Assembly: GCA_004282875.1 (NCBI GenBank)
Contig: SHLT01000002.1
Span: forward strand, 29,709-93,708
Origin: Chromatiales bacterium
GTDB taxonomy: Bacteria > Pseudomonadota > Gammaproteobacteria > Steroidobacterales > Woeseiaceae
Direction: 5' to 3'
Length of the DNA: 64,000 nt
The position numbers and the translations under genes are program-made. The notes beneath the pieces were generated by a model. It did no database searches. It had not been told where the DNA came from and worked only from the letters and a program-made list of their open reading frames with translations. This document shows positions 1-64,000 of this stretch, in pieces (the first letter of the stretch is position 1; each line of letters opens with the position of its first letter).

Positions 1-10
1 CAGTAATCGC

Positions 11-1048
11 ATGACTCTGGCTACGTGGAAACGGCGGGCACAACTTGGCGCGGTCGTCGTGGTCGTCGTCGCTGCGGTATTCGCGGCCGGCATAACGTTC
101 CTCTGGCGCGACCGACCGCTGCTCGCCGACGCGGGTTGGCCTGCCCCGCCTTCGCCGGACGAAAAAGGCGCCCCGGTAACGGCGACCTGGCTTGGCGTCA
201 CAACGATTCTGTTTGACGATGGCGAGACGCAGATACTGATCGACGGCTTTTTCTCGCGCCCCACACTGTGGGAATCACTGCTGCGTCGGCCGGTCGTTAA
301 CGATGCAGCGACCATCAACTTCGCGCTGCACAAATTCGACATGCGCCGGCTGGCCGCAATTATCCCGGTGCACTCGCATTTTGACCATGCAATGGATGTC
401 GGCGCGATCGCCAACCGCACCAGCGCATCGGTGCTCGGGTCCGAGTCGACCGCCAACGTCGCGCGCGGCGTGAACGTTCCCGAAGACCAGATTGTTGTCG
501 CCGACAGTGAGCAAACCTACGAGTTTGGGGCATTCCGGGTTCAGCTGCTTCCCTCCAGTCACGCCCCGATCGGCTGGGGCGGGAGCGCGCCCATGCCCGG
601 CACTATTGACGAACCCCTGGCCACGCCGCAATCCATCGACGCCTGGCGCGAGGGCGGCAGTTATTCGATTGTCGTTCAACACCCGCAGGGAACGACCCTG
701 GTCCAGGGAAGCGCCGGGTTCGTCGAGGGCGCCCTGGAGGATGTACCGGCCAATGTCGTAATGCTCAGTATCGGGGGTCTGACGACACTCGACGAAGGCT
801 TTGCCGAGCAACTCTGGCTCGAAACGGTCACTCGAACCGGGGCCACGGCGGTATACCCGATGCACTTCGACGATTTCACAAAGCCGTTTGGCGAAGTCGT
901 GGCGGCGCCCAAATTTCTCGGCAATCTGGGGAAAGCGGCGCTGTGGTTCGACACTTTTCGCCGGAAATGGGACCAGGACACGCAGATATTCCTGCCTGAG
1001 TTTGGCGAACCGATCGCGCTTTATACGCAACCCTCTTCGACGACCTGA
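11..1048 (+). CDS. MBL-fold metallo-hydrolase with N-terminal membrane anchor
   Basis: 345 aa ORF; HSHFDHAMD metal-binding motif; N-terminal TM segment. Confidence 0.85.
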   Translation: MTLATWKRRAQLGAVVVVVVAAVFAAGITFLWRDRPLLADAGWPAPPSPDEKGAPVTATWLGVTTILFDDGETQILIDGFFSRPTLWESLLRRPVVNDAATINFALHKFDMRRLAAIIPVHSHFDHAMDVGAIANRTSASVLGSESTANVARGVNVPEDQIVVADSEQTYEFGAFRVQLLPSSHAPIGWGGSAPMPGTIDEPLATPQSIDAWREGGSYSIVVQHPQGTTLVQGSAGFVEGALEDVPANVVMLSIGGLTTLDEGFAEQLWLETVTRTGATAVYPMHFDDFTKPFGEVVAAPKFLGNLGKAALWFDTFRRKWDQDTQIFLPEFGEPIALYTQPSSTT

Positions 1049-1329
1049 ACCGGCGCCAGGTCGGCAAGGCCGCGGCGTCCCTCGATCAGGTCCAGTTTCC
1101 GTGCGCGGCTGAGCTGCTTCACGCGGTACTCTATCTGTGATGCGATCGCCCGATCGCCAACGACGCTCGAGTAGACAATCTCCAGGGGGCCACGACCGCG
1201 CAGGTACTTTGCGCCTCGAGGACCGGCCTCATGCTCGGCCAGCCGCTTCTGAACATCGGTCGCAATGCCCGTATACAGGGAGCCGTCGGCGCACTGCAGG
1301 ATATACAGGCTGAATTCGGGTCTGGTCAC
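1021..1329 (-). CDS. GIY-YIG nuclease family protein
   Basis: FSLYILQCADGSLYTGIATDVQKRLAEHEAG...GAKYLRGRGPLEIVY motif; GTG start proposed at 1329, just after the upstream stop at 1337; 3' end overlaps the convergent MBL gene by 28 bp. Confidence 0.85.
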   Translation of the reverse strand: MTRPEFSLYILQCADGSLYTGIATDVQKRLAEHEAGPRGAKYLRGRGPLEIVYSSVVGDRAIASQIEYRVKQLSRARKLDLIEGRRGLADLAPVQVVEEGCV

Positions 1330-1336
1330 CCGGCGA

Positions 1337-1708
1337 TCAGGCGTTGCCGCCAACCAGGGTGTCGCCGAGGACGCGGAACGCACCCAGCTCGATGCTGTCG
1401 AGGTTCTCTGTGGTCTCCGCCCAGGTCAGGACGATATCGCTTATGCCACCGAGCTCTTCTGCAGGCTGGCGCAAACGCAAGGTCAGCACATTGCTCGTCA
1501 ATGCGGCTTCGCGGATCAGGTTGTGTCCGCCAAACTGCTGCTCGTTGATTTCGATATAGATCGATTCGTCAAACTCTTCATCAACCGTGCGCATCAGCAG
1601 AAGATAGTCGCTGATATCGCCTACCTCGGTCGTTTTTGCGAAGAACAGCATCGTCGCATTGTCGCGGACATCGAACGCGACCGTATCGTATTGGCGGCTT
1701 TCGGTCAT
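1337..1708 (-). CDS. hypothetical protein (123 aa)
   Basis: Complete ORF in a minus-strand gene string, overlapping the acyltransferase stop by 4 nt. Confidence 0.7.
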   Translation of the reverse strand: MTESRQYDTVAFDVRDNATMLFFAKTTEVGDISDYLLLMRTVDEEFDESIYIEINEQQFGGHNLIREAALTSNVLTLRLRQPAEELGGISDIVLTWAETTENLDSIELGAFRVLGDTLVGGNA

Positions 1709-2607
1709 TGAGACTCTCGGCTATCGAGAGTCTGTTGTATCAGTTCGTCCTTCTCTTGCCAAATCTCGCCGAGCCATTCCTGCACGCGGCGGCGCCATTC
1801 GCGATCATTCTCGTAATCGCCCTCGATCTGCCAGGTCTCGACCGGCCTTTCGCGCACATCGACCAGGACCTCGACATGCTCGCCACAACACATGTCCCAG
1901 AATTTTGCCGGCCCGGCAGGATAGACGAGCGTGACGTCGAGAATAGCGCCAAACAATTCACCCATGGATGACATTGCCACGGCGAAGCCACCCGCCCGGG
2001 GTCGCAACAGGTGCCGATAGGGAACCTTGTGGCGGTCGCGTTTCTCGACGCTGAAACGCGTGCCCTCGACAAAATTGATCACGGACGTCGGCGTGTGTCG
2101 AAACTTTGCGCAGGCTTTGCGCGTCGTCTCGAAATCCTTGCCCTTCATGTGTGGCTTACGCGCAAGATAGCGGGCCGAATAGCGCTTCATAAACGGCATA
2201 TCCAGTGCCCACCAGGCGATACCGAGGATGGGAAACCAGACGAGTTCCTGCTTGATGAAGAATTTCAAAAACGGAATGCGCCGGTTGAACACCTTCTGCA
2301 ACACCAGGATGTCGACCCAGGTCTGGTGATTCGACAGGACGAGATACCATTCGTCGCGACGCACAGTGTCAATGCCCGTAGCGCGCCAGTCGATAGATCC
2401 TGCCGTCGCCAAGAGCAGGGAATTCAGCGCCACCCATGCCTCACCCATACCCATGAGGATGCGCGTGATACCGCGTCGAATCACGGGCACTGGAAGCAGC
2501 AGCTTGAAGATCGCCAGCACGAAAATCGGTACGAACCAGAAGACTGTATTCAGGGTGAAGCCGCCGAACACGAGTACGCCGCGAAGATTCCGAAAAAAAG
2601 CTTTCAA
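1705..2607 (-). CDS. PlsC-like acyltransferase (1-acyl-sn-glycerol-3-phosphate acyltransferase family)
   Basis: NHQTWVDI (HX4D-type) motif and FVEGTRF motif; N-terminal TM. Confidence 0.88.
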   Translation of the reverse strand: MKAFFRNLRGVLVFGGFTLNTVFWFVPIFVLAIFKLLLPVPVIRRGITRILMGMGEAWVALNSLLLATAGSIDWRATGIDTVRRDEWYLVLSNHQTWVDILVLQKVFNRRIPFLKFFIKQELVWFPILGIAWWALDMPFMKRYSARYLARKPHMKGKDFETTRKACAKFRHTPTSVINFVEGTRFSVEKRDRHKVPYRHLLRPRAGGFAVAMSSMGELFGAILDVTLVYPAGPAKFWDMCCGEHVEVLVDVRERPVETWQIEGDYENDREWRRRVQEWLGEIWQEKDELIQQTLDSRESQ

Positions 2608-2653
2608 TCAGGTTTGCTCAAAACCAAAAGATTGCGCATTCTATCGCGAAGCC

Positions 2654-2986
2654 ATGACAGAACGTATAACACCAGAAAAGGCGCTGGCCGCGGTCAGGGC
2701 CTCCGATGACGGTCTCTACGGTGTCCTGCTTGAGCATGGCACCATGGAGCTCGGCTACTATCGCCCCATCGACAGCGATGAGCAAGCGCCGCACGAGCAG
2801 GATGAAATCTACGTGATTCATACGGGCAGCGGCGTATTCATCCGCGGCGACGAGCGCATCGCCTTTGCGCCGGGTGACGTCCTGTTCGTACCCGCCGGTG
2901 TCGACCACCGCTTCGTCGAGTTCAGCGATGACTTCGCCACCTGGGCGATCTTCTGGGGACCGCCGGGCGGGGAAGACCCGGCATGA
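2654..2986 (+). CDS. cupin domain protein
   Basis: MTERITPEKAL...HEQDEIYVIHTGSGVFIRGDERIAFAPGDVLFVPAGVDHRF; internal ATG of the 2366 ORF. Confidence 0.85.
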   Translation: MTERITPEKALAAVRASDDGLYGVLLEHGTMELGYYRPIDSDEQAPHEQDEIYVIHTGSGVFIRGDERIAFAPGDVLFVPAGVDHRFVEFSDDFATWAIFWGPPGGEDPA

Positions 2987-3687
2987 GTATCGTCGAGATC
3001 ATACTCAACCCGTTCGCCCAGGATCCCGCGTATCACGTATTCGCGGACAGCCGCACACTGCTCGGCATCCCGAACTTCTGGAACGTTGTTACCAATTTGC
3101 CACTCCTGGTCGTCGGGGCATGGGGGCTCATGGTCGTCGCAAGACGGCCGCAATTCGCGAAGTCGCTTCCCTATGTCTGGACCGCTTTTTTCAGTGGGCT
3201 TCTGCTCACGGCGTTCGGTTCCGGCTACTACCACCTGGGCCCCGATCACGCTTCGCTTGCTTGGGACCGGGCGGCCATGACGATCGGCTTCATGGGACTG
3301 TTCACGCTGGTCATTGGCGAATACCTGTCGGTCGCATGGGCGAATCGCCTGCTGGTTCCCTTGCTGCTAATCGGCGTGGGCAGCGTGTACTACTGGCTTT
3401 GGACGGAAGCGCGCGGCGCAGGCGACCTGCGACCGTTCGGGCTGGTCCAGTTCCTGCCGATGCTGATCGTCCCGCTGATCATGCTGCTACGACGCGGGCG
3501 CAGCGACCTCGCTCCCTGGCTCGTTGGAATGATGGTGTTCTACGCCGGCGCGAAAATCGTCGAGTACTACGATGCCCCAATTTATGCGGCCGGGCAGTTG
3601 ATGAGCGGTCACGCACTCAAACATGTCCTGGCCGCGCTGGCCGGCGCGAGCCTGTTGCTCGGGCTGCATCGGAGGCGCGATGCCTGA
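2983..3687 (+). CDS. ceramidase-like integral membrane protein (CREST superfamily)
   Basis: Multi-TM; GSGYYHLGPDHASLAWDR and SGHALKHVLAA (HxxxH) motifs; ATGA overlap with cupin gene. Confidence 0.75.
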   Translation: MSIVEIILNPFAQDPAYHVFADSRTLLGIPNFWNVVTNLPLLVVGAWGLMVVARRPQFAKSLPYVWTAFFSGLLLTAFGSGYYHLGPDHASLAWDRAAMTIGFMGLFTLVIGEYLSVAWANRLLVPLLLIGVGSVYYWLWTEARGAGDLRPFGLVQFLPMLIVPLIMLLRRGRSDLAPWLVGMMVFYAGAKIVEYYDAPIYAAGQLMSGHALKHVLAALAGASLLLGLHRRRDA

Positions 3688-4105
3688 CTACAGCGGCCAC
3701 TGCCATTGCGGTGCAATCGGCTATCGCTACCACTGTGACGAACCACCGGCTACGTGGACCATCCGTGCGTGCCAGTGCCGTTTCTGCCGGGCTCACGACG
3801 CGCTTAGCGCATCCGACCCCGCGGCCACCCTGGACTTTGAGGCCCGCGAGCCCGAATTCCTGCAGCGCTATCGGTTCGGACTGAAGACGGCGGACTTCCT
3901 GTTGTGCAGACGCTGCGGCGTGTACATCGGCGCCCTGATCGAGACCCCGAAAGGCCGCTTCGGCATTATCAACACGCACGCTCTGGCCGAGCCGCCCGCG
4001 GACCTGGCTGCGCCGCTGGCCATGCACTATGACCAGGAAGCCAAAGCGGGCCGCGTAACGCGCCGCGAGGAGCGGTGGTCGCCGGTTACGGGGGTGCCAA
4101 CGTAG
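3680..4105 (+). CDS. GFA family protein (glutathione-dependent formaldehyde-activating fold, zinc-binding)
   Basis: GHCHCGAIGY, CQCRFCR and CRRCGVYIG cysteine motifs; ATG at 3680 overlaps previous stop by 8 nt. Confidence 0.85.
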   Translation: MPDYSGHCHCGAIGYRYHCDEPPATWTIRACQCRFCRAHDALSASDPAATLDFEAREPEFLQRYRFGLKTADFLLCRRCGVYIGALIETPKGRFGIINTHALAEPPADLAAPLAMHYDQEAKAGRVTRREERWSPVTGVPT

Positions 4106-4218
4106 AATCCACGCTCGGCCGCCGGCCCGGTCGCCTGTCAGGGATTTCCCCAAGTAGAATCCGCTCCCGGTAGCCGTTACCATGCGGCCCGCTCTCCAAT
4201 CTCAACCGGACAACCAAG

Positions 4219-5115
4219 ATGACGACCGCCAAACGTATTGATGGCAAGGCCAAAGCCGAGCAACTCGCTGAATCCATTACTGAACAGACGGCGGCATTGC
4301 TCGCCGAACACGGCATCAAGCCCGGCCTCGCGGTCGTGATTATCGGCGAGGACCCCGCAAGCCAGGTGTATGTGCGCAACAAGAAGCGGCGCGCCGAAGC
4401 CTGCGGTTTCCACTCGATTCAACATACGCTGGCTGCGGACACCTCGCAGGACGATGTCCTTGCACTGATCGACGATCTCAATAGCGACGACGCTATCCAC
4501 GGCATTCTCGTGCAGCTGCCGCTGCCCGATCACCTCGACGAGCAGACGATTACCCAGGCCATCTCGCCCTCGAAGGATGTCGACGGCTTCCATTTCGTCA
4601 ACATCGGCAAACTTACGGCGGGGCACACGGCCGACGCCTTCGTGCCCTGCACGCCGGCCGGTTGCATCCTCATGATCGAGGACGAACTCGGCAGCGATTT
4701 TTCGGGTCTGAATGCGGTCGTCGTCGGCCGGTCGAATATCGTCGGCAAGCCCATGGGCGCCTTGCTGTTGCAGCGCAACGCGACGGTGACGATGACGCAC
4801 AGCCGCACCAAGGACCTGCCTGGCGTTGTGCGCAATGCCGATATCGTCATCGCAGCCGTCGGGCGACCGGACATGGTCAAGGCGGACTGGGTCAAACCCG
4901 GCGCCGTGATTATCGATGTCGGCATCAACCGTGTCGAAAAAGAAATCGACGGTGAGATGAAGTCAAAGTTGACGGGCGATGTCGATTACGACGACGTCTG
5001 CAGCGTCGCCGGCGCCATCACGCCCGTGCCTGGCGGCGTTGGCCCGATGACCATCACGATGCTCATGTTCAATACCCTGCGCTCGGCGCGCCTGTCGGCG
5101 GGGCTCGAAGCCTAA
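4219..5115 (+). CDS. folD: bifunctional methylenetetrahydrofolate dehydrogenase/cyclohydrolase
   Basis: [38 protein letters not shown] and [12 protein letters not shown] motifs. Confidence 0.97.
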
Positions 5116-6260
5116 ATCGTCCCCCGCTCGCGCAGGGACGCGATCTGCTCGGCCGAACAGCCAATCTCGCCGAGCACCATGTCCGTGTGCTGCCCGACCG
5201 TCGGCGGTCCCGACGCAATTTCCGAGCGGGTTGCACTGAAACGCGGGGCCGGGGCCGGTTGCGTCACGCCCTTGACCCGGGTGAACGTGCCCCGCGCCAC
5301 GTTGTGTGGATGCCGGGGCGCTTCGTCAAAGTCGAGCACGGGAGCGAAACAGATATCCGTGCCTTCCATCAAGTCACACCACTCGGCGCGCGTCTTCGAT
5401 TTGAAGATCTCTGTAAAACGCCGTTTGAGCGCTGGCCAGCCCTGCCTGTCGTACTGGCGCTCAAAGTCCGGGTCTTCTGCCAGTCCCAGTGTCTCCAGTA
5501 ATTCGGCATAGAACTGCGGCTCAATCGCGCCGATGGACACGAACTTCCGGTCCGCCGTTTCATAGGTGTCGTACCAGTGTGATGCGCCGTCCAGCAGGTT
5601 GTCCTGGCGCTGTGACGTCCACTGGCCATTCTGAAACAGGGCATACAGCAGCGTCGTGGCAGCGGCAGAACCGTCGCAAATCGCCGCATCCACAACCTGG
5701 CCTTTTCCTGTGTCCCGCGCGCTCAACATGCCGGCCAGCATGCCGACGGTCAGCAGCATCGAGCCGCCCGCAATATCGCCGACCAGTGTCGGCGGTACTG
5801 TCGGTGGCGAGTCTGCGCGCCCCCCGTACCAGAGGGCACCGGACAATGCGACGTAGTTGATGTCATGGCCGGCCGCCTGAGACAGCGGGCCATCCTGGCC
5901 CCAGCCCGTCATGCGCCCGTAAACCAGGGCCGGATTGTTGTCGAGGCAGACCTCGGGGCCCAGCCCGAGCCGTTCCATGACACCGGGTCGAAACGCCTCA
6001 ATGAGGCCGTCGGCATCGCGCAGCAGCCGCAACACGAGGTCTACGGCTCCATCGCTTTTGAGGTCCAATGCGATCGATCTCTTGCCCCGATTCATAATCG
6101 TTGCATTCGCATTTTCGAGCATGCCCGGTAGCCTGCTCGCATCCGCCTTGCGTTCCACGAGAACCACCTCGGCTCCCATATCGGCGAGCATCATGCCGCA
6201 CACCGGTGCCGGTCCAATGCCACCCATCTCGATAATTCGCTTGCCTGCCAGCGGTCCCAT
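5112..6260 (-). CDS. CaiB/BaiF CoA-transferase family protein (alpha-methylacyl-CoA racemase-like)
   Basis: [34 protein letters not shown]-terminus; [13 protein letters not shown]; convergent with folD. Confidence 0.92.
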
Positions 6261-6335
6261 GCTTCACTCTCCTGTCTCGAGTCGTTGTACTACTCGACTC
6301 CGTTGTGCAAATCAATCTTGCTTAGGTGACAACGC

Positions 6336-7424
6336 GTGACAGCAGAAGACTTCAGAACGATCTGGCTTAAGCCTGACGACCCGGCGATCGTGCAGATCAT
6401 CGACCAGCGGCGGCTGCCTCACGAGTACACGGTGCACGACTTGCGGACATGGCAGGACGCAGCAACGGCGATTGCCGACATGTACGTCCGCGGCGCGCCC
6501 CTGATAGGCGCCACGGCGGCCTGGGGCCTCTACCTGGCGGCCCTGGAGGATGCGGATCCGGCAAACGTGCAGGCGGCGGCGAAGAGCCTGCTGCGATCCC
6601 GGCCGACAGCGGTGAACCTGCGCTGGGCGGTCGAGCGAATTTTGCGCATCGTCGCAACGCCCGGGCCGGACCTCGTGCAGCGCATTCGCGATGATGCGCA
6701 GGCGATCTGCGACGAGGACGTGGAGATCAGTCGCGGCATCGGGGAACATGGCGTCGCGTTGCTCGAGGAAATTTCAAAACGCAAGCGAGGCGGCACCGTC
6801 AACGTCCTGACACATTGCAACGCAGGCTCGCTCGCCACAATCAACTACGGCACGGCCACCGCCCCGATCTACTTTGCGCAGCGGCGCGGCATCGATGTCC
6901 ACGTATGGGTGGACGAAACCCGGCCGCGAAACCAGGGTTCGCAGCTGACCGCATGGGAACTCGCGGCCAGTGGTGTGCCGCACACGCTGGTGGTAGACAA
7001 TGCGGGCGGACACCTGATGCAGCATGACATGGTGGACATCGTCATCACCGGGACCGACAGGACGACACGCTGCGGCGATGTGGCCAACAAGATCGGCACC
7101 TACCTGAAGGCACTCGCGGCTCACGATAACGACCTCCCTTTCTATGTCGCGCTGCCGTCGACCACGATCGACTGGGACAGCCGCGACGGGATTGCCGAAA
7201 TCCCGATTGAAGAACGCGACCCGGAAGAAGTCAGCCATATTTACGGGACGCACGACGGCAAACCCATCCGCGTATGTACGACGAGCAATAACACCCCGGT
7301 CAGCAATTACGCCTTCGACGTGACCCCCGCGAGGCTCGTGACCGGCCTGATCACCGAGCGCGGCATCTGCAGTGCCTCGGAGCAAGGTCTGCTCGGGCTA
7401 TTTCCCGAGAGGCGCGGCCCGTGA
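6336..7424 (+). CDS. mtnA: S-methyl-5-thioribose-1-phosphate isomerase
   Basis: VRGAPLIGATAAWGLYLA, LTHCNAGSLATINYGTA, ETRPRNQGSQLTAWEL, GTDRTTRCGDVANKIGTY; GTG start. Confidence 0.95.
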   Translation: MTAEDFRTIWLKPDDPAIVQIIDQRRLPHEYTVHDLRTWQDAATAIADMYVRGAPLIGATAAWGLYLAALEDADPANVQAAAKSLLRSRPTAVNLRWAVERILRIVATPGPDLVQRIRDDAQAICDEDVEISRGIGEHGVALLEEISKRKRGGTVNVLTHCNAGSLATINYGTATAPIYFAQRRGIDVHVWVDETRPRNQGSQLTAWELAASGVPHTLVVDNAGGHLMQHDMVDIVITGTDRTTRCGDVANKIGTYLKALAAHDNDLPFYVALPSTTIDWDSRDGIAEIPIEERDPEEVSHIYGTHDGKPIRVCTTSNNTPVSNYAFDVTPARLVTGLITERGICSASEQGLLGLFPERRGP

Positions 7425-8029
7425 GCCTGGATGAAGGCTATATCAAGTACGAGAGCCACTGGACGCCCGGGCCGGCAACGCATGTGCTCGCCGCGCGGGA
7501 ACTGGAACGCTGGCGCAAGCCCTTGTACGAGGCGCAGTTGATTGGCGAATATGCCGAGCACGGTATCGGCTATGGGAACCTCAGTGTACGGCGAGGCTCC
7601 AGCGGACTGTTCCTGATCAGTGGCACCCAAACGGGTAACCTGCCGGTCACGGATGAGAGCCACTACTCACTGGTCACGGATTGCGACATTCGCGCCAACG
7701 TGGTCAGGTGCAGCGGCCCCATTCAGGCGTCGTCCGAGGCGATGACGCACGCCGCGATCTATGCCCTGGGCGACGCGATCGGCGCGGTCGTGCATGCACA
7801 CAGTCCTGATCTCTGGCGGCGCTATCTCGGCGAACTCCCCACCACGAATCCGGATGTGCCTTACGGAACCCCTGACATGGCGCAGGAACTCGACCGGCTC
7901 TACCGGATGGAGGGTCTGCGTGAATCCGGAGTGGCCGTCATGGCCGGACATGATGATGGTCTGATCAGCTTCGGAACAACCATCGAGGAAGCGGCTCAGC
8001 GGATGCTCAGCCTGCTTCGCCCGCTGTAA
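7421..8029 (+). CDS. class II aldolase/adducin family protein (MtnB- or Ald2-like)
   Basis: GNLSVR, SSEAMTHAAIYA, VVHAHSPDLW, GHDDGLISFG (metal-ligand pattern); 4-nt overlap with mtnA. Confidence 0.88.
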   Translation: MSLDEGYIKYESHWTPGPATHVLAARELERWRKPLYEAQLIGEYAEHGIGYGNLSVRRGSSGLFLISGTQTGNLPVTDESHYSLVTDCDIRANVVRCSGPIQASSEAMTHAAIYALGDAIGAVVHAHSPDLWRRYLGELPTTNPDVPYGTPDMAQELDRLYRMEGLRESGVAVMAGHDDGLISFGTTIEEAAQRMLSLLRPL

Positions 8030-8393
8030 TCGGCACCAGGGAAAATCGAAATGTCCGGCACGCTTTGATGCCTGACGATTCCTGACCTGCTGCCAACGGC
8101 TTCCAGGTCGAACGACGAACGGCCTTCATCGCCACCTTTTCAAATTGCCTGTCGGTGCTGCGGCGAACGGCAATGCGTCGCGGATAGCCGTCACGAGAAA
8201 TATTGAAACAGACCTGGACCGTGCCTTCAACGCGGTCCCTGCGCGCAATTGGCGGATATTGGGGAACGATGGTCTGCAGCGGCACGCGATCGGTCCGGGA
8301 ATCGACCCTGGCGACACTCGCCGAGTCGTCGGCAAGGACCGGCCACACAACGGCGCACAGACAGGCAGCGCTAATCCTCAGGCTCGTCCTCAC
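8007..8393 (-). CDS. secreted protein consisting of a TonB C-terminal-like domain
   Basis: GTG start at 8393, signal peptide, then PQYPPIARRDRVEGTVQVCFNISRDGYPRRIAV...AVRRSTWKP, the TonB CTD pattern; overlaps the TPR gene 3' end. Confidence 0.75.
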   Translation of the reverse strand: MRTSLRISAACLCAVVWPVLADDSASVARVDSRTDRVPLQTIVPQYPPIARRDRVEGTVQVCFNISRDGYPRRIAVRRSTDRQFEKVAMKAVRRSTWKPLAAGQESSGIKACRTFRFSLVPITAGEAG

Positions 8394-8916
8394 GACCTTC
8401 GTCCATGGCGCTACGGCGCTCATCGATTTCGACGCTCGGCGTAACGGGATTCGTTTCATCGAGCAGCATGCCCTTCGCAACCTTGAGGTGCCTGGAGCGC
8501 GGGCGCAACGCCTGGCCGCGGGCAATGTCCGCCTCCGACTCTTCGAAGCGTTCGAGCTGCAGGTAGACCAGGGCGCGGTTGTTGTAGGTGCGCCAGTGGT
8601 TGGGGTCACGCTCCAGCACCCAGTTGCAGTGCGGCAGCGCCCTGCCCGGCTCACCGATCATTACGTAGCCGGCACAGAGATTCGCGTGCCCGATTTTGCG
8701 CTCGCGGATGCCCTGCGCCAATTCGAGGCCGCGCACGGTCAGGCGAACACCGGCTTCACCGTCACCCGCAACCAGGGCATCGGCGCCGTCAGACAGGTAG
8801 ACGTTGCGCGGCCCAATGACGGTCTTTGACTCTTCCTGGGCCGCAAGCGGCGAGTACGTCAACAGCACGACCGCCGTAACGAAAACAATCCAGAAACTCA
8901 GATGCCGTATTTTCAC
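8371..8916 (-). CDS. tetratricopeptide-repeat-like secreted protein
   Basis: N-terminal signal/TM; repeat WRTYNNRALVYLQLERFEESEADIARG. Confidence 0.75.
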   Translation of the reverse strand: MKIRHLSFWIVFVTAVVLLTYSPLAAQEESKTVIGPRNVYLSDGADALVAGDGEAGVRLTVRGLELAQGIRERKIGHANLCAGYVMIGEPGRALPHCNWVLERDPNHWRTYNNRALVYLQLERFEESEADIARGQALRPRSRHLKVAKGMLLDETNPVTPSVEIDERRSAMDEGREDEPED

Positions 8917-8933
8917 CGTGTCGACTCGGGGCG

Positions 8934-9362
8934 CTACCCGCTGATGTATTGCTCCAGCTGCTCGATTTCTTCCTGCTGGTCCGCGATGATCGCTTGCACG
9001 AGGTCGCCGATCGAGATGATGCCTGCCACTTTGCCATCGGCGATGACGGGCAGATGACGGATTCGCCTTCCGGACATCAGGCTCATGCAGTCATTGACTG
9101 TTTGATCGGGGCTGGCAGTCACCAGGTCAGTCGTCATGATGTCGGCAACCGGTGTCGTTTCCGACGCGCGCCCCTTGATGATGACCTTGCGCGCGTAATC
9201 ACGCTCGGTGACGATGCCCCTGAGCACGTCGCCGTCCATGACGAGCAGGGAGCCAATCGACCGGTCGGCCATGAGCTTGATCGCATCAAAAACGGATGCG
9301 TCCTGAACGATCGAGATGATCTCCCTGCCTTTGGAATCGAGCAGATGCTTCACCAGTTTCAT
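8934..9362 (-). CDS. tandem CBS-domain protein
   Basis: Two CBS pairs: VFDAIKLMADRSIGSLLVMDGDVLRGIVTERDYARKV and DCMSLMSGRRIRHLPVIADGKVAGIISIGDLV. Confidence 0.93.
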   Translation of the reverse strand: MKLVKHLLDSKGREIISIVQDASVFDAIKLMADRSIGSLLVMDGDVLRGIVTERDYARKVIIKGRASETTPVADIMTTDLVTASPDQTVNDCMSLMSGRRIRHLPVIADGKVAGIISIGDLVQAIIADQQEEIEQLEQYISG

Positions 9363-9520
9363 TCCGCGTCCCCTTTGCCCTTAAGCGTTGATTTAAGGGC
9401 AAGTTTAGCAGATGAACTCAGATGACCCCTGTGACGCCCCCACACACATACAGCCGCTTGAAGCTGCCACTGCCATCGTCCAGTAGAATCAAGTCCTTAG
9501 ACGCGCCGCTGACGCGTACT

Positions 9521-10867
9521 CTAGTCGCCGTCACCCAGGTAGCGGGACAGGCGTTTTTCGAGCGAGTCTGCGGAGAACCAGGTGCCTCTCAAAACCACAC
9601 CGTGAATGCGTCGCGCATTGCGGATGTTGTCGAGCGGGTTGGCATCGAGGAGGACCAGGTCGGCATCGCGGCCAACCGCGACAGCACCGGCATTCGTGCC
9701 GAGAAACTCGGCTGCCGCCACCGTCCCCGTCCGCAACGCGGCATATGGCGTTAATCCGGATGCGATCAGTGTGTCGAGTTCTTCGTGAATCGAGAATCCG
9801 GGCACATTGAACACCTGCGGTGAGTCCGAACCCAGCAGCAGGCCCGCCCCGGCTTTGTGCAGTTCGAGTATCAACTGCCGACGCAGGGCGATCGCCAGTT
9901 CCGCGGTCTCGGGATTGAAGTCACGCTCGGCCAGCAGCGCCTTCTTGGAAGCGACCCATCGTTCCACGGTCGCTTTGGGCATGTACTGCATCCCCGGCAG
10001 GTTGCGGAGTTCCGCCACTGGCGTCGCATTGATGCGCGCCTCGATGAGCACTTCCGTGGCTACGTTCCAGGTCCCCGCCGCGGCCGTGGCGCGCGCCATC
10101 TCGGGAATCCTCTCTGCATCGAGCTCGTTGGCCAGCATGACCTCGAAGAAGCCACCGTAGCCGCCGTAACCGTCGCTGTCAGTGGGCAGCAAGGCCACAA
10201 AATACCCGTCCAGGTGATCGATTGTCGCCATGTTCAATTGCAGCGCACGCTCGATGCCTGTGGCCACGGGCACGTGTCCCGCGAACGGCATGCCCAGCTC
10301 ATTGGCCGTTTCGCCAATTGCGATGAATTCATCGGCTGTAAGGCCGGGGTGTATTTTTACGAAGTCGTAACCGGCGGCATGCTGGTCCCTGACCATTTGC
10401 CTGGCCTGCTCAACACCGGCGACCGAGCGTCCGTTGAATGATGGCCCCGAGGTGACGAGTCGCGGGCCAAAGACACTGCCGTCAAGTAACTGTTCGCGAA
10501 GCGCAAGATGCGAACGCTGGCCCAGCATCCCCCGAATGGTCGTTACCCCATTGGCCACATACAGGCTGAAATAGCGATCGAGCTCGGCAGAGTCCGCGCC
10601 CGGTACGTGTGCATGCATTTCCGCGAGACCGGGCATCAGAAAACGATCGGTGCCATCCACGACAGTCGCATCTTTGGGTATCGGCACTTCGTCGACCGAC
10701 CCCAGCACGGCGATGACGCCCTCGTTCAGGACAACCGTCTGCGCCTCGAGCACGGTCTCCGAGGTCATTGGCACCACGTTGACGTTTACAATTACCGTCG
10801 GCGCCGCCAGCCCGGCCGACGACGCCACCAGCGCGAAAATCAAGATCAGGTATTGCCGCATCCGCAT
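9521..10867 (-). CDS. secreted amidohydrolase family protein
   Basis: FLMPGLAEMHAHV metal motif, GHVPVATG, LLLGSDSP; signal peptide MRQYLILIFALVASSAGLA; start chosen inside the 10903 ORF. Confidence 0.9.
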   Translation of the reverse strand: MRMRQYLILIFALVASSAGLAAPTVIVNVNVVPMTSETVLEAQTVVLNEGVIAVLGSVDEVPIPKDATVVDGTDRFLMPGLAEMHAHVPGADSAELDRYFSLYVANGVTTIRGMLGQRSHLALREQLLDGSVFGPRLVTSGPSFNGRSVAGVEQARQMVRDQHAAGYDFVKIHPGLTADEFIAIGETANELGMPFAGHVPVATGIERALQLNMATIDHLDGYFVALLPTDSDGYGGYGGFFEVMLANELDAERIPEMARATAAAGTWNVATEVLIEARINATPVAELRNLPGMQYMPKATVERWVASKKALLAERDFNPETAELAIALRRQLILELHKAGAGLLLGSDSPQVFNVPGFSIHEELDTLIASGLTPYAALRTGTVAAAEFLGTNAGAVAVGRDADLVLLDANPLDNIRNARRIHGVVLRGTWFSADSLEKRLSRYLGDGD

Positions 10868-11820
10868 TTCTTTAGTGTCTCGTCCGAAATATTGCCACCA
10901 CAAATGATAACGACAACTTTCTTGCCGGCGAGTTCGTCGCGCTTCTCCAGCATCCCCGCGAGCGCCACACCGGCTGCACCTTCAACGGGCTCGCCTTCGC
11001 TGCCAATATAGTCCCGCATCGCGGCCGCAATCTGTTCCTCATCGACAAGCACCCAGTCATCGACGACCGCCTGGTTGAGGGCAAATGTGACCGCCCCCTG
11101 CTCTATGCCGCCTGCCGTGCCATCGGACAGCGTGGGCTCACTGGGCATATCGATGATCTCACCAGCCTCTATCGAACGTGTCATGACGGGCGACGCCAGC
11201 GGCTGGCAACCGTAAATGTGAATACCGGCGCTATGCGTCTTCAGCACAGCACCGGATCCGCCGATGAGGCCGCCACCGCCGACCGCAATGAAGACGGCAT
11301 CGACGTCCGCGAGATCCTCGACGATCTCGATACCACACGTGCCCTGCCCCGCAATGACTTCTTCATCGTTGTAGGGAGACAGGTAAAACATGCCGTTCTC
11401 TGTGGCGTACTGCCTGGCGTGTTCCTCGGTGTCCAGCCCGTCGGTGCCGAACAAGCGCACATCGCCGCCGTAGCTGCGTATCTTCCCGATCTTGGCGGGG
11501 GAAGTCTGTTCCGGAACGAAGATGATCCCCGCAACACCCTGGGTCCGCATGGCGTATGCGACCGCGGCGCCATGGTTGCCGCTCGACGCCGCAACACAAC
11601 CCTTGGACCTTTGCTCCGCGCTCAGGGTCAGGATTCTGTTCGTTGCCCCGCGAAGCTTGAACGACCCCGTTGTCTGATGATTCTCGAGTTTAAGAAAGAC
11701 ATCCGCGTTCAGCCTGTCGCTAAACGACGCGGAGCGGCACAGCGGCGTACGCTCAACATGTCCCGCGATGCGCGCGGCCGCACTGGCCGCTGCGTCAGCG
11801 GTCTTAGATACGATCGACAC
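10846..11820 (-). CDS. PLP-dependent threonine/serine dehydratase-like enzyme
   Basis: KLENHQTTGSFKLRGATNRI PLP-lysine motif, SSGNHGAAVAYA, VGGGGLIGG; GTG start at 11820 preferred over the 11964 extension. Confidence 0.9.
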   Translation of the reverse strand: MSIVSKTADAAASAAARIAGHVERTPLCRSASFSDRLNADVFLKLENHQTTGSFKLRGATNRILTLSAEQRSKGCVAASSGNHGAAVAYAMRTQGVAGIIFVPEQTSPAKIGKIRSYGGDVRLFGTDGLDTEEHARQYATENGMFYLSPYNDEEVIAGQGTCGIEIVEDLADVDAVFIAVGGGGLIGGSGAVLKTHSAGIHIYGCQPLASPVMTRSIEAGEIIDMPSEPTLSDGTAGGIEQGAVTFALNQAVVDDWVLVDEEQIAAAMRDYIGSEGEPVEGAAGVALAGMLEKRDELAGKKVVVIICGGNISDETLKKCGCGNT

Positions 11821-12661
11821 TAAACGTGTCACAGGAGTCCGGATCCCCGCTCCCGAGCCCCTCGCGGAACCAGCGCTGGCGTTGCGCTGACGTACCGTGA
11901 GTAAACGATTCCGGCACGATGGTGCCCTGACTCCGGCGTTGCAGTGTGTCGTCGCCAATCGCACTCGCAGCGTTCAGGGCTTCCTCCACATCGCCGGCTT
12001 CCAGGAGATTGCGCGCCTTGTCCGCACGAAGGGCCCAGACACCGGCAAGGCAGTCCGCCTGCAGCTCGAGCCGAACCGACAATGCATTGGCTTCGCCTTT
12101 ACTGAGGCGCTGTTTCATCTGATGCACCTGGCCCGAGATCCCCAACAGGTTCTGCACGTGGTGACCGACCTCATGCGCGATAACGTAGGCCTGCGCGAAA
12201 TCACCGGGCGCCTTGAACTGCGTGCGCATCTGGTCGTAGAAGCTCAGGTCGATGTACGCCTTTTTGTCAGCCGGGCAATAAAATGGACCCATCGCTGCCT
12301 GGCCCACTCCACAGGCCGAGCGTGTCGCGCCGGTAAACATGACCAGCGTCGGCGCTTCGTAGCGGCGACCTTGCTCTGCAAATATTTCCGTCCAGACATC
12401 TTCGGTATCCGCCACGACGACAGACACCATGTCAGCCAACGGATCGTTCTTCAGATCCTCCGCCGACGGGCGCGTGCCGCTCGACGACGCGCTGCCCGCG
12501 CCCTGCATACCCTGCAGCAGGGGCGTCGGATCGACACCGAAATACATCGCGACCAGGACCAGAACGATCGTGCCGATGCCGCCACCCAGCAGCTTCGGCC
12601 CCGCACGTGCGCCACGCCGGTCTTCAATGTTCGTACTGCGTCTTCCGCCTCGCCACCGCAT
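11804..12661 (-). CDS. neutral zinc metallopeptidase (YpfJ-like)
   Basis: MRWRGGRRSTNIEDRRG N-terminus; VIAHEVGHHVQ zinc motif; CPADKKAYIDLSFY. Confidence 0.92.
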   Translation of the reverse strand: MRWRGGRRSTNIEDRRGARAGPKLLGGGIGTIVLVLVAMYFGVDPTPLLQGMQGAGSASSSGTRPSAEDLKNDPLADMVSVVVADTEDVWTEIFAEQGRRYEAPTLVMFTGATRSACGVGQAAMGPFYCPADKKAYIDLSFYDQMRTQFKAPGDFAQAYVIAHEVGHHVQNLLGISGQVHQMKQRLSKGEANALSVRLELQADCLAGVWALRADKARNLLEAGDVEEALNAASAIGDDTLQRRSQGTIVPESFTHGTSAQRQRWFREGLGSGDPDSCDTFSVDRI

Positions 12662-12725
12662 GGTTCACTCCTCGATTCTGGCCGGTCATTGTCGACCATT
12701 CACCGCGACTTTTTCAAATATCCGC

Positions 12726-14240
12726 TCAAAGCTGGCTTTCGATCGGCAGCAGGCTCATGAGCTTGGTCAAAAAGCGCCGCCACAGGCTCGTTTGTGGCTC
12801 GGTGGTGATGACCTCCTCGACGTTGGCGGTCTGCAGCAACCACTGGAGCTTGCCTTTGGGCGACAACCGCAGCTTGTACGCAAAGTCCGGGAGTGTTTCG
12901 AGAATGCTCGTGGCCATCGACCTGGCGAGATCCCGGGACTGGACCTCCATGCCCATTTCAGTATTCAAATAGAGTGATCGCGGGTCGAGGTTGAATGAGC
13001 CGACAAACAGCCGCTCCCGATCGACGGTCGCGACCTTCGAATGCAGGGTTATCTTGGTGTCGGTTTCCATCGCCTCGAAGCGTGGCCGCAGCTCGTAGAG
13101 CTCAACGCCCTGCTGTAACAGGGGCTTGCGGTATCGCGCATACACCGCGTGCACGCTGGAGTGGTTGGTGGACGCCAGTGAGTTGCTGATGATAACAACG
13201 CGTACTCCTTTCCTCACCAACGCGGCAAAGAAGTCGACACCCTGCTTCTGCGGCACGAAATACGGCGAAATGACGATGAGCTCTTTCTCGGCCGCCGACA
13301 CAAATTTCTGCAGGTAGGCCGAGGTTTCGCTGTCCCGCCGGCGTATCAGGTTACGAACCTTGTCCGGATGATCCTGGACAATCCGTGCATCGGCGGCGAC
13401 GAGGTCGAGATCGCCGTTCACGAAGTCGCCGACGAGGTCGACATTGATCCCCCTCAGGAACGGCTGGTCGCGATGCTCGTCAACATACCGGCGCCCTTCT
13501 TCCAGCGACTCCGCAACGCTGCTGTGCGCGACCAGCGTATCGAAGGCGTCCATCGGAATGGCTTCCGGCGAATTCCAGTATTCATCAAAGCCGTCCGACA
13601 CTTCGTCGACAACGGCACCGATCGCCAACAGGTCCTCATCAATAAATTCGGTCTTCCCGCCGGTCTGGTAATACTCATCCGCAATATTCCGGCCGCCGAC
13701 GATTGTTACCTGGTTGTCCACCGTGAAGGACTTGTTGTGCATGCGACGATTGAGAATATTGAAGTTCGCCAGGAGACTGATGAGCCTCGACCGTCGGCGC
13801 GGAAACGGGTTGAATACGCGCACCTCGATATTCTCGTGCTCGTCGAGTGACAGGAGACCGGCGTCGACTTCGTCGGTCAATGCGTCGTCCATGAGCAGTC
13901 TGACGCGCACACCGCGGTCGGCAGCCTGCGCGAGGTGCAAGGCGACCAGGTTTCCTGCCACGTCGTCCTTGATCAGGTAACTCTGGATATCGATGGACTG
14001 CTCGGCGCGGTCGATAAGCCCGACGCGCGCGCCCAGCGCATCGGCGCCGGAGTCGAGGCGATAAACCGCCGACCGGGCTTGTCTCGCGGTGAGCCAGGCT
14101 GATGCGGCCATGCCGAAGACGGTCGACGCGGTGTTGGCGGGTTTCCACGATTCAAGGCGTTTGGGGAGTTTGAAGAATCGCTGGTATTTCGGCGGCAGCC
14201 GGCTGCCGACCAATGTCGAGAACATCCCCATGTCCGCCAT
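12726..14240 (-). CDS. phospholipase D family protein (cardiolipin synthase-like)
   Basis: Two HKD motifs: MHNKSFTVDNQVTIVGGRN and LHSKVATVDRERLFVGSFN. Confidence 0.92.
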   Translation of the reverse strand: MADMGMFSTLVGSRLPPKYQRFFKLPKRLESWKPANTASTVFGMAASAWLTARQARSAVYRLDSGADALGARVGLIDRAEQSIDIQSYLIKDDVAGNLVALHLAQAADRGVRVRLLMDDALTDEVDAGLLSLDEHENIEVRVFNPFPRRRSRLISLLANFNILNRRMHNKSFTVDNQVTIVGGRNIADEYYQTGGKTEFIDEDLLAIGAVVDEVSDGFDEYWNSPEAIPMDAFDTLVAHSSVAESLEEGRRYVDEHRDQPFLRGINVDLVGDFVNGDLDLVAADARIVQDHPDKVRNLIRRRDSETSAYLQKFVSAAEKELIVISPYFVPQKQGVDFFAALVRKGVRVVIISNSLASTNHSSVHAVYARYRKPLLQQGVELYELRPRFEAMETDTKITLHSKVATVDRERLFVGSFNLDPRSLYLNTEMGMEVQSRDLARSMATSILETLPDFAYKLRLSPKGKLQWLLQTANVEEVITTEPQTSLWRRFLTKLMSLLPIESQL

Positions 14241-14377
14241 GATTCAGGATAGCCTGAGCCGTGACAAGCGAATGCCGCCACCCGCGACCATATGTGACCC
14301 GGTTATTTTACAGAATCAGCCCCTCGGAACTGGTTCGTTGCGCCATCGCCCTTGATATGCAAGGATCGAAACTCGTT

Positions 14378-14457
14378 TGACAAAGGCACACCTGTCGAAA
14401 GGCAGGGTCGCAAAGCTTCCGGCCTAAAGGATCTTCCAAGGGCAGCGGGGCTACCAA
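14378..14457 (+). promoter_or_regulatory. cyclic-di-GMP-I (GEMM-I) riboswitch aptamer
   Basis: ACAAAGGCACACCTGTCGAAAGGCAGGGTCGCAAAGCTTCCGGCCTAAAGGATCTTCCAAGGGCAGCGGGGCTACCAA matches the GEMM-I core (GGCAAACC-GAAA loop-GGGACGCAAAGCnnCCGGCCTAA...GGnAGCGGGGnTACC); lies about 60 nt upstream of the RBS of the next CDS. Confidence 0.9.
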
Positions 14458-14529
14458 CGCGAATTTTCATCGCTACACCGATGCTGCCTGCGTGTCTTTG
14501 CCAACTTGTTGACACTGCTGGAGGCATTG

Positions 14530-15882
14530 ATGGCATCCCCGAGATTTCGCGACACCGGCCGGTTTGTAGTCCGCGCCGCCCCAACCAAGACGTTCAAACC
14601 CTCCAACCTCAGGGACCTCATGCGCTGCCTCGATCCCGCGAGCAAGGTGCCGACCCCTATTCGCATTCGCGGTGCAGGAACAGCATCTACCGACTGCAAC
14701 GCCAACTCGTCCGGCACGATCGTCGATACCACCGGTCTCGACCGGATTATCAATATCGATGCCTATAATCACACGGTCAAGGTTGAAGCGGGCGTACGGC
14801 TGGGGGCCCTCGTGAACGCGCTGGCGGAGCAAGGCCTCGAGCTGGTCGGCAACCATGACCAGATGGAACGCACGGTCGGTGGTGCAATTGCATCCCCATG
14901 CATCGGTGCGTGCATCGGCGAACAGGCTGCCTACCTGTCGACGCAGGTCATCAGCCTGAAAGTAGTGACGGCCGCGGGCCAGCTGATGACCGTCTCGGAG
15001 AAACAGAAACACCTGCTGAACGCGTTCCGCCTCAGTTACGGCTTGCTCGGGGTCATCTACGAAATAAGTTTGCGCGTTCGACCTATTGCGACATTTTCCG
15101 CCAGCCATCGCAGCCTGTCTGTCGATACCTTTGCTGACGTGGCCAGCCGCCTGGCAAGACGCGATGTCGGCCTCAAGTTCTATGTCATGCCTCATATCGA
15201 CAGGGTTTACCTCGACCTGCGCCGCTATGAATCGGCGCCGGGCACCTCGTACGGCGCCGGGTGGAAAATCAAGGACTGGGGCGAGAGCACCGTGCTGCCG
15301 CACGTCTTCAAATCACTGAATCGCGTGCTGCCGATTCCATCCGTCAAATATCGGCTGATGGACAGCCTGACCGCTGCAACGCACGGCCTTGTCAATACGC
15401 GTCTCGTGCGCAATGGCAACAACGTGACAGCCACCGGCGCGCGCAAGCGCCGCAAGCCTCGCAACCTGCTCAAATCCACCTGGTGTTTTCCGGCGTCCGA
15501 CTTCTCGGTCGTGATCAAGGCATACCGGGAGTTCTGTACCGATACGCTCGAACAGTCGGGCTATCGAACGGACTTGCCCGCCGTCGGCTATCGTATTGGC
15601 CAGGACGTTTCGTCGATCCTGTCGCCGTCATTCGATGAACCGCTTATCGCCTTGCAGACAACCTCGACGCAGGAAAAAGGCTGGGAAGACTTCATTATCG
15701 ATCTTGCCCAATTCGCCGAAAACTGGGGAGGAACGCCGATATTCAGCGAATCCAGGGCCATACGCGCGGAGTACGGCAAGCAGATGTACACCAGCCGCCT
15801 CGATTTCTTCCGCAAGATGCGCCGCCAGCTCGACCCCCACGGACGCCTGCTCAACCCGTTCATGGCCCAGTATTTTCACTGA
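14530..15882 (+). CDS. FAD-binding oxidoreductase (D-arabinono-1,4-lactone oxidase-like)
   Basis: PIRIRGAGTASTDCN, VGGAIASPCIGACIGEQAAYLSTQVISLKVVTAAGQ, C-terminal PHGRLLNPFMAQYF; ATG 14530 preceded by GGAGG. Confidence 0.85.
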   Translation: MASPRFRDTGRFVVRAAPTKTFKPSNLRDLMRCLDPASKVPTPIRIRGAGTASTDCNANSSGTIVDTTGLDRIINIDAYNHTVKVEAGVRLGALVNALAEQGLELVGNHDQMERTVGGAIASPCIGACIGEQAAYLSTQVISLKVVTAAGQLMTVSEKQKHLLNAFRLSYGLLGVIYEISLRVRPIATFSASHRSLSVDTFADVASRLARRDVGLKFYVMPHIDRVYLDLRRYESAPGTSYGAGWKIKDWGESTVLPHVFKSLNRVLPIPSVKYRLMDSLTAATHGLVNTRLVRNGNNVTATGARKRRKPRNLLKSTWCFPASDFSVVIKAYREFCTDTLEQSGYRTDLPAVGYRIGQDVSSILSPSFDEPLIALQTTSTQEKGWEDFIIDLAQFAENWGGTPIFSESRAIRAEYGKQMYTSRLDFFRKMRRQLDPHGRLLNPFMAQYFH

Positions 15883-15944
15883 GTTGTAACGAGACGTAAC
15901 AAAACGGGCGTTTTGCGGCGCCAAGGCTAAAAATCACTGGATTT

Positions 15945-15983
15945 TATATATCGGACTGATATTATGCATCGCCCCGATATATA
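15945..15983. promoter_or_regulatory. candidate PadR operator (inverted repeat)
   Basis: Perfect 10-bp arms TATATATCGG (15945-15954) and CCGATATATA (15974-15983), 30 bp upstream of the PadR gene start. Confidence 0.6.
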
Positions 15984-16013
15984 GGCGGCCCCGGGCCGCC
16001 GGATGTGATTGCA

Positions 16014-16556
16014 ATGGATGTCAAAACCGTTTGCCTCGGCATGCTGACCGATGGGCCGGCCTCAGGCTATGACCTCAAGAAAGAATTCGAATCGACCTTC
16101 GCGCACTTCTTCGCCGCGGGTTACGGGTCGATCTATCCCGCCTTGTCCCGGCTCTCGGAAGACGGCCTGTTGACGTGTGAGGAAATTCCGCAGGAAGGCA
16201 AACCCGACCGGAAGGTCTATTGCATCACCGACGAGGGCCGACAGGTTCTCCGCGATGCGCTGAAGAATACGAAGCCCTGCCACAAGATCCGCTCGGAGTT
16301 CCTGGCGACGATGTGTTTCGCGCATCTCATGGAACAGGAAGATATCCAGGCGGTGCTGGATCATCGCCTCGGCGATATTGCGAAGTACCAGGAATTGTTT
16401 CGAAGTATCGAACAGGACGGTTTGTGCGATTGGCCCCAGGGGGCGAAATTCGTCCTCGGGTTCGGCAAGGCCGTAGCGCGGGCAATGGAAAACTATATTC
16501 AGGAAAACCGTCACATGCTGGTTGAGGAATCTGCAACAGAAGCGGCTGTCGGCTAA
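16014..16556 (+). CDS. PadR family transcriptional regulator
   Basis: LGMLTDGPASGYDLKKEFE...GSIYPALSRLSEDGLLTCEE...RKVYCITDEGRQVL winged-helix pattern. Confidence 0.93.
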   Translation: MDVKTVCLGMLTDGPASGYDLKKEFESTFAHFFAAGYGSIYPALSRLSEDGLLTCEEIPQEGKPDRKVYCITDEGRQVLRDALKNTKPCHKIRSEFLATMCFAHLMEQEDIQAVLDHRLGDIAKYQELFRSIEQDGLCDWPQGAKFVLGFGKAVARAMENYIQENRHMLVEESATEAAVG

Positions 16557-16572
16557 CAAGGAAATTTTGAAA

Positions 16573-17700
16573 ATGGCATTGGGCAATCTAAAGCGTTACA
16601 AATCCTGGTTTCTGTCTGGCGGGATCATCGCCGTGGTCGCGTTGTGGCTGCTGTCGGGACAGATTGGTGGCAGCGAAGAGACCGGGGAAGCAACTGACGT
16701 AACTGCCGTTGCGGCGGCCAGAGATGCCGTGCGCGTTCGTACGCAATCAGCCGAGGAGGTCATGCGCACTATTGTCGTCAATGGCAAGACGGCACCGGCA
16801 CGTATCGTCAACCTCGCCGCCGAAACCGACGGCCGCGTGGAGTATGTCGGCGCCGAACGAGGCGCAAGCCTTGAGCGCGGTGATCTGATCGTGCGTCTCG
16901 ACAAGCGCGATCGTAACGCGCGGCTCGCACAGGCGGAGGCGACACTGAAGCAGCGCGAAGTCGAATTCGATGCAAGGTCGCGATTGAAATCAGACAGCTA
17001 TGTCTCGGAAGCGCAGCTGCAGGAGGCTGTTGCGTTGCTTGAGACCGCGCGTGCCGAAGTAACTCGTGCAGAGCTCGACCTTACCTACATGAGAGTTCGC
17101 GCACCGTTTGCTGGCGCACTTCAGGCGCGCATGGTCGAAATTGGCGACTTCGTGAAACGTGGCGACCCAATAGCGACCTATGTCGACAATCGCAGCATCA
17201 TCGTCAGTGCCAACCTCTCCGAGTTCGACGCGAAATACGTCAACGTCGACGACCCGGCTGAAGCCCGGCTCGCCACTGGCGAAACGGTGCGTGGCCGGAT
17301 TCGCTACGTTGCGCCTGTCGCCGATGAAGCGACCCGCACGTTCGCGGTCGAGCTCGAAGTCGACAATGCGGAAGGCCTGCTCCGCGCCGGTGGCACAGCA
17401 GAGCTGCGTATTCCGGCCGAAGCCGTATTTGCGCACCGGGTGTCGCCTTCCCTGCTGACGCTCGACGACGCCGGCAATGTCGGCATCAAGATTATCAATG
17501 ACCGCGGTGAGGTCGAGTTTGTCGTCGCCGATGTGGCCCTGTCCACGAGCAATGGCGTCTGGCTCGCGGGGCTTCCCGTGACGGCAACGATTATTACCGT
17601 TGGCCAGGGCTACGTGGCCAGTGGCGCCACCGTCGACGCGGTGCCTGAGAGCGATGCCGAGACCGCCGTTGCCATCAAGGGGCCGGAGGACGCCGACTAA
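16573..17700 (+). CDS. RND efflux periplasmic adaptor subunit (HlyD-like)
   Basis: RIVNLAAETDGRVEYVGAERGASLERGDLIVRLD...LDLTYMRVRAPFAGAL; RBS AAGGAAA; ATG 16573. Confidence 0.92.
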   Translation: MALGNLKRYKSWFLSGGIIAVVALWLLSGQIGGSEETGEATDVTAVAAARDAVRVRTQSAEEVMRTIVVNGKTAPARIVNLAAETDGRVEYVGAERGASLERGDLIVRLDKRDRNARLAQAEATLKQREVEFDARSRLKSDSYVSEAQLQEAVALLETARAEVTRAELDLTYMRVRAPFAGALQARMVEIGDFVKRGDPIATYVDNRSIIVSANLSEFDAKYVNVDDPAEARLATGETVRGRIRYVAPVADEATRTFAVELEVDNAEGLLRAGGTAELRIPAEAVFAHRVSPSLLTLDDAGNVGIKIINDRGEVEFVVADVALSTSNGVWLAGLPVTATIITVGQGYVASGATVDAVPESDAETAVAIKGPEDAD

Positions 17701-20700
17701 TGAACGTGATCGATCTGGCGATGCGGCGGTCCAGGACCGTCGTGCTGTCCTTGCTGGTCGTTCTGATTGGCGGCGTAATCGCCTATACCACGATCCCGAA
17801 GGAAGCCGAGCCCGACATCGAGATCCCGGTCATTTACGTCAGCGTCGAGCACGACGGTATTTCCCCGGAAGACTCGGAGCGCCTGCTCGTCCGCCCGATG
17901 GAGCAGGAACTGCGTTCCATCGAGGGCGTCAAGGAAATGACCGCCAGAGCGTATGAGGGCGGCGCGAATGTGCAGCTCGAGTTCGACGCAGGCATCGACA
18001 CCAAGCAGGCGTTGCAGGACGTGCGTGAAAAAGTCGACCTGGCGCAAGCGAAACTTCCCGGCGACACCGATGAGCCTACAGTGCATGAAGTCAAGATGTC
18101 GCGCTTCGATCCGATGCTCGTACTCAATCTCGCGGGCGACGTCCCCGAGCGCACACTCACCACGATAGCCAGGAACCTGAAGGAGAAACTGGAGGCGCTC
18201 TCCGGGGTCCTCGAGGTCAATCTCGTCGGCACTCGCGAAGAGCTCATGGAAGTGGTGGTCGATCCGCTCGCAATGGAAAGCTACGGCCTCGATCAGGCGC
18301 AGATCATCCAGTTCGTCAGTCGCAATAATCGTCTTGTTGCAGCGGGTGCTCTGCATGCCAGCGAAGGGCGATTTCCGGTCAAGGTGCCGGGTGTTTTCGA
18401 AAGTGCCGACGATGTTCTCGACATGCCGATCAAGGCCGTCGGCGAGCGCGTGGTGCATTTCAAGGACATCGCGCAGGTAAGACGCACCTACAAGGATGCC
18501 GAAAGCGTCGCCCGCCTGAACGGCAAGTCCGCGCTCGCGATAGAAGTCATCCAGCGATCGCGCGCCAACGTCATCGATACGATCGCCGAGGTCAATGCGA
18601 TCATTGACGAGGAGCGCGCCTACTGGCCTGCGGACATCGAGATCGTCGCATCGCGTGACAAGTCCAAAGATGTAAACGACATGCTGTCCGAATTGCAGAA
18701 CAACGTGATTGCCGCCGTCCTGCTCGTGTTCGTGGTGATCATCGGTATTCTCGGGATCCGCTCGGCGCTGCTGGTCGGTGTTGCGATTCCCGGCAGCTTC
18801 CTGATGGGCATTCTCCTGATCGGGTCATTCGGCGTCACGATCAACATGATGGTGCTGTTTGCGCTAATCATGGCGGTGGGCATGCTCGTGGACGGGGCCA
18901 TTGTGGTCACCGAAATGGCCGACCGCCGCATGGCTGAAGGCGACTCCCGGCACGACGCCTATTCGCGGGCAGCGGTCCGCATGTCCCTGCCGATCATTGC
19001 TTCGACCTGCACGACGCTCGCCGCATTCGTGCCACTCGCCCTGTGGCCGGGGACATCGGGCGAATTCATGAAGTACCTGCCCATAACGCTGATCGCGGTG
19101 TTGTCGGCATCGCTGTTTATGGCCCTGCTGTTCGTACCGACGCTGGGAGCAATCTTCGGGCGCACCGGTGCGAACACCGCGGAGGCCAGGCGCAATCTCG
19201 CAGCCGCAGAAACAGGCGACCTCGACGAGGTCACGGGCCTGACGGGACGCTACATCCAGTTCCTGAAAAGGACGCTGCGGCGGCCATGGCTGAATGTCGC
19301 CGCTGTGACGGGGCTTCTCATTGGCGTCTACGCAGCGTTCTTCATCTTCGGCAAAGGCGTCGAATATTTCCCCGATGTCGAGCAACCGTTCGGCATGGTA
19401 GATATTCGTGCACGTGGCGATCTCTCGACCGCTGAGCGCGACCTGCTTGTCGGCCAGGTCGAGGAACGCGTGCTCGGCATGCCGGAGATCGAGTTTCTCT
19501 ATGCCAAGACCGGCGCGAGCGACCAGGGGGCCGAGGACCAAATCGGCACGTTGACGCTCAACTACGTCGACTGGAGCAAGCGGCGGCCGGCCGACGAGAT
19601 CCTCGCCGAGATTCGCGAGCGCACCAGGGACCTGGTCGGCATTCGCATCGAGACGCGAAAGCCGGATCCCGGGCCGCCCCTCGGTAAGCCGATTCGCATC
19701 GAATTCTCGTCGCGATTTCCCGAACAGCTGGACAATGCAGTCGACCGTGTGCGTTCGCACATGGAAGCCAACGCCTCGGTCGTGAATATCGAGGACAGTC
19801 GTCCCTTGCCCGGAATCGAATGGCAGATCCAGGTCGACCGTGCAGAAGCCGCGCGCTTCGGCGCCGACATTTCGCTGGTCGGTGCCATGGTGCAGCTCGT
19901 GACAAACGGCATCAAGATTGGTGAATACCGGCCGGATGACAGCGACGATGAAATCGATATACGCGTGCGCTATCCCGCCGCCAGCCGCAGCCTTTCGCAG
20001 ATCGATGAACTCAGGATTCCGACCGAACAGGGTCTCGTCCCGATCAGTACGTTTATCGAGCGTGTGCCTGCGCAGAAAGTCAGCACGATCAAGCGCACCG
20101 ATATGCGACGCACACTGGCCATTGATGCCGACGTCGCGGCAGGGGTCCTGGTTAACGACATCGTGAGCGAACTGAAGGCCGAAGTGCCGTCGCTGGGCGT
20201 TGATCCCCGTGTCAGCTGGTCGTTCCGGGGCAGCACCGAAGACCAGCAGGAAGACATGGACTTTCTTGCGCGCGCAATGCTCATGGCCCTTGCCATCATG
20301 GCCATCATCCTCGTCACGCAGTTCAACAGCATTTACCAGGCCGGACTGATCCTGACGGCGGTTCTGTTTTCCACGGGCGGCGTCCTGCTCGGCCACCTGC
20401 TCATGGGCAAGCCGTTTGGCGTCATCATGAGCAGCGTGGGCGTCATCACTCTGGCCGGCATCGTAGTTAATAACAACATCGTCTTTATCGATACCTACAA
20501 TGTGCTTCGCAGCCGCGGCGATCAGCCATTCGACGCAATTCTCCGAACCTGCGCTATCCGTCTGCGGCCCGTGCTGCTCACAACGGTAACGACCATTGTC
20601 GGCCTGATGCCCATGGTTCTCGGCGTCAATATCAATCTGATCGATCGCGACGTATCGATCGGGGCTCCCAGCTCGCAGTGGTGGACCCAACTCGCGTCGT

Positions 20701-20843
20701 CCGTCGCGGGCGGCCTCGCCTTTGCCACGCTTCTGACCCTGCTGCTGACGCCAAGTCTGCTGATGGTCCAGGCCAACGTGATACGCCGCTGGCGAGAGCG
20801 GCGCTCGCTGCAGCCCAACCCGCCGGCATCGTCAACGACCTGA
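17700..20843 (+). CDS. RND efflux permease
   Basis: 1047 aa; repeated RND motifs (GVKEMTARAYEGGANVQLEFD, VGMLVDGAIVVTEM, ITLAGIVVNNNIVFIDT); ATG overlaps the adaptor stop. Confidence 0.95.
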   Translation: MNVIDLAMRRSRTVVLSLLVVLIGGVIAYTTIPKEAEPDIEIPVIYVSVEHDGISPEDSERLLVRPMEQELRSIEGVKEMTARAYEGGANVQLEFDAGIDTKQALQDVREKVDLAQAKLPGDTDEPTVHEVKMSRFDPMLVLNLAGDVPERTLTTIARNLKEKLEALSGVLEVNLVGTREELMEVVVDPLAMESYGLDQAQIIQFVSRNNRLVAAGALHASEGRFPVKVPGVFESADDVLDMPIKAVGERVVHFKDIAQVRRTYKDAESVARLNGKSALAIEVIQRSRANVIDTIAEVNAIIDEERAYWPADIEIVASRDKSKDVNDMLSELQNNVIAAVLLVFVVIIGILGIRSALLVGVAIPGSFLMGILLIGSFGVTINMMVLFALIMAVGMLVDGAIVVTEMADRRMAEGDSRHDAYSRAAVRMSLPIIASTCTTLAAFVPLALWPGTSGEFMKYLPITLIAVLSASLFMALLFVPTLGAIFGRTGANTAEARRNLAAAETGDLDEVTGLTGRYIQFLKRTLRRPWLNVAAVTGLLIGVYAAFFIFGKGVEYFPDVEQPFGMVDIRARGDLSTAERDLLVGQVEERVLGMPEIEFLYAKTGASDQGAEDQIGTLTLNYVDWSKRRPADEILAEIRERTRDLVGIRIETRKPDPGPPLGKPIRIEFSSRFPEQLDNAVDRVRSHMEANASVVNIEDSRPLPGIEWQIQVDRAEAARFGADISLVGAMVQLVTNGIKIGEYRPDDSDDEIDIRVRYPAASRSLSQIDELRIPTEQGLVPISTFIERVPAQKVSTIKRTDMRRTLAIDADVAAGVLVNDIVSELKAEVPSLGVDPRVSWSFRGSTEDQQEDMDFLARAMLMALAIMAIILVTQFNSIYQAGLILTAVLFSTGGVLLGHLLMGKPFGVIMSSVGVITLAGIVVNNNIVFIDTYNVLRSRGDQPFDAILRTCAIRLRPVLLTTVTTIVGLMPMVLGVNINLIDRDVSIGAPSSQWWTQLASSVAGGLAFATLLTLLLTPSLLMVQANVIRRWRERRSLQPNPPASSTT

Positions 20844-21016
20844 GCGCCGCTGCGGGTGAAACTAAACGGCAAATAATCAATCCAAATTGCTGTCTCGTGC
20901 ATCTAAGAGTCAAGAAGAGGCGATTTTGCGACTTCGACGAGCGTAACTCTTTGATTTTTCAATGGGTGCCTTCACTCCAGCAAAACTGTGAAGTCCCGGG
21001 TTGCGTTATACCGAAC

Positions 21017-21042
21017 TAGTGTTATACTTCACTACAACACTA
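21017..21042. promoter_or_regulatory. palindromic operator overlapping a putative promoter -10
   Basis: TAGTGTT (21017-21023)/AACACTA (21036-21042); TTGCGT-N16-TATACT places the -10 (21023-21028) within the palindrome. Confidence 0.45.
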
Positions 21043-21062
21043 TATAAGACGGTCTGGGGATC

Positions 21063-22142
21063 ATGAAAGCCACGACATCGATCATCGCGACACTGACACT
21101 CGCTGCATCTGCCGCCCTGCTGGCCGCTTGCGGCTCGGGCGAGGCCAGTGTGACGGACGCAGAAACCATTCAGGCGGCAACCCCGGTACCGGTCGAGGTC
21201 GCGCAGCCGTATCGCACCGACATCTTTGCCAAGTACGCCGCTACCGCGACCATTGCCTCCGATGCCGATGCGCCGGTCGTCGCCCGCGTGCCGGGCGAGG
21301 TTGTCGAGCTCCTGGTCGAGGAAGGTGATCTCGTCGTTGCGGGCCAGGTACTGGCGCGCCTTGACGGCGAACGTTTGCGGCTCGAAATGCTCGCGGCCAA
21401 GGCCAACCTGGACCGCGCGCGTACAGAATACGAGCGGAACATCGATCTGAACGAACGTGGCCTGATCAGTGCGACGATGTTCGACAGCCTGCAGTACGAC
21501 CTGGAAGCACTCGAGGCGCTGTACGAACTCAAGAAGCTGACGTACGACTACTCGAAGATCCGCGCACCGATTAACGGCATCGTTGCCGCGCGTGAAATCA
21601 AGCCCGGACAGAACCTCAACATTAACGACGTTGCCTTTCGTATCACCGATACCAAGGAGCTGCTGGCCTACCTGCAGATTCCGCAGTCCGAACTTTCGAA
21701 GTTTGCCGTTGGCCACACGGCCGACATCGAGGTTGCATCGATGCCTGGCATGCTTTTCCCGGCGACGATCGAGCGCATCAGCCCGACGATTGATACGCGT
21801 AACGGAACCTTCCGTGCGACGGCTATTATCGACAACGCTGGCGGGGAGTTGGCTCCCGGTATGTTCGCGCGCTTCACGATTTCCTATGAGCAGCACAAGA
21901 ACGCGCTTGTAATACCGGCCGCAGCACTGCTTGCCGAGGACGAAGAAAACACGGTGTATGTCGTGAGTGATGGTAAAGTCACGCGGCGTGCGATCCAGGT
22001 CGGCATCGAGGCTGACGGCAATGTCGAAATTCTCGACGGTTTGAGCGAGGACGAAGTCATCGTCGTTGTTGGTCACTCGGGCTTGCGCACCGGCAGCAAG
22101 GTTCTCGCAAGCAACAAAACCCAGGACCGTTACACGGGCTGA
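21063..22142 (+). CDS. RND efflux periplasmic adaptor subunit (lipoprotein)
   Basis: Lipobox-like LLAACGSG; GEVVELLVEEGDLVVAGQVLARLDGERLRLE...YDYSKIRAPINGIV. Confidence 0.92.
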   Translation: MKATTSIIATLTLAASAALLAACGSGEASVTDAETIQAATPVPVEVAQPYRTDIFAKYAATATIASDADAPVVARVPGEVVELLVEEGDLVVAGQVLARLDGERLRLEMLAAKANLDRARTEYERNIDLNERGLISATMFDSLQYDLEALEALYELKKLTYDYSKIRAPINGIVAAREIKPGQNLNINDVAFRITDTKELLAYLQIPQSELSKFAVGHTADIEVASMPGMLFPATIERISPTIDTRNGTFRATAIIDNAGGELAPGMFARFTISYEQHKNALVIPAAALLAEDEENTVYVVSDGKVTRRAIQVGIEADGNVEILDGLSEDEVIVVVGHSGLRTGSKVLASNKTQDRYTG

Positions 22143-22196
22143 CGCGCACCGCGCTCACAGCGCCGCTCGTCTGGCGCAATGCATAAGGGAGGATTC

Positions 22197-23315
22197 ATGA
22201 GGCTGCATCGCACTAGCTTGGCGGCGTTTGCGTGTGTCTTGCTGCTGAGCGCTTGCCAGCAAGGCAACGAAGAAGAAAAAACCGAAGAGGAAGAAACTCC
22301 GCCAATTCCTGTTGAAACAAGCAATCCTGTGCGCGGCGACGTGCTTGCTATCTATTCCGGCACGGCACCGATCGAAGCATTTGCCGAAGCCGATGTCATT
22401 GCCAAAGTCGAAGGTGAGGTTCGCGAAGTTCTCGTCGAGGAGGGAGACGATGTCAGCTCAGGCCAGGTCATTGCCCGACTCGACGGCGACCGCCTGCGTC
22501 TCGAACTTAGCGAGTCAGGCGCGCGCTTGCGCAAGATGGAGCGCGATTATGAGCGCAACAAGGACCTGCGCGGCAAGGGCCTGTTGTCCGAGGGCGACTT
22601 CGAGAAACTCCAATACGATCTTGAAGCCCTGAAGGCATCTTATAACCTGGCCAGCCTGGAACTGGACTACACGCAGATTCGCGCACCGATTGACGGCGTT
22701 ATCTCGGAACGGTACATCAAGCTGGGCAATACCATCAGCGTTGGTGATCCGGTCTACCGCGTGACCAATTTCGACCCCCTGGTTGCCTATCTGCACGTAC
22801 CTGAGCGCGAGTATCGGCGAATCGAACCGGGCCAGCCCGTCGGTCTCGACGTCGATGCGCTGGACGGTCCGCCCATTATCGCCGCGGTGACTCGCGTGAG
22901 CCCCGTGGTCGACCCGGCCACGGGCACCTTCAAGATTACGATCGAGATTAGCGACGAGCAGCGCCGCATCAAGCCCGGCATGTTTGCCCGCATTGGCGTC
23001 GTCTACGACACACACGTCAATGCATTGCAGGTGCCGCGCAGTGCGCTGGTTGAGGATCTCGGTGAAACCAGCGTATTCATCGTCGAAGACAATGTTGCTG
23101 TCCGTCGCGCCGTGGAAATCGGCATCAGCGATCGGGGCATGGTCGAAATCACCAGCGGCCTGAACGACGATGACGAAGTCATCACCGTAGGCCAGGTGGG
23201 CCTCCAGCCGGATTCGCGCGTAGAGGTCATCAATGATGCCGAGACCAGCGTCGCAGACGCTAAGCCGGCCGCAGGCGATACAGCAGAGGAAGGCAGCAAT
23301 GCGACGACTGATTGA
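22197..23315 (+). CDS. RND efflux periplasmic adaptor subunit (lipoprotein)
   Basis: Lipobox-like LLSACQQG; GEVREVLVEEGDDVSSGQVIARLDGDRLRLE...LDYTQIRAPIDGVI; RBS AGGGAGG. Confidence 0.92.
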   Translation: MRLHRTSLAAFACVLLLSACQQGNEEEKTEEEETPPIPVETSNPVRGDVLAIYSGTAPIEAFAEADVIAKVEGEVREVLVEEGDDVSSGQVIARLDGDRLRLELSESGARLRKMERDYERNKDLRGKGLLSEGDFEKLQYDLEALKASYNLASLELDYTQIRAPIDGVISERYIKLGNTISVGDPVYRVTNFDPLVAYLHVPEREYRRIEPGQPVGLDVDALDGPPIIAAVTRVSPVVDPATGTFKITIEISDEQRRIKPGMFARIGVVYDTHVNALQVPRSALVEDLGETSVFIVEDNVAVRRAVEIGISDRGMVEITSGLNDDDEVITVGQVGLQPDSRVEVINDAETSVADAKPAAGDTAEEGSNATTD

Positions 23316-26300
23316 AATCGCCACGCATCGCCGCGTCACCATCATGATGTTCACGGTGGCGATCGCGTTGTTCGGGTCCGTGTCTCTGTCGCGGCTCGAC
23401 CTGAACCTCCTCCCCGATATCTCCTACCCGACCCTGACGATACGCACCGAGTTGACCGGCGCAGCCCCGGTCGAGGTAGAGAACCTGCTGACGAAGCCCA
23501 TCGAGGAATCTGTGGGCGTTATTCGCAATGTGCGCCTGGTACGCTCCGTATCGCGATCGGGGCAGTCCGACGTCACCCTTGAGTTCCTGTGGGGCACCGA
23601 CATGGACGTTGCCGCGGTCGAGGTTCGCGAGAAGCTGGACATCCTGCTACTCCCGTTGGAGGCGGCGCGTCCCCTGCTGCTGCGCTTCGATCCCTCGAGT
23701 GAACCGATGATGCGTCTTGCGCTTCGCTATGACGAGGGCTCACTTTCGATTGCCGAACTCAAGGCGCTCCGCCGCCTGGCCGAGGACCGGATCAAGAACA
23801 CGCTGGAAGCTGTTGAAGGCACCGCGGCGGTCAAGGTAAGCGGCGGGCTCGAGGACGAAATCCAGGTTCGCGTCGACCAGCAGCGCTTGTCGCAGCTCGG
23901 TATCAGTATTGAGGAAATCGCCAGCCGCATCCGGGCCGAAAACGTCAACCTGTCCGGAGGCCGCCTGGAAGAAGGCGACCAGCGCTTCCTCGTGCGCACG
24001 CTGAACGAGTTTCAATCGGTCGATGAATTCCGCGATGCGATCGTTGCCTACGTATCCGACCAACCTGTGTACCTGCGCGACGTCGCAACCGTCGAGCGCG
24101 GTTACAAGGAACGCGAGGCAATAACGCGCGTTGACGGGCTTGAGTCGGTCGAGCTGGCCGTTTACAAGGAAGGCGATGCCAATACCGTGCAAGTTGCCGA
24201 TCGTATGCAGCGAAGGCTCCAGTCCTTACGCGACGAACTTGCCGGCGACAAGATTGAACTGACGACGATCTACGACCAGTCACGCTTCATTTCGTCGGCA
24301 GTCGATGACGTCAAGGCAGCTGCCGTGATCGGCGGCCTGATCGCTGTCATCGTGCTGTTCGGGTTCCTGCAGGACGCGCGCGCGACGACGATCGTGGGTG
24401 TCGCCATTCCCGTTTCCGTCATCGGTACGTTCCTGCTCATGTACCTCAACGGTGTGTCGCTGAATATCATGTCGCTGGGCGGCATTGCGCTGGCGGTCGG
24501 CATGCTCGTCGATAACTCAATCGTCGTACTCGAGAACATCGTGCGCAAGAAAGAACAGGGCCAGGGTGTCGCGGAAGCGGCAACGAACGGGACGGCCGAG
24601 GTCGCCTCGGCTGTATTCGCGGCAACCCTGACGACAATCGCAGTGTTCTTCCCGATGGTGTTCATATCCGGCATCGCCGGCCAGCTGTTCGGGGATCAGG
24701 CGTTAACCGTGACCTTCGCACTCGTGTTCTCGCTTATCGTTGCACTTACCCTTATTCCGATGCTGTCGGCCCTGAGCATGGGCAGTCGCTACGGCTACGA
24801 GAACGTTCAGCCGAGCGAGGGATGGCAGCCAAAGAACGGGTTCCTGCGGGTCATCAAACGCATTCTCGGTTTCATCGGCTGGCTGTTTAACACCATCGTC
24901 GTTTGGACCATACGCATCTTCCGTTTCCTGTTCCGCTGGACGGGCAAAGCACTGCGTGTTTTGCTCACGCCCGTCACCTGGATCTTCCAGTCGCTGTACC
25001 GGGCCGCCGCAGCTGTCTACCCATCGATGTTGCGCTGGTCGCTCAGCCATCGCGGTACAGTAATTGTCACGGCTGTCGCGATCTTTATCGCAACCATGTC
25101 CCTGGTTCCAAGGCTGGGCACCGAGTTGATTCCGCAACTCTCCCAGGGAGAATTCAATGTTGACCTGCGCTTGCCACCGGGCGCGCCGCTCGAAGAAACC
25201 GATCGTGCAATCCAGGCGGCACAAAGCGCGACCGACAGTATCGACTCGATCGTGCTCAACTACTCGGTTGCCGGAACCGGCAACCGCCTGGATGCCAATC
25301 CGGTTGATGCCGGAGACAATACGGGAACACTGAGTGTGTCGCTGGCGCCGGGCTCCGGCCGTGCCGAGGAGGAAGCGGCGATGGACGCGATGCGCACGGA
25401 GCTATCGCGCCTGCCTGGCGTTCAATACGAATTCTCGCGGCCGTCGCTGATGTCCTTCGCCAGCCCCATGTCGGTCGAGATCTCGGGATACGACCTCGAG
25501 CAAATATCCCGCGCGGCGCGCGATATCGAAGCAGCGCTGGCCGCCTCCGATCGCTTCGCCGATATCCGCTCTACCGTTGAGCGCGGTATTCCTGAAATCC
25601 AGATAATTTTCGATCAGGAGCGCGCCGCCAAACTGGGGCTCGCTGTCAGGAGCATAGCCGACCGCGTCGTCGCCAACGTTCGCGGCGAACTGGCCACCCG
25701 GTATACGTGGCGGGACAAGAAGATCGACGTGCTCGTGCGCAGCGTCGACACGCGCGAGTCGAGCGTCGCTGAAATTCGATCGCTGATCGTGAACCCCGCA
25801 TCGGACCGCCCGGTCACCCTGGATGCCGTCGCCGAGGTCGTGATTTCGGAAGGCCCGGCGGAGATTCGCCGTGTGGCACAGCAGAGAGTCGCGATCATTG
25901 AAACGAACATTGCCTACGGCGATCTCGGCGCCGCTGCCCTGGAAGCACAGTCAATTCTTGCCGGCGTGCCGTTGCCAGCGGGCGTCACCGCGCTCGTGTC
26001 AGGCCAGAGCGAAGAAATGACGGAGTCTTTTCAGTCGATGCAATTCGCCCTGGCACTGGCTGTGTTCCTGGTCTACCTGGTCATGGCGTCCCAGTTTGAG
26101 TCGCTCATACACCCGTTCGTCATTCTGTTCACGATTCCGCTGGCGCTCGTTGGTGCCGTTCTCGCATTGTTCGTCACCGGTACGACCATCAACATCGTGG
26201 CACTCATCGGCGTCATCATGCTCGCCGGTATTGTGGTCAACAATGCGATCGTTCTGGTCGACCTGGTCAATCAGCTGCGCGCCCAGGGCGCGGCGAAAAT

Positions 26301-26562
26301 CGACGCCATCATGGAGGCGGGCTCGGCCAGGCTGCGTCCGATCCTGATGACATCCCTGACCACGGCGCTGGGGCTCATGCCCATGGCAATCGGCTTTGGC
26401 GAGGGCTCGGAGGTCAGGTCGCCGATGGCGATTACCGTCATTGGCGGGTTGCTGGTATCGACCCTCCTGACGCTGGTCGTGATCCCGGTTGTCTACTCAT
26501 TGCTCGACCGCAAACGTGAACCGCTTGCCGGTTCCATGGTCGCCGAGGAGTCGCGCGTATGA
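23299..26562 (+). CDS. RND efflux permease
   Basis: About 1087 aa from ATG 23299; NLLPDISYPTLTI, VGMLVDNSIVVLENI, IMLAGIVVNNAIVLVD. Confidence 0.95.
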   Translation: MRRLIEIATHRRVTIMMFTVAIALFGSVSLSRLDLNLLPDISYPTLTIRTELTGAAPVEVENLLTKPIEESVGVIRNVRLVRSVSRSGQSDVTLEFLWGTDMDVAAVEVREKLDILLLPLEAARPLLLRFDPSSEPMMRLALRYDEGSLSIAELKALRRLAEDRIKNTLEAVEGTAAVKVSGGLEDEIQVRVDQQRLSQLGISIEEIASRIRAENVNLSGGRLEEGDQRFLVRTLNEFQSVDEFRDAIVAYVSDQPVYLRDVATVERGYKEREAITRVDGLESVELAVYKEGDANTVQVADRMQRRLQSLRDELAGDKIELTTIYDQSRFISSAVDDVKAAAVIGGLIAVIVLFGFLQDARATTIVGVAIPVSVIGTFLLMYLNGVSLNIMSLGGIALAVGMLVDNSIVVLENIVRKKEQGQGVAEAATNGTAEVASAVFAATLTTIAVFFPMVFISGIAGQLFGDQALTVTFALVFSLIVALTLIPMLSALSMGSRYGYENVQPSEGWQPKNGFLRVIKRILGFIGWLFNTIVVWTIRIFRFLFRWTGKALRVLLTPVTWIFQSLYRAAAAVYPSMLRWSLSHRGTVIVTAVAIFIATMSLVPRLGTELIPQLSQGEFNVDLRLPPGAPLEETDRAIQAAQSATDSIDSIVLNYSVAGTGNRLDANPVDAGDNTGTLSVSLAPGSGRAEEEAAMDAMRTELSRLPGVQYEFSRPSLMSFASPMSVEISGYDLEQISRAARDIEAALAASDRFADIRSTVERGIPEIQIIFDQERAAKLGLAVRSIADRVVANVRGELATRYTWRDKKIDVLVRSVDTRESSVAEIRSLIVNPASDRPVTLDAVAEVVISEGPAEIRRVAQQRVAIIETNIAYGDLGAAALEAQSILAGVPLPAGVTALVSGQSEEMTESFQSMQFALALAVFLVYLVMASQFESLIHPFVILFTIPLALVGAVLALFVTGTTINIVALIGVIMLAGIVVNNAIVLVDLVNQLRAQGAAKIDAIMEAGSARLRPILMTSLTTALGLMPMAIGFGEGSEVRSPMAITVIGGLLVSTLLTLVVIPVVYSLLDRKREPLAGSMVAEESRV

Positions 26563-29500
26563 AACACACCGAACTCGCTCTCGGGCGGCCTGTCACGACC
26601 GTCGTCGTCTTCGTCGCCCTCGCGCTCGTAGGTCTCATCGCATCACGACTGCTGCCACTTGAGAAATTTCCGGACATCGAGTGGCCCGGGATCTACGTCG
26701 AAATACCTTATGAAGGGTCCACGCCCGAGGAAGTCGAGCGACTCATCACGAGACCCATTGAAGAAGCCCTGGCGACACTCTCCGGCCTGAAGCGCATGCG
26801 CTCCTGGTCCAATGAGAACCGGGCGCAAGTGCAACTCGAGTTCGACTTTGAACAGAGCATGGGCGCAAAGGGTATCGAGGCCCGCGCCAAGATTGACTCC
26901 ATTCGGCACACGCTCCCGGATGACGTCAGGCGCGTGTTCGTGTTTACGGGATCGCTCGGCGACCAGCCGGTGCTGCAGCTGCGAATCTCGAGCGAGCGCG
27001 ATCTCGCCGACAGCTACGATTTACTCGACCGGCTGTTGAAGCGCCGCCTGGAGCGAATCGACGGTGTTTCGCGCGTGCAATTGCACGGGGTCGACCCGCG
27101 AGAGATCCGCATCTTGTTGCACGCCAATGCGCTCGCCGCCCATGGCATTGACGTTGCCGAACTGCGCGACCTCCTCATCAGCAGCAATTTCGCCGTGAGC
27201 GCCGGCAAGGTGACGGCCGGCGACCAGCGCCTGAGTGTGCGTCCCAGCGGCGAGTTTCAGTCGGTCGAACAAATTCGAGACCTGGTCATTAGTCCGGAGG
27301 GCTTGCGGCTCGATGACATTGCCGATGTCGATCTCATTACCCCGGAGCGCAACTACGGCCGGCACCTGGATCGCAGCTACGCGATTGGCGTCGAGGTCAG
27401 CAAGACCACAGGCGCCAACCTGGTGACCGTTACCGACGCCGTTATTGCGGAGGTGGAAGAGATCGGCAAGCTGCCGCAGATGCGTGGCATCAATATTTTT
27501 CCGCTCGATAACCAGGGCGAGAGCGTCCGGGGGTCCCTGACCGATCTGATGAATGCAGGGCTGGTGGGAGGACTGCTCGCCATCGTCGTGCTCTACCTGT
27601 TCCTGCGCCAGGTCTCGACAACGCTCATCGTCACCGCGTCGGTACCCTTCTCGCTCCTGATCACGCTGGGCGCGATGTACTTCGCCGGCCTGTCATTGAA
27701 TATCCTGTCGATGATGGGACTGATGCTGGCCGTCGGCATGCTGGTCGATAATGCGGTCGTCGTTACGGAGAGCATCTTCCGCTACCGGCTGGCCGACAAC
27801 AGTCAGCCGTTCAAGGCAACGCTGAGCGGCGTCCGCGAAGTTGGCATCGCTGTGATCGCCGGCACCGCGACGACCATCATTGTTTTCGCACCCATGATCG
27901 TCGGTGAGCGGTCGGACATCATGGTATTCCTCTCACACGTCGCAATCACGATTATCGTGGCACTGACCGCTTCACTGCTGATCGCGCAGACCCTCGTGCC
28001 GATGCTTGCCGCTCGCCTGCCGGTCCCTCCCAAACCCAAGAAGGGCGCGATGATCGCGCGACTGACCCGACGTTACGAGAGGGCTCTGAAGTGGGTTGTC
28101 AGGCACCCGCGCTGGTCCGGAGTCGGAATAGTCCTCGTGTGTATTCTCGGAATGATGCCGCTACCTCCACCGCTTGGTCTGGATCTAGTGAAGTTCGACA
28201 TGTGGCCACAGGACGCGACCCGGCGCCTGCAGATGCCCTATCACATCGAGGGCCAGCACTCGATCGAGACCGTCGAAGCGACGGTCGACAGAATCGAGGA
28301 GTACCTGTTCTCCCGCCAGGAAGAATTCAATATCGAGTCCGTGTACTCCTACTATCAGCAGGACTTCGCCGTATCGACACTGCTGCTGACCGAAGACGAG
28401 GACGCCACGCTCTCGACCCGGGAAGTGATCGAGAGAATCGAAGCCGACCTGCCGCTTATCGCCATTGGCAGCCCGAGTTTCGACTGGGAGCAACAAGGTG
28501 GTGGCGAAGGTTTCAGCTTGCAGATTTCCGGTGATTCGACCGAGGTGCTGAATGGCCTGGGCAACGAAGTTGTGCGCGTACTGAGATCCGTGGAAGGACT
28601 GAAGGACCTGCGCACCGATGCCGAATCCGGCGAGCAGGAGATTCGCGTCTCGATAGACCGCGATCGTGCCGCGGCACAGGGGCTCACGGCACAGGATATC
28701 GCCCAGATGATCAGCATCGCGATGCGCGGCGAAAACCTGCGCGAATTCCGCGGCGAGTTTGGTGAGGTCGCCGTACATCTTGCCTTTCGCGAGAACGACC
28801 GTCAGAGCGTCGAGCAGCTGAACGATCTGCCACTGTTTACACCGGATGGCCGCCGTGTCTCGCTCGGCAGCGTCGCGAACCTGTCGATGGGGCGCTCCCC
28901 GGAGACCATCCAGCGCACGGACCGGCAGACCTCTGTCATGGTGACGGCATCCATGGAAGGCGAGTTTACGATGGATGACGTTCGCGAGCCGGTGCAGAAC
29001 CTCATGGACCAGTTCGAACTGCCGCCAGGCTACGCGTGGAAGTTCGGGCGTGGTTTCGAGCGCAACGATGAGACGCAGGCAACAATGATCACGAACATGC
29101 TGCTCGGGGTAGCCTGTATCTTCCTCGTCATGGCCGCACTGTTCGAGTCGCTGGTGCTGCCGTTCTCGATCATTCTCGGCTCAATCGTATTTTCGATCTT
29201 CGGCGTGTTCCTGTTTTTTGCCGCGACCGGTACGACGTTCTCATTCATGGCGATGATCGGCATCATGATTTTGATAGGTGTTGTCGTGAACAACGGCATT
29301 GTCCTCGTCGATCACATAAACAATCTCAGAATCGAGGGTGTGCCGAGGGGCGAGGCGATCGTGACCGCAGGAAGAGATCGCCTGCGTCCGATTCTCATGA
29401 CTGTCGCAACGACGATTGTCGGGCTGACGCCGCTCGCCGTGGGCAATACGCAGGTCGGGGGTGATGGTCCTCCGTATTACCCGATGGCAAGGGCGATCAT

Positions 29501-29681
29501 CGGCGGGCTGGCGTTCTCGACGCTTGTATCCCTGCTCGTCGTGCCTGCCCTGTATCTCTACTTCGACAACCTGGCGGCCTGGGGCCGCAAAGTCATGCGG
29601 ATGGCGAAGAGCCCGAAGAGCAGCAATAAACCGAAAGAACCGCCGCCCGAGTCGACGACAACGATGGTGTCGCCCCCGTAG
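26559..29681 (+). CDS. RND efflux permease
   Basis: 1040 aa; LLPLEKFPDIEWPGIYVEIPYEGSTPEEVE, VGMLVDNAVVVTESI, IMILIGVVVNNGIVLVDHIN; ATGA overlap with previous permease. Confidence 0.95.
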   Translation: MKHTELALGRPVTTVVVFVALALVGLIASRLLPLEKFPDIEWPGIYVEIPYEGSTPEEVERLITRPIEEALATLSGLKRMRSWSNENRAQVQLEFDFEQSMGAKGIEARAKIDSIRHTLPDDVRRVFVFTGSLGDQPVLQLRISSERDLADSYDLLDRLLKRRLERIDGVSRVQLHGVDPREIRILLHANALAAHGIDVAELRDLLISSNFAVSAGKVTAGDQRLSVRPSGEFQSVEQIRDLVISPEGLRLDDIADVDLITPERNYGRHLDRSYAIGVEVSKTTGANLVTVTDAVIAEVEEIGKLPQMRGINIFPLDNQGESVRGSLTDLMNAGLVGGLLAIVVLYLFLRQVSTTLIVTASVPFSLLITLGAMYFAGLSLNILSMMGLMLAVGMLVDNAVVVTESIFRYRLADNSQPFKATLSGVREVGIAVIAGTATTIIVFAPMIVGERSDIMVFLSHVAITIIVALTASLLIAQTLVPMLAARLPVPPKPKKGAMIARLTRRYERALKWVVRHPRWSGVGIVLVCILGMMPLPPPLGLDLVKFDMWPQDATRRLQMPYHIEGQHSIETVEATVDRIEEYLFSRQEEFNIESVYSYYQQDFAVSTLLLTEDEDATLSTREVIERIEADLPLIAIGSPSFDWEQQGGGEGFSLQISGDSTEVLNGLGNEVVRVLRSVEGLKDLRTDAESGEQEIRVSIDRDRAAAQGLTAQDIAQMISIAMRGENLREFRGEFGEVAVHLAFRENDRQSVEQLNDLPLFTPDGRRVSLGSVANLSMGRSPETIQRTDRQTSVMVTASMEGEFTMDDVREPVQNLMDQFELPPGYAWKFGRGFERNDETQATMITNMLLGVACIFLVMAALFESLVLPFSIILGSIVFSIFGVFLFFAATGTTFSFMAMIGIMILIGVVVNNGIVLVDHINNLRIEGVPRGEAIVTAGRDRLRPILMTVATTIVGLTPLAVGNTQVGGDGPPYYPMARAIIGGLAFSTLVSLLVVPALYLYFDNLAAWGRKVMRMAKSPKSSNKPKEPPPESTTTMVSPP

Positions 29682-30313
29682 ACAGCATCTCGAGTCGAGT
29701 CCTCCAGCGGAATGATTGACAGCTCGGAGGTATCCTCCGGCCCTATGCTGGTGAGATAGGTCCCGTCATAGGCGTCAAACAGTTCGATCAGCAGGTCGTA
29801 GTTACCTGTCGGGTAACCGGACACGAGTTCGGTTTCGACGATGTAGTCGTCGTCGCTCGTGCTGCCAAACAAGGTGAAATCATCAGTCGCCGCGTATTCC
29901 TCCCAGGGCCCTAGCTCATAACTCAGGTAGAGCACGGCGTAGACATCGGCCACGGCGTAGGTCGTGTCAGCGTCAAACAGGAGATCGATGCCGGCGAAGT
30001 AGCCATCCCGATCATGATCGGCAAACAGCTGCAGATCCACATCGTAGAACCAGAAGTTGGGGTCCCCGGACTGGGTAACGACGCCACCGGACTTGAGCTG
30101 TGCCGAACGCCTGTCCTTCTTGCTTCGGGGTCCGTCTGTCCTCAGCGGCGCGTACTCATCGAAGGTCGCATTGTCGGTACCGACACTGCCGCGCGGAATA
30201 TCCGTTCCTTGCGACGTCATGCTCTGCCGGGGCTCGACGGTCGTTTCCGCCATGCCGGCACTCGCCAGCAGGAGCAGAACTATTGATAAAGTTGTGCGGG
30301 TCACGTTTTTCAT
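29558..30313 (-). CDS. exported protein with GlyGly-CTERM-like C-terminus (choice-of-anchor-type)
   Basis: Signal peptide MKNVTRTTLSIVLLLLASAGMAE; C-terminus DSGGGSFGLLLLFGLFAIRMTLRPQ; 124-bp antisense overlap with the RND gene. Confidence 0.8.
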   Translation of the reverse strand: MKNVTRTTLSIVLLLLASAGMAETTVEPRQSMTSQGTDIPRGSVGTDNATFDEYAPLRTDGPRSKKDRRSAQLKSGGVVTQSGDPNFWFYDVDLQLFADHDRDGYFAGIDLLFDADTTYAVADVYAVLYLSYELGPWEEYAATDDFTLFGSTSDDDYIVETELVSGYPTGNYDLLIELFDAYDGTYLTSIGPEDTSELSIIPLEDSTRDAVYGGDTIVVVDSGGGSFGLLLLFGLFAIRMTLRPQAARLSK

Positions 30314-30446
30314 AACGACGTCCTCTCGTTGCTTACAGTGTCATTTGGCACCCATCACACTGAATCGACGCTGAACCTTGTGGGCTTGCACGCAAATGCA
30401 TGCGACCATGTTCAGCTCGCATTCACATTACGGACAAGACCCACCG

Positions 30447-31337
30447 ATGGCGGCGACAATCGACCCCGAAAACGTGCCGAGGGCCGCCGCCTGGCTGTTA
30501 CTGGGTGTTGCCGGCGGGCTTGGTCTGGACCTCTGCGCCAAGGAGATTCTCGCAACCTATTCGCTTGTGCAGTTCATTTTGCTGCGCAGTCTTATTGCTA
30601 TCGCCATCATGTTGTCTATTGCGCCACAGTTCGGTGGTTTGCGGGCGTTACACACCCGGGAAGTCGGCTGGCACGTGTTGCGGTCGGTGTTCGCGATTGG
30701 CGCGATGTTCGGCTTTTTCTACGGACTGGCTCGAATGCCGCTCGTGGATGCGCTGACCCTGGGTTACACGGCGCCGCTCATCATGACCGCCCTGTCCGCC
30801 GTCTTTCTCGGAGACGAAATCGGCTGGCGCCGATGGCTCGCCGTTGGCCTGGGCTTCATTGGCGTGCTCGTCATGTTGCGGCCGGGGCGCGGGGAATTCT
30901 CGTTTGCCGCGATAGCTGTTCTGATTGCCGCTTTCTGTTACGCCTGCCAGGCGATCACTGCCCGGCGGCTCGGTCGAACCGAGTCCACGTTTTCCCTGGC
31001 CTTCTACGTTGTCGTCGGCCCGCTAATAGTGGCGGTCGCCCTGTACGATACCGACACCTGGCTGTCTCCGGATGTCAGCGGCTGGGCTCTCATCCTGGGC
31101 GCAGCTGTGTGCTCGCTTTTTGCCTGGGTTGGATTCGTCAACGGCTATCGTGCCGTGTCGCCCGCGATACTCGCACCCCTCGAGTACCTCGCCCTGGTGG
31201 CGGGCGCCATTGCGGGCTTCCTGATCTGGGACGAGGTACCCGACCGGTGGGTCGTAGTGGGTGCCATTGTCATCATGGCTTCAGGGGTCTTCGTTGTGTA
31301 TCGCAGCAGCCTTCAGAATGTCGACGTTCGCGAATGA
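30447..31337 (+). CDS. DMT superfamily (EamA) transporter
   Basis: Ten-TM EamA-like duplicated pattern (ALTLGYTAPLIMTALSAVFLGDEIGWRRWLAVGLGFIGVLVMLRPG; AILAPLEYLALVAGAIAGFLIWDEVPD). Start uncertain (30378, 30408 or 30447). Confidence 0.9.
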   Translation: MAATIDPENVPRAAAWLLLGVAGGLGLDLCAKEILATYSLVQFILLRSLIAIAIMLSIAPQFGGLRALHTREVGWHVLRSVFAIGAMFGFFYGLARMPLVDALTLGYTAPLIMTALSAVFLGDEIGWRRWLAVGLGFIGVLVMLRPGRGEFSFAAIAVLIAAFCYACQAITARRLGRTESTFSLAFYVVVGPLIVAVALYDTDTWLSPDVSGWALILGAAVCSLFAWVGFVNGYRAVSPAILAPLEYLALVAGAIAGFLIWDEVPDRWVVVGAIVIMASGVFVVYRSSLQNVDVRE

Positions 31338-31349
31338 CTGGCGCAAAAA

Positions 31350-31374
31350 AAAACGGGCCGTCGGGCCCGTTTTC
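31350..31374 (+). terminator. rho-independent terminator after the DMT transporter
   Basis: AAAACGGGCC-GTCG-GGCCCGTTTT. Confidence 0.85.
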
Positions 31375-31393
31375 CGTATCTTGATGTTGTGCC

Positions 31394-31837
31394 TCAGACG
31401 TCGCCAGCGACCAGTCCCGCAATCTGCGCCGGCGTAACGTTCAACGCGGCAACCACATTATTGAAGAAATCGACTTCGAGCCCACTCACCGTTGAGTCAC
31501 TTCGAAATACCTCGGTGAGCGCCTGGACGACTTCCGCGCGATGCGCATCGCTCAATTTTTTCTGAACGCCGCGCAAATACTTCACCAGCGTTGCCTCGGC
31601 GTAGAGCTCTTCGCGCGCCGCGACGCGAACGTCGGCAGAACTGAATTCCTTGCCAGTGTGGTTCTTGAGAATAGCCTGGATTTTTTCAACCTCGACATGC
31701 TGGATACTCACGTCCGCATCGGCAGCGCGCGCCAAGGTCATCAGCAGGGTTTCTTCGAACAGATCGTTCTCATGCTCCGCGCTAACTTCGGAGCCACCGA
31801 ACAATTTGAGTACGTAATTGAGATCTGCAATTGCCAT
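31394..31837 (-). CDS. TerB-like (tellurite resistance TerB fold) protein
   Basis: ETLLMTLARAADADVSIQHVEVEKIQAILKNHTGKEFSSADV and a downstream helical repeat typical of TerB-like proteins. Confidence 0.75.
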   Translation of the reverse strand: MAIADLNYVLKLFGGSEVSAEHENDLFEETLLMTLARAADADVSIQHVEVEKIQAILKNHTGKEFSSADVRVAAREELYAEATLVKYLRGVQKKLSDAHRAEVVQALTEVFRSDSTVSGLEVDFFNNVVAALNVTPAQIAGLVAGDV

Positions 31838-31944
31838 TTTCTACTCTCTTATATTTTATTGCGGGCTGCATCCCGAGGCAGGCCGTCAATAATAACCCAC
31901 AAAATGCGTCGAATTGAAGGCTTATTTATTACTTAAGTATTCGC

Positions 31945-31973
31945 TTGGAATTTGTTGATTTACAAGACATACT
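31945..31973 (+). promoter_or_regulatory. putative sigma70-type promoter for the small ORF unit
   Basis: TTGGAA-N17-CATACT (each hexamer 4/6 to consensus, optimal spacing), about 33 nt before the ATG. Confidence 0.4.
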
Positions 31974-31991
31974 GGTTTCGGGCAAACAAAC

Positions 31992-32097
31992 AAAAGGAGG
32001 TGATCCATGTCTCGTGGGATAACAAAGGTATCTGAAAAACCTGTGGGTCTGACGCGAAAGATGGAGCACCGCTACTCGCTTCGCTAGTCCTCCTTTT
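31992..32097 (+). promoter_or_regulatory. SD/anti-SD inverted repeat flanking the small ORF
   Basis: AAAAGGAGG (31992-32000) and CCTCCTTTT (32089-32097), perfect 9-nt complement; alternative pairing TATCTGAAAA (32029-32038) with TTTTCAGGTA (32094-32103). Confidence 0.55.
32007..32087 (+). CDS. candidate 26-aa small protein MSRGITKVSEKPVGLTRKMEHRYSLR
   Basis: ATG preceded by AAAGGAGGTGATCC (31993-32006), complementary to the 16S rRNA 3' tail; 6 nt between AGGAGG and ATG; stop TAG 32085; followed by a terminator. Below the 60-aa cutoff of the ORF track. Confidence 0.55.
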   Translation: MSRGITKVSEKPVGLTRKMEHRYSLR

Positions 32098-32116
32098 CAG
32101 GTATTTGATTCCACGG

Positions 32117-32140
32117 AAGGCCGCCGACAGGCGGCCTTCT
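32117..32140. terminator. terminator hairpin between the small ORF and the class V aminotransferase gene
   Basis: AAGGCCGCC-GACA-GGCGGCCTT followed by CTTTG. Confidence 0.7.
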
Positions 32141-32144
32141 TTGT

Positions 32145-33392
32145 TCATGCGGCCAGAATCTGCCGCAATTCGGCAAGCAATTCGTCCAGTTCTTCGCGGC
32201 TGTTGTAATGCACCGGCCCAACGCGCACAGCGCCGCCCGACTCGTAGATGCCGAGGGTCCTGGCGACTTCCACGGCGTAGTTGTGACCGCTCCAGACAAA
32301 GATATTCTGCCGGCCGAGCCACTCTGCAATGCGGGCAGGCGAATGACTCGAATGTGTGAATGCAACCGTGGGTACGCGACGATCCATGGCGTCGGCGGCC
32401 GTAATTCCCAGCACCCTCACGCCATCAAGGCCGTGTAGCCCGTCGATCAAATGTTCAGTGAGCGACTTCTCGTAGTCGAACAACAGCTCCATCGCCGCGA
32501 CCAGTGCCGCTCGCCCGCCTTCGGCCCCGGTCATCGATGTGCCGATCCATTCGAAATAGTCGACGGCCGCCTTGATGCCCGCAAAACCTTCATGACTTTG
32601 CGTACCGGTCTCGAAGCAGCCGGGTACGTCTTTCGGCGCGGGCCTGACCTTGTAGGGTTCGAGTCGCTCGAGCACATCGAGCCGCCCCCACAACACACCC
32701 TGGTGCGGTCCGAAGAACTTGTAGGGCGAACACACGAGGAAGTCACAGCCGATCGCCTGTACATCCGTCGCGACATGCGGCAGCGACTGGACTGCATCGA
32801 TATAAGTAAGCACGCCGGCCGCCCGCGCTCGCGCGCAGATTGACGTGACGTCGTTCAGGGTACCGGTCAGGTTGCTGGCGCCGCCCACGCAGATGAGCCG
32901 CGTTCGATCGGTCAGCAATTCGTCCAGGTCGTTCAGATCGAATTCAAAGGTCTCAGGGCTGAAAGGCAGCCACCGGACGTTGAGGTCGAGGTCCTTCGCC
33001 ATCAGCACCCAGGGCCAGACGTTGGCATCGTGATCCATGCGGGACAGGATGATTTCGTCACCCGACTGGAACAGCCTCCCGATCGAGCGTGACAGGTGCA
33101 TCGTGATCGTCGTCATGTTCTGGCCGAAGACGATCTCCCGGGCCGATGGCGCGTTGAGAAGGTTTGCCATCGCCTCACGTGCGGATTCGACAACCTCATC
33201 AGCGGCGGCCGACGACGGAAAGCAGCCACCGAGATTTGCGTTGCTCTGCAGCAGGCAGTCGGACATGGCCGCAACGACACCACCCGGCACCTGGGTTCCG
33301 GCCGGGTTGTCGAGGTAGATACGGCGTCGACCGTTATCCTGAATCGCGAGCGCCGGAAACTGCGCTCGCACGGCGTCGAGGTCAAAGGACAT
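32145..33392 (-). CDS. cysteine desulfurase-like protein (aminotransferase class V)
   Basis: YLDNPAGTQVPGGVVAAM, VCSPYKFFGPHQGVLWGR (PLP lysine), NYAVEVARTLGIYESGGAVRVGPVHYNSREELD. Confidence 0.92.
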   Translation of the reverse strand: MSFDLDAVRAQFPALAIQDNGRRRIYLDNPAGTQVPGGVVAAMSDCLLQSNANLGGCFPSSAAADEVVESAREAMANLLNAPSAREIVFGQNMTTITMHLSRSIGRLFQSGDEIILSRMDHDANVWPWVLMAKDLDLNVRWLPFSPETFEFDLNDLDELLTDRTRLICVGGASNLTGTLNDVTSICARARAAGVLTYIDAVQSLPHVATDVQAIGCDFLVCSPYKFFGPHQGVLWGRLDVLERLEPYKVRPAPKDVPGCFETGTQSHEGFAGIKAAVDYFEWIGTSMTGAEGGRAALVAAMELLFDYEKSLTEHLIDGLHGLDGVRVLGITAADAMDRRVPTVAFTHSSHSPARIAEWLGRQNIFVWSGHNYAVEVARTLGIYESGGAVRVGPVHYNSREELDELLAELRQILAA

Positions 33393-33395
33393 GGG

Positions 33396-33602
33396 CTATT
33401 CCTGTGGTTTACCGCCCCACTTCTCACGGTGCGCATCTTCGGCGCGCTGACGAACTTTTGCGTGCCGGCGTGTCAGCAACAGAGAATTGGGGTCGCATAC
33501 TTCGGCTTTGATGATGCCAAGGTCACTGGCAGCATCGAACAGACTGGGATACCAGCGTTCCCAGTTCGGCAGTCGGGCCTCGACTTTGTCGCGAAGTGTC
33601 AT
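33396..33602 (-). CDS. hypothetical protein (68 aa)
   Basis: Complete ORF immediately upstream of the class V aminotransferase on the same strand. Confidence 0.6.
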   Translation of the reverse strand: MTLRDKVEARLPNWERWYPSLFDAASDLGIIKAEVCDPNSLLLTRRHAKVRQRAEDAHREKWGGKPQE

Positions 33603-33647
33603 GGGCGCAATGTAACCGAGGGCTCACGCCAAGACAATGAACTGGTA

Positions 33648-33986
33648 CTAATCCTCGAGCATACTCAGTGAGAACATCGCTACCCCGAGAACCAGGGCGC
33701 CGGTCACGATGAGTTGCAGCGACGGCAGGCTCCCTTCCAGAGACGGCACCAGGTCTCCCGGCATACTCAACAACAACTCGTAAACGCCGGTCACAAGCGC
33801 CGCCATCGGCCTGAACGCTATAAGGAGGCCAATGCCCACTGCGACGGGCAGCGTAATTCGCCGAAGCCACAACTTGCGCCGGACGCGCCGCACAATCTGG
33901 TTGCTGAACCCGTTATCCGCTATCGGTGCCGACTCGAACATCGACTCGAGTAAGCGATCCTGTTCGTCTTTCATTCGCTCAGCCAT
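33648..33986 (-). CDS. small membrane protein downstream of an ECF sigma factor (possible anti-sigma)
   Basis: ATG 33986 overlaps the sigma factor stop by 8 nt; two predicted TM segments after a basic N-terminal region. Confidence 0.65.
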   Translation of the reverse strand: MAERMKDEQDRLLESMFESAPIADNGFSNQIVRRVRRKLWLRRITLPVAVGIGLLIAFRPMAALVTGVYELLLSMPGDLVPSLEGSLPSLQLIVTGALVLGVAMFSLSMLED

Positions 33987-34530
33987 GTTGATGATCTTTG
34001 ATATCAAAACTTGTCCTGATCTTTTCTTTACCACGAAATATTACAGATTTCACGCTGCCAACCGGCATGGACGTCGCTTCACTGATCTCGCGATGCGACA
34101 AGCCGCAGGCATAAGACATAACCATGATCGCGCGCTCCTCTTCCGACAACACGGCGAGAAACTTGTCCAGATCGGTGACTTCGTCGGCCTGCACGGCATA
34201 CGTACGAGACTCCGCCTCTGATACATGCCCAACCTGCTCCAGTATTTCGGCATAGCGCTTCGATTTGCGCTTCGACTGCAGGAACGTCGTGTAGGCGATC
34301 TTCAGCAACCAGCCAATGAACGTGCCGCTGCCCGAGTAAGTGTGCAGCTTGTCCCAGGCCCGCATAAAACAGTCCTGTGCAAGATCATCCGCGGCGCTCA
34401 TGTCACCGCTCAGCTTGCGCAGGAAATTGCGCACGTGAGATTGGTGGCGGCGAATGAGCTCGCCAAAGGCACGCGTATCCTGGACGGCCACAATCCTCGC
34501 GACGAGCTCATGATCTTCACCCCAGGTCAA
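33979..34530 (-). CDS. ECF-type RNA polymerase sigma factor
   Basis: DDLAQDCFMRAWDKL (region 2) and EERAIMVMSYACGLSHREISEATSMPVGSVKSVIFRGKEKIR (region 4). Confidence 0.93.
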   Translation of the reverse strand: MTWGEDHELVARIVAVQDTRAFGELIRRHQSHVRNFLRKLSGDMSAADDLAQDCFMRAWDKLHTYSGSGTFIGWLLKIAYTTFLQSKRKSKRYAEILEQVGHVSEAESRTYAVQADEVTDLDKFLAVLSEEERAIMVMSYACGLSHREISEATSMPVGSVKSVIFRGKEKIRTSFDIKDHQHG

Positions 34531-34542
34531 GACAGCGAATCC

Positions 34543-34902
34543 TCAGTCGTCTCGCTTGGCGAACTTGTGAAGAATCAGGTAGGCGATGCCAATTACGCAT
34601 GGAAATGCGGAGATGCCGAGTAATGGCCCGGTCGCATCTTCCTCGGGAATTGCAAAACTAAACATCGCGATACCGATTGCAACGGCGATCCAGATGACAC
34701 CAAGCCGGAGATCCCGGTCTTTGGGCGCCTTCGGGTGCCCGAGCCGATCAATCAGTTCCGGGCTCAACTCGTGGCCCTTATCGAGGGCGACACGAATCGT
34801 GTCCTGCATGTCCCTGCGGCCGCGCGCACGCAGCCAGAAAAATACTCCCAACAAAATCGTCGGTGCGATTACGCCCGCGAATCCAATCCATTCACCTGTC
34901 AC
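34543..34902 (-). CDS. small membrane protein (DUF6249-like)
   Basis: Three TM segments; LDKGHELSPELIDRLG-type linker. Confidence 0.65.
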   Translation of the reverse strand: MTGEWIGFAGVIAPTILLGVFFWLRARGRRDMQDTIRVALDKGHELSPELIDRLGHPKAPKDRDLRLGVIWIAVAIGIAMFSFAIPEEDATGPLLGISAFPCVIGIAYLILHKFAKRDD

Positions 34903-35069
34903 TGTCTTTTCTCCCGTTAAGCATTATCTGCATCAGCAGTCTTCACCCGTAAGATGCCCGTCGATGAGCTTTTGGATGCAGCTATTTAAGTTGTTGTTTT
35001 TATTGATTTTAGTGTAGCACGTGGTCGCCGTTTAGACCCAAAACCCCGAAGCCGCCGTTAACAACGGGC

Positions 35070-35900
35070 ATGGTTTCAATATCCCGACTACGCGATCCAC
35101 GCTACTACCAGGTCGCCGTACTGGCCACCCTGCTGGGCATCGGCGTGCTGGCACTCGACTTCGGCATTCATTGGCAAAATGCCGTCGCGATCCTGCTCAC
35201 GGCGCAGGCGGTGCAGTATCTCGGCACCCGCCTCGCGGGCCTGCCTCGCTTCGATCCTCTGAGCGCGCTGATTACGTCGCTGTCCCTGACTCTGTTGCTG
35301 CGTACCGAATTGCCATTGCTGGCCGTTGCAGCCGCTATGATCGCCATTGGCAGCAAGTTCCTGCTGCGGGTCCGGGGAAAGCACGTGTTCAACCCGGCCA
35401 ATGTCGCCCTGGTTACGCTCATGCTGCTGAGCGACCGGGCGTGGGTGTCGTCAGGCCAGTGGGGCAGCGCAGCGATCGGCGCGTTCGGCCTCGCCTGCCT
35501 GGGCTTCCTCGTACTAACGCGTGCGAAACGCGCCGAAACGACCATTGCATTCCTCATCGGCTACGCCGCGTTGTTATTCGGACGCGCATTGTGGCTTGGT
35601 GATCCGCTGTCGATCCCTGTGCACCAGCTGCAAAACGGCGCGCTGCTGATCTTCGCGTTCTTCATGATTTCCGACCCGAAAACGACGCCGAACGCTGCGC
35701 GGGGTCGAGTCGCTTACGCCCTGCTCGTCGCTACCGTGGCGTTCACTATCCAGTTCATTTTTTACCAACCGAACGGGCCGATACTCGCGCTGATTCTCTG
35801 CGCACCGCTCGTGCCCGTGATCGATGCCTTACTGCAAGGAACGCATTACCGGTGGGAAAAGCCCGACGCGCATTCGAGCGCTCACCCTAAAGGAGTTTAG
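35070..35900 (+). CDS. orphan RnfD/NqrB-like integral membrane protein
   Basis: GKHVFNPANVALV and FMISDPKTTPN motifs of the RnfD/NqrB family; no other rnf/nqr genes nearby. Confidence 0.8.
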   Translation: MVSISRLRDPRYYQVAVLATLLGIGVLALDFGIHWQNAVAILLTAQAVQYLGTRLAGLPRFDPLSALITSLSLTLLLRTELPLLAVAAAMIAIGSKFLLRVRGKHVFNPANVALVTLMLLSDRAWVSSGQWGSAAIGAFGLACLGFLVLTRAKRAETTIAFLIGYAALLFGRALWLGDPLSIPVHQLQNGALLIFAFFMISDPKTTPNAARGRVAYALLVATVAFTIQFIFYQPNGPILALILCAPLVPVIDALLQGTHYRWEKPDAHSSAHPKGV

Positions 35901-35902
35901 AC

Positions 35903-37243
35903 ATGAAATACCTGATTACCCTGGTCACGGCCCTCGCGACCGTGATGGTCACGACGACGGCCCAGGCCTTCTGCGGCTTCTACGTTGCCAAAGCCGATAC
36001 CAGCCTCTTCAATCGCGCGTCCCAGGTCGTGCTCGTCCGTGACGACGACCGGACTGTCATCACCATGGCGAATGACTTCGAGGGCGAGGTTGAGGATTTC
36101 GCTGTCGTGATTCCCGTGCCGACCCGGATCGAGCGTGAACAGATCAACGTCGGCGACCGCGCTGTCATTCAGCATCTCGACGCCTACACGTCACCCCGTC
36201 TCGTCGAGTATCACGACGGCAACCCTTGTCATCGCTATGAACTCGAGGAACGCATGAAGAGCGATGCCGACCTGCCGGCGGCAGCCGCGCAGTTGCGGCG
36301 TTCCGCGAAATCGCAGGGCGTCACGATCGAGGCCAGCTACACGGTCGGCGAGTACGACATCCTTATCCTGTCGGCCAAGGAAAGCAGCGGTCTGATTCGC
36401 TGGCTGAACGACAATGACTACAAGCTACCGCGCGGCGCAAAACGTGTCGTCGACAGTTATCTCGGACAGGGCATGCGCTTCTTCGTTGCCAAGGTCAATG
36501 TCGAAGAGCAGTCAAAGCTCGGCTATCAATACCTGAGGCCTCTCCAGGTTGCCTACGAGAGCAACAAGTTCATGTTACCGATCCGGCTCGGCACCCTGAA
36601 TGCCAAAGGCAAACAGGAATTGTACGTGTACGCGCTGACGCGCACCGGCCGCGTTGAGACGACGAATTACCGCACGGTCAAGTTGCCAACCAATGTCGAG
36701 GTTCCCGAATTTGTCGAAGGCGAATTCGCCGACTTCTACCGCGACATGTTTGCGCGCCAGACCGAGAAGGAAAACGGACGCGCCGTATTCCTTGAGTATG
36801 CATGGGATATGGCCTGGTGCGACCCCTGCGCCGCCGATCCGCTGAGCAGCAAGGAGCTGCGCAAGCTGGGTGTGTTCTGGATCGATGAGCGCGACGCCCG
36901 GGACAAGCGCAGCATCGTGCCGCAGGCACAAAATGTCTTTGTCACCCGTCTCCACGTGAGCTACGACGCCGAGCATTTCCCCGAGGACCTGATGTTCCAG
37001 GAAACCGGCGACCGCCAGAATTACCAGGGGCGCTATGTTATTCGTCACCCGTGGAAAGGCGAAGCGAGCTGTGACATCACACAGTACGAAGCGTCCGTAC
37101 GCGAACGCCAGGAGCGCGAGGCACAGCTTCTCGCCAGCATGACCGGCTGGGATATCGGCGATATCAGGAAGAAGATACCGTTTGCCGGCGGCATTCAGCC
37201 CGCCAACGAAAACGAGCCCTGGTGGAAGCGAATCTGGAACTAG
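35903..37243 (+). CDS. DUF2330 domain-containing exported protein
   Basis: AQAFCGFYVAKADTSLFNRASQVVLVRDDDRTVITMANDFEGEVEDFAVVIPVPT N-terminus typical of DUF2330. Confidence 0.85.
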   Translation: MKYLITLVTALATVMVTTTAQAFCGFYVAKADTSLFNRASQVVLVRDDDRTVITMANDFEGEVEDFAVVIPVPTRIEREQINVGDRAVIQHLDAYTSPRLVEYHDGNPCHRYELEERMKSDADLPAAAAQLRRSAKSQGVTIEASYTVGEYDILILSAKESSGLIRWLNDNDYKLPRGAKRVVDSYLGQGMRFFVAKVNVEEQSKLGYQYLRPLQVAYESNKFMLPIRLGTLNAKGKQELYVYALTRTGRVETTNYRTVKLPTNVEVPEFVEGEFADFYRDMFARQTEKENGRAVFLEYAWDMAWCDPCAADPLSSKELRKLGVFWIDERDARDKRSIVPQAQNVFVTRLHVSYDAEHFPEDLMFQETGDRQNYQGRYVIRHPWKGEASCDITQYEASVRERQEREAQLLASMTGWDIGDIRKKIPFAGGIQPANENEPWWKRIWN

Positions 37244-37254
37244 GCCCTCGTGTC

Positions 37255-37671
37255 CTATCTGCCGGGTTCGCCGATGGGCAAGATCGTTATGACGTCGAAG
37301 CCGATCGCATGACCGGCGTCGATGGCGACCACCGTGTCCCGAATCGGCACATCCTTCGCGGCAGCCACGGCAAACGATGCCTCCGGGTTCTCGCCGTGCA
37401 GCGCCTGCACATACGGCCGCACGCTGCCGCGACTCATGACCCTCCCATTGACCACGAAAACGCCCTCGGATTCAATCTTTACGGCAATGGTTTCGACGAC
37501 GTGGGGTCGCGGTTCATGATCGTCCTGCACCGCGATGGGAATCGCCTGTTCCCTGACGAACGTCGCAACGACGATAAAAAAGATCAGCATGATGAAGACC
37601 ACGTCCAGCATCGGGGACAAATTGATCTCGGCACGGTCTTCGGGAAATACAGCATGGAATCGACTCATCAC
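37255..37671 (-). CDS. ExbD/TolR family biopolymer transport protein
   Basis: AEINLSPMLDVVFIMLIFFIVVATFV. Confidence 0.92.
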   Translation of the reverse strand: MMSRFHAVFPEDRAEINLSPMLDVVFIMLIFFIVVATFVREQAIPIAVQDDHEPRPHVVETIAVKIESEGVFVVNGRVMSRGSVRPYVQALHGENPEASFAVAAAKDVPIRDTVVAIDAGHAIGFDVITILPIGEPGR

Positions 37672-37745
37672 AAACTCCCGTTGTGAGGATTCCCGCCTGG
37701 TTGTTACGCACCGAGCGGTGCGTTGACTCTTATACTAGCACGGAC

Positions 37746-38801
37746 CTAGCGATAACGACTCTGTAGCTTCTGCAACTCATCGCCGCCGGGATGCAGGCCC
37801 TCATACGGTAACTGTGACAGCGGCGTATCGATATTGTGCATGAGCTCGTGCATTTCCGCGCGCTCATCATTCACGTACAGCAAGCCCGTCGTGATTTCGC
37901 CCGCATTGTAGCGCTCACGCAGGAGCTTGAAGGCCTCCGCGCGACTCGTCGGGTCGTAGGCGCGATCGACCTTGCGCAATACGATGGTGTCGCCGCCATG
38001 CAGGTGAATGGGCATCGCATCGCCTTCGGCGTACGACGCCTTGATTTCTTCCGACGGATGGATGTAGTCAATATTGGCAACGTGCTTGTAGAACTCGCGC
38101 GTATGCGCGTAGCTCTTGGTCGAGCCCTCATGGTCGTTGAACGTCACGCACGGGCTGATGACATCGACCAGCGAGAAGCCCGAGTGCATGATCGCACCTT
38201 TGATCAACGGCACAAGCTGCTCCTTGTCGCCTGAGAAACTCCGCGCAATGTAGGTCGCGCCAAGCGCCAGTGCCGCGCTCGCGGGATCAATGGGTTCCTG
38301 CTGGTTAGGAAGGCCTTTCTTTGGCTTGCTGCCGATGTCGGCCGACGCCGAAAACTGCCCCTTGGTCAACCCGTACACGCCGTTGTTTTCAATCAGGTAG
38401 CACATGTTGAGATTGCGGCGAATTGCATGCACGAACTGGCCCACGCCAATCGACAGCGAATCACCATCACCACTGACACCAACGTACGTCAGATCCCGAT
38501 TGGCGGCGTAGGCGCCGGTCGTCACAGATGGCATGCGCCCGTGGACCGAGTTGAATCCGTGTGCCTGGCTGACGAAATAGGCGGGCGTCTTGGACGAACA
38601 GCCGATGCCACTCATCTTGGCCAGCATGTGGGGTTCGATATCCAGCTCAAAGACTGCCTGGATCAGGGCGGCCGTTACGGAGTCGTGACCGCAACCCGCG
38701 CAAAGCGTCGAGACGACACCCTCGTAGTCGCGCGTCGTCAGGCCGAGTTCATTCTTCGGCAGGCTCGGATGTGCAATTTTTGGCTTGGCGATATAGGTCA
38801 C
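37746..38801 (-). CDS. 2-oxoacid:ferredoxin/acceptor oxidoreductase, beta subunit
   Basis: LCAGCGHDSVTAALIQAV, GIGCSSKTPAYF, GDGDSLSIGVGQFVHAIRRNLN, ENNGVYGLTKGQFS (TPP-binding). Confidence 0.95.
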   Translation of the reverse strand: MTYIAKPKIAHPSLPKNELGLTTRDYEGVVSTLCAGCGHDSVTAALIQAVFELDIEPHMLAKMSGIGCSSKTPAYFVSQAHGFNSVHGRMPSVTTGAYAANRDLTYVGVSGDGDSLSIGVGQFVHAIRRNLNMCYLIENNGVYGLTKGQFSASADIGSKPKKGLPNQQEPIDPASAALALGATYIARSFSGDKEQLVPLIKGAIMHSGFSLVDVISPCVTFNDHEGSTKSYAHTREFYKHVANIDYIHPSEEIKASYAEGDAMPIHLHGGDTIVLRKVDRAYDPTSRAEAFKLLRERYNAGEITTGLLYVNDERAEMHELMHNIDTPLSQLPYEGLHPGGDELQKLQSRYR

Positions 38802-38814
38802 TGTCTCTTCCTGG

Positions 38815-40617
38815 TCAGGCCGCTCGTCCCTTCGAGATTTCTTCGAGCACTCCCCTTACGACAGAGCCCGCGTTGATTGGCATACCATCATAGTGCAACA
38901 CCGGCACGAGCTTTTTCTGGTCAGCCTCAATATCGTTGATCAACAGCGTCCGGAGCTGTGCGTCGCGATTCTGCTCGACAACGTAGACAACCTCGTGCTG
39001 GTCGATGAATTCGCGCACGGCTGCGGTAAACGGAAACGCCTTTACACGGCAGTAGTTCAGACCGACTTTCTGTTTCTCGAGTCGATCAAGCGCCTCTTTG
39101 CATGCGCCATCGCAGCTGCCCAGCGTAAGGATCGCCGCCTTGTTGAATTTCGAATACCGAATTTCGGCATCAGGGACCATGGTTCGCGTCGTCTCCCACT
39201 TCACCAGCAGACGATCGATGACTTCCTGGTATTCGGCCGAGTCCTCAGTGTAAGCACCGAGTTTCGTATGGCCCGAGCCCCGCGTGAAGTAGGAACCCTT
39301 GGGGTGTACGCCGGGCAGGGTGCGATAAGTAATCCCGTCACCATCGACGTCCAGGTAGCGGTAGAACTTCTCCATGCCCTCCAGGTCCTCGGCGCTGTAT
39401 ACCTTGCCGCGGTCCGGCACATACGATTCGTCCCACTCGAGCTCCGGGATCATCCAGTCGTTCATACCGATATCGAGATCAGTCAGCACCATGACCGGAG
39501 TTTGCAGGCGCTCGGCAAGATCGAATGCCTGCGGCGACATGTAGAAGCACTCTTCCGGATCCGCCGGGAAAAGCAACACATGCTTGGTGTCACCGTGCGA
39601 CGCGTAGGCGCAGCTGATCAGATCGCACTGCTGCGTCCGCGTCGGCATACCGGTCGACGGACCGGTGCGTTGAACGTCAAAAATGACCGCTGGAATCTCG
39701 GCGTAATAGGCAAAACCGATGAACTCGCTCATCAAGGAGATACCCGGCCCGCTCGTCGGCGTAAACGAGCGTGCGCCGTTCCAGCTGGCGCCAAGCACCA
39801 TGCCGATTGCGGCCAGCTCGTCTTCTGCCTGGATAATGCAATAGGTGCGCTTGCCGGTTTCCGGGTCGACGCGGTAGCGGCTGCAGAATGTCCTGAACGC
39901 GTCCATCAGCGATGTCGACGGCGTAATCGGATACCACGCGCCGACCGTCGCGCCGGCGTACATGCACCCCAGTCCGGCGGCCGTATTGCCATCAATCACA
40001 ATGTGCCCCTTGGTCGCGTCCATTTTCTCGACGCGCGCCGGCAAGGGACACGGGAAATTCTGCGATGCGTAATTGTAGCCCAGGTGGATGGCTTCCATGT
40101 TTGACGCGATCAGGTGCTGCTTCGTTGAGAAAGTCTCTTCAAGCAGGTTCTTTATGATCTCGAGGTCGACATCGAGCAGCGCCGCAATAGCGCCGACATA
40201 GGCGATGTTCTTCATGAGGATACGCGCGCGCGCGCCGTCGAAGTGTTCGTTGCACATTCTCGACAGCGGAATGCCGATGATCGTGATGTCGTCGCGATTC
40301 AGCAGGCTGCTGCGCGGCCACGTGGAGTCGTAAATGAGGCAGCCGCCCGGCTCTACTTCGGCAAGGTCACGCGCATAGGTCTGCGCGTTCATTGCGACCA
40401 TGATGTCTACGCGATCGGAACGACAGCTGTAGCCATCACCCGTTACGCGGATCTCATACCAGGTCGGCAGCCCCTGGATATTGGATGGAAAGTAGTTTTT
40501 CCCGACAACCGGCACGCCCATGCGAAAAATCGCCTTGCGCAGCAAGCCGTTGGCACTCGCCGAACCGGTGCCGTTAACGGTGCCTATCTTGATGACGACG
40601 TCGTTTGTCGATGCCAC
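38815..40617 (-). CDS. 2-oxoacid:acceptor oxidoreductase, fused gamma-alpha subunit
   Basis: N-terminal gamma domain (IGTVNGTGSASANGLLRKAIFRMG) fused to alpha domain (GNTAAGLGCMYAGATVGAWYPITPSTSLMD; GPSTGMPTRTQQCDL). Confidence 0.95.
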   Translation of the reverse strand: MASTNDVVIKIGTVNGTGSASANGLLRKAIFRMGVPVVGKNYFPSNIQGLPTWYEIRVTGDGYSCRSDRVDIMVAMNAQTYARDLAEVEPGGCLIYDSTWPRSSLLNRDDITIIGIPLSRMCNEHFDGARARILMKNIAYVGAIAALLDVDLEIIKNLLEETFSTKQHLIASNMEAIHLGYNYASQNFPCPLPARVEKMDATKGHIVIDGNTAAGLGCMYAGATVGAWYPITPSTSLMDAFRTFCSRYRVDPETGKRTYCIIQAEDELAAIGMVLGASWNGARSFTPTSGPGISLMSEFIGFAYYAEIPAVIFDVQRTGPSTGMPTRTQQCDLISCAYASHGDTKHVLLFPADPEECFYMSPQAFDLAERLQTPVMVLTDLDIGMNDWMIPELEWDESYVPDRGKVYSAEDLEGMEKFYRYLDVDGDGITYRTLPGVHPKGSYFTRGSGHTKLGAYTEDSAEYQEVIDRLLVKWETTRTMVPDAEIRYSKFNKAAILTLGSCDGACKEALDRLEKQKVGLNYCRVKAFPFTAAVREFIDQHEVVYVVEQNRDAQLRTLLINDIEADQKKLVPVLHYDGMPINAGSVVRGVLEEISKGRAA

Positions 40618-40626
40618 TGGAACCCT

Positions 40627-42444
40627 CTACTTCGCCGAGCCGCCTGCTGCAGCCTGTTGCTGCTCGGGTTCTGCTTCATCTGCAGCATATGGAATAAGTA
40701 TGGTTGACTTCTGCATGTCCCATGCACCTGTCGGACAACGCTCCGCGCAGAGACCGCAATGCACGCAAAGATCTTCGTCCTTGACCATGACGCGCGCCGT
40801 ATGTGGGAGCGCGTCCGAAACATAAAGCGCCTGCTCCGGGTTCAGCGCCGGAGCCTTGAGTCGTGAGCGAATCTCATCCTCTTCGCCGTTGGGCGTAATC
40901 GTGAGACAACTCACCGGACAGATATCGATGCACGCGTCGCACTCGATGCACAGCTTCTCGGTGAACACGGTCTGGATGTCACAGTTGAGACAACGCTCGA
41001 CTTCTTCAACGACCTGCTCCGCCGTGAAGCCGAGCTCAACCTCGATATCGAGCTTATTGAATCGCTCCTTGAGGTCCACATGCGGCATCAGGCGGCGAAC
41101 CGCCCCGTCATAATCGTTCGAGTAGCTCCACTCATGCATGCCCATCTTCTGTGAGGACAGGTTCAGGCCCATCGGCAGTCGATCATGAAGATCTTCGTTC
41201 TGGCAGTACTTGTGCATCGAGATAGCCGCCTGGTGGCCATGCTCAACGGCCCAGATAATGTTCTTGGGGCCGAACGCAGAATCGCCGCCAAAGAAGATTC
41301 CGTCACGCGAACACATCATGGTTGTCTCGTCGACAACCGGGCAGTCCCACTTGTCAAACTCGATGCCGATGTCGCGTTCGATCCAAGGGAAGGCATTGTC
41401 CTGACCGATGGCCAGCACAACGTCGTCACAGGGAATAGTCACCTCACCCGTAGACGTGCCACGATCGATGCGGCCGTCCTCATCGATCTTGTATTCCATC
41501 AGGTCGAACTTCATGCCAGCCAGCTTCCCGTCCTCGTAGACGAATTCCTTCGGCGAATGATTGACGAGAATCTCGACGTTTTCTTCCTCGGCATCTTCGA
41601 GTTCCCAATCGGATGCCTTGAAGAAACCGCGTGGCTTGCGGGCCATGACCTTGACGTCTTCCGCACCCAGCCTGAGGGACGTGCGGCAGCAGTCCATTGC
41701 CGTATTGCCGACGCCGATGATCAGGACGCGCTTGCCGATTTCCTTCGTATGCTCGAAGGCCACCGATTCGAGCCAGTCGATGCCGATGTGAATACGATCC
41801 GAGTCGTAGCGCCCCGGCAGCTCGAGATTCTTGCCTTTCGGTGCGCCGGTCCCGACGAACACAGCGTCGAAGCCTTCTTCCAGCAGATCCTTCATGCTGT
41901 CGATGCGATGCCCGAACCTGAGGTCTACACCCATGTCGAGGATGTAGCCTATTTCCTCATCGAGTACCTTGGGCGGCAGCCGGAAGGCCGGGATATTGGT
42001 GCGCATCAGGCCGCCCGTCGTGTCGAGCGCTTCAAATATGGTCACTTCGTAGCCGAGGGGAGCCAGGTCGTTGGCCACGGTCAGCGACGCGCAGCCGGCG
42101 CCCAGCAGGGCGACTTTTTTGCCGTTCGTCTTCTCCGCCGCCTTGGGCAAGCGTGCGCTGATGTCGTCGCGGTGGTCCGCGGCGACACGCTTTAGACGGC
42201 AGATAGCCACTGGCTTGTCTTCGACGCGTCCGCGGCGGCACGCCGGTTCGCAGGGTCGATCGCAGACGCGCCCGAGGATGCCAGGGAAGACATTCGATTT
42301 GCGGTTCTCCATGTACGCATCGCTGAACCGCCCCTGCGCGATCATGCGAATGTACTCGGGAACGTCGGTATGTGCCGGACAGCCCCACTGGCAATCTACG
42401 ACCTTGTGAAAGTACTCGGGATTAGAGGTATCTGTCGGCTTCAT
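40627..42444 (-). CDS. FAD/NAD(P)-dependent oxidoreductase (GltD-like) with C-terminal 4Fe-4S ferredoxin domain
   Basis: CQWGCPAHTDVPEYI...RVCDRPCEPACRRG; dinucleotide-binding GAGCASLTVANDLAPLGYEVTIFE; CIECDACIDICPVSC and CVHCGLCAERCPTGA. Confidence 0.93.
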   Translation of the reverse strand: MKPTDTSNPEYFHKVVDCQWGCPAHTDVPEYIRMIAQGRFSDAYMENRKSNVFPGILGRVCDRPCEPACRRGRVEDKPVAICRLKRVAADHRDDISARLPKAAEKTNGKKVALLGAGCASLTVANDLAPLGYEVTIFEALDTTGGLMRTNIPAFRLPPKVLDEEIGYILDMGVDLRFGHRIDSMKDLLEEGFDAVFVGTGAPKGKNLELPGRYDSDRIHIGIDWLESVAFEHTKEIGKRVLIIGVGNTAMDCCRTSLRLGAEDVKVMARKPRGFFKASDWELEDAEEENVEILVNHSPKEFVYEDGKLAGMKFDLMEYKIDEDGRIDRGTSTGEVTIPCDDVVLAIGQDNAFPWIERDIGIEFDKWDCPVVDETTMMCSRDGIFFGGDSAFGPKNIIWAVEHGHQAAISMHKYCQNEDLHDRLPMGLNLSSQKMGMHEWSYSNDYDGAVRRLMPHVDLKERFNKLDIEVELGFTAEQVVEEVERCLNCDIQTVFTEKLCIECDACIDICPVSCLTITPNGEEDEIRSRLKAPALNPEQALYVSDALPHTARVMVKDEDLCVHCGLCAERCPTGAWDMQKSTILIPYAADEAEPEQQQAAAGGSAK

Positions 42445-42497
42445 AGGCTGGCGCTAGCATAACCGGATCGACTGGAAAGTAAACAACTGGAAAAAGC

Positions 42498-43838
42498 CTA
42501 CCGCGCTCGACCAAAGTCGAGTCGCCGTCCGGCGATACTGCCTGTGAGCTGGCCGTCGCGATAGACGATGTCACCATTGACGATGGTCGTATCGATTGAG
42601 GACGAGAACTCGTGCCCCTCAAACGGGGACCAGCCACACTTGTAGAGAACGTTATCTGCACTGACACGGTACGGCCGGGCCGGGTCGACCAGTACCAGGT
42701 CCGCAAACCAGCCTTCGCGCACGTAGCCGCGTTCCTGCACGCCGAAAATGTCAGCCGACGCATGGCACGCGCGATCGACAAGTAATTCGATGCTGATCTT
42801 TCCCGCAGCAACCAGGTCAAACAGCGTGAGAAGAGCATGCTGCACGAGAGGCAGGCCCGCAGGGGCCTGAAAATAGGTGCCCTGCTTTTCGACGGCCGTG
42901 TGCGGCGCATGATCGGTCGCGATGACATCGATGCGGCCGTCATTAAGCGCGGCAAGCAGTGCGTCCCGGTCTTCTCGGCGCTTGATAGCAGGATTGCACT
43001 TGATCCTCGAGCCCATCTCATCGTAGCGGGACTCGTCGAACCAGAGGTGATGCACACAGACTTCCGCCGTGATGCGTTTTGCCGAGCGGTGCGCCTTCGA
43101 GAACAGCGCCATTTCTTTTGCGGTCGTCAGGTGCAGGACGTGCAACAACGCATCGTGCTTGCGGGCGAGCTCGATGGCGAAACTCGATGACGCATAGCAG
43201 GCATCGGCCGAACGGATGTAGGGGTGTTCGGCAAAGGGAACATTGTCGCCGTACTTCTCGCGCGCAGCGTCCTCATTCGCCCAGATCATCGGCGAATCCT
43301 CGCAATGCGTGTCGACGATAATGGGCGCGTGTTCGAAAATCTGGTCGAGCGCATCAGGGTCGTCGACCAGCATATCGCCCGTCGACGCGCCCATGAACGC
43401 CTTGATGCCGCAGGCTTCGCCAACCTGCAATGCCCGAATCTCTTCAATATTGTTGTTGGTCGCACCCAGGTAAAAGCCGTAGTTGCCGGTGCACCGACCC
43501 GCCGCAAGCTCGTATTTCTCCGCCAGCGCCGCTCGTGTCGTTGTGAGTGGCTTGACGTTGGGCATGTCCATGAAGCTGGTGATGCCGCCCGCTGCGGCCG
43601 CAGCCGATTCGGTGGCGAGATCGCCCTTCTGCGTCAGCCCTGGCTCCCGGAAGTGCACCTGGTCGTCAATCATGCCGGGCAGCAGGAACTTGCCGGACGC
43701 GTCGATCACCGTGGCACGTTCCGGCGCCGCGATATCGCTGTCGATGCGTGCGATACGATCGTCTTCGACCAGCACGTCGACATCCCGAATCTCGCCTTCA
43801 TTAACGAGTCGCGCGTTGCTGATCAGGAGTCTCTTCAC
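42498..43838 (-). CDS. dihydroorotase family amidohydrolase
   Basis: GMIDDQVHFREPGLTQKGDLATESAAAAAGGITSFMDMPN; GTG start (VKRLLISNARLV). Confidence 0.9.
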   Translation of the reverse strand: MKRLLISNARLVNEGEIRDVDVLVEDDRIARIDSDIAAPERATVIDASGKFLLPGMIDDQVHFREPGLTQKGDLATESAAAAAGGITSFMDMPNVKPLTTTRAALAEKYELAAGRCTGNYGFYLGATNNNIEEIRALQVGEACGIKAFMGASTGDMLVDDPDALDQIFEHAPIIVDTHCEDSPMIWANEDAAREKYGDNVPFAEHPYIRSADACYASSSFAIELARKHDALLHVLHLTTAKEMALFSKAHRSAKRITAEVCVHHLWFDESRYDEMGSRIKCNPAIKRREDRDALLAALNDGRIDVIATDHAPHTAVEKQGTYFQAPAGLPLVQHALLTLFDLVAAGKISIELLVDRACHASADIFGVQERGYVREGWFADLVLVDPARPYRVSADNVLYKCGWSPFEGHEFSSSIDTTIVNGDIVYRDGQLTGSIAGRRLDFGRAR

Positions 43839-43938
43839 GCACGTATTATGAAAGGGCACGAAGGCGATTACCACCGTAACCATCAATGCGCTTTTCCGGC
43901 ACTTTGCGGAACTCCGCCGGGTATGCGATAAGGGCCGG

Positions 43939-45456
43939 ATGAACACGAGCGACTACCTCGACCTGATCCGCGGCGCACAAGTCTATGATGTTGCGGACGA
44001 AACGCCGCTGGACCTCGCATCCAACCTCTCCGCGCGACTCGGTAATCGGGTATTCATGAAGCGCGAAGACCTGCAGCCTGTCTTTTCGTTCAAGTTGCGC
44101 GGCGCCTATAACAAGATCGCCAGCCTTTCCGATGACGAGCTGAAAACCGGCGTCATTTGCAGCTCGGCCGGCAACCATGCGCAGGGTGTAGCGCTCGCGG
44201 CCAGGCGGCGAGGCGTGCGTGCGGTCATCGTGATGCCGGTTACGACACCATCAATAAAGACCGAGGCCGTCGCAACGCTGGGCGGCGAGGTCGTGCTCCA
44301 CGGCGACGCTTACGACGACGCCTATGCGCGTGCTCGCCAGCTTGCCGACGAAGAAGACCTGGTTTTTATTCATCCCTTTGACGATCCGCAGGTCATTGCG
44401 GGCCAGGGCACAATCGGCAAGGAAATCCTCGAACAGTGCAACGAGACGATCGACGCCTTGTTCGTGCCTGTCGGCGGAGGCGGCCTCATCGCAGGCATCG
44501 CCGCCTGGGTCAAGCAGACGCAACCCGGTATTCGCATCATCGGCGTCGAACCCGAAGACTCCGCGGCCATGCAGGCAGCGCTACAGGCCGGCCGGCCCGT
44601 GACGCTGGATCACGTGGGCATTTTTGCCGACGGCGTTGCGGTTCGCCGGGTTGGCGACGAAACGTTCCGGCTTTGCGAGGAACTCGTCGACGAGTTCATG
44701 ACCGTCGATACCGACCAGATCTGCGCCGCGATTCGCGACATCTTTGAGGACACCCGGTCGATCGTCGAGCCGGCCGGCGGACTGGCCGTTGCTGCGGCAA
44801 AGAAGTATGTCGCGGCCAACGAAGTCTCCGGACAGACGCTGGTCACGATCAGCTGCGGCGCCAACGTCAATTTCGATCGCCTGCGTCATATCGCCGAACG
44901 TGCCGCAGTCGGTGAGCAAACCGAAATGCTCCTCGCGGCTGAGATTCCGGAAAAGCCGGGTAGCTTCCGCCACTTCTGCCGGGCGGTTGGTCGGCGCGGC
45001 ATAACCGAATTCAATTATCGCTACGCCGATGATCGCAAGGCGCATATCTTCGCCGGCATTCAGTTGAGCGGCGGCCTGCAGGAACGCACCGAGTTGCTTG
45101 ACACCCTGCGCGCGGAGGGGTTTCCTGTCGAGGACCTCAGCGACAATGAGATGGCCAAGCTGCACGTCCGGCACATGGTCGGAGGCCGCTCGCCCGGAAT
45201 TCGCAACGAACGCCTGTTTCGCTTCGAATTCCCGGAGCGCCCGGGCGCCCTGCTCGACTTCCTGGACGCAATCGGCACCGACTGGAACATCAGCCTGTTC
45301 CACTACCGCAATCATGGATCGGACTACGGCCGCATCCTTGCGGGTATCGACGTGCCGGAAGATGAGACCGACACGCTCGAAGCACATCTTGCCGAGCTCG
45401 GCTACGTCCACTGGGAGGAGAGCGACAATCCCGCCTACACGATGTTCCTGGGTTAG
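43939..45456 (+). CDS. ilvA: threonine ammonia-lyase, biosynthetic
   Basis: KREDLQPVFSFKLRGAYNKI, SSAGNHAQGVALAA, VGGGGLIAG, plus a long C-terminal ACT-like regulatory region. Confidence 0.95.
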   Translation: MNTSDYLDLIRGAQVYDVADETPLDLASNLSARLGNRVFMKREDLQPVFSFKLRGAYNKIASLSDDELKTGVICSSAGNHAQGVALAARRRGVRAVIVMPVTTPSIKTEAVATLGGEVVLHGDAYDDAYARARQLADEEDLVFIHPFDDPQVIAGQGTIGKEILEQCNETIDALFVPVGGGGLIAGIAAWVKQTQPGIRIIGVEPEDSAAMQAALQAGRPVTLDHVGIFADGVAVRRVGDETFRLCEELVDEFMTVDTDQICAAIRDIFEDTRSIVEPAGGLAVAAAKKYVAANEVSGQTLVTISCGANVNFDRLRHIAERAAVGEQTEMLLAAEIPEKPGSFRHFCRAVGRRGITEFNYRYADDRKAHIFAGIQLSGGLQERTELLDTLRAEGFPVEDLSDNEMAKLHVRHMVGGRSPGIRNERLFRFEFPERPGALLDFLDAIGTDWNISLFHYRNHGSDYGRILAGIDVPEDETDTLEAHLAELGYVHWEESDNPAYTMFLG

Positions 45457-45567
45457 TTACATGCGTTACTGACCTTATGCCTTTTTGATTGCAACCTTTT
45501 TCGGGCCCTGCGCATCAAATAGCTATCAATAACGACAAACTCGTTGCAGAGAAATCAGGGGATCAAT

Positions 45568-46149
45568 GTGACAGCACGCGCTTTTGTTCTGCTTGTTTGG
45601 GTATGCCTTATCGCCACGGCCGCGGTGGCCGGCGAAGAACGGCGTACGGAAATCAAGATCGCCGTCGATGGCGACGCCGGTGACCACAAGGTCTTACGCT
45701 TTGACAGCGCCGACTCCGACCTCGACATCGATAACATGGCCGTCGGCGAGAGCCAGGTTATAACCGACAGTGACGGCAACGAAGTGACGGTACTGCGTAC
45801 GGAAGACGGTCTCGAGATCGACGTTGAAGGCGAGAAGATCGAAATCGGCGGACTTCACGATGATCACGAATTTGCCATGCTGCATGGCACTCATGATGTC
45901 GACGACATCATTGTCGAAAAGCACAAGCAGGTGCGCGTGATCAAATCACACGACACGAATGGTGTAACGATCATTACGGGCGACGAGATTGACGCCGACA
46001 CACGGGCAGCGCTCGAGAAAGTTCTCAGGGATGCCGGCAAAGACGGCGAGATCGTCTTTATCGACGGCAGTGAATTAGGTGGTGGTGAGCAGGTTCACGG
46101 AAAGCGTGAGGTGCGCGTCATCAAGAAGGAGATTGACGTAACAAACTAA
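45568..46149 (+). CDS. exported hypothetical protein, acidic
   Basis: Signal peptide VTARAFVLLVWVCLIATAAVAGEE then Asp/His-rich sequence; followed by a terminator. Confidence 0.65.
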   Translation: MTARAFVLLVWVCLIATAAVAGEERRTEIKIAVDGDAGDHKVLRFDSADSDLDIDNMAVGESQVITDSDGNEVTVLRTEDGLEIDVEGEKIEIGGLHDDHEFAMLHGTHDVDDIIVEKHKQVRVIKSHDTNGVTIITGDEIDADTRAALEKVLRDAGKDGEIVFIDGSELGGGEQVHGKREVRVIKKEIDVTN

Positions 46150-46181
46150 CTATCCCTTATGCTGTTTGTTTCGTTCCGACT

Positions 46182-46210
46182 GGCGGTGGCATTTGTCACC
46201 GCCTTTTTTA
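46182..46210 (+). terminator. rho-independent terminator
   Basis: GGCGGTG-GCATTTGT-CACCGCC followed by TTTTTTTA. Confidence 0.85.
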
Positions 46211-46231
46211 TGCCGTAACAACGTTTCTGAT

Positions 46232-48325
46232 CTACCACATTTGCCGCATACGCTCGGCAACATCGATACGTTTGTCAGAGCGTACCCTGAACGCACTGCC
46301 CGCATTCTCAGGGCGCCCTGCAAACCGATTATCCATCGTTCCAAGCAGGCGATCGGACATGAAGCGACTCCGGGCACCATAGACGTGCCGGTCACCATCC
46401 CGACGCTGCTGCGTCACGTGAAAGCGCAGCGGTGAAACAAGCGACAGCGATTGCTTCGCGCGCGTCATCGCAACGTACAGAAGACGTCGCTCCTCTTCGA
46501 TCATCTCGGGCTTCCCCGTCGCGAATTCGGAAGGAAAATTACCGTCGGTGACGTTGAGAACAAAAACGGACTCCCACTCCTGCCCCTTGGCCGAATGCAC
46601 CGTCGACAGGATGAGATAGTCCTCGTCGAGCAGCGGGTCACCCGCCAGGTCGCCCGCAGCGCTGGGAGGATCCAGCGTGAGTTCCGTCAGGAACCGCTCA
46701 CGCGTCGGGTAGCGCCCCGATATCTGCTCGAGTTGTTCAAGGTCTGCCTCACGCGTATCCAGCGCATCGTAGATTCGTTCGAGGTGTGGCTGATACCAGC
46801 GCCGAACTGCGCCCAGCTGCGACTGCCAGCCGTGGTCATCGACCTCGGCACCGGACAGCGATATCAACAAGTCGCAGAACGCCGGCCAGTCGTCGGCCGC
46901 AGCGGCAGGCGGCCGAAAGTCCGATAACGCGGTCAGCGCGTGGTCGTTAACCGCCAGATGCTCGAAGCACCTGGCTGCCGTCGCCGGGCCCATACCGGGC
47001 AACAATCTCAATACGCGAAAAGCCGCGATCTCGTTCCTGGGGTTTTCCGCCCACTTCAGTATGGAGAGCAGGTCCTTCACGTGCGCGGCCTCGAGGAACT
47101 TGAGTCCGCCGTATTTCACATAGGGAATATTGCGGCGCACGAGTTCCAGTTCGAGCCTGTCGCTGTGATGCGCACCGCGGAACAGAACTGCTTGCTCCTT
47201 GAGCTGCATACCGAGCTCACGGTTCGCAAGAATCGACGTCACCACGAATTCGGCTTCAGCATCGCCATCCTCGACGGTTACGTAGCGCGGCTTGTCCCCA
47301 TCCTTGCGCTCCGAAAACAGGTTCTTGCGGTACTGCCGCTCGCTTTCCGCGATCAGACAGTTTGCCGTATCGAGAATGGGCTGGTTTGAGCGGTAGTTCT
47401 CCTCAAGCGTAATTACCCTTGCCGATGGCATGTACTGGTCGGGGAATCCGAGAATGTTCTCGACTTCGGCCGCTCGAAACGAATAGATCGACTGCGCATC
47501 GTCACCGACCACGGTCAGCCCGTCGCCGCTGGGCTTGAGCGCATTCAGGATTTGCGCCTGCACGAGGTTCGTGTCCTGGTACTCGTCGACCAGCACGTGG
47601 TCGAACCACGCACCAATTTCCTGTGCAAACTCCGGTTCGGCGACAAGGTGGCTCCAGTAGAGCAACAGGTCGTCGTAATCGAGCGACTGGCTCTGCTGTT
47701 TGCGCAATACGTAATGCCGAAACAGCTCACCAAGCTCATCGCTCCAGTCGGAACACCAGGGATAGGTTTGGTCGAGCGTGTCCGCCAGCGGCTTCTGCGT
47801 GTTCACGCAGCGCGAATAAATAGCGAGGCAGGTGTCTTTTTTCGGGAAGCGTCGCGACGTCTTCGTCAGCTTCTGCTCGTGGCGCACGACGTCCAGCATG
47901 TCGGCCGCGTCGCCGCGATCCAGTACCGAGAATCCGGGATCGAGACCGACATTGCGGGCAAAGCGCCGCAGCAGGCGGTTGGCGATCGAATGGAAGGTAC
48001 CTGACCAGGGCAGCCCGCCGGATGGCAGGGCTTGGGCATCATGCGTCGACGCCCGCACAATGTTTTCGACGCGCCGCGTCATTTCCTGGGCCGCGCGCCG
48101 CGTAAAAGTCAGCAGCAGAACTCGCTCGGGACTAACGCCCATGAGCAACAAATGAGCAACGCGATGCGCCAGGGTCATCGTCTTGCCCGTGCCGGCCCCC
48201 GCAATAACAAGCAAGGGTCCCGCCCGGAAGGTGCCCGCGTCCTGCTCCTCACCGTATTCGGCGGCCTGACGCTGAGCGGCGTTCAGCGAGGCCAGGTGGT
48301 CGAATTCCTGTTCGGCAGCCTGCAC
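46232..48325 (-). CDS. UvrD/PcrA-like ATP-dependent DNA helicase
   Basis: LLVIAGAGTGKTMTLAHRVAHLL (Walker A), VDEYQDTN, VVGDDAQSIYSFRAA, LEENYRSNQPIL, STVHSAKGQEWESVFV, ERRLLYVAMTRAK. Confidence 0.96.
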   Translation of the reverse strand: MQAAEQEFDHLASLNAAQRQAAEYGEEQDAGTFRAGPLLVIAGAGTGKTMTLAHRVAHLLLMGVSPERVLLLTFTRRAAQEMTRRVENIVRASTHDAQALPSGGLPWSGTFHSIANRLLRRFARNVGLDPGFSVLDRGDAADMLDVVRHEQKLTKTSRRFPKKDTCLAIYSRCVNTQKPLADTLDQTYPWCSDWSDELGELFRHYVLRKQQSQSLDYDDLLLYWSHLVAEPEFAQEIGAWFDHVLVDEYQDTNLVQAQILNALKPSGDGLTVVGDDAQSIYSFRAAEVENILGFPDQYMPSARVITLEENYRSNQPILDTANCLIAESERQYRKNLFSERKDGDKPRYVTVEDGDAEAEFVVTSILANRELGMQLKEQAVLFRGAHHSDRLELELVRRNIPYVKYGGLKFLEAAHVKDLLSILKWAENPRNEIAAFRVLRLLPGMGPATAARCFEHLAVNDHALTALSDFRPPAAAADDWPAFCDLLISLSGAEVDDHGWQSQLGAVRRWYQPHLERIYDALDTREADLEQLEQISGRYPTRERFLTELTLDPPSAAGDLAGDPLLDEDYLILSTVHSAKGQEWESVFVLNVTDGNFPSEFATGKPEMIEEERRLLYVAMTRAKQSLSLVSPLRFHVTQQRRDGDRHVYGARSRFMSDRLLGTMDNRFAGRPENAGSAFRVRSDKRIDVAERMRQMW

Positions 48326-48342
48326 ACAATACTCCCGGAAAA

Positions 48343-48362
48343 GGGTGTATTTTTATACAGTA
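48343..48362. promoter_or_regulatory. LexA-like SOS box upstream of the UvrD-like helicase
   Basis: + strand GGGTGTATTTTTATACAGTA (minus TACTGTATAAAAATACACCC) versus consensus TACTGTATATATATACAGTA: 15/20, one half-site perfect; 18-37 nt upstream of the GTG start. Confidence 0.5.
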
Positions 48363-48627
48363 CTGGATGTATTTACAAGTATTTACTGAGGAACGCCTCG
48401 AGGTGCATCCGGAACACGCCCCGGCGTCACGTGGTCGCACGCGCACCGAATATCGATCGTGCGTCGTGTGCCCGGACGAGACGGTTTGCAGTTCCCGGCC
48501 TCAATTTCGGTTACGGATTCTTCCCAAGGCGGTGCTGTGCAAGCGTTTTGCGCTTTTGACACTCAGGTCGTGTATAAACAGAATGAATCACCGCAATGAC
48601 TCAACAGCAGATCCCAAGAATCACCGA

Positions 48628-50994
48628 ATGACGTTCGAAATCGCACTGGTACTCGGCATCCTCGCGATTTCGCTCGTGCTGTTTATCAGCGAAATCATTC
48701 GGATGGACGTTGTGGCAATGCTCGTACTCGGTGCGCTGGCCATCGGCCTCCCCGATATCGTCACCTCGGACAAGGCCTTCGCCGGATTCAGTAACAGCGC
48801 CGTCATTACGGTCTGGGCGATGTTCATCCTGTCTGAGGGCCTGACGCGCACCGGAATCGCCGACATTATCGGCCGCCAGGTCATGCGCATTGGTGGTCGC
48901 CGCGAGTTCACATTGATCATCGTCATCATGATCACCGGCGCCGTTCTATCTGCATTTATGAACAACATCGGTGTCGCGGCCCTGATGCTGCCGGTCGTCG
49001 TCGAAGTCGCACGCCGCACCAGAATCGCCGCATCCAGGCTCCTGATGCCCCTCGCCTACTCGACCTTGCTGGGCGGCCTGATGACGTTGATCGGAACGCC
49101 GCCTAACCTGCTGATCTCCGAATCCATGTCGTTGCGGGGATACGAACCGTTCGAGCTGTTCGACTTCACCCCGATTGGCGGCGTGGTCATGGTCGTTGGC
49201 GTGCTCTTCATTGCACTGGCAGGCCGCTTCATGCTGCCAAAGCAGAAGGCGGCTCGCGACAAGCACGTCAGCCAGCGCAGCCTGCGCGCCCGCTACAAGC
49301 TGCAGGAGCGGACCTTCATGATGCGGGTGCCAACCGACTCGATCCTCGTCGGCAAGACGCTGGCCGAAAGCCGCATCGGCGCATCCACCGGTCTGATCAT
49401 CCTCTCCCTGTTTCGCAATGGCCGCAGTGAGACGCTGCCCGGCCGCCAGACCGTGCTGCGTGCCGGCGACGGCCTCCTCGTACAGGGACGTGTCGACCAG
49501 TTCCGCGAACTGCGCCGCTGGTCGGACCTTGTCATTGAACGTGAGGCGCCGGTCCTGAAATCCATGGTCGCGTCCAAAGTCATGTATGCCGCGGTCACGA
49601 TTGCCGACAACTCGCCGGTCGTTTCCGAACTCGTGCGGCATGCCGCCTTTCGGACACGTTTTGACGTCGCCGTGGTGGGTATCATGCGGCGCGGCTCGTA
49701 TCGCCTGACCAATCTCGCCTATGTACCGGTCAAGGCAGGCGACCAGGTCCTGGTGCAGGGCGAAGTGGAAGCGATAACGCAACTCGAGAAGTTTTCCGAC
49801 TTTACGTCAGTCGACATCTACGACCAGGAAAAGCTCACCAGCGAATACCATGCCGACGAGCGCATGTTCGTCGTGCGCCTGCCCAAGCACAGCGGACTCG
49901 CGGAAGAAACGCTGGCCAAGAGCCGGCTGGCCGACGTCTTCGATTTTCGCGTCCTCGCCGTATTTCGCGATGGCGAACTCGAGGTCATGCCGCGCGGCGA
50001 TGAAGTCCTGCTCGGCGGAGACCTGCTCCTGATCGAGGGCCAGCACAGCGACCTCGATGTTCTGCGGGGCCTGCAGGAGCTGGAGATTGACACAAAAGTT
50101 CCCGCCAGCGTCAGGCCGTTCGAGTCGGAACGACTGACACTGATGGACGCCACGCTGGACCCCCGCTCCTCGCTGGCGGGCAGGACGGTTGGCGAACTGA
50201 ATTTCCGCGAGCGCTACGGCATCGAACTGGCCGGCATCTGGCGAGAAGGCGAAACCGTAGGAACCGAACTGGCCGACGAGCGCCTGCAGGTCGGTGATGC
50301 ACTGCTGTTGCTCGGCCCGCGGGACCGACTGCAACTCCTGTCGTCCGACTCCGACTTCCTGATACTGACGCCACTCGGCCAGGAGCCACCCGACACCCGT
50401 CGCGCGCCACTGGCGGCGGCCATCATGCTCGGCGTTGTGCTGACCGTCATGGCGGGATACGCGCCCATCTCCATAGCGGCCGTCATCGGCGGCACCATTA
50501 TGGTGCTAACCGGATGCCTGAACATGGAACAGGCCTACCGTGCGATTGACTGGCGCGCGATCTTCCTGATCGCCGGCATGCTGCCGCTGGGAACAGCCAT
50601 GCAGGAAACCGGGGCTGCGGAATACCTCGCCAACCAGGTCATGGACCTGCTCGGTGACGCCGGACCATGGCCGGTCATCATGGGCCTCTACATTCTCACG
50701 GCCATGGCAACGATGATCATCCCGACCGCGGCACTCGTGGTCCTGATGTCACCCATCGTGCTCTCCGCCATGGGCGATCTCGGCGTCGAACCGGAGACGG
50801 CAATGATGGCCGTTGCCATGGCGGCATCGGCGAGTTTCACCAGCCCGATATCGCATCCGGCCAACATCCTGGTCATGGGCCCGGGTGGCTATCGTTTCGT
50901 CGACTACCTCAAAGTCGGCGTGCCGCTGACCATCGTCGTTTTCATCACGGTCATGGTGCTGCTGCCCATCCTGTGGCCCCTGGTACCCGTGTAG
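48628..50994 (+). CDS. SLC13-type anion permease with four tandem RCK_C (TrkA_C) domains
   Basis: TM blocks MTFEIALVLGILAISLVLFISEI... and ...VLLPILWPLVPV surround four RCK_C-like units; start uncertain (ORF opens at 48367). Confidence 0.9.
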   Translation: MTFEIALVLGILAISLVLFISEIIRMDVVAMLVLGALAIGLPDIVTSDKAFAGFSNSAVITVWAMFILSEGLTRTGIADIIGRQVMRIGGRREFTLIIVIMITGAVLSAFMNNIGVAALMLPVVVEVARRTRIAASRLLMPLAYSTLLGGLMTLIGTPPNLLISESMSLRGYEPFELFDFTPIGGVVMVVGVLFIALAGRFMLPKQKAARDKHVSQRSLRARYKLQERTFMMRVPTDSILVGKTLAESRIGASTGLIILSLFRNGRSETLPGRQTVLRAGDGLLVQGRVDQFRELRRWSDLVIEREAPVLKSMVASKVMYAAVTIADNSPVVSELVRHAAFRTRFDVAVVGIMRRGSYRLTNLAYVPVKAGDQVLVQGEVEAITQLEKFSDFTSVDIYDQEKLTSEYHADERMFVVRLPKHSGLAEETLAKSRLADVFDFRVLAVFRDGELEVMPRGDEVLLGGDLLLIEGQHSDLDVLRGLQELEIDTKVPASVRPFESERLTLMDATLDPRSSLAGRTVGELNFRERYGIELAGIWREGETVGTELADERLQVGDALLLLGPRDRLQLLSSDSDFLILTPLGQEPPDTRRAPLAAAIMLGVVLTVMAGYAPISIAAVIGGTIMVLTGCLNMEQAYRAIDWRAIFLIAGMLPLGTAMQETGAAEYLANQVMDLLGDAGPWPVIMGLYILTAMATMIIPTAALVVLMSPIVLSAMGDLGVEPETAMMAVAMAASASFTSPISHPANILVMGPGGYRFVDYLKVGVPLTIVVFITVMVLLPILWPLVPV

Positions 50995-51004
50995 GGAGAG
51001 TCTA

Positions 51005-52222
51005 GTGAGCGAGAGAGTCGTCATCGCTGGAGCCGGTCATGCGGCCGGCCAGATTGTCACGAGCCTGCGACAACACAAGTTTGACGGTCAGATCGTGCTG
51101 GTGGGTGAGGAACCTTACCTGCCGTATCAGCGCCCGCCGCTGTCAAAGAAGTTTCTCGCCGGCGAAATGCCCGCGGAGCGGCTGTACGTCAAGCCGGCCT
51201 CTTTCTATGAAGATGCCAACGTTGAGCTGCATCTCGACACGCGGATCACCGCGATCGATCGAGACGCGAAACGTCTCGAAACCGACGGCGGCGAACCGCT
51301 TGCCTACGACAGGCTGGTACTTGCGCTCGGCGCACGCGTCCGCCGGCTTCGCATCAAGGGCACCGCCCTGAGTGGTGTCCATTACCTGCGGAGCATTGCC
51401 GATGTCGAGGGTATCCGTGCCGGCCTGGAACCCGGTCATCGGCTCGTCGTCATCGGTGCGGGCTACATTGGACTCGAAGTCGCTGCCGTAGCACGACAGG
51501 CCGGGCTCGAGGTTACCGTCATCGAAATGGCTGATCGTGTCATGAGCCGTGTCGTATCGCCGGAAATCTCTGATTTCTATCAAATCGAGCACACCGAACA
51601 GGGCGTCAGGTTCCGGCTGTCGACAGGCGTGGACGCGCTGACCGGCAAAAAGCGTATCAAGTCGGTCATGACATCGGAAGGTGAGGACATTCCCGCCGAC
51701 CTCGTTGTAATAGGCATCGGCATCGTGCCCAACACCCAGCTTGCCTCCGAGGCAGGCCTGCCGGTGGATAACGGGATCGTCGTCGACGATCACTGCTGCA
51801 CGGATGATCCCGACATTTTTGCCGTGGGCGACTGCACCGTTCACCCCAACGCAATCTACGGCAGGCAGCTCAGGCTGGAGTCCGTGCATAACGCGCTGGA
51901 GCAGGCCAAAACGGCCGCAGCCAATATCTGTGGCGAGGATTCGGCGTACTCCCAGGTGCCCTGGTTCTGGTCCGATCAGTACGATCTCAAGCTGCAGATA
52001 GCCGGCTTGTCCGAGGGTTACGATGATGTCGCTATTCGCGGCAACCCCGCAGAGCGGTCCTTCTCCTGTCTCTATCTCAGAGACGGGCGCCTGATCGCGT
52101 GCGACGCGATTAATGCGCCGCGGGATTTCTTGCAGTCAAAACAACTGATTGCAGACCAGGCCTTGATCGCCGTAGAAGAGCTCGCCAATCCGGACGTCGC
52201 GCTGAAAGATATGCTTGCCTGA
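51005..52222 (+). CDS. FAD-dependent NAD(P)H ferredoxin/rubredoxin reductase-like oxidoreductase
   Basis: VIAGAGHAAGQIVTSLRQHKFDGQIVLVGEEPYLPYQRPPLSK; GAGYIGLEVAAVARQAGLEVTVIEM; FAVGDCT. Confidence 0.93.
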   Translation: MSERVVIAGAGHAAGQIVTSLRQHKFDGQIVLVGEEPYLPYQRPPLSKKFLAGEMPAERLYVKPASFYEDANVELHLDTRITAIDRDAKRLETDGGEPLAYDRLVLALGARVRRLRIKGTALSGVHYLRSIADVEGIRAGLEPGHRLVVIGAGYIGLEVAAVARQAGLEVTVIEMADRVMSRVVSPEISDFYQIEHTEQGVRFRLSTGVDALTGKKRIKSVMTSEGEDIPADLVVIGIGIVPNTQLASEAGLPVDNGIVVDDHCCTDDPDIFAVGDCTVHPNAIYGRQLRLESVHNALEQAKTAAANICGEDSAYSQVPWFWSDQYDLKLQIAGLSEGYDDVAIRGNPAERSFSCLYLRDGRLIACDAINAPRDFLQSKQLIADQALIAVEELANPDVALKDMLA

Positions 52223-52224
52223 GC

Positions 52225-52935
52225 TCAGGGCGTATCGATGACTTCATCGTCGGCGAACTGGCTCGCCGGCAACTCGATAAGAAGACCACCCTCTGCTGAG
52301 ATCAGCCCCTTATCCAGTGAGAACGCCTGCACGGACATCGATTCGACGCCGTCCATTCTGAGTCCCTCTACCCTGCCGGAGCCACCGACCACGTTGGCTG
52401 TGCCGAGAGCGCCGGGGCCCGTACTCAGATCGCCACGCCAGTTTCCTCGCCAGCCCCTTGCCGAACTGCGCCAGGCAGGAAACGCAACCTCGCGAACAAA
52501 CGGAAAATAGTTCTCGGTTTGCTCGACGAACATACTGCCGTGCTCCGGCAGATAGATGTACCAGACGCTGTCCACGATCATATCGCCTTGCAGTAGGCGG
52601 GTACTTTCCGAGTCCGACATGAATTTCACACCGATGCCGGCCACGCGATTGCGGGCATCGCGCATCACAGTCGTCATGGCACTGGTCGTGCGAATCGGTG
52701 CTTCCCAAAGCTGCAGAACCTTCTCGGGATGTGGCTCCTGTATGGACTCGCCATCATTGGTATAGGCAATGCTCTCCGCCGGCACATTCGCAAATTTCAG
52801 CGCGATCACTTCCGATTTTGACACCGACAAGGGCGACAATCCCCTGTCGGCTATAAAGGGATTGAATAGCAGCCCGGCAACAAACAGACCGACGCCAACC
52901 AGCAAGCCGAGGCCGAGTGATATCACGTACTTCAT
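52225..52935 (-). CDS. membrane-anchored protein of unknown function (paralogue A)
   Basis: N-terminal TM; motif RDARNRVAGIGVKFM...DSVWYIYLPEHGSMFVEQ shared with the adjacent ORF. Confidence 0.75.
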   Translation of the reverse strand: MKYVISLGLGLLVGVGLFVAGLLFNPFIADRGLSPLSVSKSEVIALKFANVPAESIAYTNDGESIQEPHPEKVLQLWEAPIRTTSAMTTVMRDARNRVAGIGVKFMSDSESTRLLQGDMIVDSVWYIYLPEHGSMFVEQTENYFPFVREVAFPAWRSSARGWRGNWRGDLSTGPGALGTANVVGGSGRVEGLRMDGVESMSVQAFSLDKGLISAEGGLLIELPASQFADDEVIDTP

Positions 52936-53567
52936 TCGCTCGACTCCGCGGGATCCAGTGGTTCCAGCTGCCCCACGTAGGTCGCCTGCAACTCAATGCG
53001 GCCGGTGGGTGCGTCTTCGTCGGCGGATTCATTGACGATCCAGCGCTCCGTCATGAAACCGCTCAGAGTTGCGAATTCCTGCGATCCGGCTCGAATCTCG
53101 CCGATACGAAAACCGCCTTCACGAGGACTAACGTCCATGTTGACGAACACCGAGCCGCGAGCGGGCAGGTGCAGAACCCAGTCGATGACATCTTCGCCGC
53201 CATTCTGGGCGGCTGCGCGGACCGCCACGCCCACGACGGCATCCCGGGCATTGCGAATCTTGAACAGCTCCGTACTGATGCCGGCCACAGCCTCATCTGC
53301 AGGCCACTGCAGGTCGGGCGGCACGGCTGCCCGCCCGGGCGCCCCGCTCATGATCCGGTCCATCGGTATGTTGACGTGGAACGTCTCTGCATTGCCGCTG
53401 TTCGGGGCAACCGTCACGATGGACGCTTCGCGCACCTGGTCGACCACCGGAATGGCGTACAGCGCGCCTGCCGCAGCCGCCAGTCCAAGCACGATCCCAA
53501 TAAGAAAGGTCTTCAGCAAGACTGATTCACCAATATTCAATTCGCCCAATAAATCAGGCACATGCAC
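52932..53567 (-). CDS. membrane-anchored protein of unknown function (paralogue B)
   Basis: N-terminal TM; motif RNARDAVVGVAVRAA...DVIDWVLHLPARGSVFVNM; 4-nt overlap with paralogue A. Confidence 0.75.
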   Translation of the reverse strand: MHVPDLLGELNIGESVLLKTFLIGIVLGLAAAAGALYAIPVVDQVREASIVTVAPNSGNAETFHVNIPMDRIMSGAPGRAAVPPDLQWPADEAVAGISTELFKIRNARDAVVGVAVRAAAQNGGEDVIDWVLHLPARGSVFVNMDVSPREGGFRIGEIRAGSQEFATLSGFMTERWIVNESADEDAPTGRIELQATYVGQLEPLDPAESSE

Positions 53568-53680
53568 AGAGTTTAGTTAAATTGCAGCCGACGGCCTACC
53601 GGCGCGGCTGTTTTTTGTGACGGAACGCACACGAATTCAACAACCTGGCACCCAGCGTCGTGGAACCCGGGTGAACGGCC

Positions 53681-55276
53681 CTAGCAGGCTGTGAAATAGC
53701 GCTGCAGGTAAGCGTCCAGCGAGATTTCGTCGGCTTCCTCGATCTGGCGCTGTCTTAGCGCGGACTCCGCTGCCTCGGTGGACAGGTTCTGTTCCTGGGC
53801 GGCACGCAATGGCGCGATCGACGCGAAATAGTCTCGGTGGCATTTTGCCATTCCCAGGGCAAACTCGAAAAAGCTGCTGCCGGTCTCTTCAAGTTCCGTG
53901 ACTATGCGTGCCGAAAGCGTCCGATCCGAATTGGCCACGGCCCTCTGGAGCACGCCGACGGCGGCCGCGTAACTGCCGTCCCCTTCGTGCCGGTCGATCG
54001 TCTCGGCGACCGCCAGAACATTGATCATGATCTCATTCGCCCAGTCCCGAAGTTCAACCGCCTTGCCGTCTCTTCGCAGGCGAAATTCCGGGTCACGACC
54101 ACGCTTTGCGGTGCCTGTATGATTGTGACGAATTTCCTCGAACTCAGCGCCATCGAGATGCGGGCTATCTTCGAGCAGGCAGTAGATCAGAAACGCCTCG
54201 ATGAAACGCATGGTGTTCTGGTTAATGCCCGACGGGTCGAACATATTGATGTCGAGCGAGCGAATCTCGACGTACTCGATACCATCGCGACGCAACGCTG
54301 CCGTTGGCTGCTCCCCTGACCGGGCAATGCGCTTCGGCCTCACCGACGAGTAGTACTCGTTTTCAATCTGTAGCAGGTTGGCATTCAGCTGCCGGTACTT
54401 GCCGTCGACCTTGACGCCAATGTCCTCGTAAGAGGGTTCGGGCGTACAAATGGCGCTACTCAGGTCATGGACGTATTCGTCCAGGCTGTTTAGTGAAATA
54501 TTGATACGAGACTGGTTCTGGTTGCTGTAGCCCAGGTCGCTCATCCGCAACGACGTCGCGTACGGTTCGAACCAGGTATCGGCATTCAGCGACGGGAGCT
54601 TTGCCGCGGCGCCAGCAAACGACTTGCAGACCGCGGGCGATGCGCCAAACAGATACAGGATTATCCATCCCATGCGGCGAAAATTCCGGATCATGCGAAG
54701 GTAGTGATCAGAGCGAAATGATTTATCGTCTCGCTCGTCCTGCAGCACGCTTCGGTAGGCCGGCCAGAACGCGGCGGGCAACGAGTAGTTGAAATGCACT
54801 CCCGCGATCACCTGCATCTGGCGGCCGTAACGGTGTCCGAGGCCGCGCCGGTAGATCGTCTTCATCCGGCCGACGTTCGAGTCGCCGTATCGAGCGAGCG
54901 GGATCTCACGATCCGCAGGTATGCGGCACGGCATGCTCGCGGTCCACAGCAACTCGTCGTCGAGATGCGCGTACGTAAACTGGTGAATGTCACAAATGCA
55001 GCGCAGCGCTTCCCAGGTTGTTGCGAAGGCCGGCGTGACGAATTCGAGGAGCGCTTCCGAGAAATCAGTGGTGATGTATCGATTCGTCAATGCCGAACCG
55101 AGCGCGGTGGGATGCGGCGTCTGCGCCAGGAACCCTTCCGGACTGACGCGCAGGGATTCTTTTTCCACACCCTTCAGTCCGCCACGAAGTACGTCGCTGC
55201 CGGCGGCAGCGATGGCCTCCAGCCGCTGTTCAAACCCCTGCCTCAATTCAATTCCTTTCGACCAGCTGCGCGTCAC
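53681..55276 (-). CDS. gshA: glutamate-cysteine ligase
   Basis: LKGVEKESLRVSPEGFLAQTPHP, YITTDFSEALLEFVTP, YGRQMQVIAGVHFNYSLP. Confidence 0.96.
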   Translation of the reverse strand: MTRSWSKGIELRQGFEQRLEAIAAAGSDVLRGGLKGVEKESLRVSPEGFLAQTPHPTALGSALTNRYITTDFSEALLEFVTPAFATTWEALRCICDIHQFTYAHLDDELLWTASMPCRIPADREIPLARYGDSNVGRMKTIYRRGLGHRYGRQMQVIAGVHFNYSLPAAFWPAYRSVLQDERDDKSFRSDHYLRMIRNFRRMGWIILYLFGASPAVCKSFAGAAAKLPSLNADTWFEPYATSLRMSDLGYSNQNQSRINISLNSLDEYVHDLSSAICTPEPSYEDIGVKVDGKYRQLNANLLQIENEYYSSVRPKRIARSGEQPTAALRRDGIEYVEIRSLDINMFDPSGINQNTMRFIEAFLIYCLLEDSPHLDGAEFEEIRHNHTGTAKRGRDPEFRLRRDGKAVELRDWANEIMINVLAVAETIDRHEGDGSYAAAVGVLQRAVANSDRTLSARIVTELEETGSSFFEFALGMAKCHRDYFASIAPLRAAQEQNLSTEAAESALRQRQIEEADEISLDAYLQRYFTAC

Positions 55277-55300
55277 GGGCGCGCGAGCATTTTTACCATA

Positions 55301-55329
55301 TTAACAGGGCCCGCCTCAGCGGGTACTAT
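55301..55329 (+). promoter_or_regulatory. putative sigma70 promoter for the bactofilin gene
   Basis: TTAACA-N17-TACTAT, 44 nt before the ATG. Confidence 0.45.
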
Positions 55330-55372
55330 GCGCCCTTGCTTTCTCTTCCCACCGACCCGGAGCCGACACGGC

Positions 55373-55777
55373 ATGAATGATTCAAAGCGCAGACGCTTTC
55401 GCGACCGCACCTCAGGTGCACCGACCCTGATTAATGAAGGTTGCAAGATAACCGGGTTGATTTCCGGCCAGGGTGACTACCAGGTCAGCGGTGAAATCGA
55501 CGGTGACTGCGACATTGACGGCAACGTCATCCTGGCCAGGAATGGCTTCTGGGCGGGCACGGTTAAAGCTAGCAACGTAGTGATATCCGGGCACGTTGAG
55601 GGTGATATTGTCGCGGCCGGAAAGGTCGAAATCGCCGAGTCCGCCAGGATTACGGGGACCGTCACCGGGGCAGCCATCGCTGTTGCCGAAGGGGCTGTCG
55701 TCGAAGGTCAGATGAAGACGACGGTGCAGCCGGAGCCTGTGGGCTTCGTCGAAAAGCGCAGCGAAGACGACGACTAG
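55373..55777 (+). CDS. bactofilin (polymer-forming cytoskeletal protein)
   Basis: TLINEGCKITGLISGQGDYQVSGEIDGDCDIDGNVILARNGFWAGTVKASNVVISGHVEGDIVAAGKVEIAESARITG beta-helical repeats. Confidence 0.93.
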   Translation: MNDSKRRRFRDRTSGAPTLINEGCKITGLISGQGDYQVSGEIDGDCDIDGNVILARNGFWAGTVKASNVVISGHVEGDIVAAGKVEIAESARITGTVTGAAIAVAEGAVVEGQMKTTVQPEPVGFVEKRSEDDD

Positions 55778-55807
55778 CACCAACCGCGGCTGTAAGTGGG
55801 CAACTCG

Positions 55808-55841
55808 GCCGTATTTATATTCCAATTTGGAAATATACGGC
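55808..55841. promoter_or_regulatory. imperfect palindrome upstream of the GGDEF-EAL gene
   Basis: GCCGTAT TTATA TTCCAATTTGGAA AT ATACGGC: outer 7-bp arms and a perfect inner TTCCAA-T-TTGGAA. Confidence 0.45.
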
Positions 55842-55900
55842 ATCCGGCAAACCCGGGATGGTAAACTGGAGCGCAGTTTTGGCCGAATAATAACGATGAC

Positions 55901-58348
55901 ATGATCGGCAGCAGGATACCGCGGTTCATACTCTATGCGACGGTGCTGGGCACCGCGGTCGGCGTGATCATGCTGTCCATGTTCTACGGGCAGTATCGCT
56001 GGCTCGCCCGCCAGATCATGTCCACGAGCTTCGAGGAGCATCGTACGCTGCTCTTGGAGAGCTTTGAGCGTCGCGCGCGCGCCGACCTGCACGCCATTGC
56101 CGATGCGCTTCCCCCTGATCTGGACGTCAGCAACGCCACGGCGGTGACGGCCGCACTCAATCTTGCTCTCGCGGAACACCCGGAACTCATCGGGTTGCGC
56201 CTTACCACCGATGCCGGCGAGTCCTGGTCGAGCGGCAACTACCCGCAGTTCGGTGAGGTCACCAAAACCACCTGGCTCGATGAGTATCTTCTGCTGTCGT
56301 ACCCGGTGACCGCGGATTCCATAGAGATCGGGCGGATATCAGGGGCGTTTGAGCTGACCTCGTCGCGCGAGGATCTCAGGGCCTTCGCGAAGCAACTCAG
56401 AACCGAGGAAGGCGAAAGCCGTCGCGCCAGTATTTTGTGGATAGGCGGTGGCACGCTGGCAGTATTGCTCCTGTGCGGCGCCGTCGTCTGGCTGATCGTT
56501 CAGGAGCAAACGCGGCGTATTCGGCAACTGAAGGCGCAGGCGGAACGCTTCCGCGACGCGGATTTCGGCGAGCCGCTGCCCACGACACGCGATGACGAAC
56601 TTGGCGCACTGGCCAGCGTGTTCAACGATATGCGGGACAAGCTACGCACAACGACGCATTCACGGGACTACGTCGACAGCATCCTGTCGGGGATGAACGA
56701 GGCCATAATCGTGACGACCGACAGTGGCGGGATCACGCGCATCAACACGGCGACGACCCATCTGCTGGGCTACGAGGAAGACGAACTCGTCGGCACATCG
56801 ATCGATTTCGTCATCAATTCGAATAAAAGCCGGTCGCTGGCGGATGATGCGCCGTCGGGCCTGCCGCATGAAGCGATTTTCGAGAGCAAATTTGGCGAGT
56901 CGATCCCGGTCTCGTATACCTGTTCGGTCATCGAGGGTGACGGGGGCGACACCAGTCGAATCTATGCAGCGCAGAACATTACGGAACGACGACGTGCCGA
57001 AAAACGGATCCGGTATCTCGCTCGCATGGATGCGCTCACCAAGATCCCGAACCGGATGCAATTTCAGCACCTGCTGCAGCGCGGCATCGCCAGGGCGCGA
57101 CGCGCTGGCAAGGCTCTATGCCTGTTCTACATTGATATCGACCATTTCAAGGAGATCAACGACACGTTTGGTCATCTTGCCGGCGATACAACGCTTGAAA
57201 CGGTCGCCGAAAGACTTTCTGCTGCCCTGCCCCCGCGCTCTATTATCGGCCGCCTGGCCGGTGACGAATTTGCCGTCATCGTGGACGATTTGTCGCCGGA
57301 CAAGGAGGGGCAGAGGGAAACATCGGAACTCGCGCAGACGCTGTTGAATCGACTGGCCGATCCCTTCTTTGTTCAGGGCCATGAAGTCTTCATGACCGCC
57401 AGCATGGGAATTGCTTACTACCCGAAAGACGCGCCGAACGTCATCGACCTGATTCGCAATGCCGACGCGGCCCTGTACAGCGCCAAAAAATCCGGCGGCA
57501 ACGTGTTTTCTTTCTACGTGCCGGAAATGAACGAGGCGTCCGTCGAGCGACTCATCACCAAGAGCAAACTGAAGCGCGCATTCGAGCGCGACGAGCTCCT
57601 GGTTCATTACCAGCCCAAGTACAACCTGGAGACCGGGGAGGTCTTCGGCGCTGAGGCGCTGGTGCGGTGGGAGCTGCCGGAGCGCGGCCTCATCCTGCCG
57701 TCGGACTTCATTCCCATCGCCGAGGAAACCAACCTGATCATCGAGATTGGCGAATGGGTACTGGACAAGGTCTGCGAGGACTTCAGAGTCTGGCAACGTA
57801 GTGTCGGGTCGCCCGGCCGCGTCTCCGTCAATCTCTCGCTCAAGCAATTGCGACAGCTTAATTTCATCAGTCGCATCGGTTCGATATTGCGCAGCTACGA
57901 GGTCTCTCCGACATCGCTCGAACTCGAGATTACTGAAACCACGCTGATGGAAAACCCGGAACGCACCATCAGGCTGCTCGACCAGCTGTATGGTCTCGGC
58001 CTGCACCTCGCGATCGACGATTTTGGCACGGGCTATTCCTCGCTCAGCGCACTGCAACAGTTTCCAATCAGCACGCTCAAGATCGACAAGTCATTTGTCC
58101 GGAACATCGTCACCGACCCGGACGACGCCACCATTGTAGACACGATCATTCAAATGGGACGCAACCTGCACATGGACGTCGTCGCTGAGGGTGTAGAGGA
58201 CGAAAGCCAGCTCAATTTCCTGCAAAAACTCGGGTGCACCTACGTGCAGGGGCTGCTCTTCGGCGACCCCATGAGCGCCGATAACTACCTCGAACTCCTG
58301 CTCTCACAGGCCGAGGGGACCGATACTCATCGCGCCCTGTTTGCCTGA
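55901..58348 (+). CDS. membrane HAMP-PAS-GGDEF-EAL protein (c-di-GMP turnover)
   Basis: Two TM segments flanking a sensor region; GRLAGDEFAVIV; GAEALVRWE, ELEITETTLME, IDDFGTGYSSLSAL, VVAEGVED. Confidence 0.95.
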   Translation: MIGSRIPRFILYATVLGTAVGVIMLSMFYGQYRWLARQIMSTSFEEHRTLLLESFERRARADLHAIADALPPDLDVSNATAVTAALNLALAEHPELIGLRLTTDAGESWSSGNYPQFGEVTKTTWLDEYLLLSYPVTADSIEIGRISGAFELTSSREDLRAFAKQLRTEEGESRRASILWIGGGTLAVLLLCGAVVWLIVQEQTRRIRQLKAQAERFRDADFGEPLPTTRDDELGALASVFNDMRDKLRTTTHSRDYVDSILSGMNEAIIVTTDSGGITRINTATTHLLGYEEDELVGTSIDFVINSNKSRSLADDAPSGLPHEAIFESKFGESIPVSYTCSVIEGDGGDTSRIYAAQNITERRRAEKRIRYLARMDALTKIPNRMQFQHLLQRGIARARRAGKALCLFYIDIDHFKEINDTFGHLAGDTTLETVAERLSAALPPRSIIGRLAGDEFAVIVDDLSPDKEGQRETSELAQTLLNRLADPFFVQGHEVFMTASMGIAYYPKDAPNVIDLIRNADAALYSAKKSGGNVFSFYVPEMNEASVERLITKSKLKRAFERDELLVHYQPKYNLETGEVFGAEALVRWELPERGLILPSDFIPIAEETNLIIEIGEWVLDKVCEDFRVWQRSVGSPGRVSVNLSLKQLRQLNFISRIGSILRSYEVSPTSLELEITETTLMENPERTIRLLDQLYGLGLHLAIDDFGTGYSSLSALQQFPISTLKIDKSFVRNIVTDPDDATIVDTIIQMGRNLHMDVVAEGVEDESQLNFLQKLGCTYVQGLLFGDPMSADNYLELLLSQAEGTDTHRALFA

Positions 58349-58531
58349 TCAGGCTATTCATGCCCGGTTCAGGCCGATCCTGCGACAATCGACAATACAT
58401 AATGCAAGCGATTGATTTAAGAGAATCTTTTGCTCAGCTTCACTCGAACCCGGCAACATGCTTAAATTACCGATCCAAGAAACCCGTCCTGCCAGAATCG
58501 CTAGAGGCGTGGGCCCGAAGAAGTGGAACCA

Positions 58532-58891
58532 ATGAACAGACTGATTAAGACAACCGCAGCAGTTGCCCTGTTATTTGCCGCACAAAGTGCGCTTGCCTGC
58601 GACTACCCGCAGCGTGTCTCCGTTCCTGACGGCGCAACCGCGTCCAAGGAAGACATGATTGCCGGGCAGAGAGGCGTCAAGTCCTACATGGCATCAATGG
58701 AGGAATACCTGTCATGCATCGAGGCGGATGAGGCCCAGCGAGTCCTCGGACTGGGCGATGTTGACGACAAAACGAAGCGCCAGCAGGAAGAGACGTTCAA
58801 CAAGAAGTACAACGCGGCGGTTGAGGAAATGAATCTCGTCGCGGAAGAATTCAATATGCAGGTTCGCGCCTACAAGGACCGCAACCGTTAA
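58532..58891 (+). CDS. small exported hypothetical protein
   Basis: Signal peptide MNRLIKTTAAVALLFAAQSALAC; helical remainder; followed by a terminator. Confidence 0.7.
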   Translation: MNRLIKTTAAVALLFAAQSALACDYPQRVSVPDGATASKEDMIAGQRGVKSYMASMEEYLSCIEADEAQRVLGLGDVDDKTKRQQEETFNKKYNAAVEEMNLVAEEFNMQVRAYKDRNR

Positions 58892-58908
58892 GACCTCCTT
58901 CAAATAAG

Positions 58909-58938
58909 AAAAAGCCCGTCCTGGACGGGCTTTTTTTT
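58909..58938 (+). terminator. rho-independent terminator
   Basis: AAAGCCCGTC-CTG-GACGGGCTTTTTTTT. Confidence 0.9.
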
Positions 58939-58955
58939 GTCCTGCGAATGCGGCG

Positions 58956-59177
58956 TTACTTGAGCTTGTCGATTTCGCGACCGAGATCAAACTTGTTCTC
59001 GGTCACAATGCGTTCAAGAACCCGAATGCGTTCCTCGAGTCGCTCGATATGCGCGAGCGTTTCTTCCAGCTCGGGATCCTGCTCTTTCTTTTTATCTTTC
59101 ACTTTCAGATACCTCTGAATGGTATCGGCCGTAAAGACGATTGCCACAATACAGACAACCCAAAACATCGTGTTCAT
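58956..59177 (-). CDS. small TM/coiled-coil protein in the psp locus (PspB-like by position and architecture)
   Basis: 73 aa: TM MNTMFWVVCIVAIVFTADTI then charged coiled coil ERLEERIRVLERIV. Confidence 0.6.
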   Translation of the reverse strand: MNTMFWVVCIVAIVFTADTIQRYLKVKDKKKEQDPELEETLAHIERLEERIRVLERIVTENKFDLGREIDKLK

Positions 59178-59197
59178 TGACGGCCCCTATGCGTTTA

Positions 59198-59596
59198 TCA
59201 AAGTCTGCGAAACTTCTCGTCGAGTTCGTAGCGCGACGACGTGACGTATTTTTCTATTTTTGCGAGACGTTCGTCCATAGACTCATAGCGTCTGCGCACC
59301 TCGTCAACTGTCGGCTTGGCACGCCGAATTTCTTCACGCAGCGTTTCCTTGCGTCGCTCGTCGTCTGCCGCGGCATCATAGATCCTGGACGACGATGACG
59401 GAATCAGGAACACGGCCGCAAGATACCCGGCGATCGCGAACGGCATCGCGCAAAGGAACGCAATGACCGCGAGGAAGCGCGTGACCTTCAGGTTGAACCC
59501 GAGATACCGGGCCAGCCCTGCGCAGACGCCACCCAGTACGGCCCGGTCTGCGTCGCGATAAAGGCGTCGCTCGGTCGTGCCGGCAAAGGTGGTCAT
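59198..59596 (-). CDS. pspC: PspC domain protein
   Basis: RRLYRDADRAVLGGVCAGLARYLGFNLKVTRFLAVIAFL. Confidence 0.88.
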   Translation of the reverse strand: MTTFAGTTERRLYRDADRAVLGGVCAGLARYLGFNLKVTRFLAVIAFLCAMPFAIAGYLAAVFLIPSSSSRIYDAAADDERRKETLREEIRRAKPTVDEVRRRYESMDERLAKIEKYVTSSRYELDEKFRRL

Positions 59597-59862
59597 ACGC
59601 GCCTCCAGAACTCATACTCACTGCGGCGACCGGAATACACCAGGGGCTTCTCCTTGATAAGTAAGGTCAGGCCGATATAGATAGCGGCGGTTACCCAGAA
59701 GAACAGCAACAGGCTGATGATCGCTATGACCCGGACCGTGCCGAGCTTGAAATTAAAGCGCTCCGCAATGCCGGCACAGACGCCGAATATCCAGCCGTTT
59801 TCGCGATTTCGGTAGAAGCCTCGCAAAGGGCCGTAATCAATATTCCACGTATCTCGACTCAT
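59593..59862 (-). CDS. second PspC-domain-like protein
   Basis: FYRNRENGWIFGVCAGIAERFNFKLGTVRVIAIISLL; 4-nt overlap with pspC. Confidence 0.8.
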   Translation of the reverse strand: MSRDTWNIDYGPLRGFYRNRENGWIFGVCAGIAERFNFKLGTVRVIAIISLLLFFWVTAAIYIGLTLLIKEKPLVYSGRRSEYEFWRRV

Positions 59863-59907
59863 TCTTTCCTCCGTAATTCTGTCTCTTATTTTGCCGGAAG
59901 GCCTGCC

Positions 59908-60588
59908 TTACTCGGCGTCCGCAGTGCGCTCAGCCGCAACCCGCGCCTTCAGCGCATTGAGTTCCTTGTTGACTGACTCTTCGGCCTCGAGGCTCGCAAA
60001 CTCGTGATTGAGGTCCTTGGGCAAACCAAGATCGTAGGCTTCGACCCGACCTTCCACATCATCGATGCGCCGCGTATAAGCCTCAAACCTCACCATCGCG
60101 TCGTCAATCTTGTAGTCATGGATCTTCTTGCGTGCCGCCAGCCGGCTGTTGGCCGTTTTGTGACGGGCCAGCAGCGCCTTCTGCCGCGCTTTGGCGTCCT
60201 CCAGTTTGCTTTCAAGCCGCGCGATATCCTCGTTGAGTTTCGCCAGGCCCTCGTCGACTGCCGCGTAATCGGCTTTCAACAATTCAACCGCTGATACGAC
60301 TCGAGACTTCTCGACGAGCGCGGCTTTTGCGAGATCCTCGCGGCCCTTGCGCATCGCGAGCTCCGCCTTGTCGTCCCAATCATGCTGTTCGCGATCGAGC
60401 GCCTCGATTTTGCGATTGAGGTCCTTCTTGTCGGCAATGGAGCGGGCGGCGGCCGAGCGAACCTCGACCAGCGTGTCTTCCATTTCCTGGATCATCAGGC
60501 GAACGATTTTCTCGGGATCCTCCGCCTTGTCCAGGATCGCGTTGATATTCGAATTCACGATGTCGCTGAATCTCGTGAAAATACCCAT
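59908..60588 (-). CDS. pspA: phage shock protein A (PspA/IM30 family)
   Basis: MGIFTRFSDIVNSNINAILDKAEDPEKIVRLMIQEMEDTLVEVRSAAARSIADKK. Confidence 0.96.
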   Translation of the reverse strand: MGIFTRFSDIVNSNINAILDKAEDPEKIVRLMIQEMEDTLVEVRSAAARSIADKKDLNRKIEALDREQHDWDDKAELAMRKGREDLAKAALVEKSRVVSAVELLKADYAAVDEGLAKLNEDIARLESKLEDAKARQKALLARHKTANSRLAARKKIHDYKIDDAMVRFEAYTRRIDDVEGRVEAYDLGLPKDLNHEFASLEAEESVNKELNALKARVAAERTADAE

Positions 60589-60625
60589 GGTTTTCCCTCT
60601 TTTTCGTTGAATCTTGTCTGTGTTA

Positions 60626-60642
60626 TTGCAGCATCCGTGCCA
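60626..60642 (-). promoter_or_regulatory. sigma54 (-24/-12) promoter of pspA
   Basis: Minus strand TGGCACGGATGCTGCAA: GG-N10-GC matching TGGCACG-N4-TTGCA. Confidence 0.8.
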
Positions 60643-60717
60643 ACTCGGCGGAATCGTCTTAACTCATTAATAATTAAACACTTAAACGCTGGGAGAAGAT
60701 CCGGGAAGATTCTTTCG

Positions 60718-60738
60718 AGTTGGTTGATTTGACCAACT
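60718..60738. promoter_or_regulatory. candidate PspF upstream activating sequence
   Basis: Perfect inverted repeat AGTTGGT-TGATTTG-ACCAACT between divergent pspA and pspF, about 80 bp upstream of the -24 element. Confidence 0.6.
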
Positions 60739-60775
60739 ATTCGTGTTTTTGCCTAATATCTGGCTTAATCGGCAC

Positions 60776-61795
60776 ATGGCAACCTCACCGGAATCGCAAC
60801 CCATCATTGGCGAAGCGCCGTCGTTCCTGGAAATGCTGGAGCACGTATCGCGCGCCGCACCGCTGTCCAAGCCGGTCCTGGTCGTTGGTGAACGGGGGAC
60901 GGGCAAGGAACTCATCGCGTCGCGGCTGCACTTCCTGTCGGACCGCTGGGAACAGCGCGTCGTCAAGGTCAACTGCGCCGCTCTTACCGAGTCCATTCTC
61001 GAGTCCGAGCTGTTCGGCCACGAGGCTGGCGCATTCACGGGGGCGGCCAAGACGCATATCGGGCATTTTGAGCGCGCCGACGGGGGCACCCTGATCCTGG
61101 ACGAACTCGCCACCATCTCACTGCGCATGCAGGAGAAGATCTTAAGAACAATCGAATACGGTGAAATTCAGCGAGTTGGTGGCAACGAGACACTGCGCGT
61201 CGATGTGCGCATCGTCGGCTCCACGAATGCCGACCTGCAGTCGCGGGCGGCGGATGGTCGTTTTCGCAAGGACCTGCTCGATCGGCTTGCGTTCGACGTT
61301 ATTACCGTGCCGCCGTTGCGCGAACGTGTTGAAGACATACTGCCGCTGGCACATGCGTTTGCCATCAACATGGCCAGCGAATTGAAGTGGAGCCTTTTCC
61401 CGGGATTCAGCGCACGCGCAACGTCCGCAATGCTCAGGAATAAATGGCCGGGCAACGTGCGCGAGCTCAGGTTCGCCATTGAGCGTTCTGTGTATCGGTC
61501 AGCCGACCCCGACAAGCCTATTCGGGAAATCTCGCTGGACCCATTCGATTCTCCATTCAAGATTGCCGATGCACCGGCGAAAGACCGCCCCGCCGTCACG
61601 CGCCGCAAGGCGCCGCTGCTGCCGGCCGACCTGAAACAGCGGCTCATCGATACCGAAACGGATTTGCTTGAAGCGGCGCTGGAGAAAGCGCGCTATAACC
61701 AGCGCCTCGCGGCAGACCTGCTTGGGCTCAGTTACCACCAGTTCCGGGGCAGGCTGCGGAAACTGGATATCAGCAGCCGGCCCGGAACGGTGTAG
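60776..61795 (+). CDS. pspF: sigma54-dependent activator of the psp operon
   Basis: VVGERGTGKELIASRLHFLS, ESELFGHEAGAFTGA (GAFTGA loop), GGTLILDELATI; divergent from pspA. Confidence 0.94.
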   Translation: MATSPESQPIIGEAPSFLEMLEHVSRAAPLSKPVLVVGERGTGKELIASRLHFLSDRWEQRVVKVNCAALTESILESELFGHEAGAFTGAAKTHIGHFERADGGTLILDELATISLRMQEKILRTIEYGEIQRVGGNETLRVDVRIVGSTNADLQSRAADGRFRKDLLDRLAFDVITVPPLRERVEDILPLAHAFAINMASELKWSLFPGFSARATSAMLRNKWPGNVRELRFAIERSVYRSADPDKPIREISLDPFDSPFKIADAPAKDRPAVTRRKAPLLPADLKQRLIDTETDLLEAALEKARYNQRLAADLLGLSYHQFRGRLRKLDISSRPGTV

Positions 61796-62713
61796 TCAGC
61801 TGTCGTCGCGATAGCGGCGGACGTAGATGGCCGCGGTCGTCAGGATGCCGCAGACCAGCAGGCCGCTCCAGAAGCCGGGGTCAGTCACAAATCCGACCAG
61901 GTCCATATGCTCCAGAAGGCTGATGTTCCCGACACCGTCGCGCCATTGCTCTTCCTCGAAGAATCGCTCGAGGCTCATGCCGTGGAACAGCGGCGTCATG
62001 TCACCACGCTCACCAACTATCGTCAGGAAGTAGTTGCTGCGGAAAATGATCCACTCCAGCAGGCCGAGCACGATGGGCGGCATGAATGCCATCAGAATCG
62101 GCATGCGCTTGGCCCACGTGGAAACGAACAGGAACCACGCGATAAACGGGGACATCCAGAGACCCGACGCCACCACCACAATGAGCGCAGCGATCCAGTT
62201 GTCGAACAGTGATATCGATCCCCAGACCAACATGCCGGCGTCGCCGCCTTTTGCCGAAACCCACAAACTGAAAACGACCAGGTTGACGAGGTGGGTTATC
62301 CAGATACCGACCGCGGTGATCGCAGGAATCACGATAGCGGCGGTGAGCAGCTTCGAGATGACGGTCTCGGCGTCCGTTGCAGGCATCGACCGCCAGAACA
62401 GAATACTTTTGTCCTTGCGCTCTGCGTATAGCGAATCCAGGCTGTAGAACACAGTGAGAAACATCAGCGCAACGAGAAACACCCAGGAAGTGCCAAGAAA
62501 GAACACGGTTAATGCGGCCTTGCGCTCTGCGTCACCGGCAATATTCTGGGCACCGAAAATAGCCAGATCGAGTTCTTTCGCAAACCCCGATGCCATCATG
62601 AGCATTGCCAGCACGCCGAGCGACACGATGACCGCGATGGCCGCCGGCGTCACGTAGATTGACTTGTGCTCCCAGAGCTCTCGTCTGATCAGGGCAGGTT
62701 GATGAGCAATCAT
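61796..62713 (-). CDS. ABC transporter permease
   Basis: Six hydrophobic segments; ATGA overlap with the ATPase gene. Confidence 0.85.
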   Translation of the reverse strand: MIAHQPALIRRELWEHKSIYVTPAAIAVIVSLGVLAMLMMASGFAKELDLAIFGAQNIAGDAERKAALTVFFLGTSWVFLVALMFLTVFYSLDSLYAERKDKSILFWRSMPATDAETVISKLLTAAIVIPAITAVGIWITHLVNLVVFSLWVSAKGGDAGMLVWGSISLFDNWIAALIVVVASGLWMSPFIAWFLFVSTWAKRMPILMAFMPPIVLGLLEWIIFRSNYFLTIVGERGDMTPLFHGMSLERFFEEEQWRDGVGNISLLEHMDLVGFVTDPGFWSGLLVCGILTTAAIYVRRYRDDS

Positions 62714-63567
62714 TTGCGCGCCTCCTTGATCTTCGCCACAAACAGGTCGGCCACCGACGGAATCCGAATTTCGCCGAGACCCTCGAGGTGTTCGCGACTG
62801 ACGCCTTCGAACAGCATGACTGACTTGCCGAACATCTCATGTTCGGCGATCGGCCCGAGGCCACGGGCCTTCTGGGCGTTCTCACCGGATGCCATGACCT
62901 CGACGTAAGTATCGCTCAGCGCATCCATCGTCGAATCGAGCAGGATCTTGCCGTCGTTGATGAACATCACATCGGTCAGGAGATTCTCGATCTCCTCAAC
63001 CTGGTGCGTTGTAATCAAAATCGTGCGCTCCTCGTCGAAATAGTCGTTCAGGAGATTTGCGTAGAACTCCTTGCGAAACAGTATGTCGAGACCCAGCGTC
63101 GGCTCATCGAGGACCAGCAACTTGGCATCAATGGCCATGATGATAGACAGGTGCAGCTGCGTGACCATGCCCTTGGAAAGCTCCTTGACCCGGGCTCCCT
63201 GCTGGACCTTGGTATGCTGCAACAGCTCCTCTGCACGTGCTCGCGAAAAGTTAGGGTGGATGGACTCGACGAAGTCGAGTATCTGCGACACTTTAATCCA
63301 GCGCGGCAGTACGGCGACGTCAGCGATGAAGCAGATGTTCTGCATGAGTTGCTTGCGCTGCTTGAACGGATTGAAGCCGAGCACCGACAAATCACCATCG
63401 CAATCGGTCAATCCCAGCACGGCTTTGAGCAGCGTCGTCTTACCGGCTCCGTTCGGACCGATCAACCCGAGTATTTTGCCCTTCTCGATTTCGAAGCTGA
63501 CGTTGTCGACAGCGCGCGTCGAGCCAAAGTGCTTGGATACATTTCGGGCGTTGACCAGGCTAGTCAT
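62710..63567 (-). CDS. ABC transporter ATP-binding protein
   Basis: GLIGPNGAGKTTLLKAVLGL (Walker A), LSKGMVTQLHLSIIMAIDAKLLVLDEPTLGLD; ATG at 63567 preferred over 63618. Confidence 0.95.
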   Translation of the reverse strand: MTSLVNARNVSKHFGSTRAVDNVSFEIEKGKILGLIGPNGAGKTTLLKAVLGLTDCDGDLSVLGFNPFKQRKQLMQNICFIADVAVLPRWIKVSQILDFVESIHPNFSRARAEELLQHTKVQQGARVKELSKGMVTQLHLSIIMAIDAKLLVLDEPTLGLDILFRKEFYANLLNDYFDEERTILITTHQVEEIENLLTDVMFINDGKILLDSTMDALSDTYVEVMASGENAQKARGLGPIAEHEMFGKSVMLFEGVSREHLEGLGEIRIPSVADLFVAKIKEARK

Positions 63568-63940
63568 TATCCACTCCTGTGTCCTTATTGGTTTCTTGTT
63601 GTAGTAGATCTGCCGCATCGAGCCCGAGACGCTCGATAGTGGCGAGAACCTTCGGCCACTCCTTGTCCAGGAATCGTCCCCGCTCGGCCTTCAGCAACTC
63701 TACGCGCGCACCTTCGTTCACGAACATGCCGCGGCCACGCTTCTTTTCCACCAGGCCCTCGTCAACGAGCTCCTGATATCCCTTTAATACGGTCAGTGGA
63801 TTGAGCCGATATTCGGCTGCCACGTTCCTGACCGACGGCAGCGCGTCACCATCGCCCAGGACACCCTCCAATATCATCGCTACTACGCGGTCGCGCAGCT
63901 GGCGATAGATCGGCTGGTCTTCATTCCATTTGGGATCCAT
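63560..63940 (-). CDS. GntR family regulator (YtrA-type)
   Basis: QPIYRQLRDRVVAMILEGVLGDGDALPSVRNVAAEYRLNPLTVLKGYQELVDEGLVEKKRGRGMFV; short C-terminus; operon with the ABC genes. Confidence 0.92.
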   Translation of the reverse strand: MDPKWNEDQPIYRQLRDRVVAMILEGVLGDGDALPSVRNVAAEYRLNPLTVLKGYQELVDEGLVEKKRGRGMFVNEGARVELLKAERGRFLDKEWPKVLATIERLGLDAADLLQQETNKDTGVDND

Positions 63941-64000
63941 GAATATTCGGGTTCCTGCTCTAGTTCAGCGCCTTGGCGCTTAAAAAGGCGCCGGCCACAC

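Follow-up and report, generated by a model that had tools for sequence, protein, structure and literature searches.

Anatomy of the locus

The locus described here lies on the forward strand of the window, a 64,000-nucleotide stretch of a Chromatiales contig, and is flanked by genes for a TerB-domain protein (31394-31837, minus strand) and for a cysteine desulfurase-like class V aminotransferase (32145-33392, minus strand). It comprises a promoter-like site, an A-rich leader, an extended Shine-Dalgarno (SD) block complementary to the 3' tail of the 16S rRNA, a micro-ORF of 26 codons and an intrinsic terminator (Table 1). An earlier note, made from the letters of the window, had singled out most of these parts, and a direct check found all its named sequence features where it had placed them, including the SD string AAAGGAGGTGATCCA at 31993-32007. 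The promoter, the SD block, the exact ORF length and the terminator all recur in relatives, the aligned homologs retaining the promoter-like site (with CTTGGAATTT and GACATACT/GAGATACT kept genus-wide), the leader, AAGGAGGTGATCCATGTC and the terminator. The 14-mer AAAGGAGGTGATCC of the SD string occurs once in this assembly, which is 86% complete, and the fold of the transcript beats 199 of 200 dinucleotide shuffles (z -2.9). At three loci (L003, L006, L045), a near-identical second copy (GGGCCGCAGCAATGCGGCTTTCTTT) follows the terminator of the element. Elsewhere in the window, at 14376-14459 on the plus strand, lies a c-di-GMP-I-GGC riboswitch (RF03167, above the gathering score, E 1.2e-13).

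Table 1. Parts of the element, in window coordinates.
Feature	Position	Strand	Remarks
Promoter-like site TTGGAA-N17-CATACT	31945..31973	+	TTGGAA 31945-31950, CATACT 31968-31973
A-rich single-stranded leader GGGCAAACAAACAA	31980..31993	+	Aligned in relatives
Extended SD AAGGAGGTGATCCA, complement of the 16S 3' tail	31994..32007	+	Near-invariant in relatives
26-codon ORF MSRGITKVSEKPVGLTRKMEHRYSLR, stop TAG	32007..32087	+	Codon 27 is the stop in all 41 aligned homologs
P1 5' strand GTGGGAT, codons 3-5	32014..32020	+	Pairs with 32108-32114; changes are compensatory both within the genus and across classes
P2 5' strand TATCTGAAAA	32029..32038	+	Double changes in 6/10 pairs
P3 5' strand GGGTC	32045..32049	+	82% of cells paired, few double changes
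P3 3' strand, overlaps stop codon	32086..32090	+	Pair-count test, genus alignment
Anti-SD CCTCCTTTT of the earlier note	32089..32097	+	Lineage-specific; not a conserved part
P2 3' strand TTTTCAGGTA	32094..32103	+	Pair-count test, genus alignment
P1 3' strand ATTCCAC	32108..32114	+	Immediately abuts the terminator; compensatory changes
Intrinsic terminator	32115..32140	+	Stem held by compensatory changes in the genus

The aminotransferase gene downstream is convergent with the unit, which ends at its terminator, and a comparison of neighbourhoods across lineages found no conserved neighbour gene. Leader peptides and attenuators are alike in that translation of a short ORF would remodel a structure beside a terminator, but they differ in that here no gene follows the terminator and the neighbours vary between lineages. 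A leader-peptide attenuator was rejected because it would have no gene downstream to regulate.

Distribution and relation to CC2171

The search of relatives that the earlier note had proposed indicated that the locus is conserved: at the DNA level 24 of 40 relatives were matched, the weakest of them through the terminator only. The exact SD/start string AAGGAGGTGATNCATGTC occurs in 55 of the 63 genomes of the genus, nearly always in a single copy, and also in three genomes that belong to a different family of the order. Three small streamlined genomes of the genus (G004, G011, G190; 1.4-1.5 Mb) are without the element, and so are many genomes of sister genera. Within the order, a sequence model (R1) gave matches in 19 genera and in 96 of the 296 genomes, the weakest matches being doubtful. 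When GTDB species genomes were scanned, the matches listed included Woeseiaceae, other Gammaproteobacteria and many Alphaproteobacteria, among the latter Agrobacterium pusense, Rhizobium, Pelagibacterium, Hyphomicrobium, Filomicrobium, Ponticaulis and Henriciella. Model R2, which covers the 5' block, matched 107 of 399 Pseudomonadota genomes, its strong matches falling mostly in another class and usually one per genome; those of its weak multi-copy matches that were retrieved turned out to be 16S 3' ends read in antisense. A chance arrangement was rejected on the recurrence in relatives and the near absence of stops from the ORF.

Some occurrences deserve separate mention. One alphaproteobacterial genome (G681) has the element twice (L296/L297); the copies diverge, one being of an 18-codon MSHGSA type and the other of a CC2171-like MSHCH type. 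Nine Rhizobium and Shinella plasmid records carry the Agrobacterium element, with no feature listed there. Three records titled Klebsiella pneumoniae MAG contain it as well (L140, L190, L194); these names are probably wrong, because the order of Klebsiella is otherwise nearly without the exact string. A phage origin was considered and rejected, the Agrobacterium element having no match in phage records.

The element matches Rfam family RF01867 (CC2171), a Caulobacter sRNA of unknown function, over its full length (model positions 1-159, 44.2 bits, E=1.8e-8), and the alphaproteobacterial members do so as well, at 27-69 bits. The gathering score of 75 bits is reached neither by the window nor by the best relative tested (L297, 68.9 bits). 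Because this full-length homology scores below 75 bits, the elements form a homologous, broader family and are not formal members of RF01867. The two have in common the leader cAAcaAucGAAAGGAGGUGAUCCA, the start codon followed by UCU, and a helix abutting the terminator (CAUUGUC/GACAAUG in RF01867), with compensatory changes between the types; they differ in the sequence of this helix and in the middle and the length of the ORF. Rfam gives RF01867 the type of an sRNA gene, and no ORF is indicated in the search output; read from the alignment, its consensus is an intact GTG-initiated ORF of 22 codons ending in TAA. In the literature, RF01867 figures among the families improved by R-scape and among the sRNAs predicted in Mesorhizobium, and a passage of PMC4117421 reports translation of two Caulobacter ncRNAs that had been predicted before, without naming them. 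Other Rfam candidates (L20 leader, isrD, suhB, BjrC1505) were dismissed, with weak scores well below their cut-offs. By these comparisons, we are dealing with a real, widespread and under-described RNA family, the anatomy of which is well supported, while its mechanism is inferred with more guarded confidence.

A closed domain around the ORF

Codons 3-5 of the ORF form a helix with the 7 nt that precede the terminator. This helix, P1, is decisive for the interpretation and was absent from the earlier note. It starts at the eighth base of the ORF, within the 30S footprint, and leaves the region from the leader through codon 2 largely free. Of 154 elements, 87% have P1 alongside the terminator, the figure for control positions being 17.5%, and its variants remain complementary though unrelated in sequence (GTGAGAT/ATCTCAC, GTGGGAT/ATTCCAC, CATTGTC/GACAATG, GTGGAT/ATCTAC). 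In the genus alignment, RNAalifold recovered P1 and the terminator; for P1, P2 and P3 together, 87.9% of cells are paired, and sliding them out of register gives no more than 50.7%. Their double-change cells number 51, against 22.6 in shuffles, and none of 500 shuffles reaches 51; most of this covariation within the genus comes from P2, the test of P2 and P3 covering one genus. As judged from these pairings, P1, joined in this genus by P2 and P3, encloses the ORF and its stop in a closed domain.

The earlier note had described the stem TATCTGAAAA/TTTTCAGGTA as an alternative competing with an anti-SD pairing. The stem is real and conserved, and corresponds to P2, but its supposed competitor is not conserved. 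A switch in which CCTCCTTTT sequesters the SD has in its favour that the two strings are perfectly complementary over 9 nt in the window, as they are in much of the L001-L012 subgroup; yet this complement is absent from the group L013-L019, from the rest of the genus, which is much of it, and from other lineages. In the covariation check, the pairing yielded 5 double-change cells, barely above the shuffle mean of 2.5; it hardly beats a slide by one column (83.1% vs 76.9% paired in the genus alignment) and at core G-C positions it is broken in as many as 16 of the 45 sequences. As a mechanism of the family, such a switch is thus already largely refuted and highly improbable. A second proposal, a local fold of the start codon (ATCCATG/CGTGGGAT), depends on GTGGG, so that the many relatives with GTGAG have lost it; its bases also belong to P1.

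A genuine ORF with a variable peptide

Among 143 distinct elements, the start codon is ATG in 139, GTG in 2, TTG in 1 and CTG in 1; the ORF has 26 codons, with the stop at codon 27, in 97 of them, and 23-26 codons in 131. Within codons 5-19, frame 0 holds 1 stop in 2145 codons, against 116 (5.4%) in frame 1 and 68 (3.2%) in frame 2, counts that are not independent, the 143 elements being related. Other lengths are fixed in their own clades, with 18 codons in f226, f236 and f154, and 23 in f232. This is strong comparative evidence that the ORF is genuine and probably translated: it is held free of stops, and its length is fixed per clade at 26, 23 or 18 codons.

These features would suit an ordinary small-protein gene, in which the extended SD would give very high expression of a functional peptide of 18-26 aa and the structure would only tune expression or stability. 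The MSSE start is widely common, and the frame-0 nonsynonymous/synonymous ratio is 0.53-0.65 in three gammaproteobacterial groups, against 0.8-1.45 in the other frames; some peptide constraint may therefore exist there. Several observations speak against this explanation. First, beyond codons 1-4, the peptides of different clades have almost nothing in common. Second, the first codons themselves (MSSE, MSHC, MSHG, VSRK) change in step with P1, codons 3-4 becoming CAT TGT in the CC2171 type. Third, the comparison of synonymous rates that the earlier note had called for detected no peptide constraint in the alphaproteobacterial group f226 (0 synonymous and 20 nonsynonymous changes), and a Pfam/NCBIfam search with three peptides of the family gave no match. 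Fourth, the C-terminal QPS is encoded by the nucleotide motif GGAGCARCCTTC, which, exactly or nearly, is kept in another frame in three alphaproteobacterial loci (L131, L135, L180). QPS was on this ground rejected as a peptide-level motif, and GGAGCARCCTTC is an RNA-level motif, because it is kept although the frame differs. We consider a small-protein gene unlikely. The self-regulating small protein envisaged by the earlier note is weakened by a peptide that differs between clades.

The position of GGAGCARCCTTC at the apex of the domain bears also on a base-pairing regulatory RNA with an incidental ORF, that is, a dual-function sRNA with a seed inside the ORF or at the apex, the accessibility of which would be modulated by translation. 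The element's own promoter-like site and terminator, the annotation of CC2171 as an sRNA, and the retention of the motif at the nucleotide level whatever the frame, in part of the family, are all consistent with it. However, the motif is missing from the 18-codon types and from part of the genus of the window, and we regard this explanation as improbable. Known dual-function sRNAs such as Spot 42/SpfP and rnTrpL/peTrpL (cf. PMC10117765) are likewise short independent RNAs with a micro-ORF, but here a closed helix encloses the ORF, the SD extends over the entire 16S tail, and the identity of the peptide is not conserved between clades.

Complementarity to the 16S tail and a possible mechanism

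Across the family, a complement of the 16S 3' tail of 13-17 nt stands directly 5' of the start codon, and the AACAA of the leader is seen in Alphaproteobacteria and in the RF01867 consensus too. In those Alphaproteobacteria for which the own 16S end was retrieved, the antisense of this end reads AGAAAGGAGGTGATCCAGCC, and their elements read GAAAGGAGGTGATCC, ...CCA, or GAAAGGAGGTGATCCAGTG with a GTG start, a match of 15-17 nt exact. The gammaproteobacterial family f154 has TAAGGAGGTGATCC as its 16S antisense and TAAGGAGGTGATC in its elements; the elements have TAAGG where the antisense of their 16S has TAAGG, the Alphaproteobacteria having GAAAGG. Because f154 and the Alphaproteobacteria each match their own, the leader appears, in these two lineages, to track the 16S end of its host. 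The 16S 3' end was not found in the assembly of the window, in its genus or in three single-contig genomes of the order, and the complementarity is verified on the 16S ends of other Proteobacteria and not on the window's own. The extended complementarity to 16S is strongly conserved.

Nearest-neighbour estimates, which apply outside the ribosome, give about -11 kcal/mol for the duplex of the AAAGGAGG core, a plain SD, and -21 to -30 kcal/mol for that of the whole block; by the same approach, opening the region from -15 to +15 costs 10-20 kcal/mol. Such duplex energies, and a complementarity that covers essentially the whole single-stranded tail and follows the differences between lineages at its end, would be expected of an RNA that acts in trans by binding the 16S tail, either to titrate 30S subunits or to check the maturation of the 16S 3' end, with the ORF serving only for ribosome clearance. 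This explanation leaves the fixed length of the ORF and P1 unaccounted for, and, from a gene present once, only extreme expression would suffice to titrate ribosomes; it too strikes us as unlikely.

We favour instead a free-standing structured RNA some 160 nt long, which would also be a micro-mRNA, that captures 30S subunits and has its fold gated by translation of its micro-ORF; we give the whole of this explanation a probability of roughly 45%. The independent transcription of a micro-ORF RNA, suggested by the earlier note, is borne out as far as sequence comparison goes; the note's observation is confirmed, and its interpretation is partly supported. The exposed leader would use the entire 16S tail to capture 30S subunits, and the extra pairing energy would pay for opening P1 within the 30S footprint. 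From the energies and the position of P1, we infer that docking of the whole tail may open the helix and that translation may then hold the domain open. Each round of initiation and elongation would open the domain, which would snap shut without initiation. The RNA would thus be either occupied and open or idle and closed, depending on the supply of initiation-competent 30S subunits, and the outputs of the two states could be decay of the RNA, exposure of a trans-acting segment or sequestration of 30S. Against this, the strong SD may do no more than ensure ample production of a peptide, and the frame-0 ratio of the gammaproteobacterial groups allows some peptide constraint. A role in sensing or titrating 30S, which the earlier note had raised, is possible. 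More speculatively, the elements could represent a class of riboregulators of Alpha- and Gammaproteobacteria that sense initiation-competent 30S subunits through a whole-tail leader, in which translating a fixed-length, content-free micro-ORF would hold a terminator-adjacent helix open and the RNA fold would report translation capacity. This generalisation is tentative.

Implications

Our analysis places the CC2171 RNA of Caulobacter at the edge of a much larger family, which extends to Agrobacterium, Rhizobium, Pelagibacterium, Hyphomicrobium, Woeseiaceae and other Gammaproteobacteria. The joint conservation of complementarity to the whole 16S tail, of a stop-protected micro-ORF with a clade-fixed length, and of a covarying closing helix is unusual, and the family is directly testable in genetically tractable hosts. 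Such tests would bear on how far SD pairing can reach, on RNAs that read the supply of ribosomes, and on micro-ORFs selected for their translation and not for their product.
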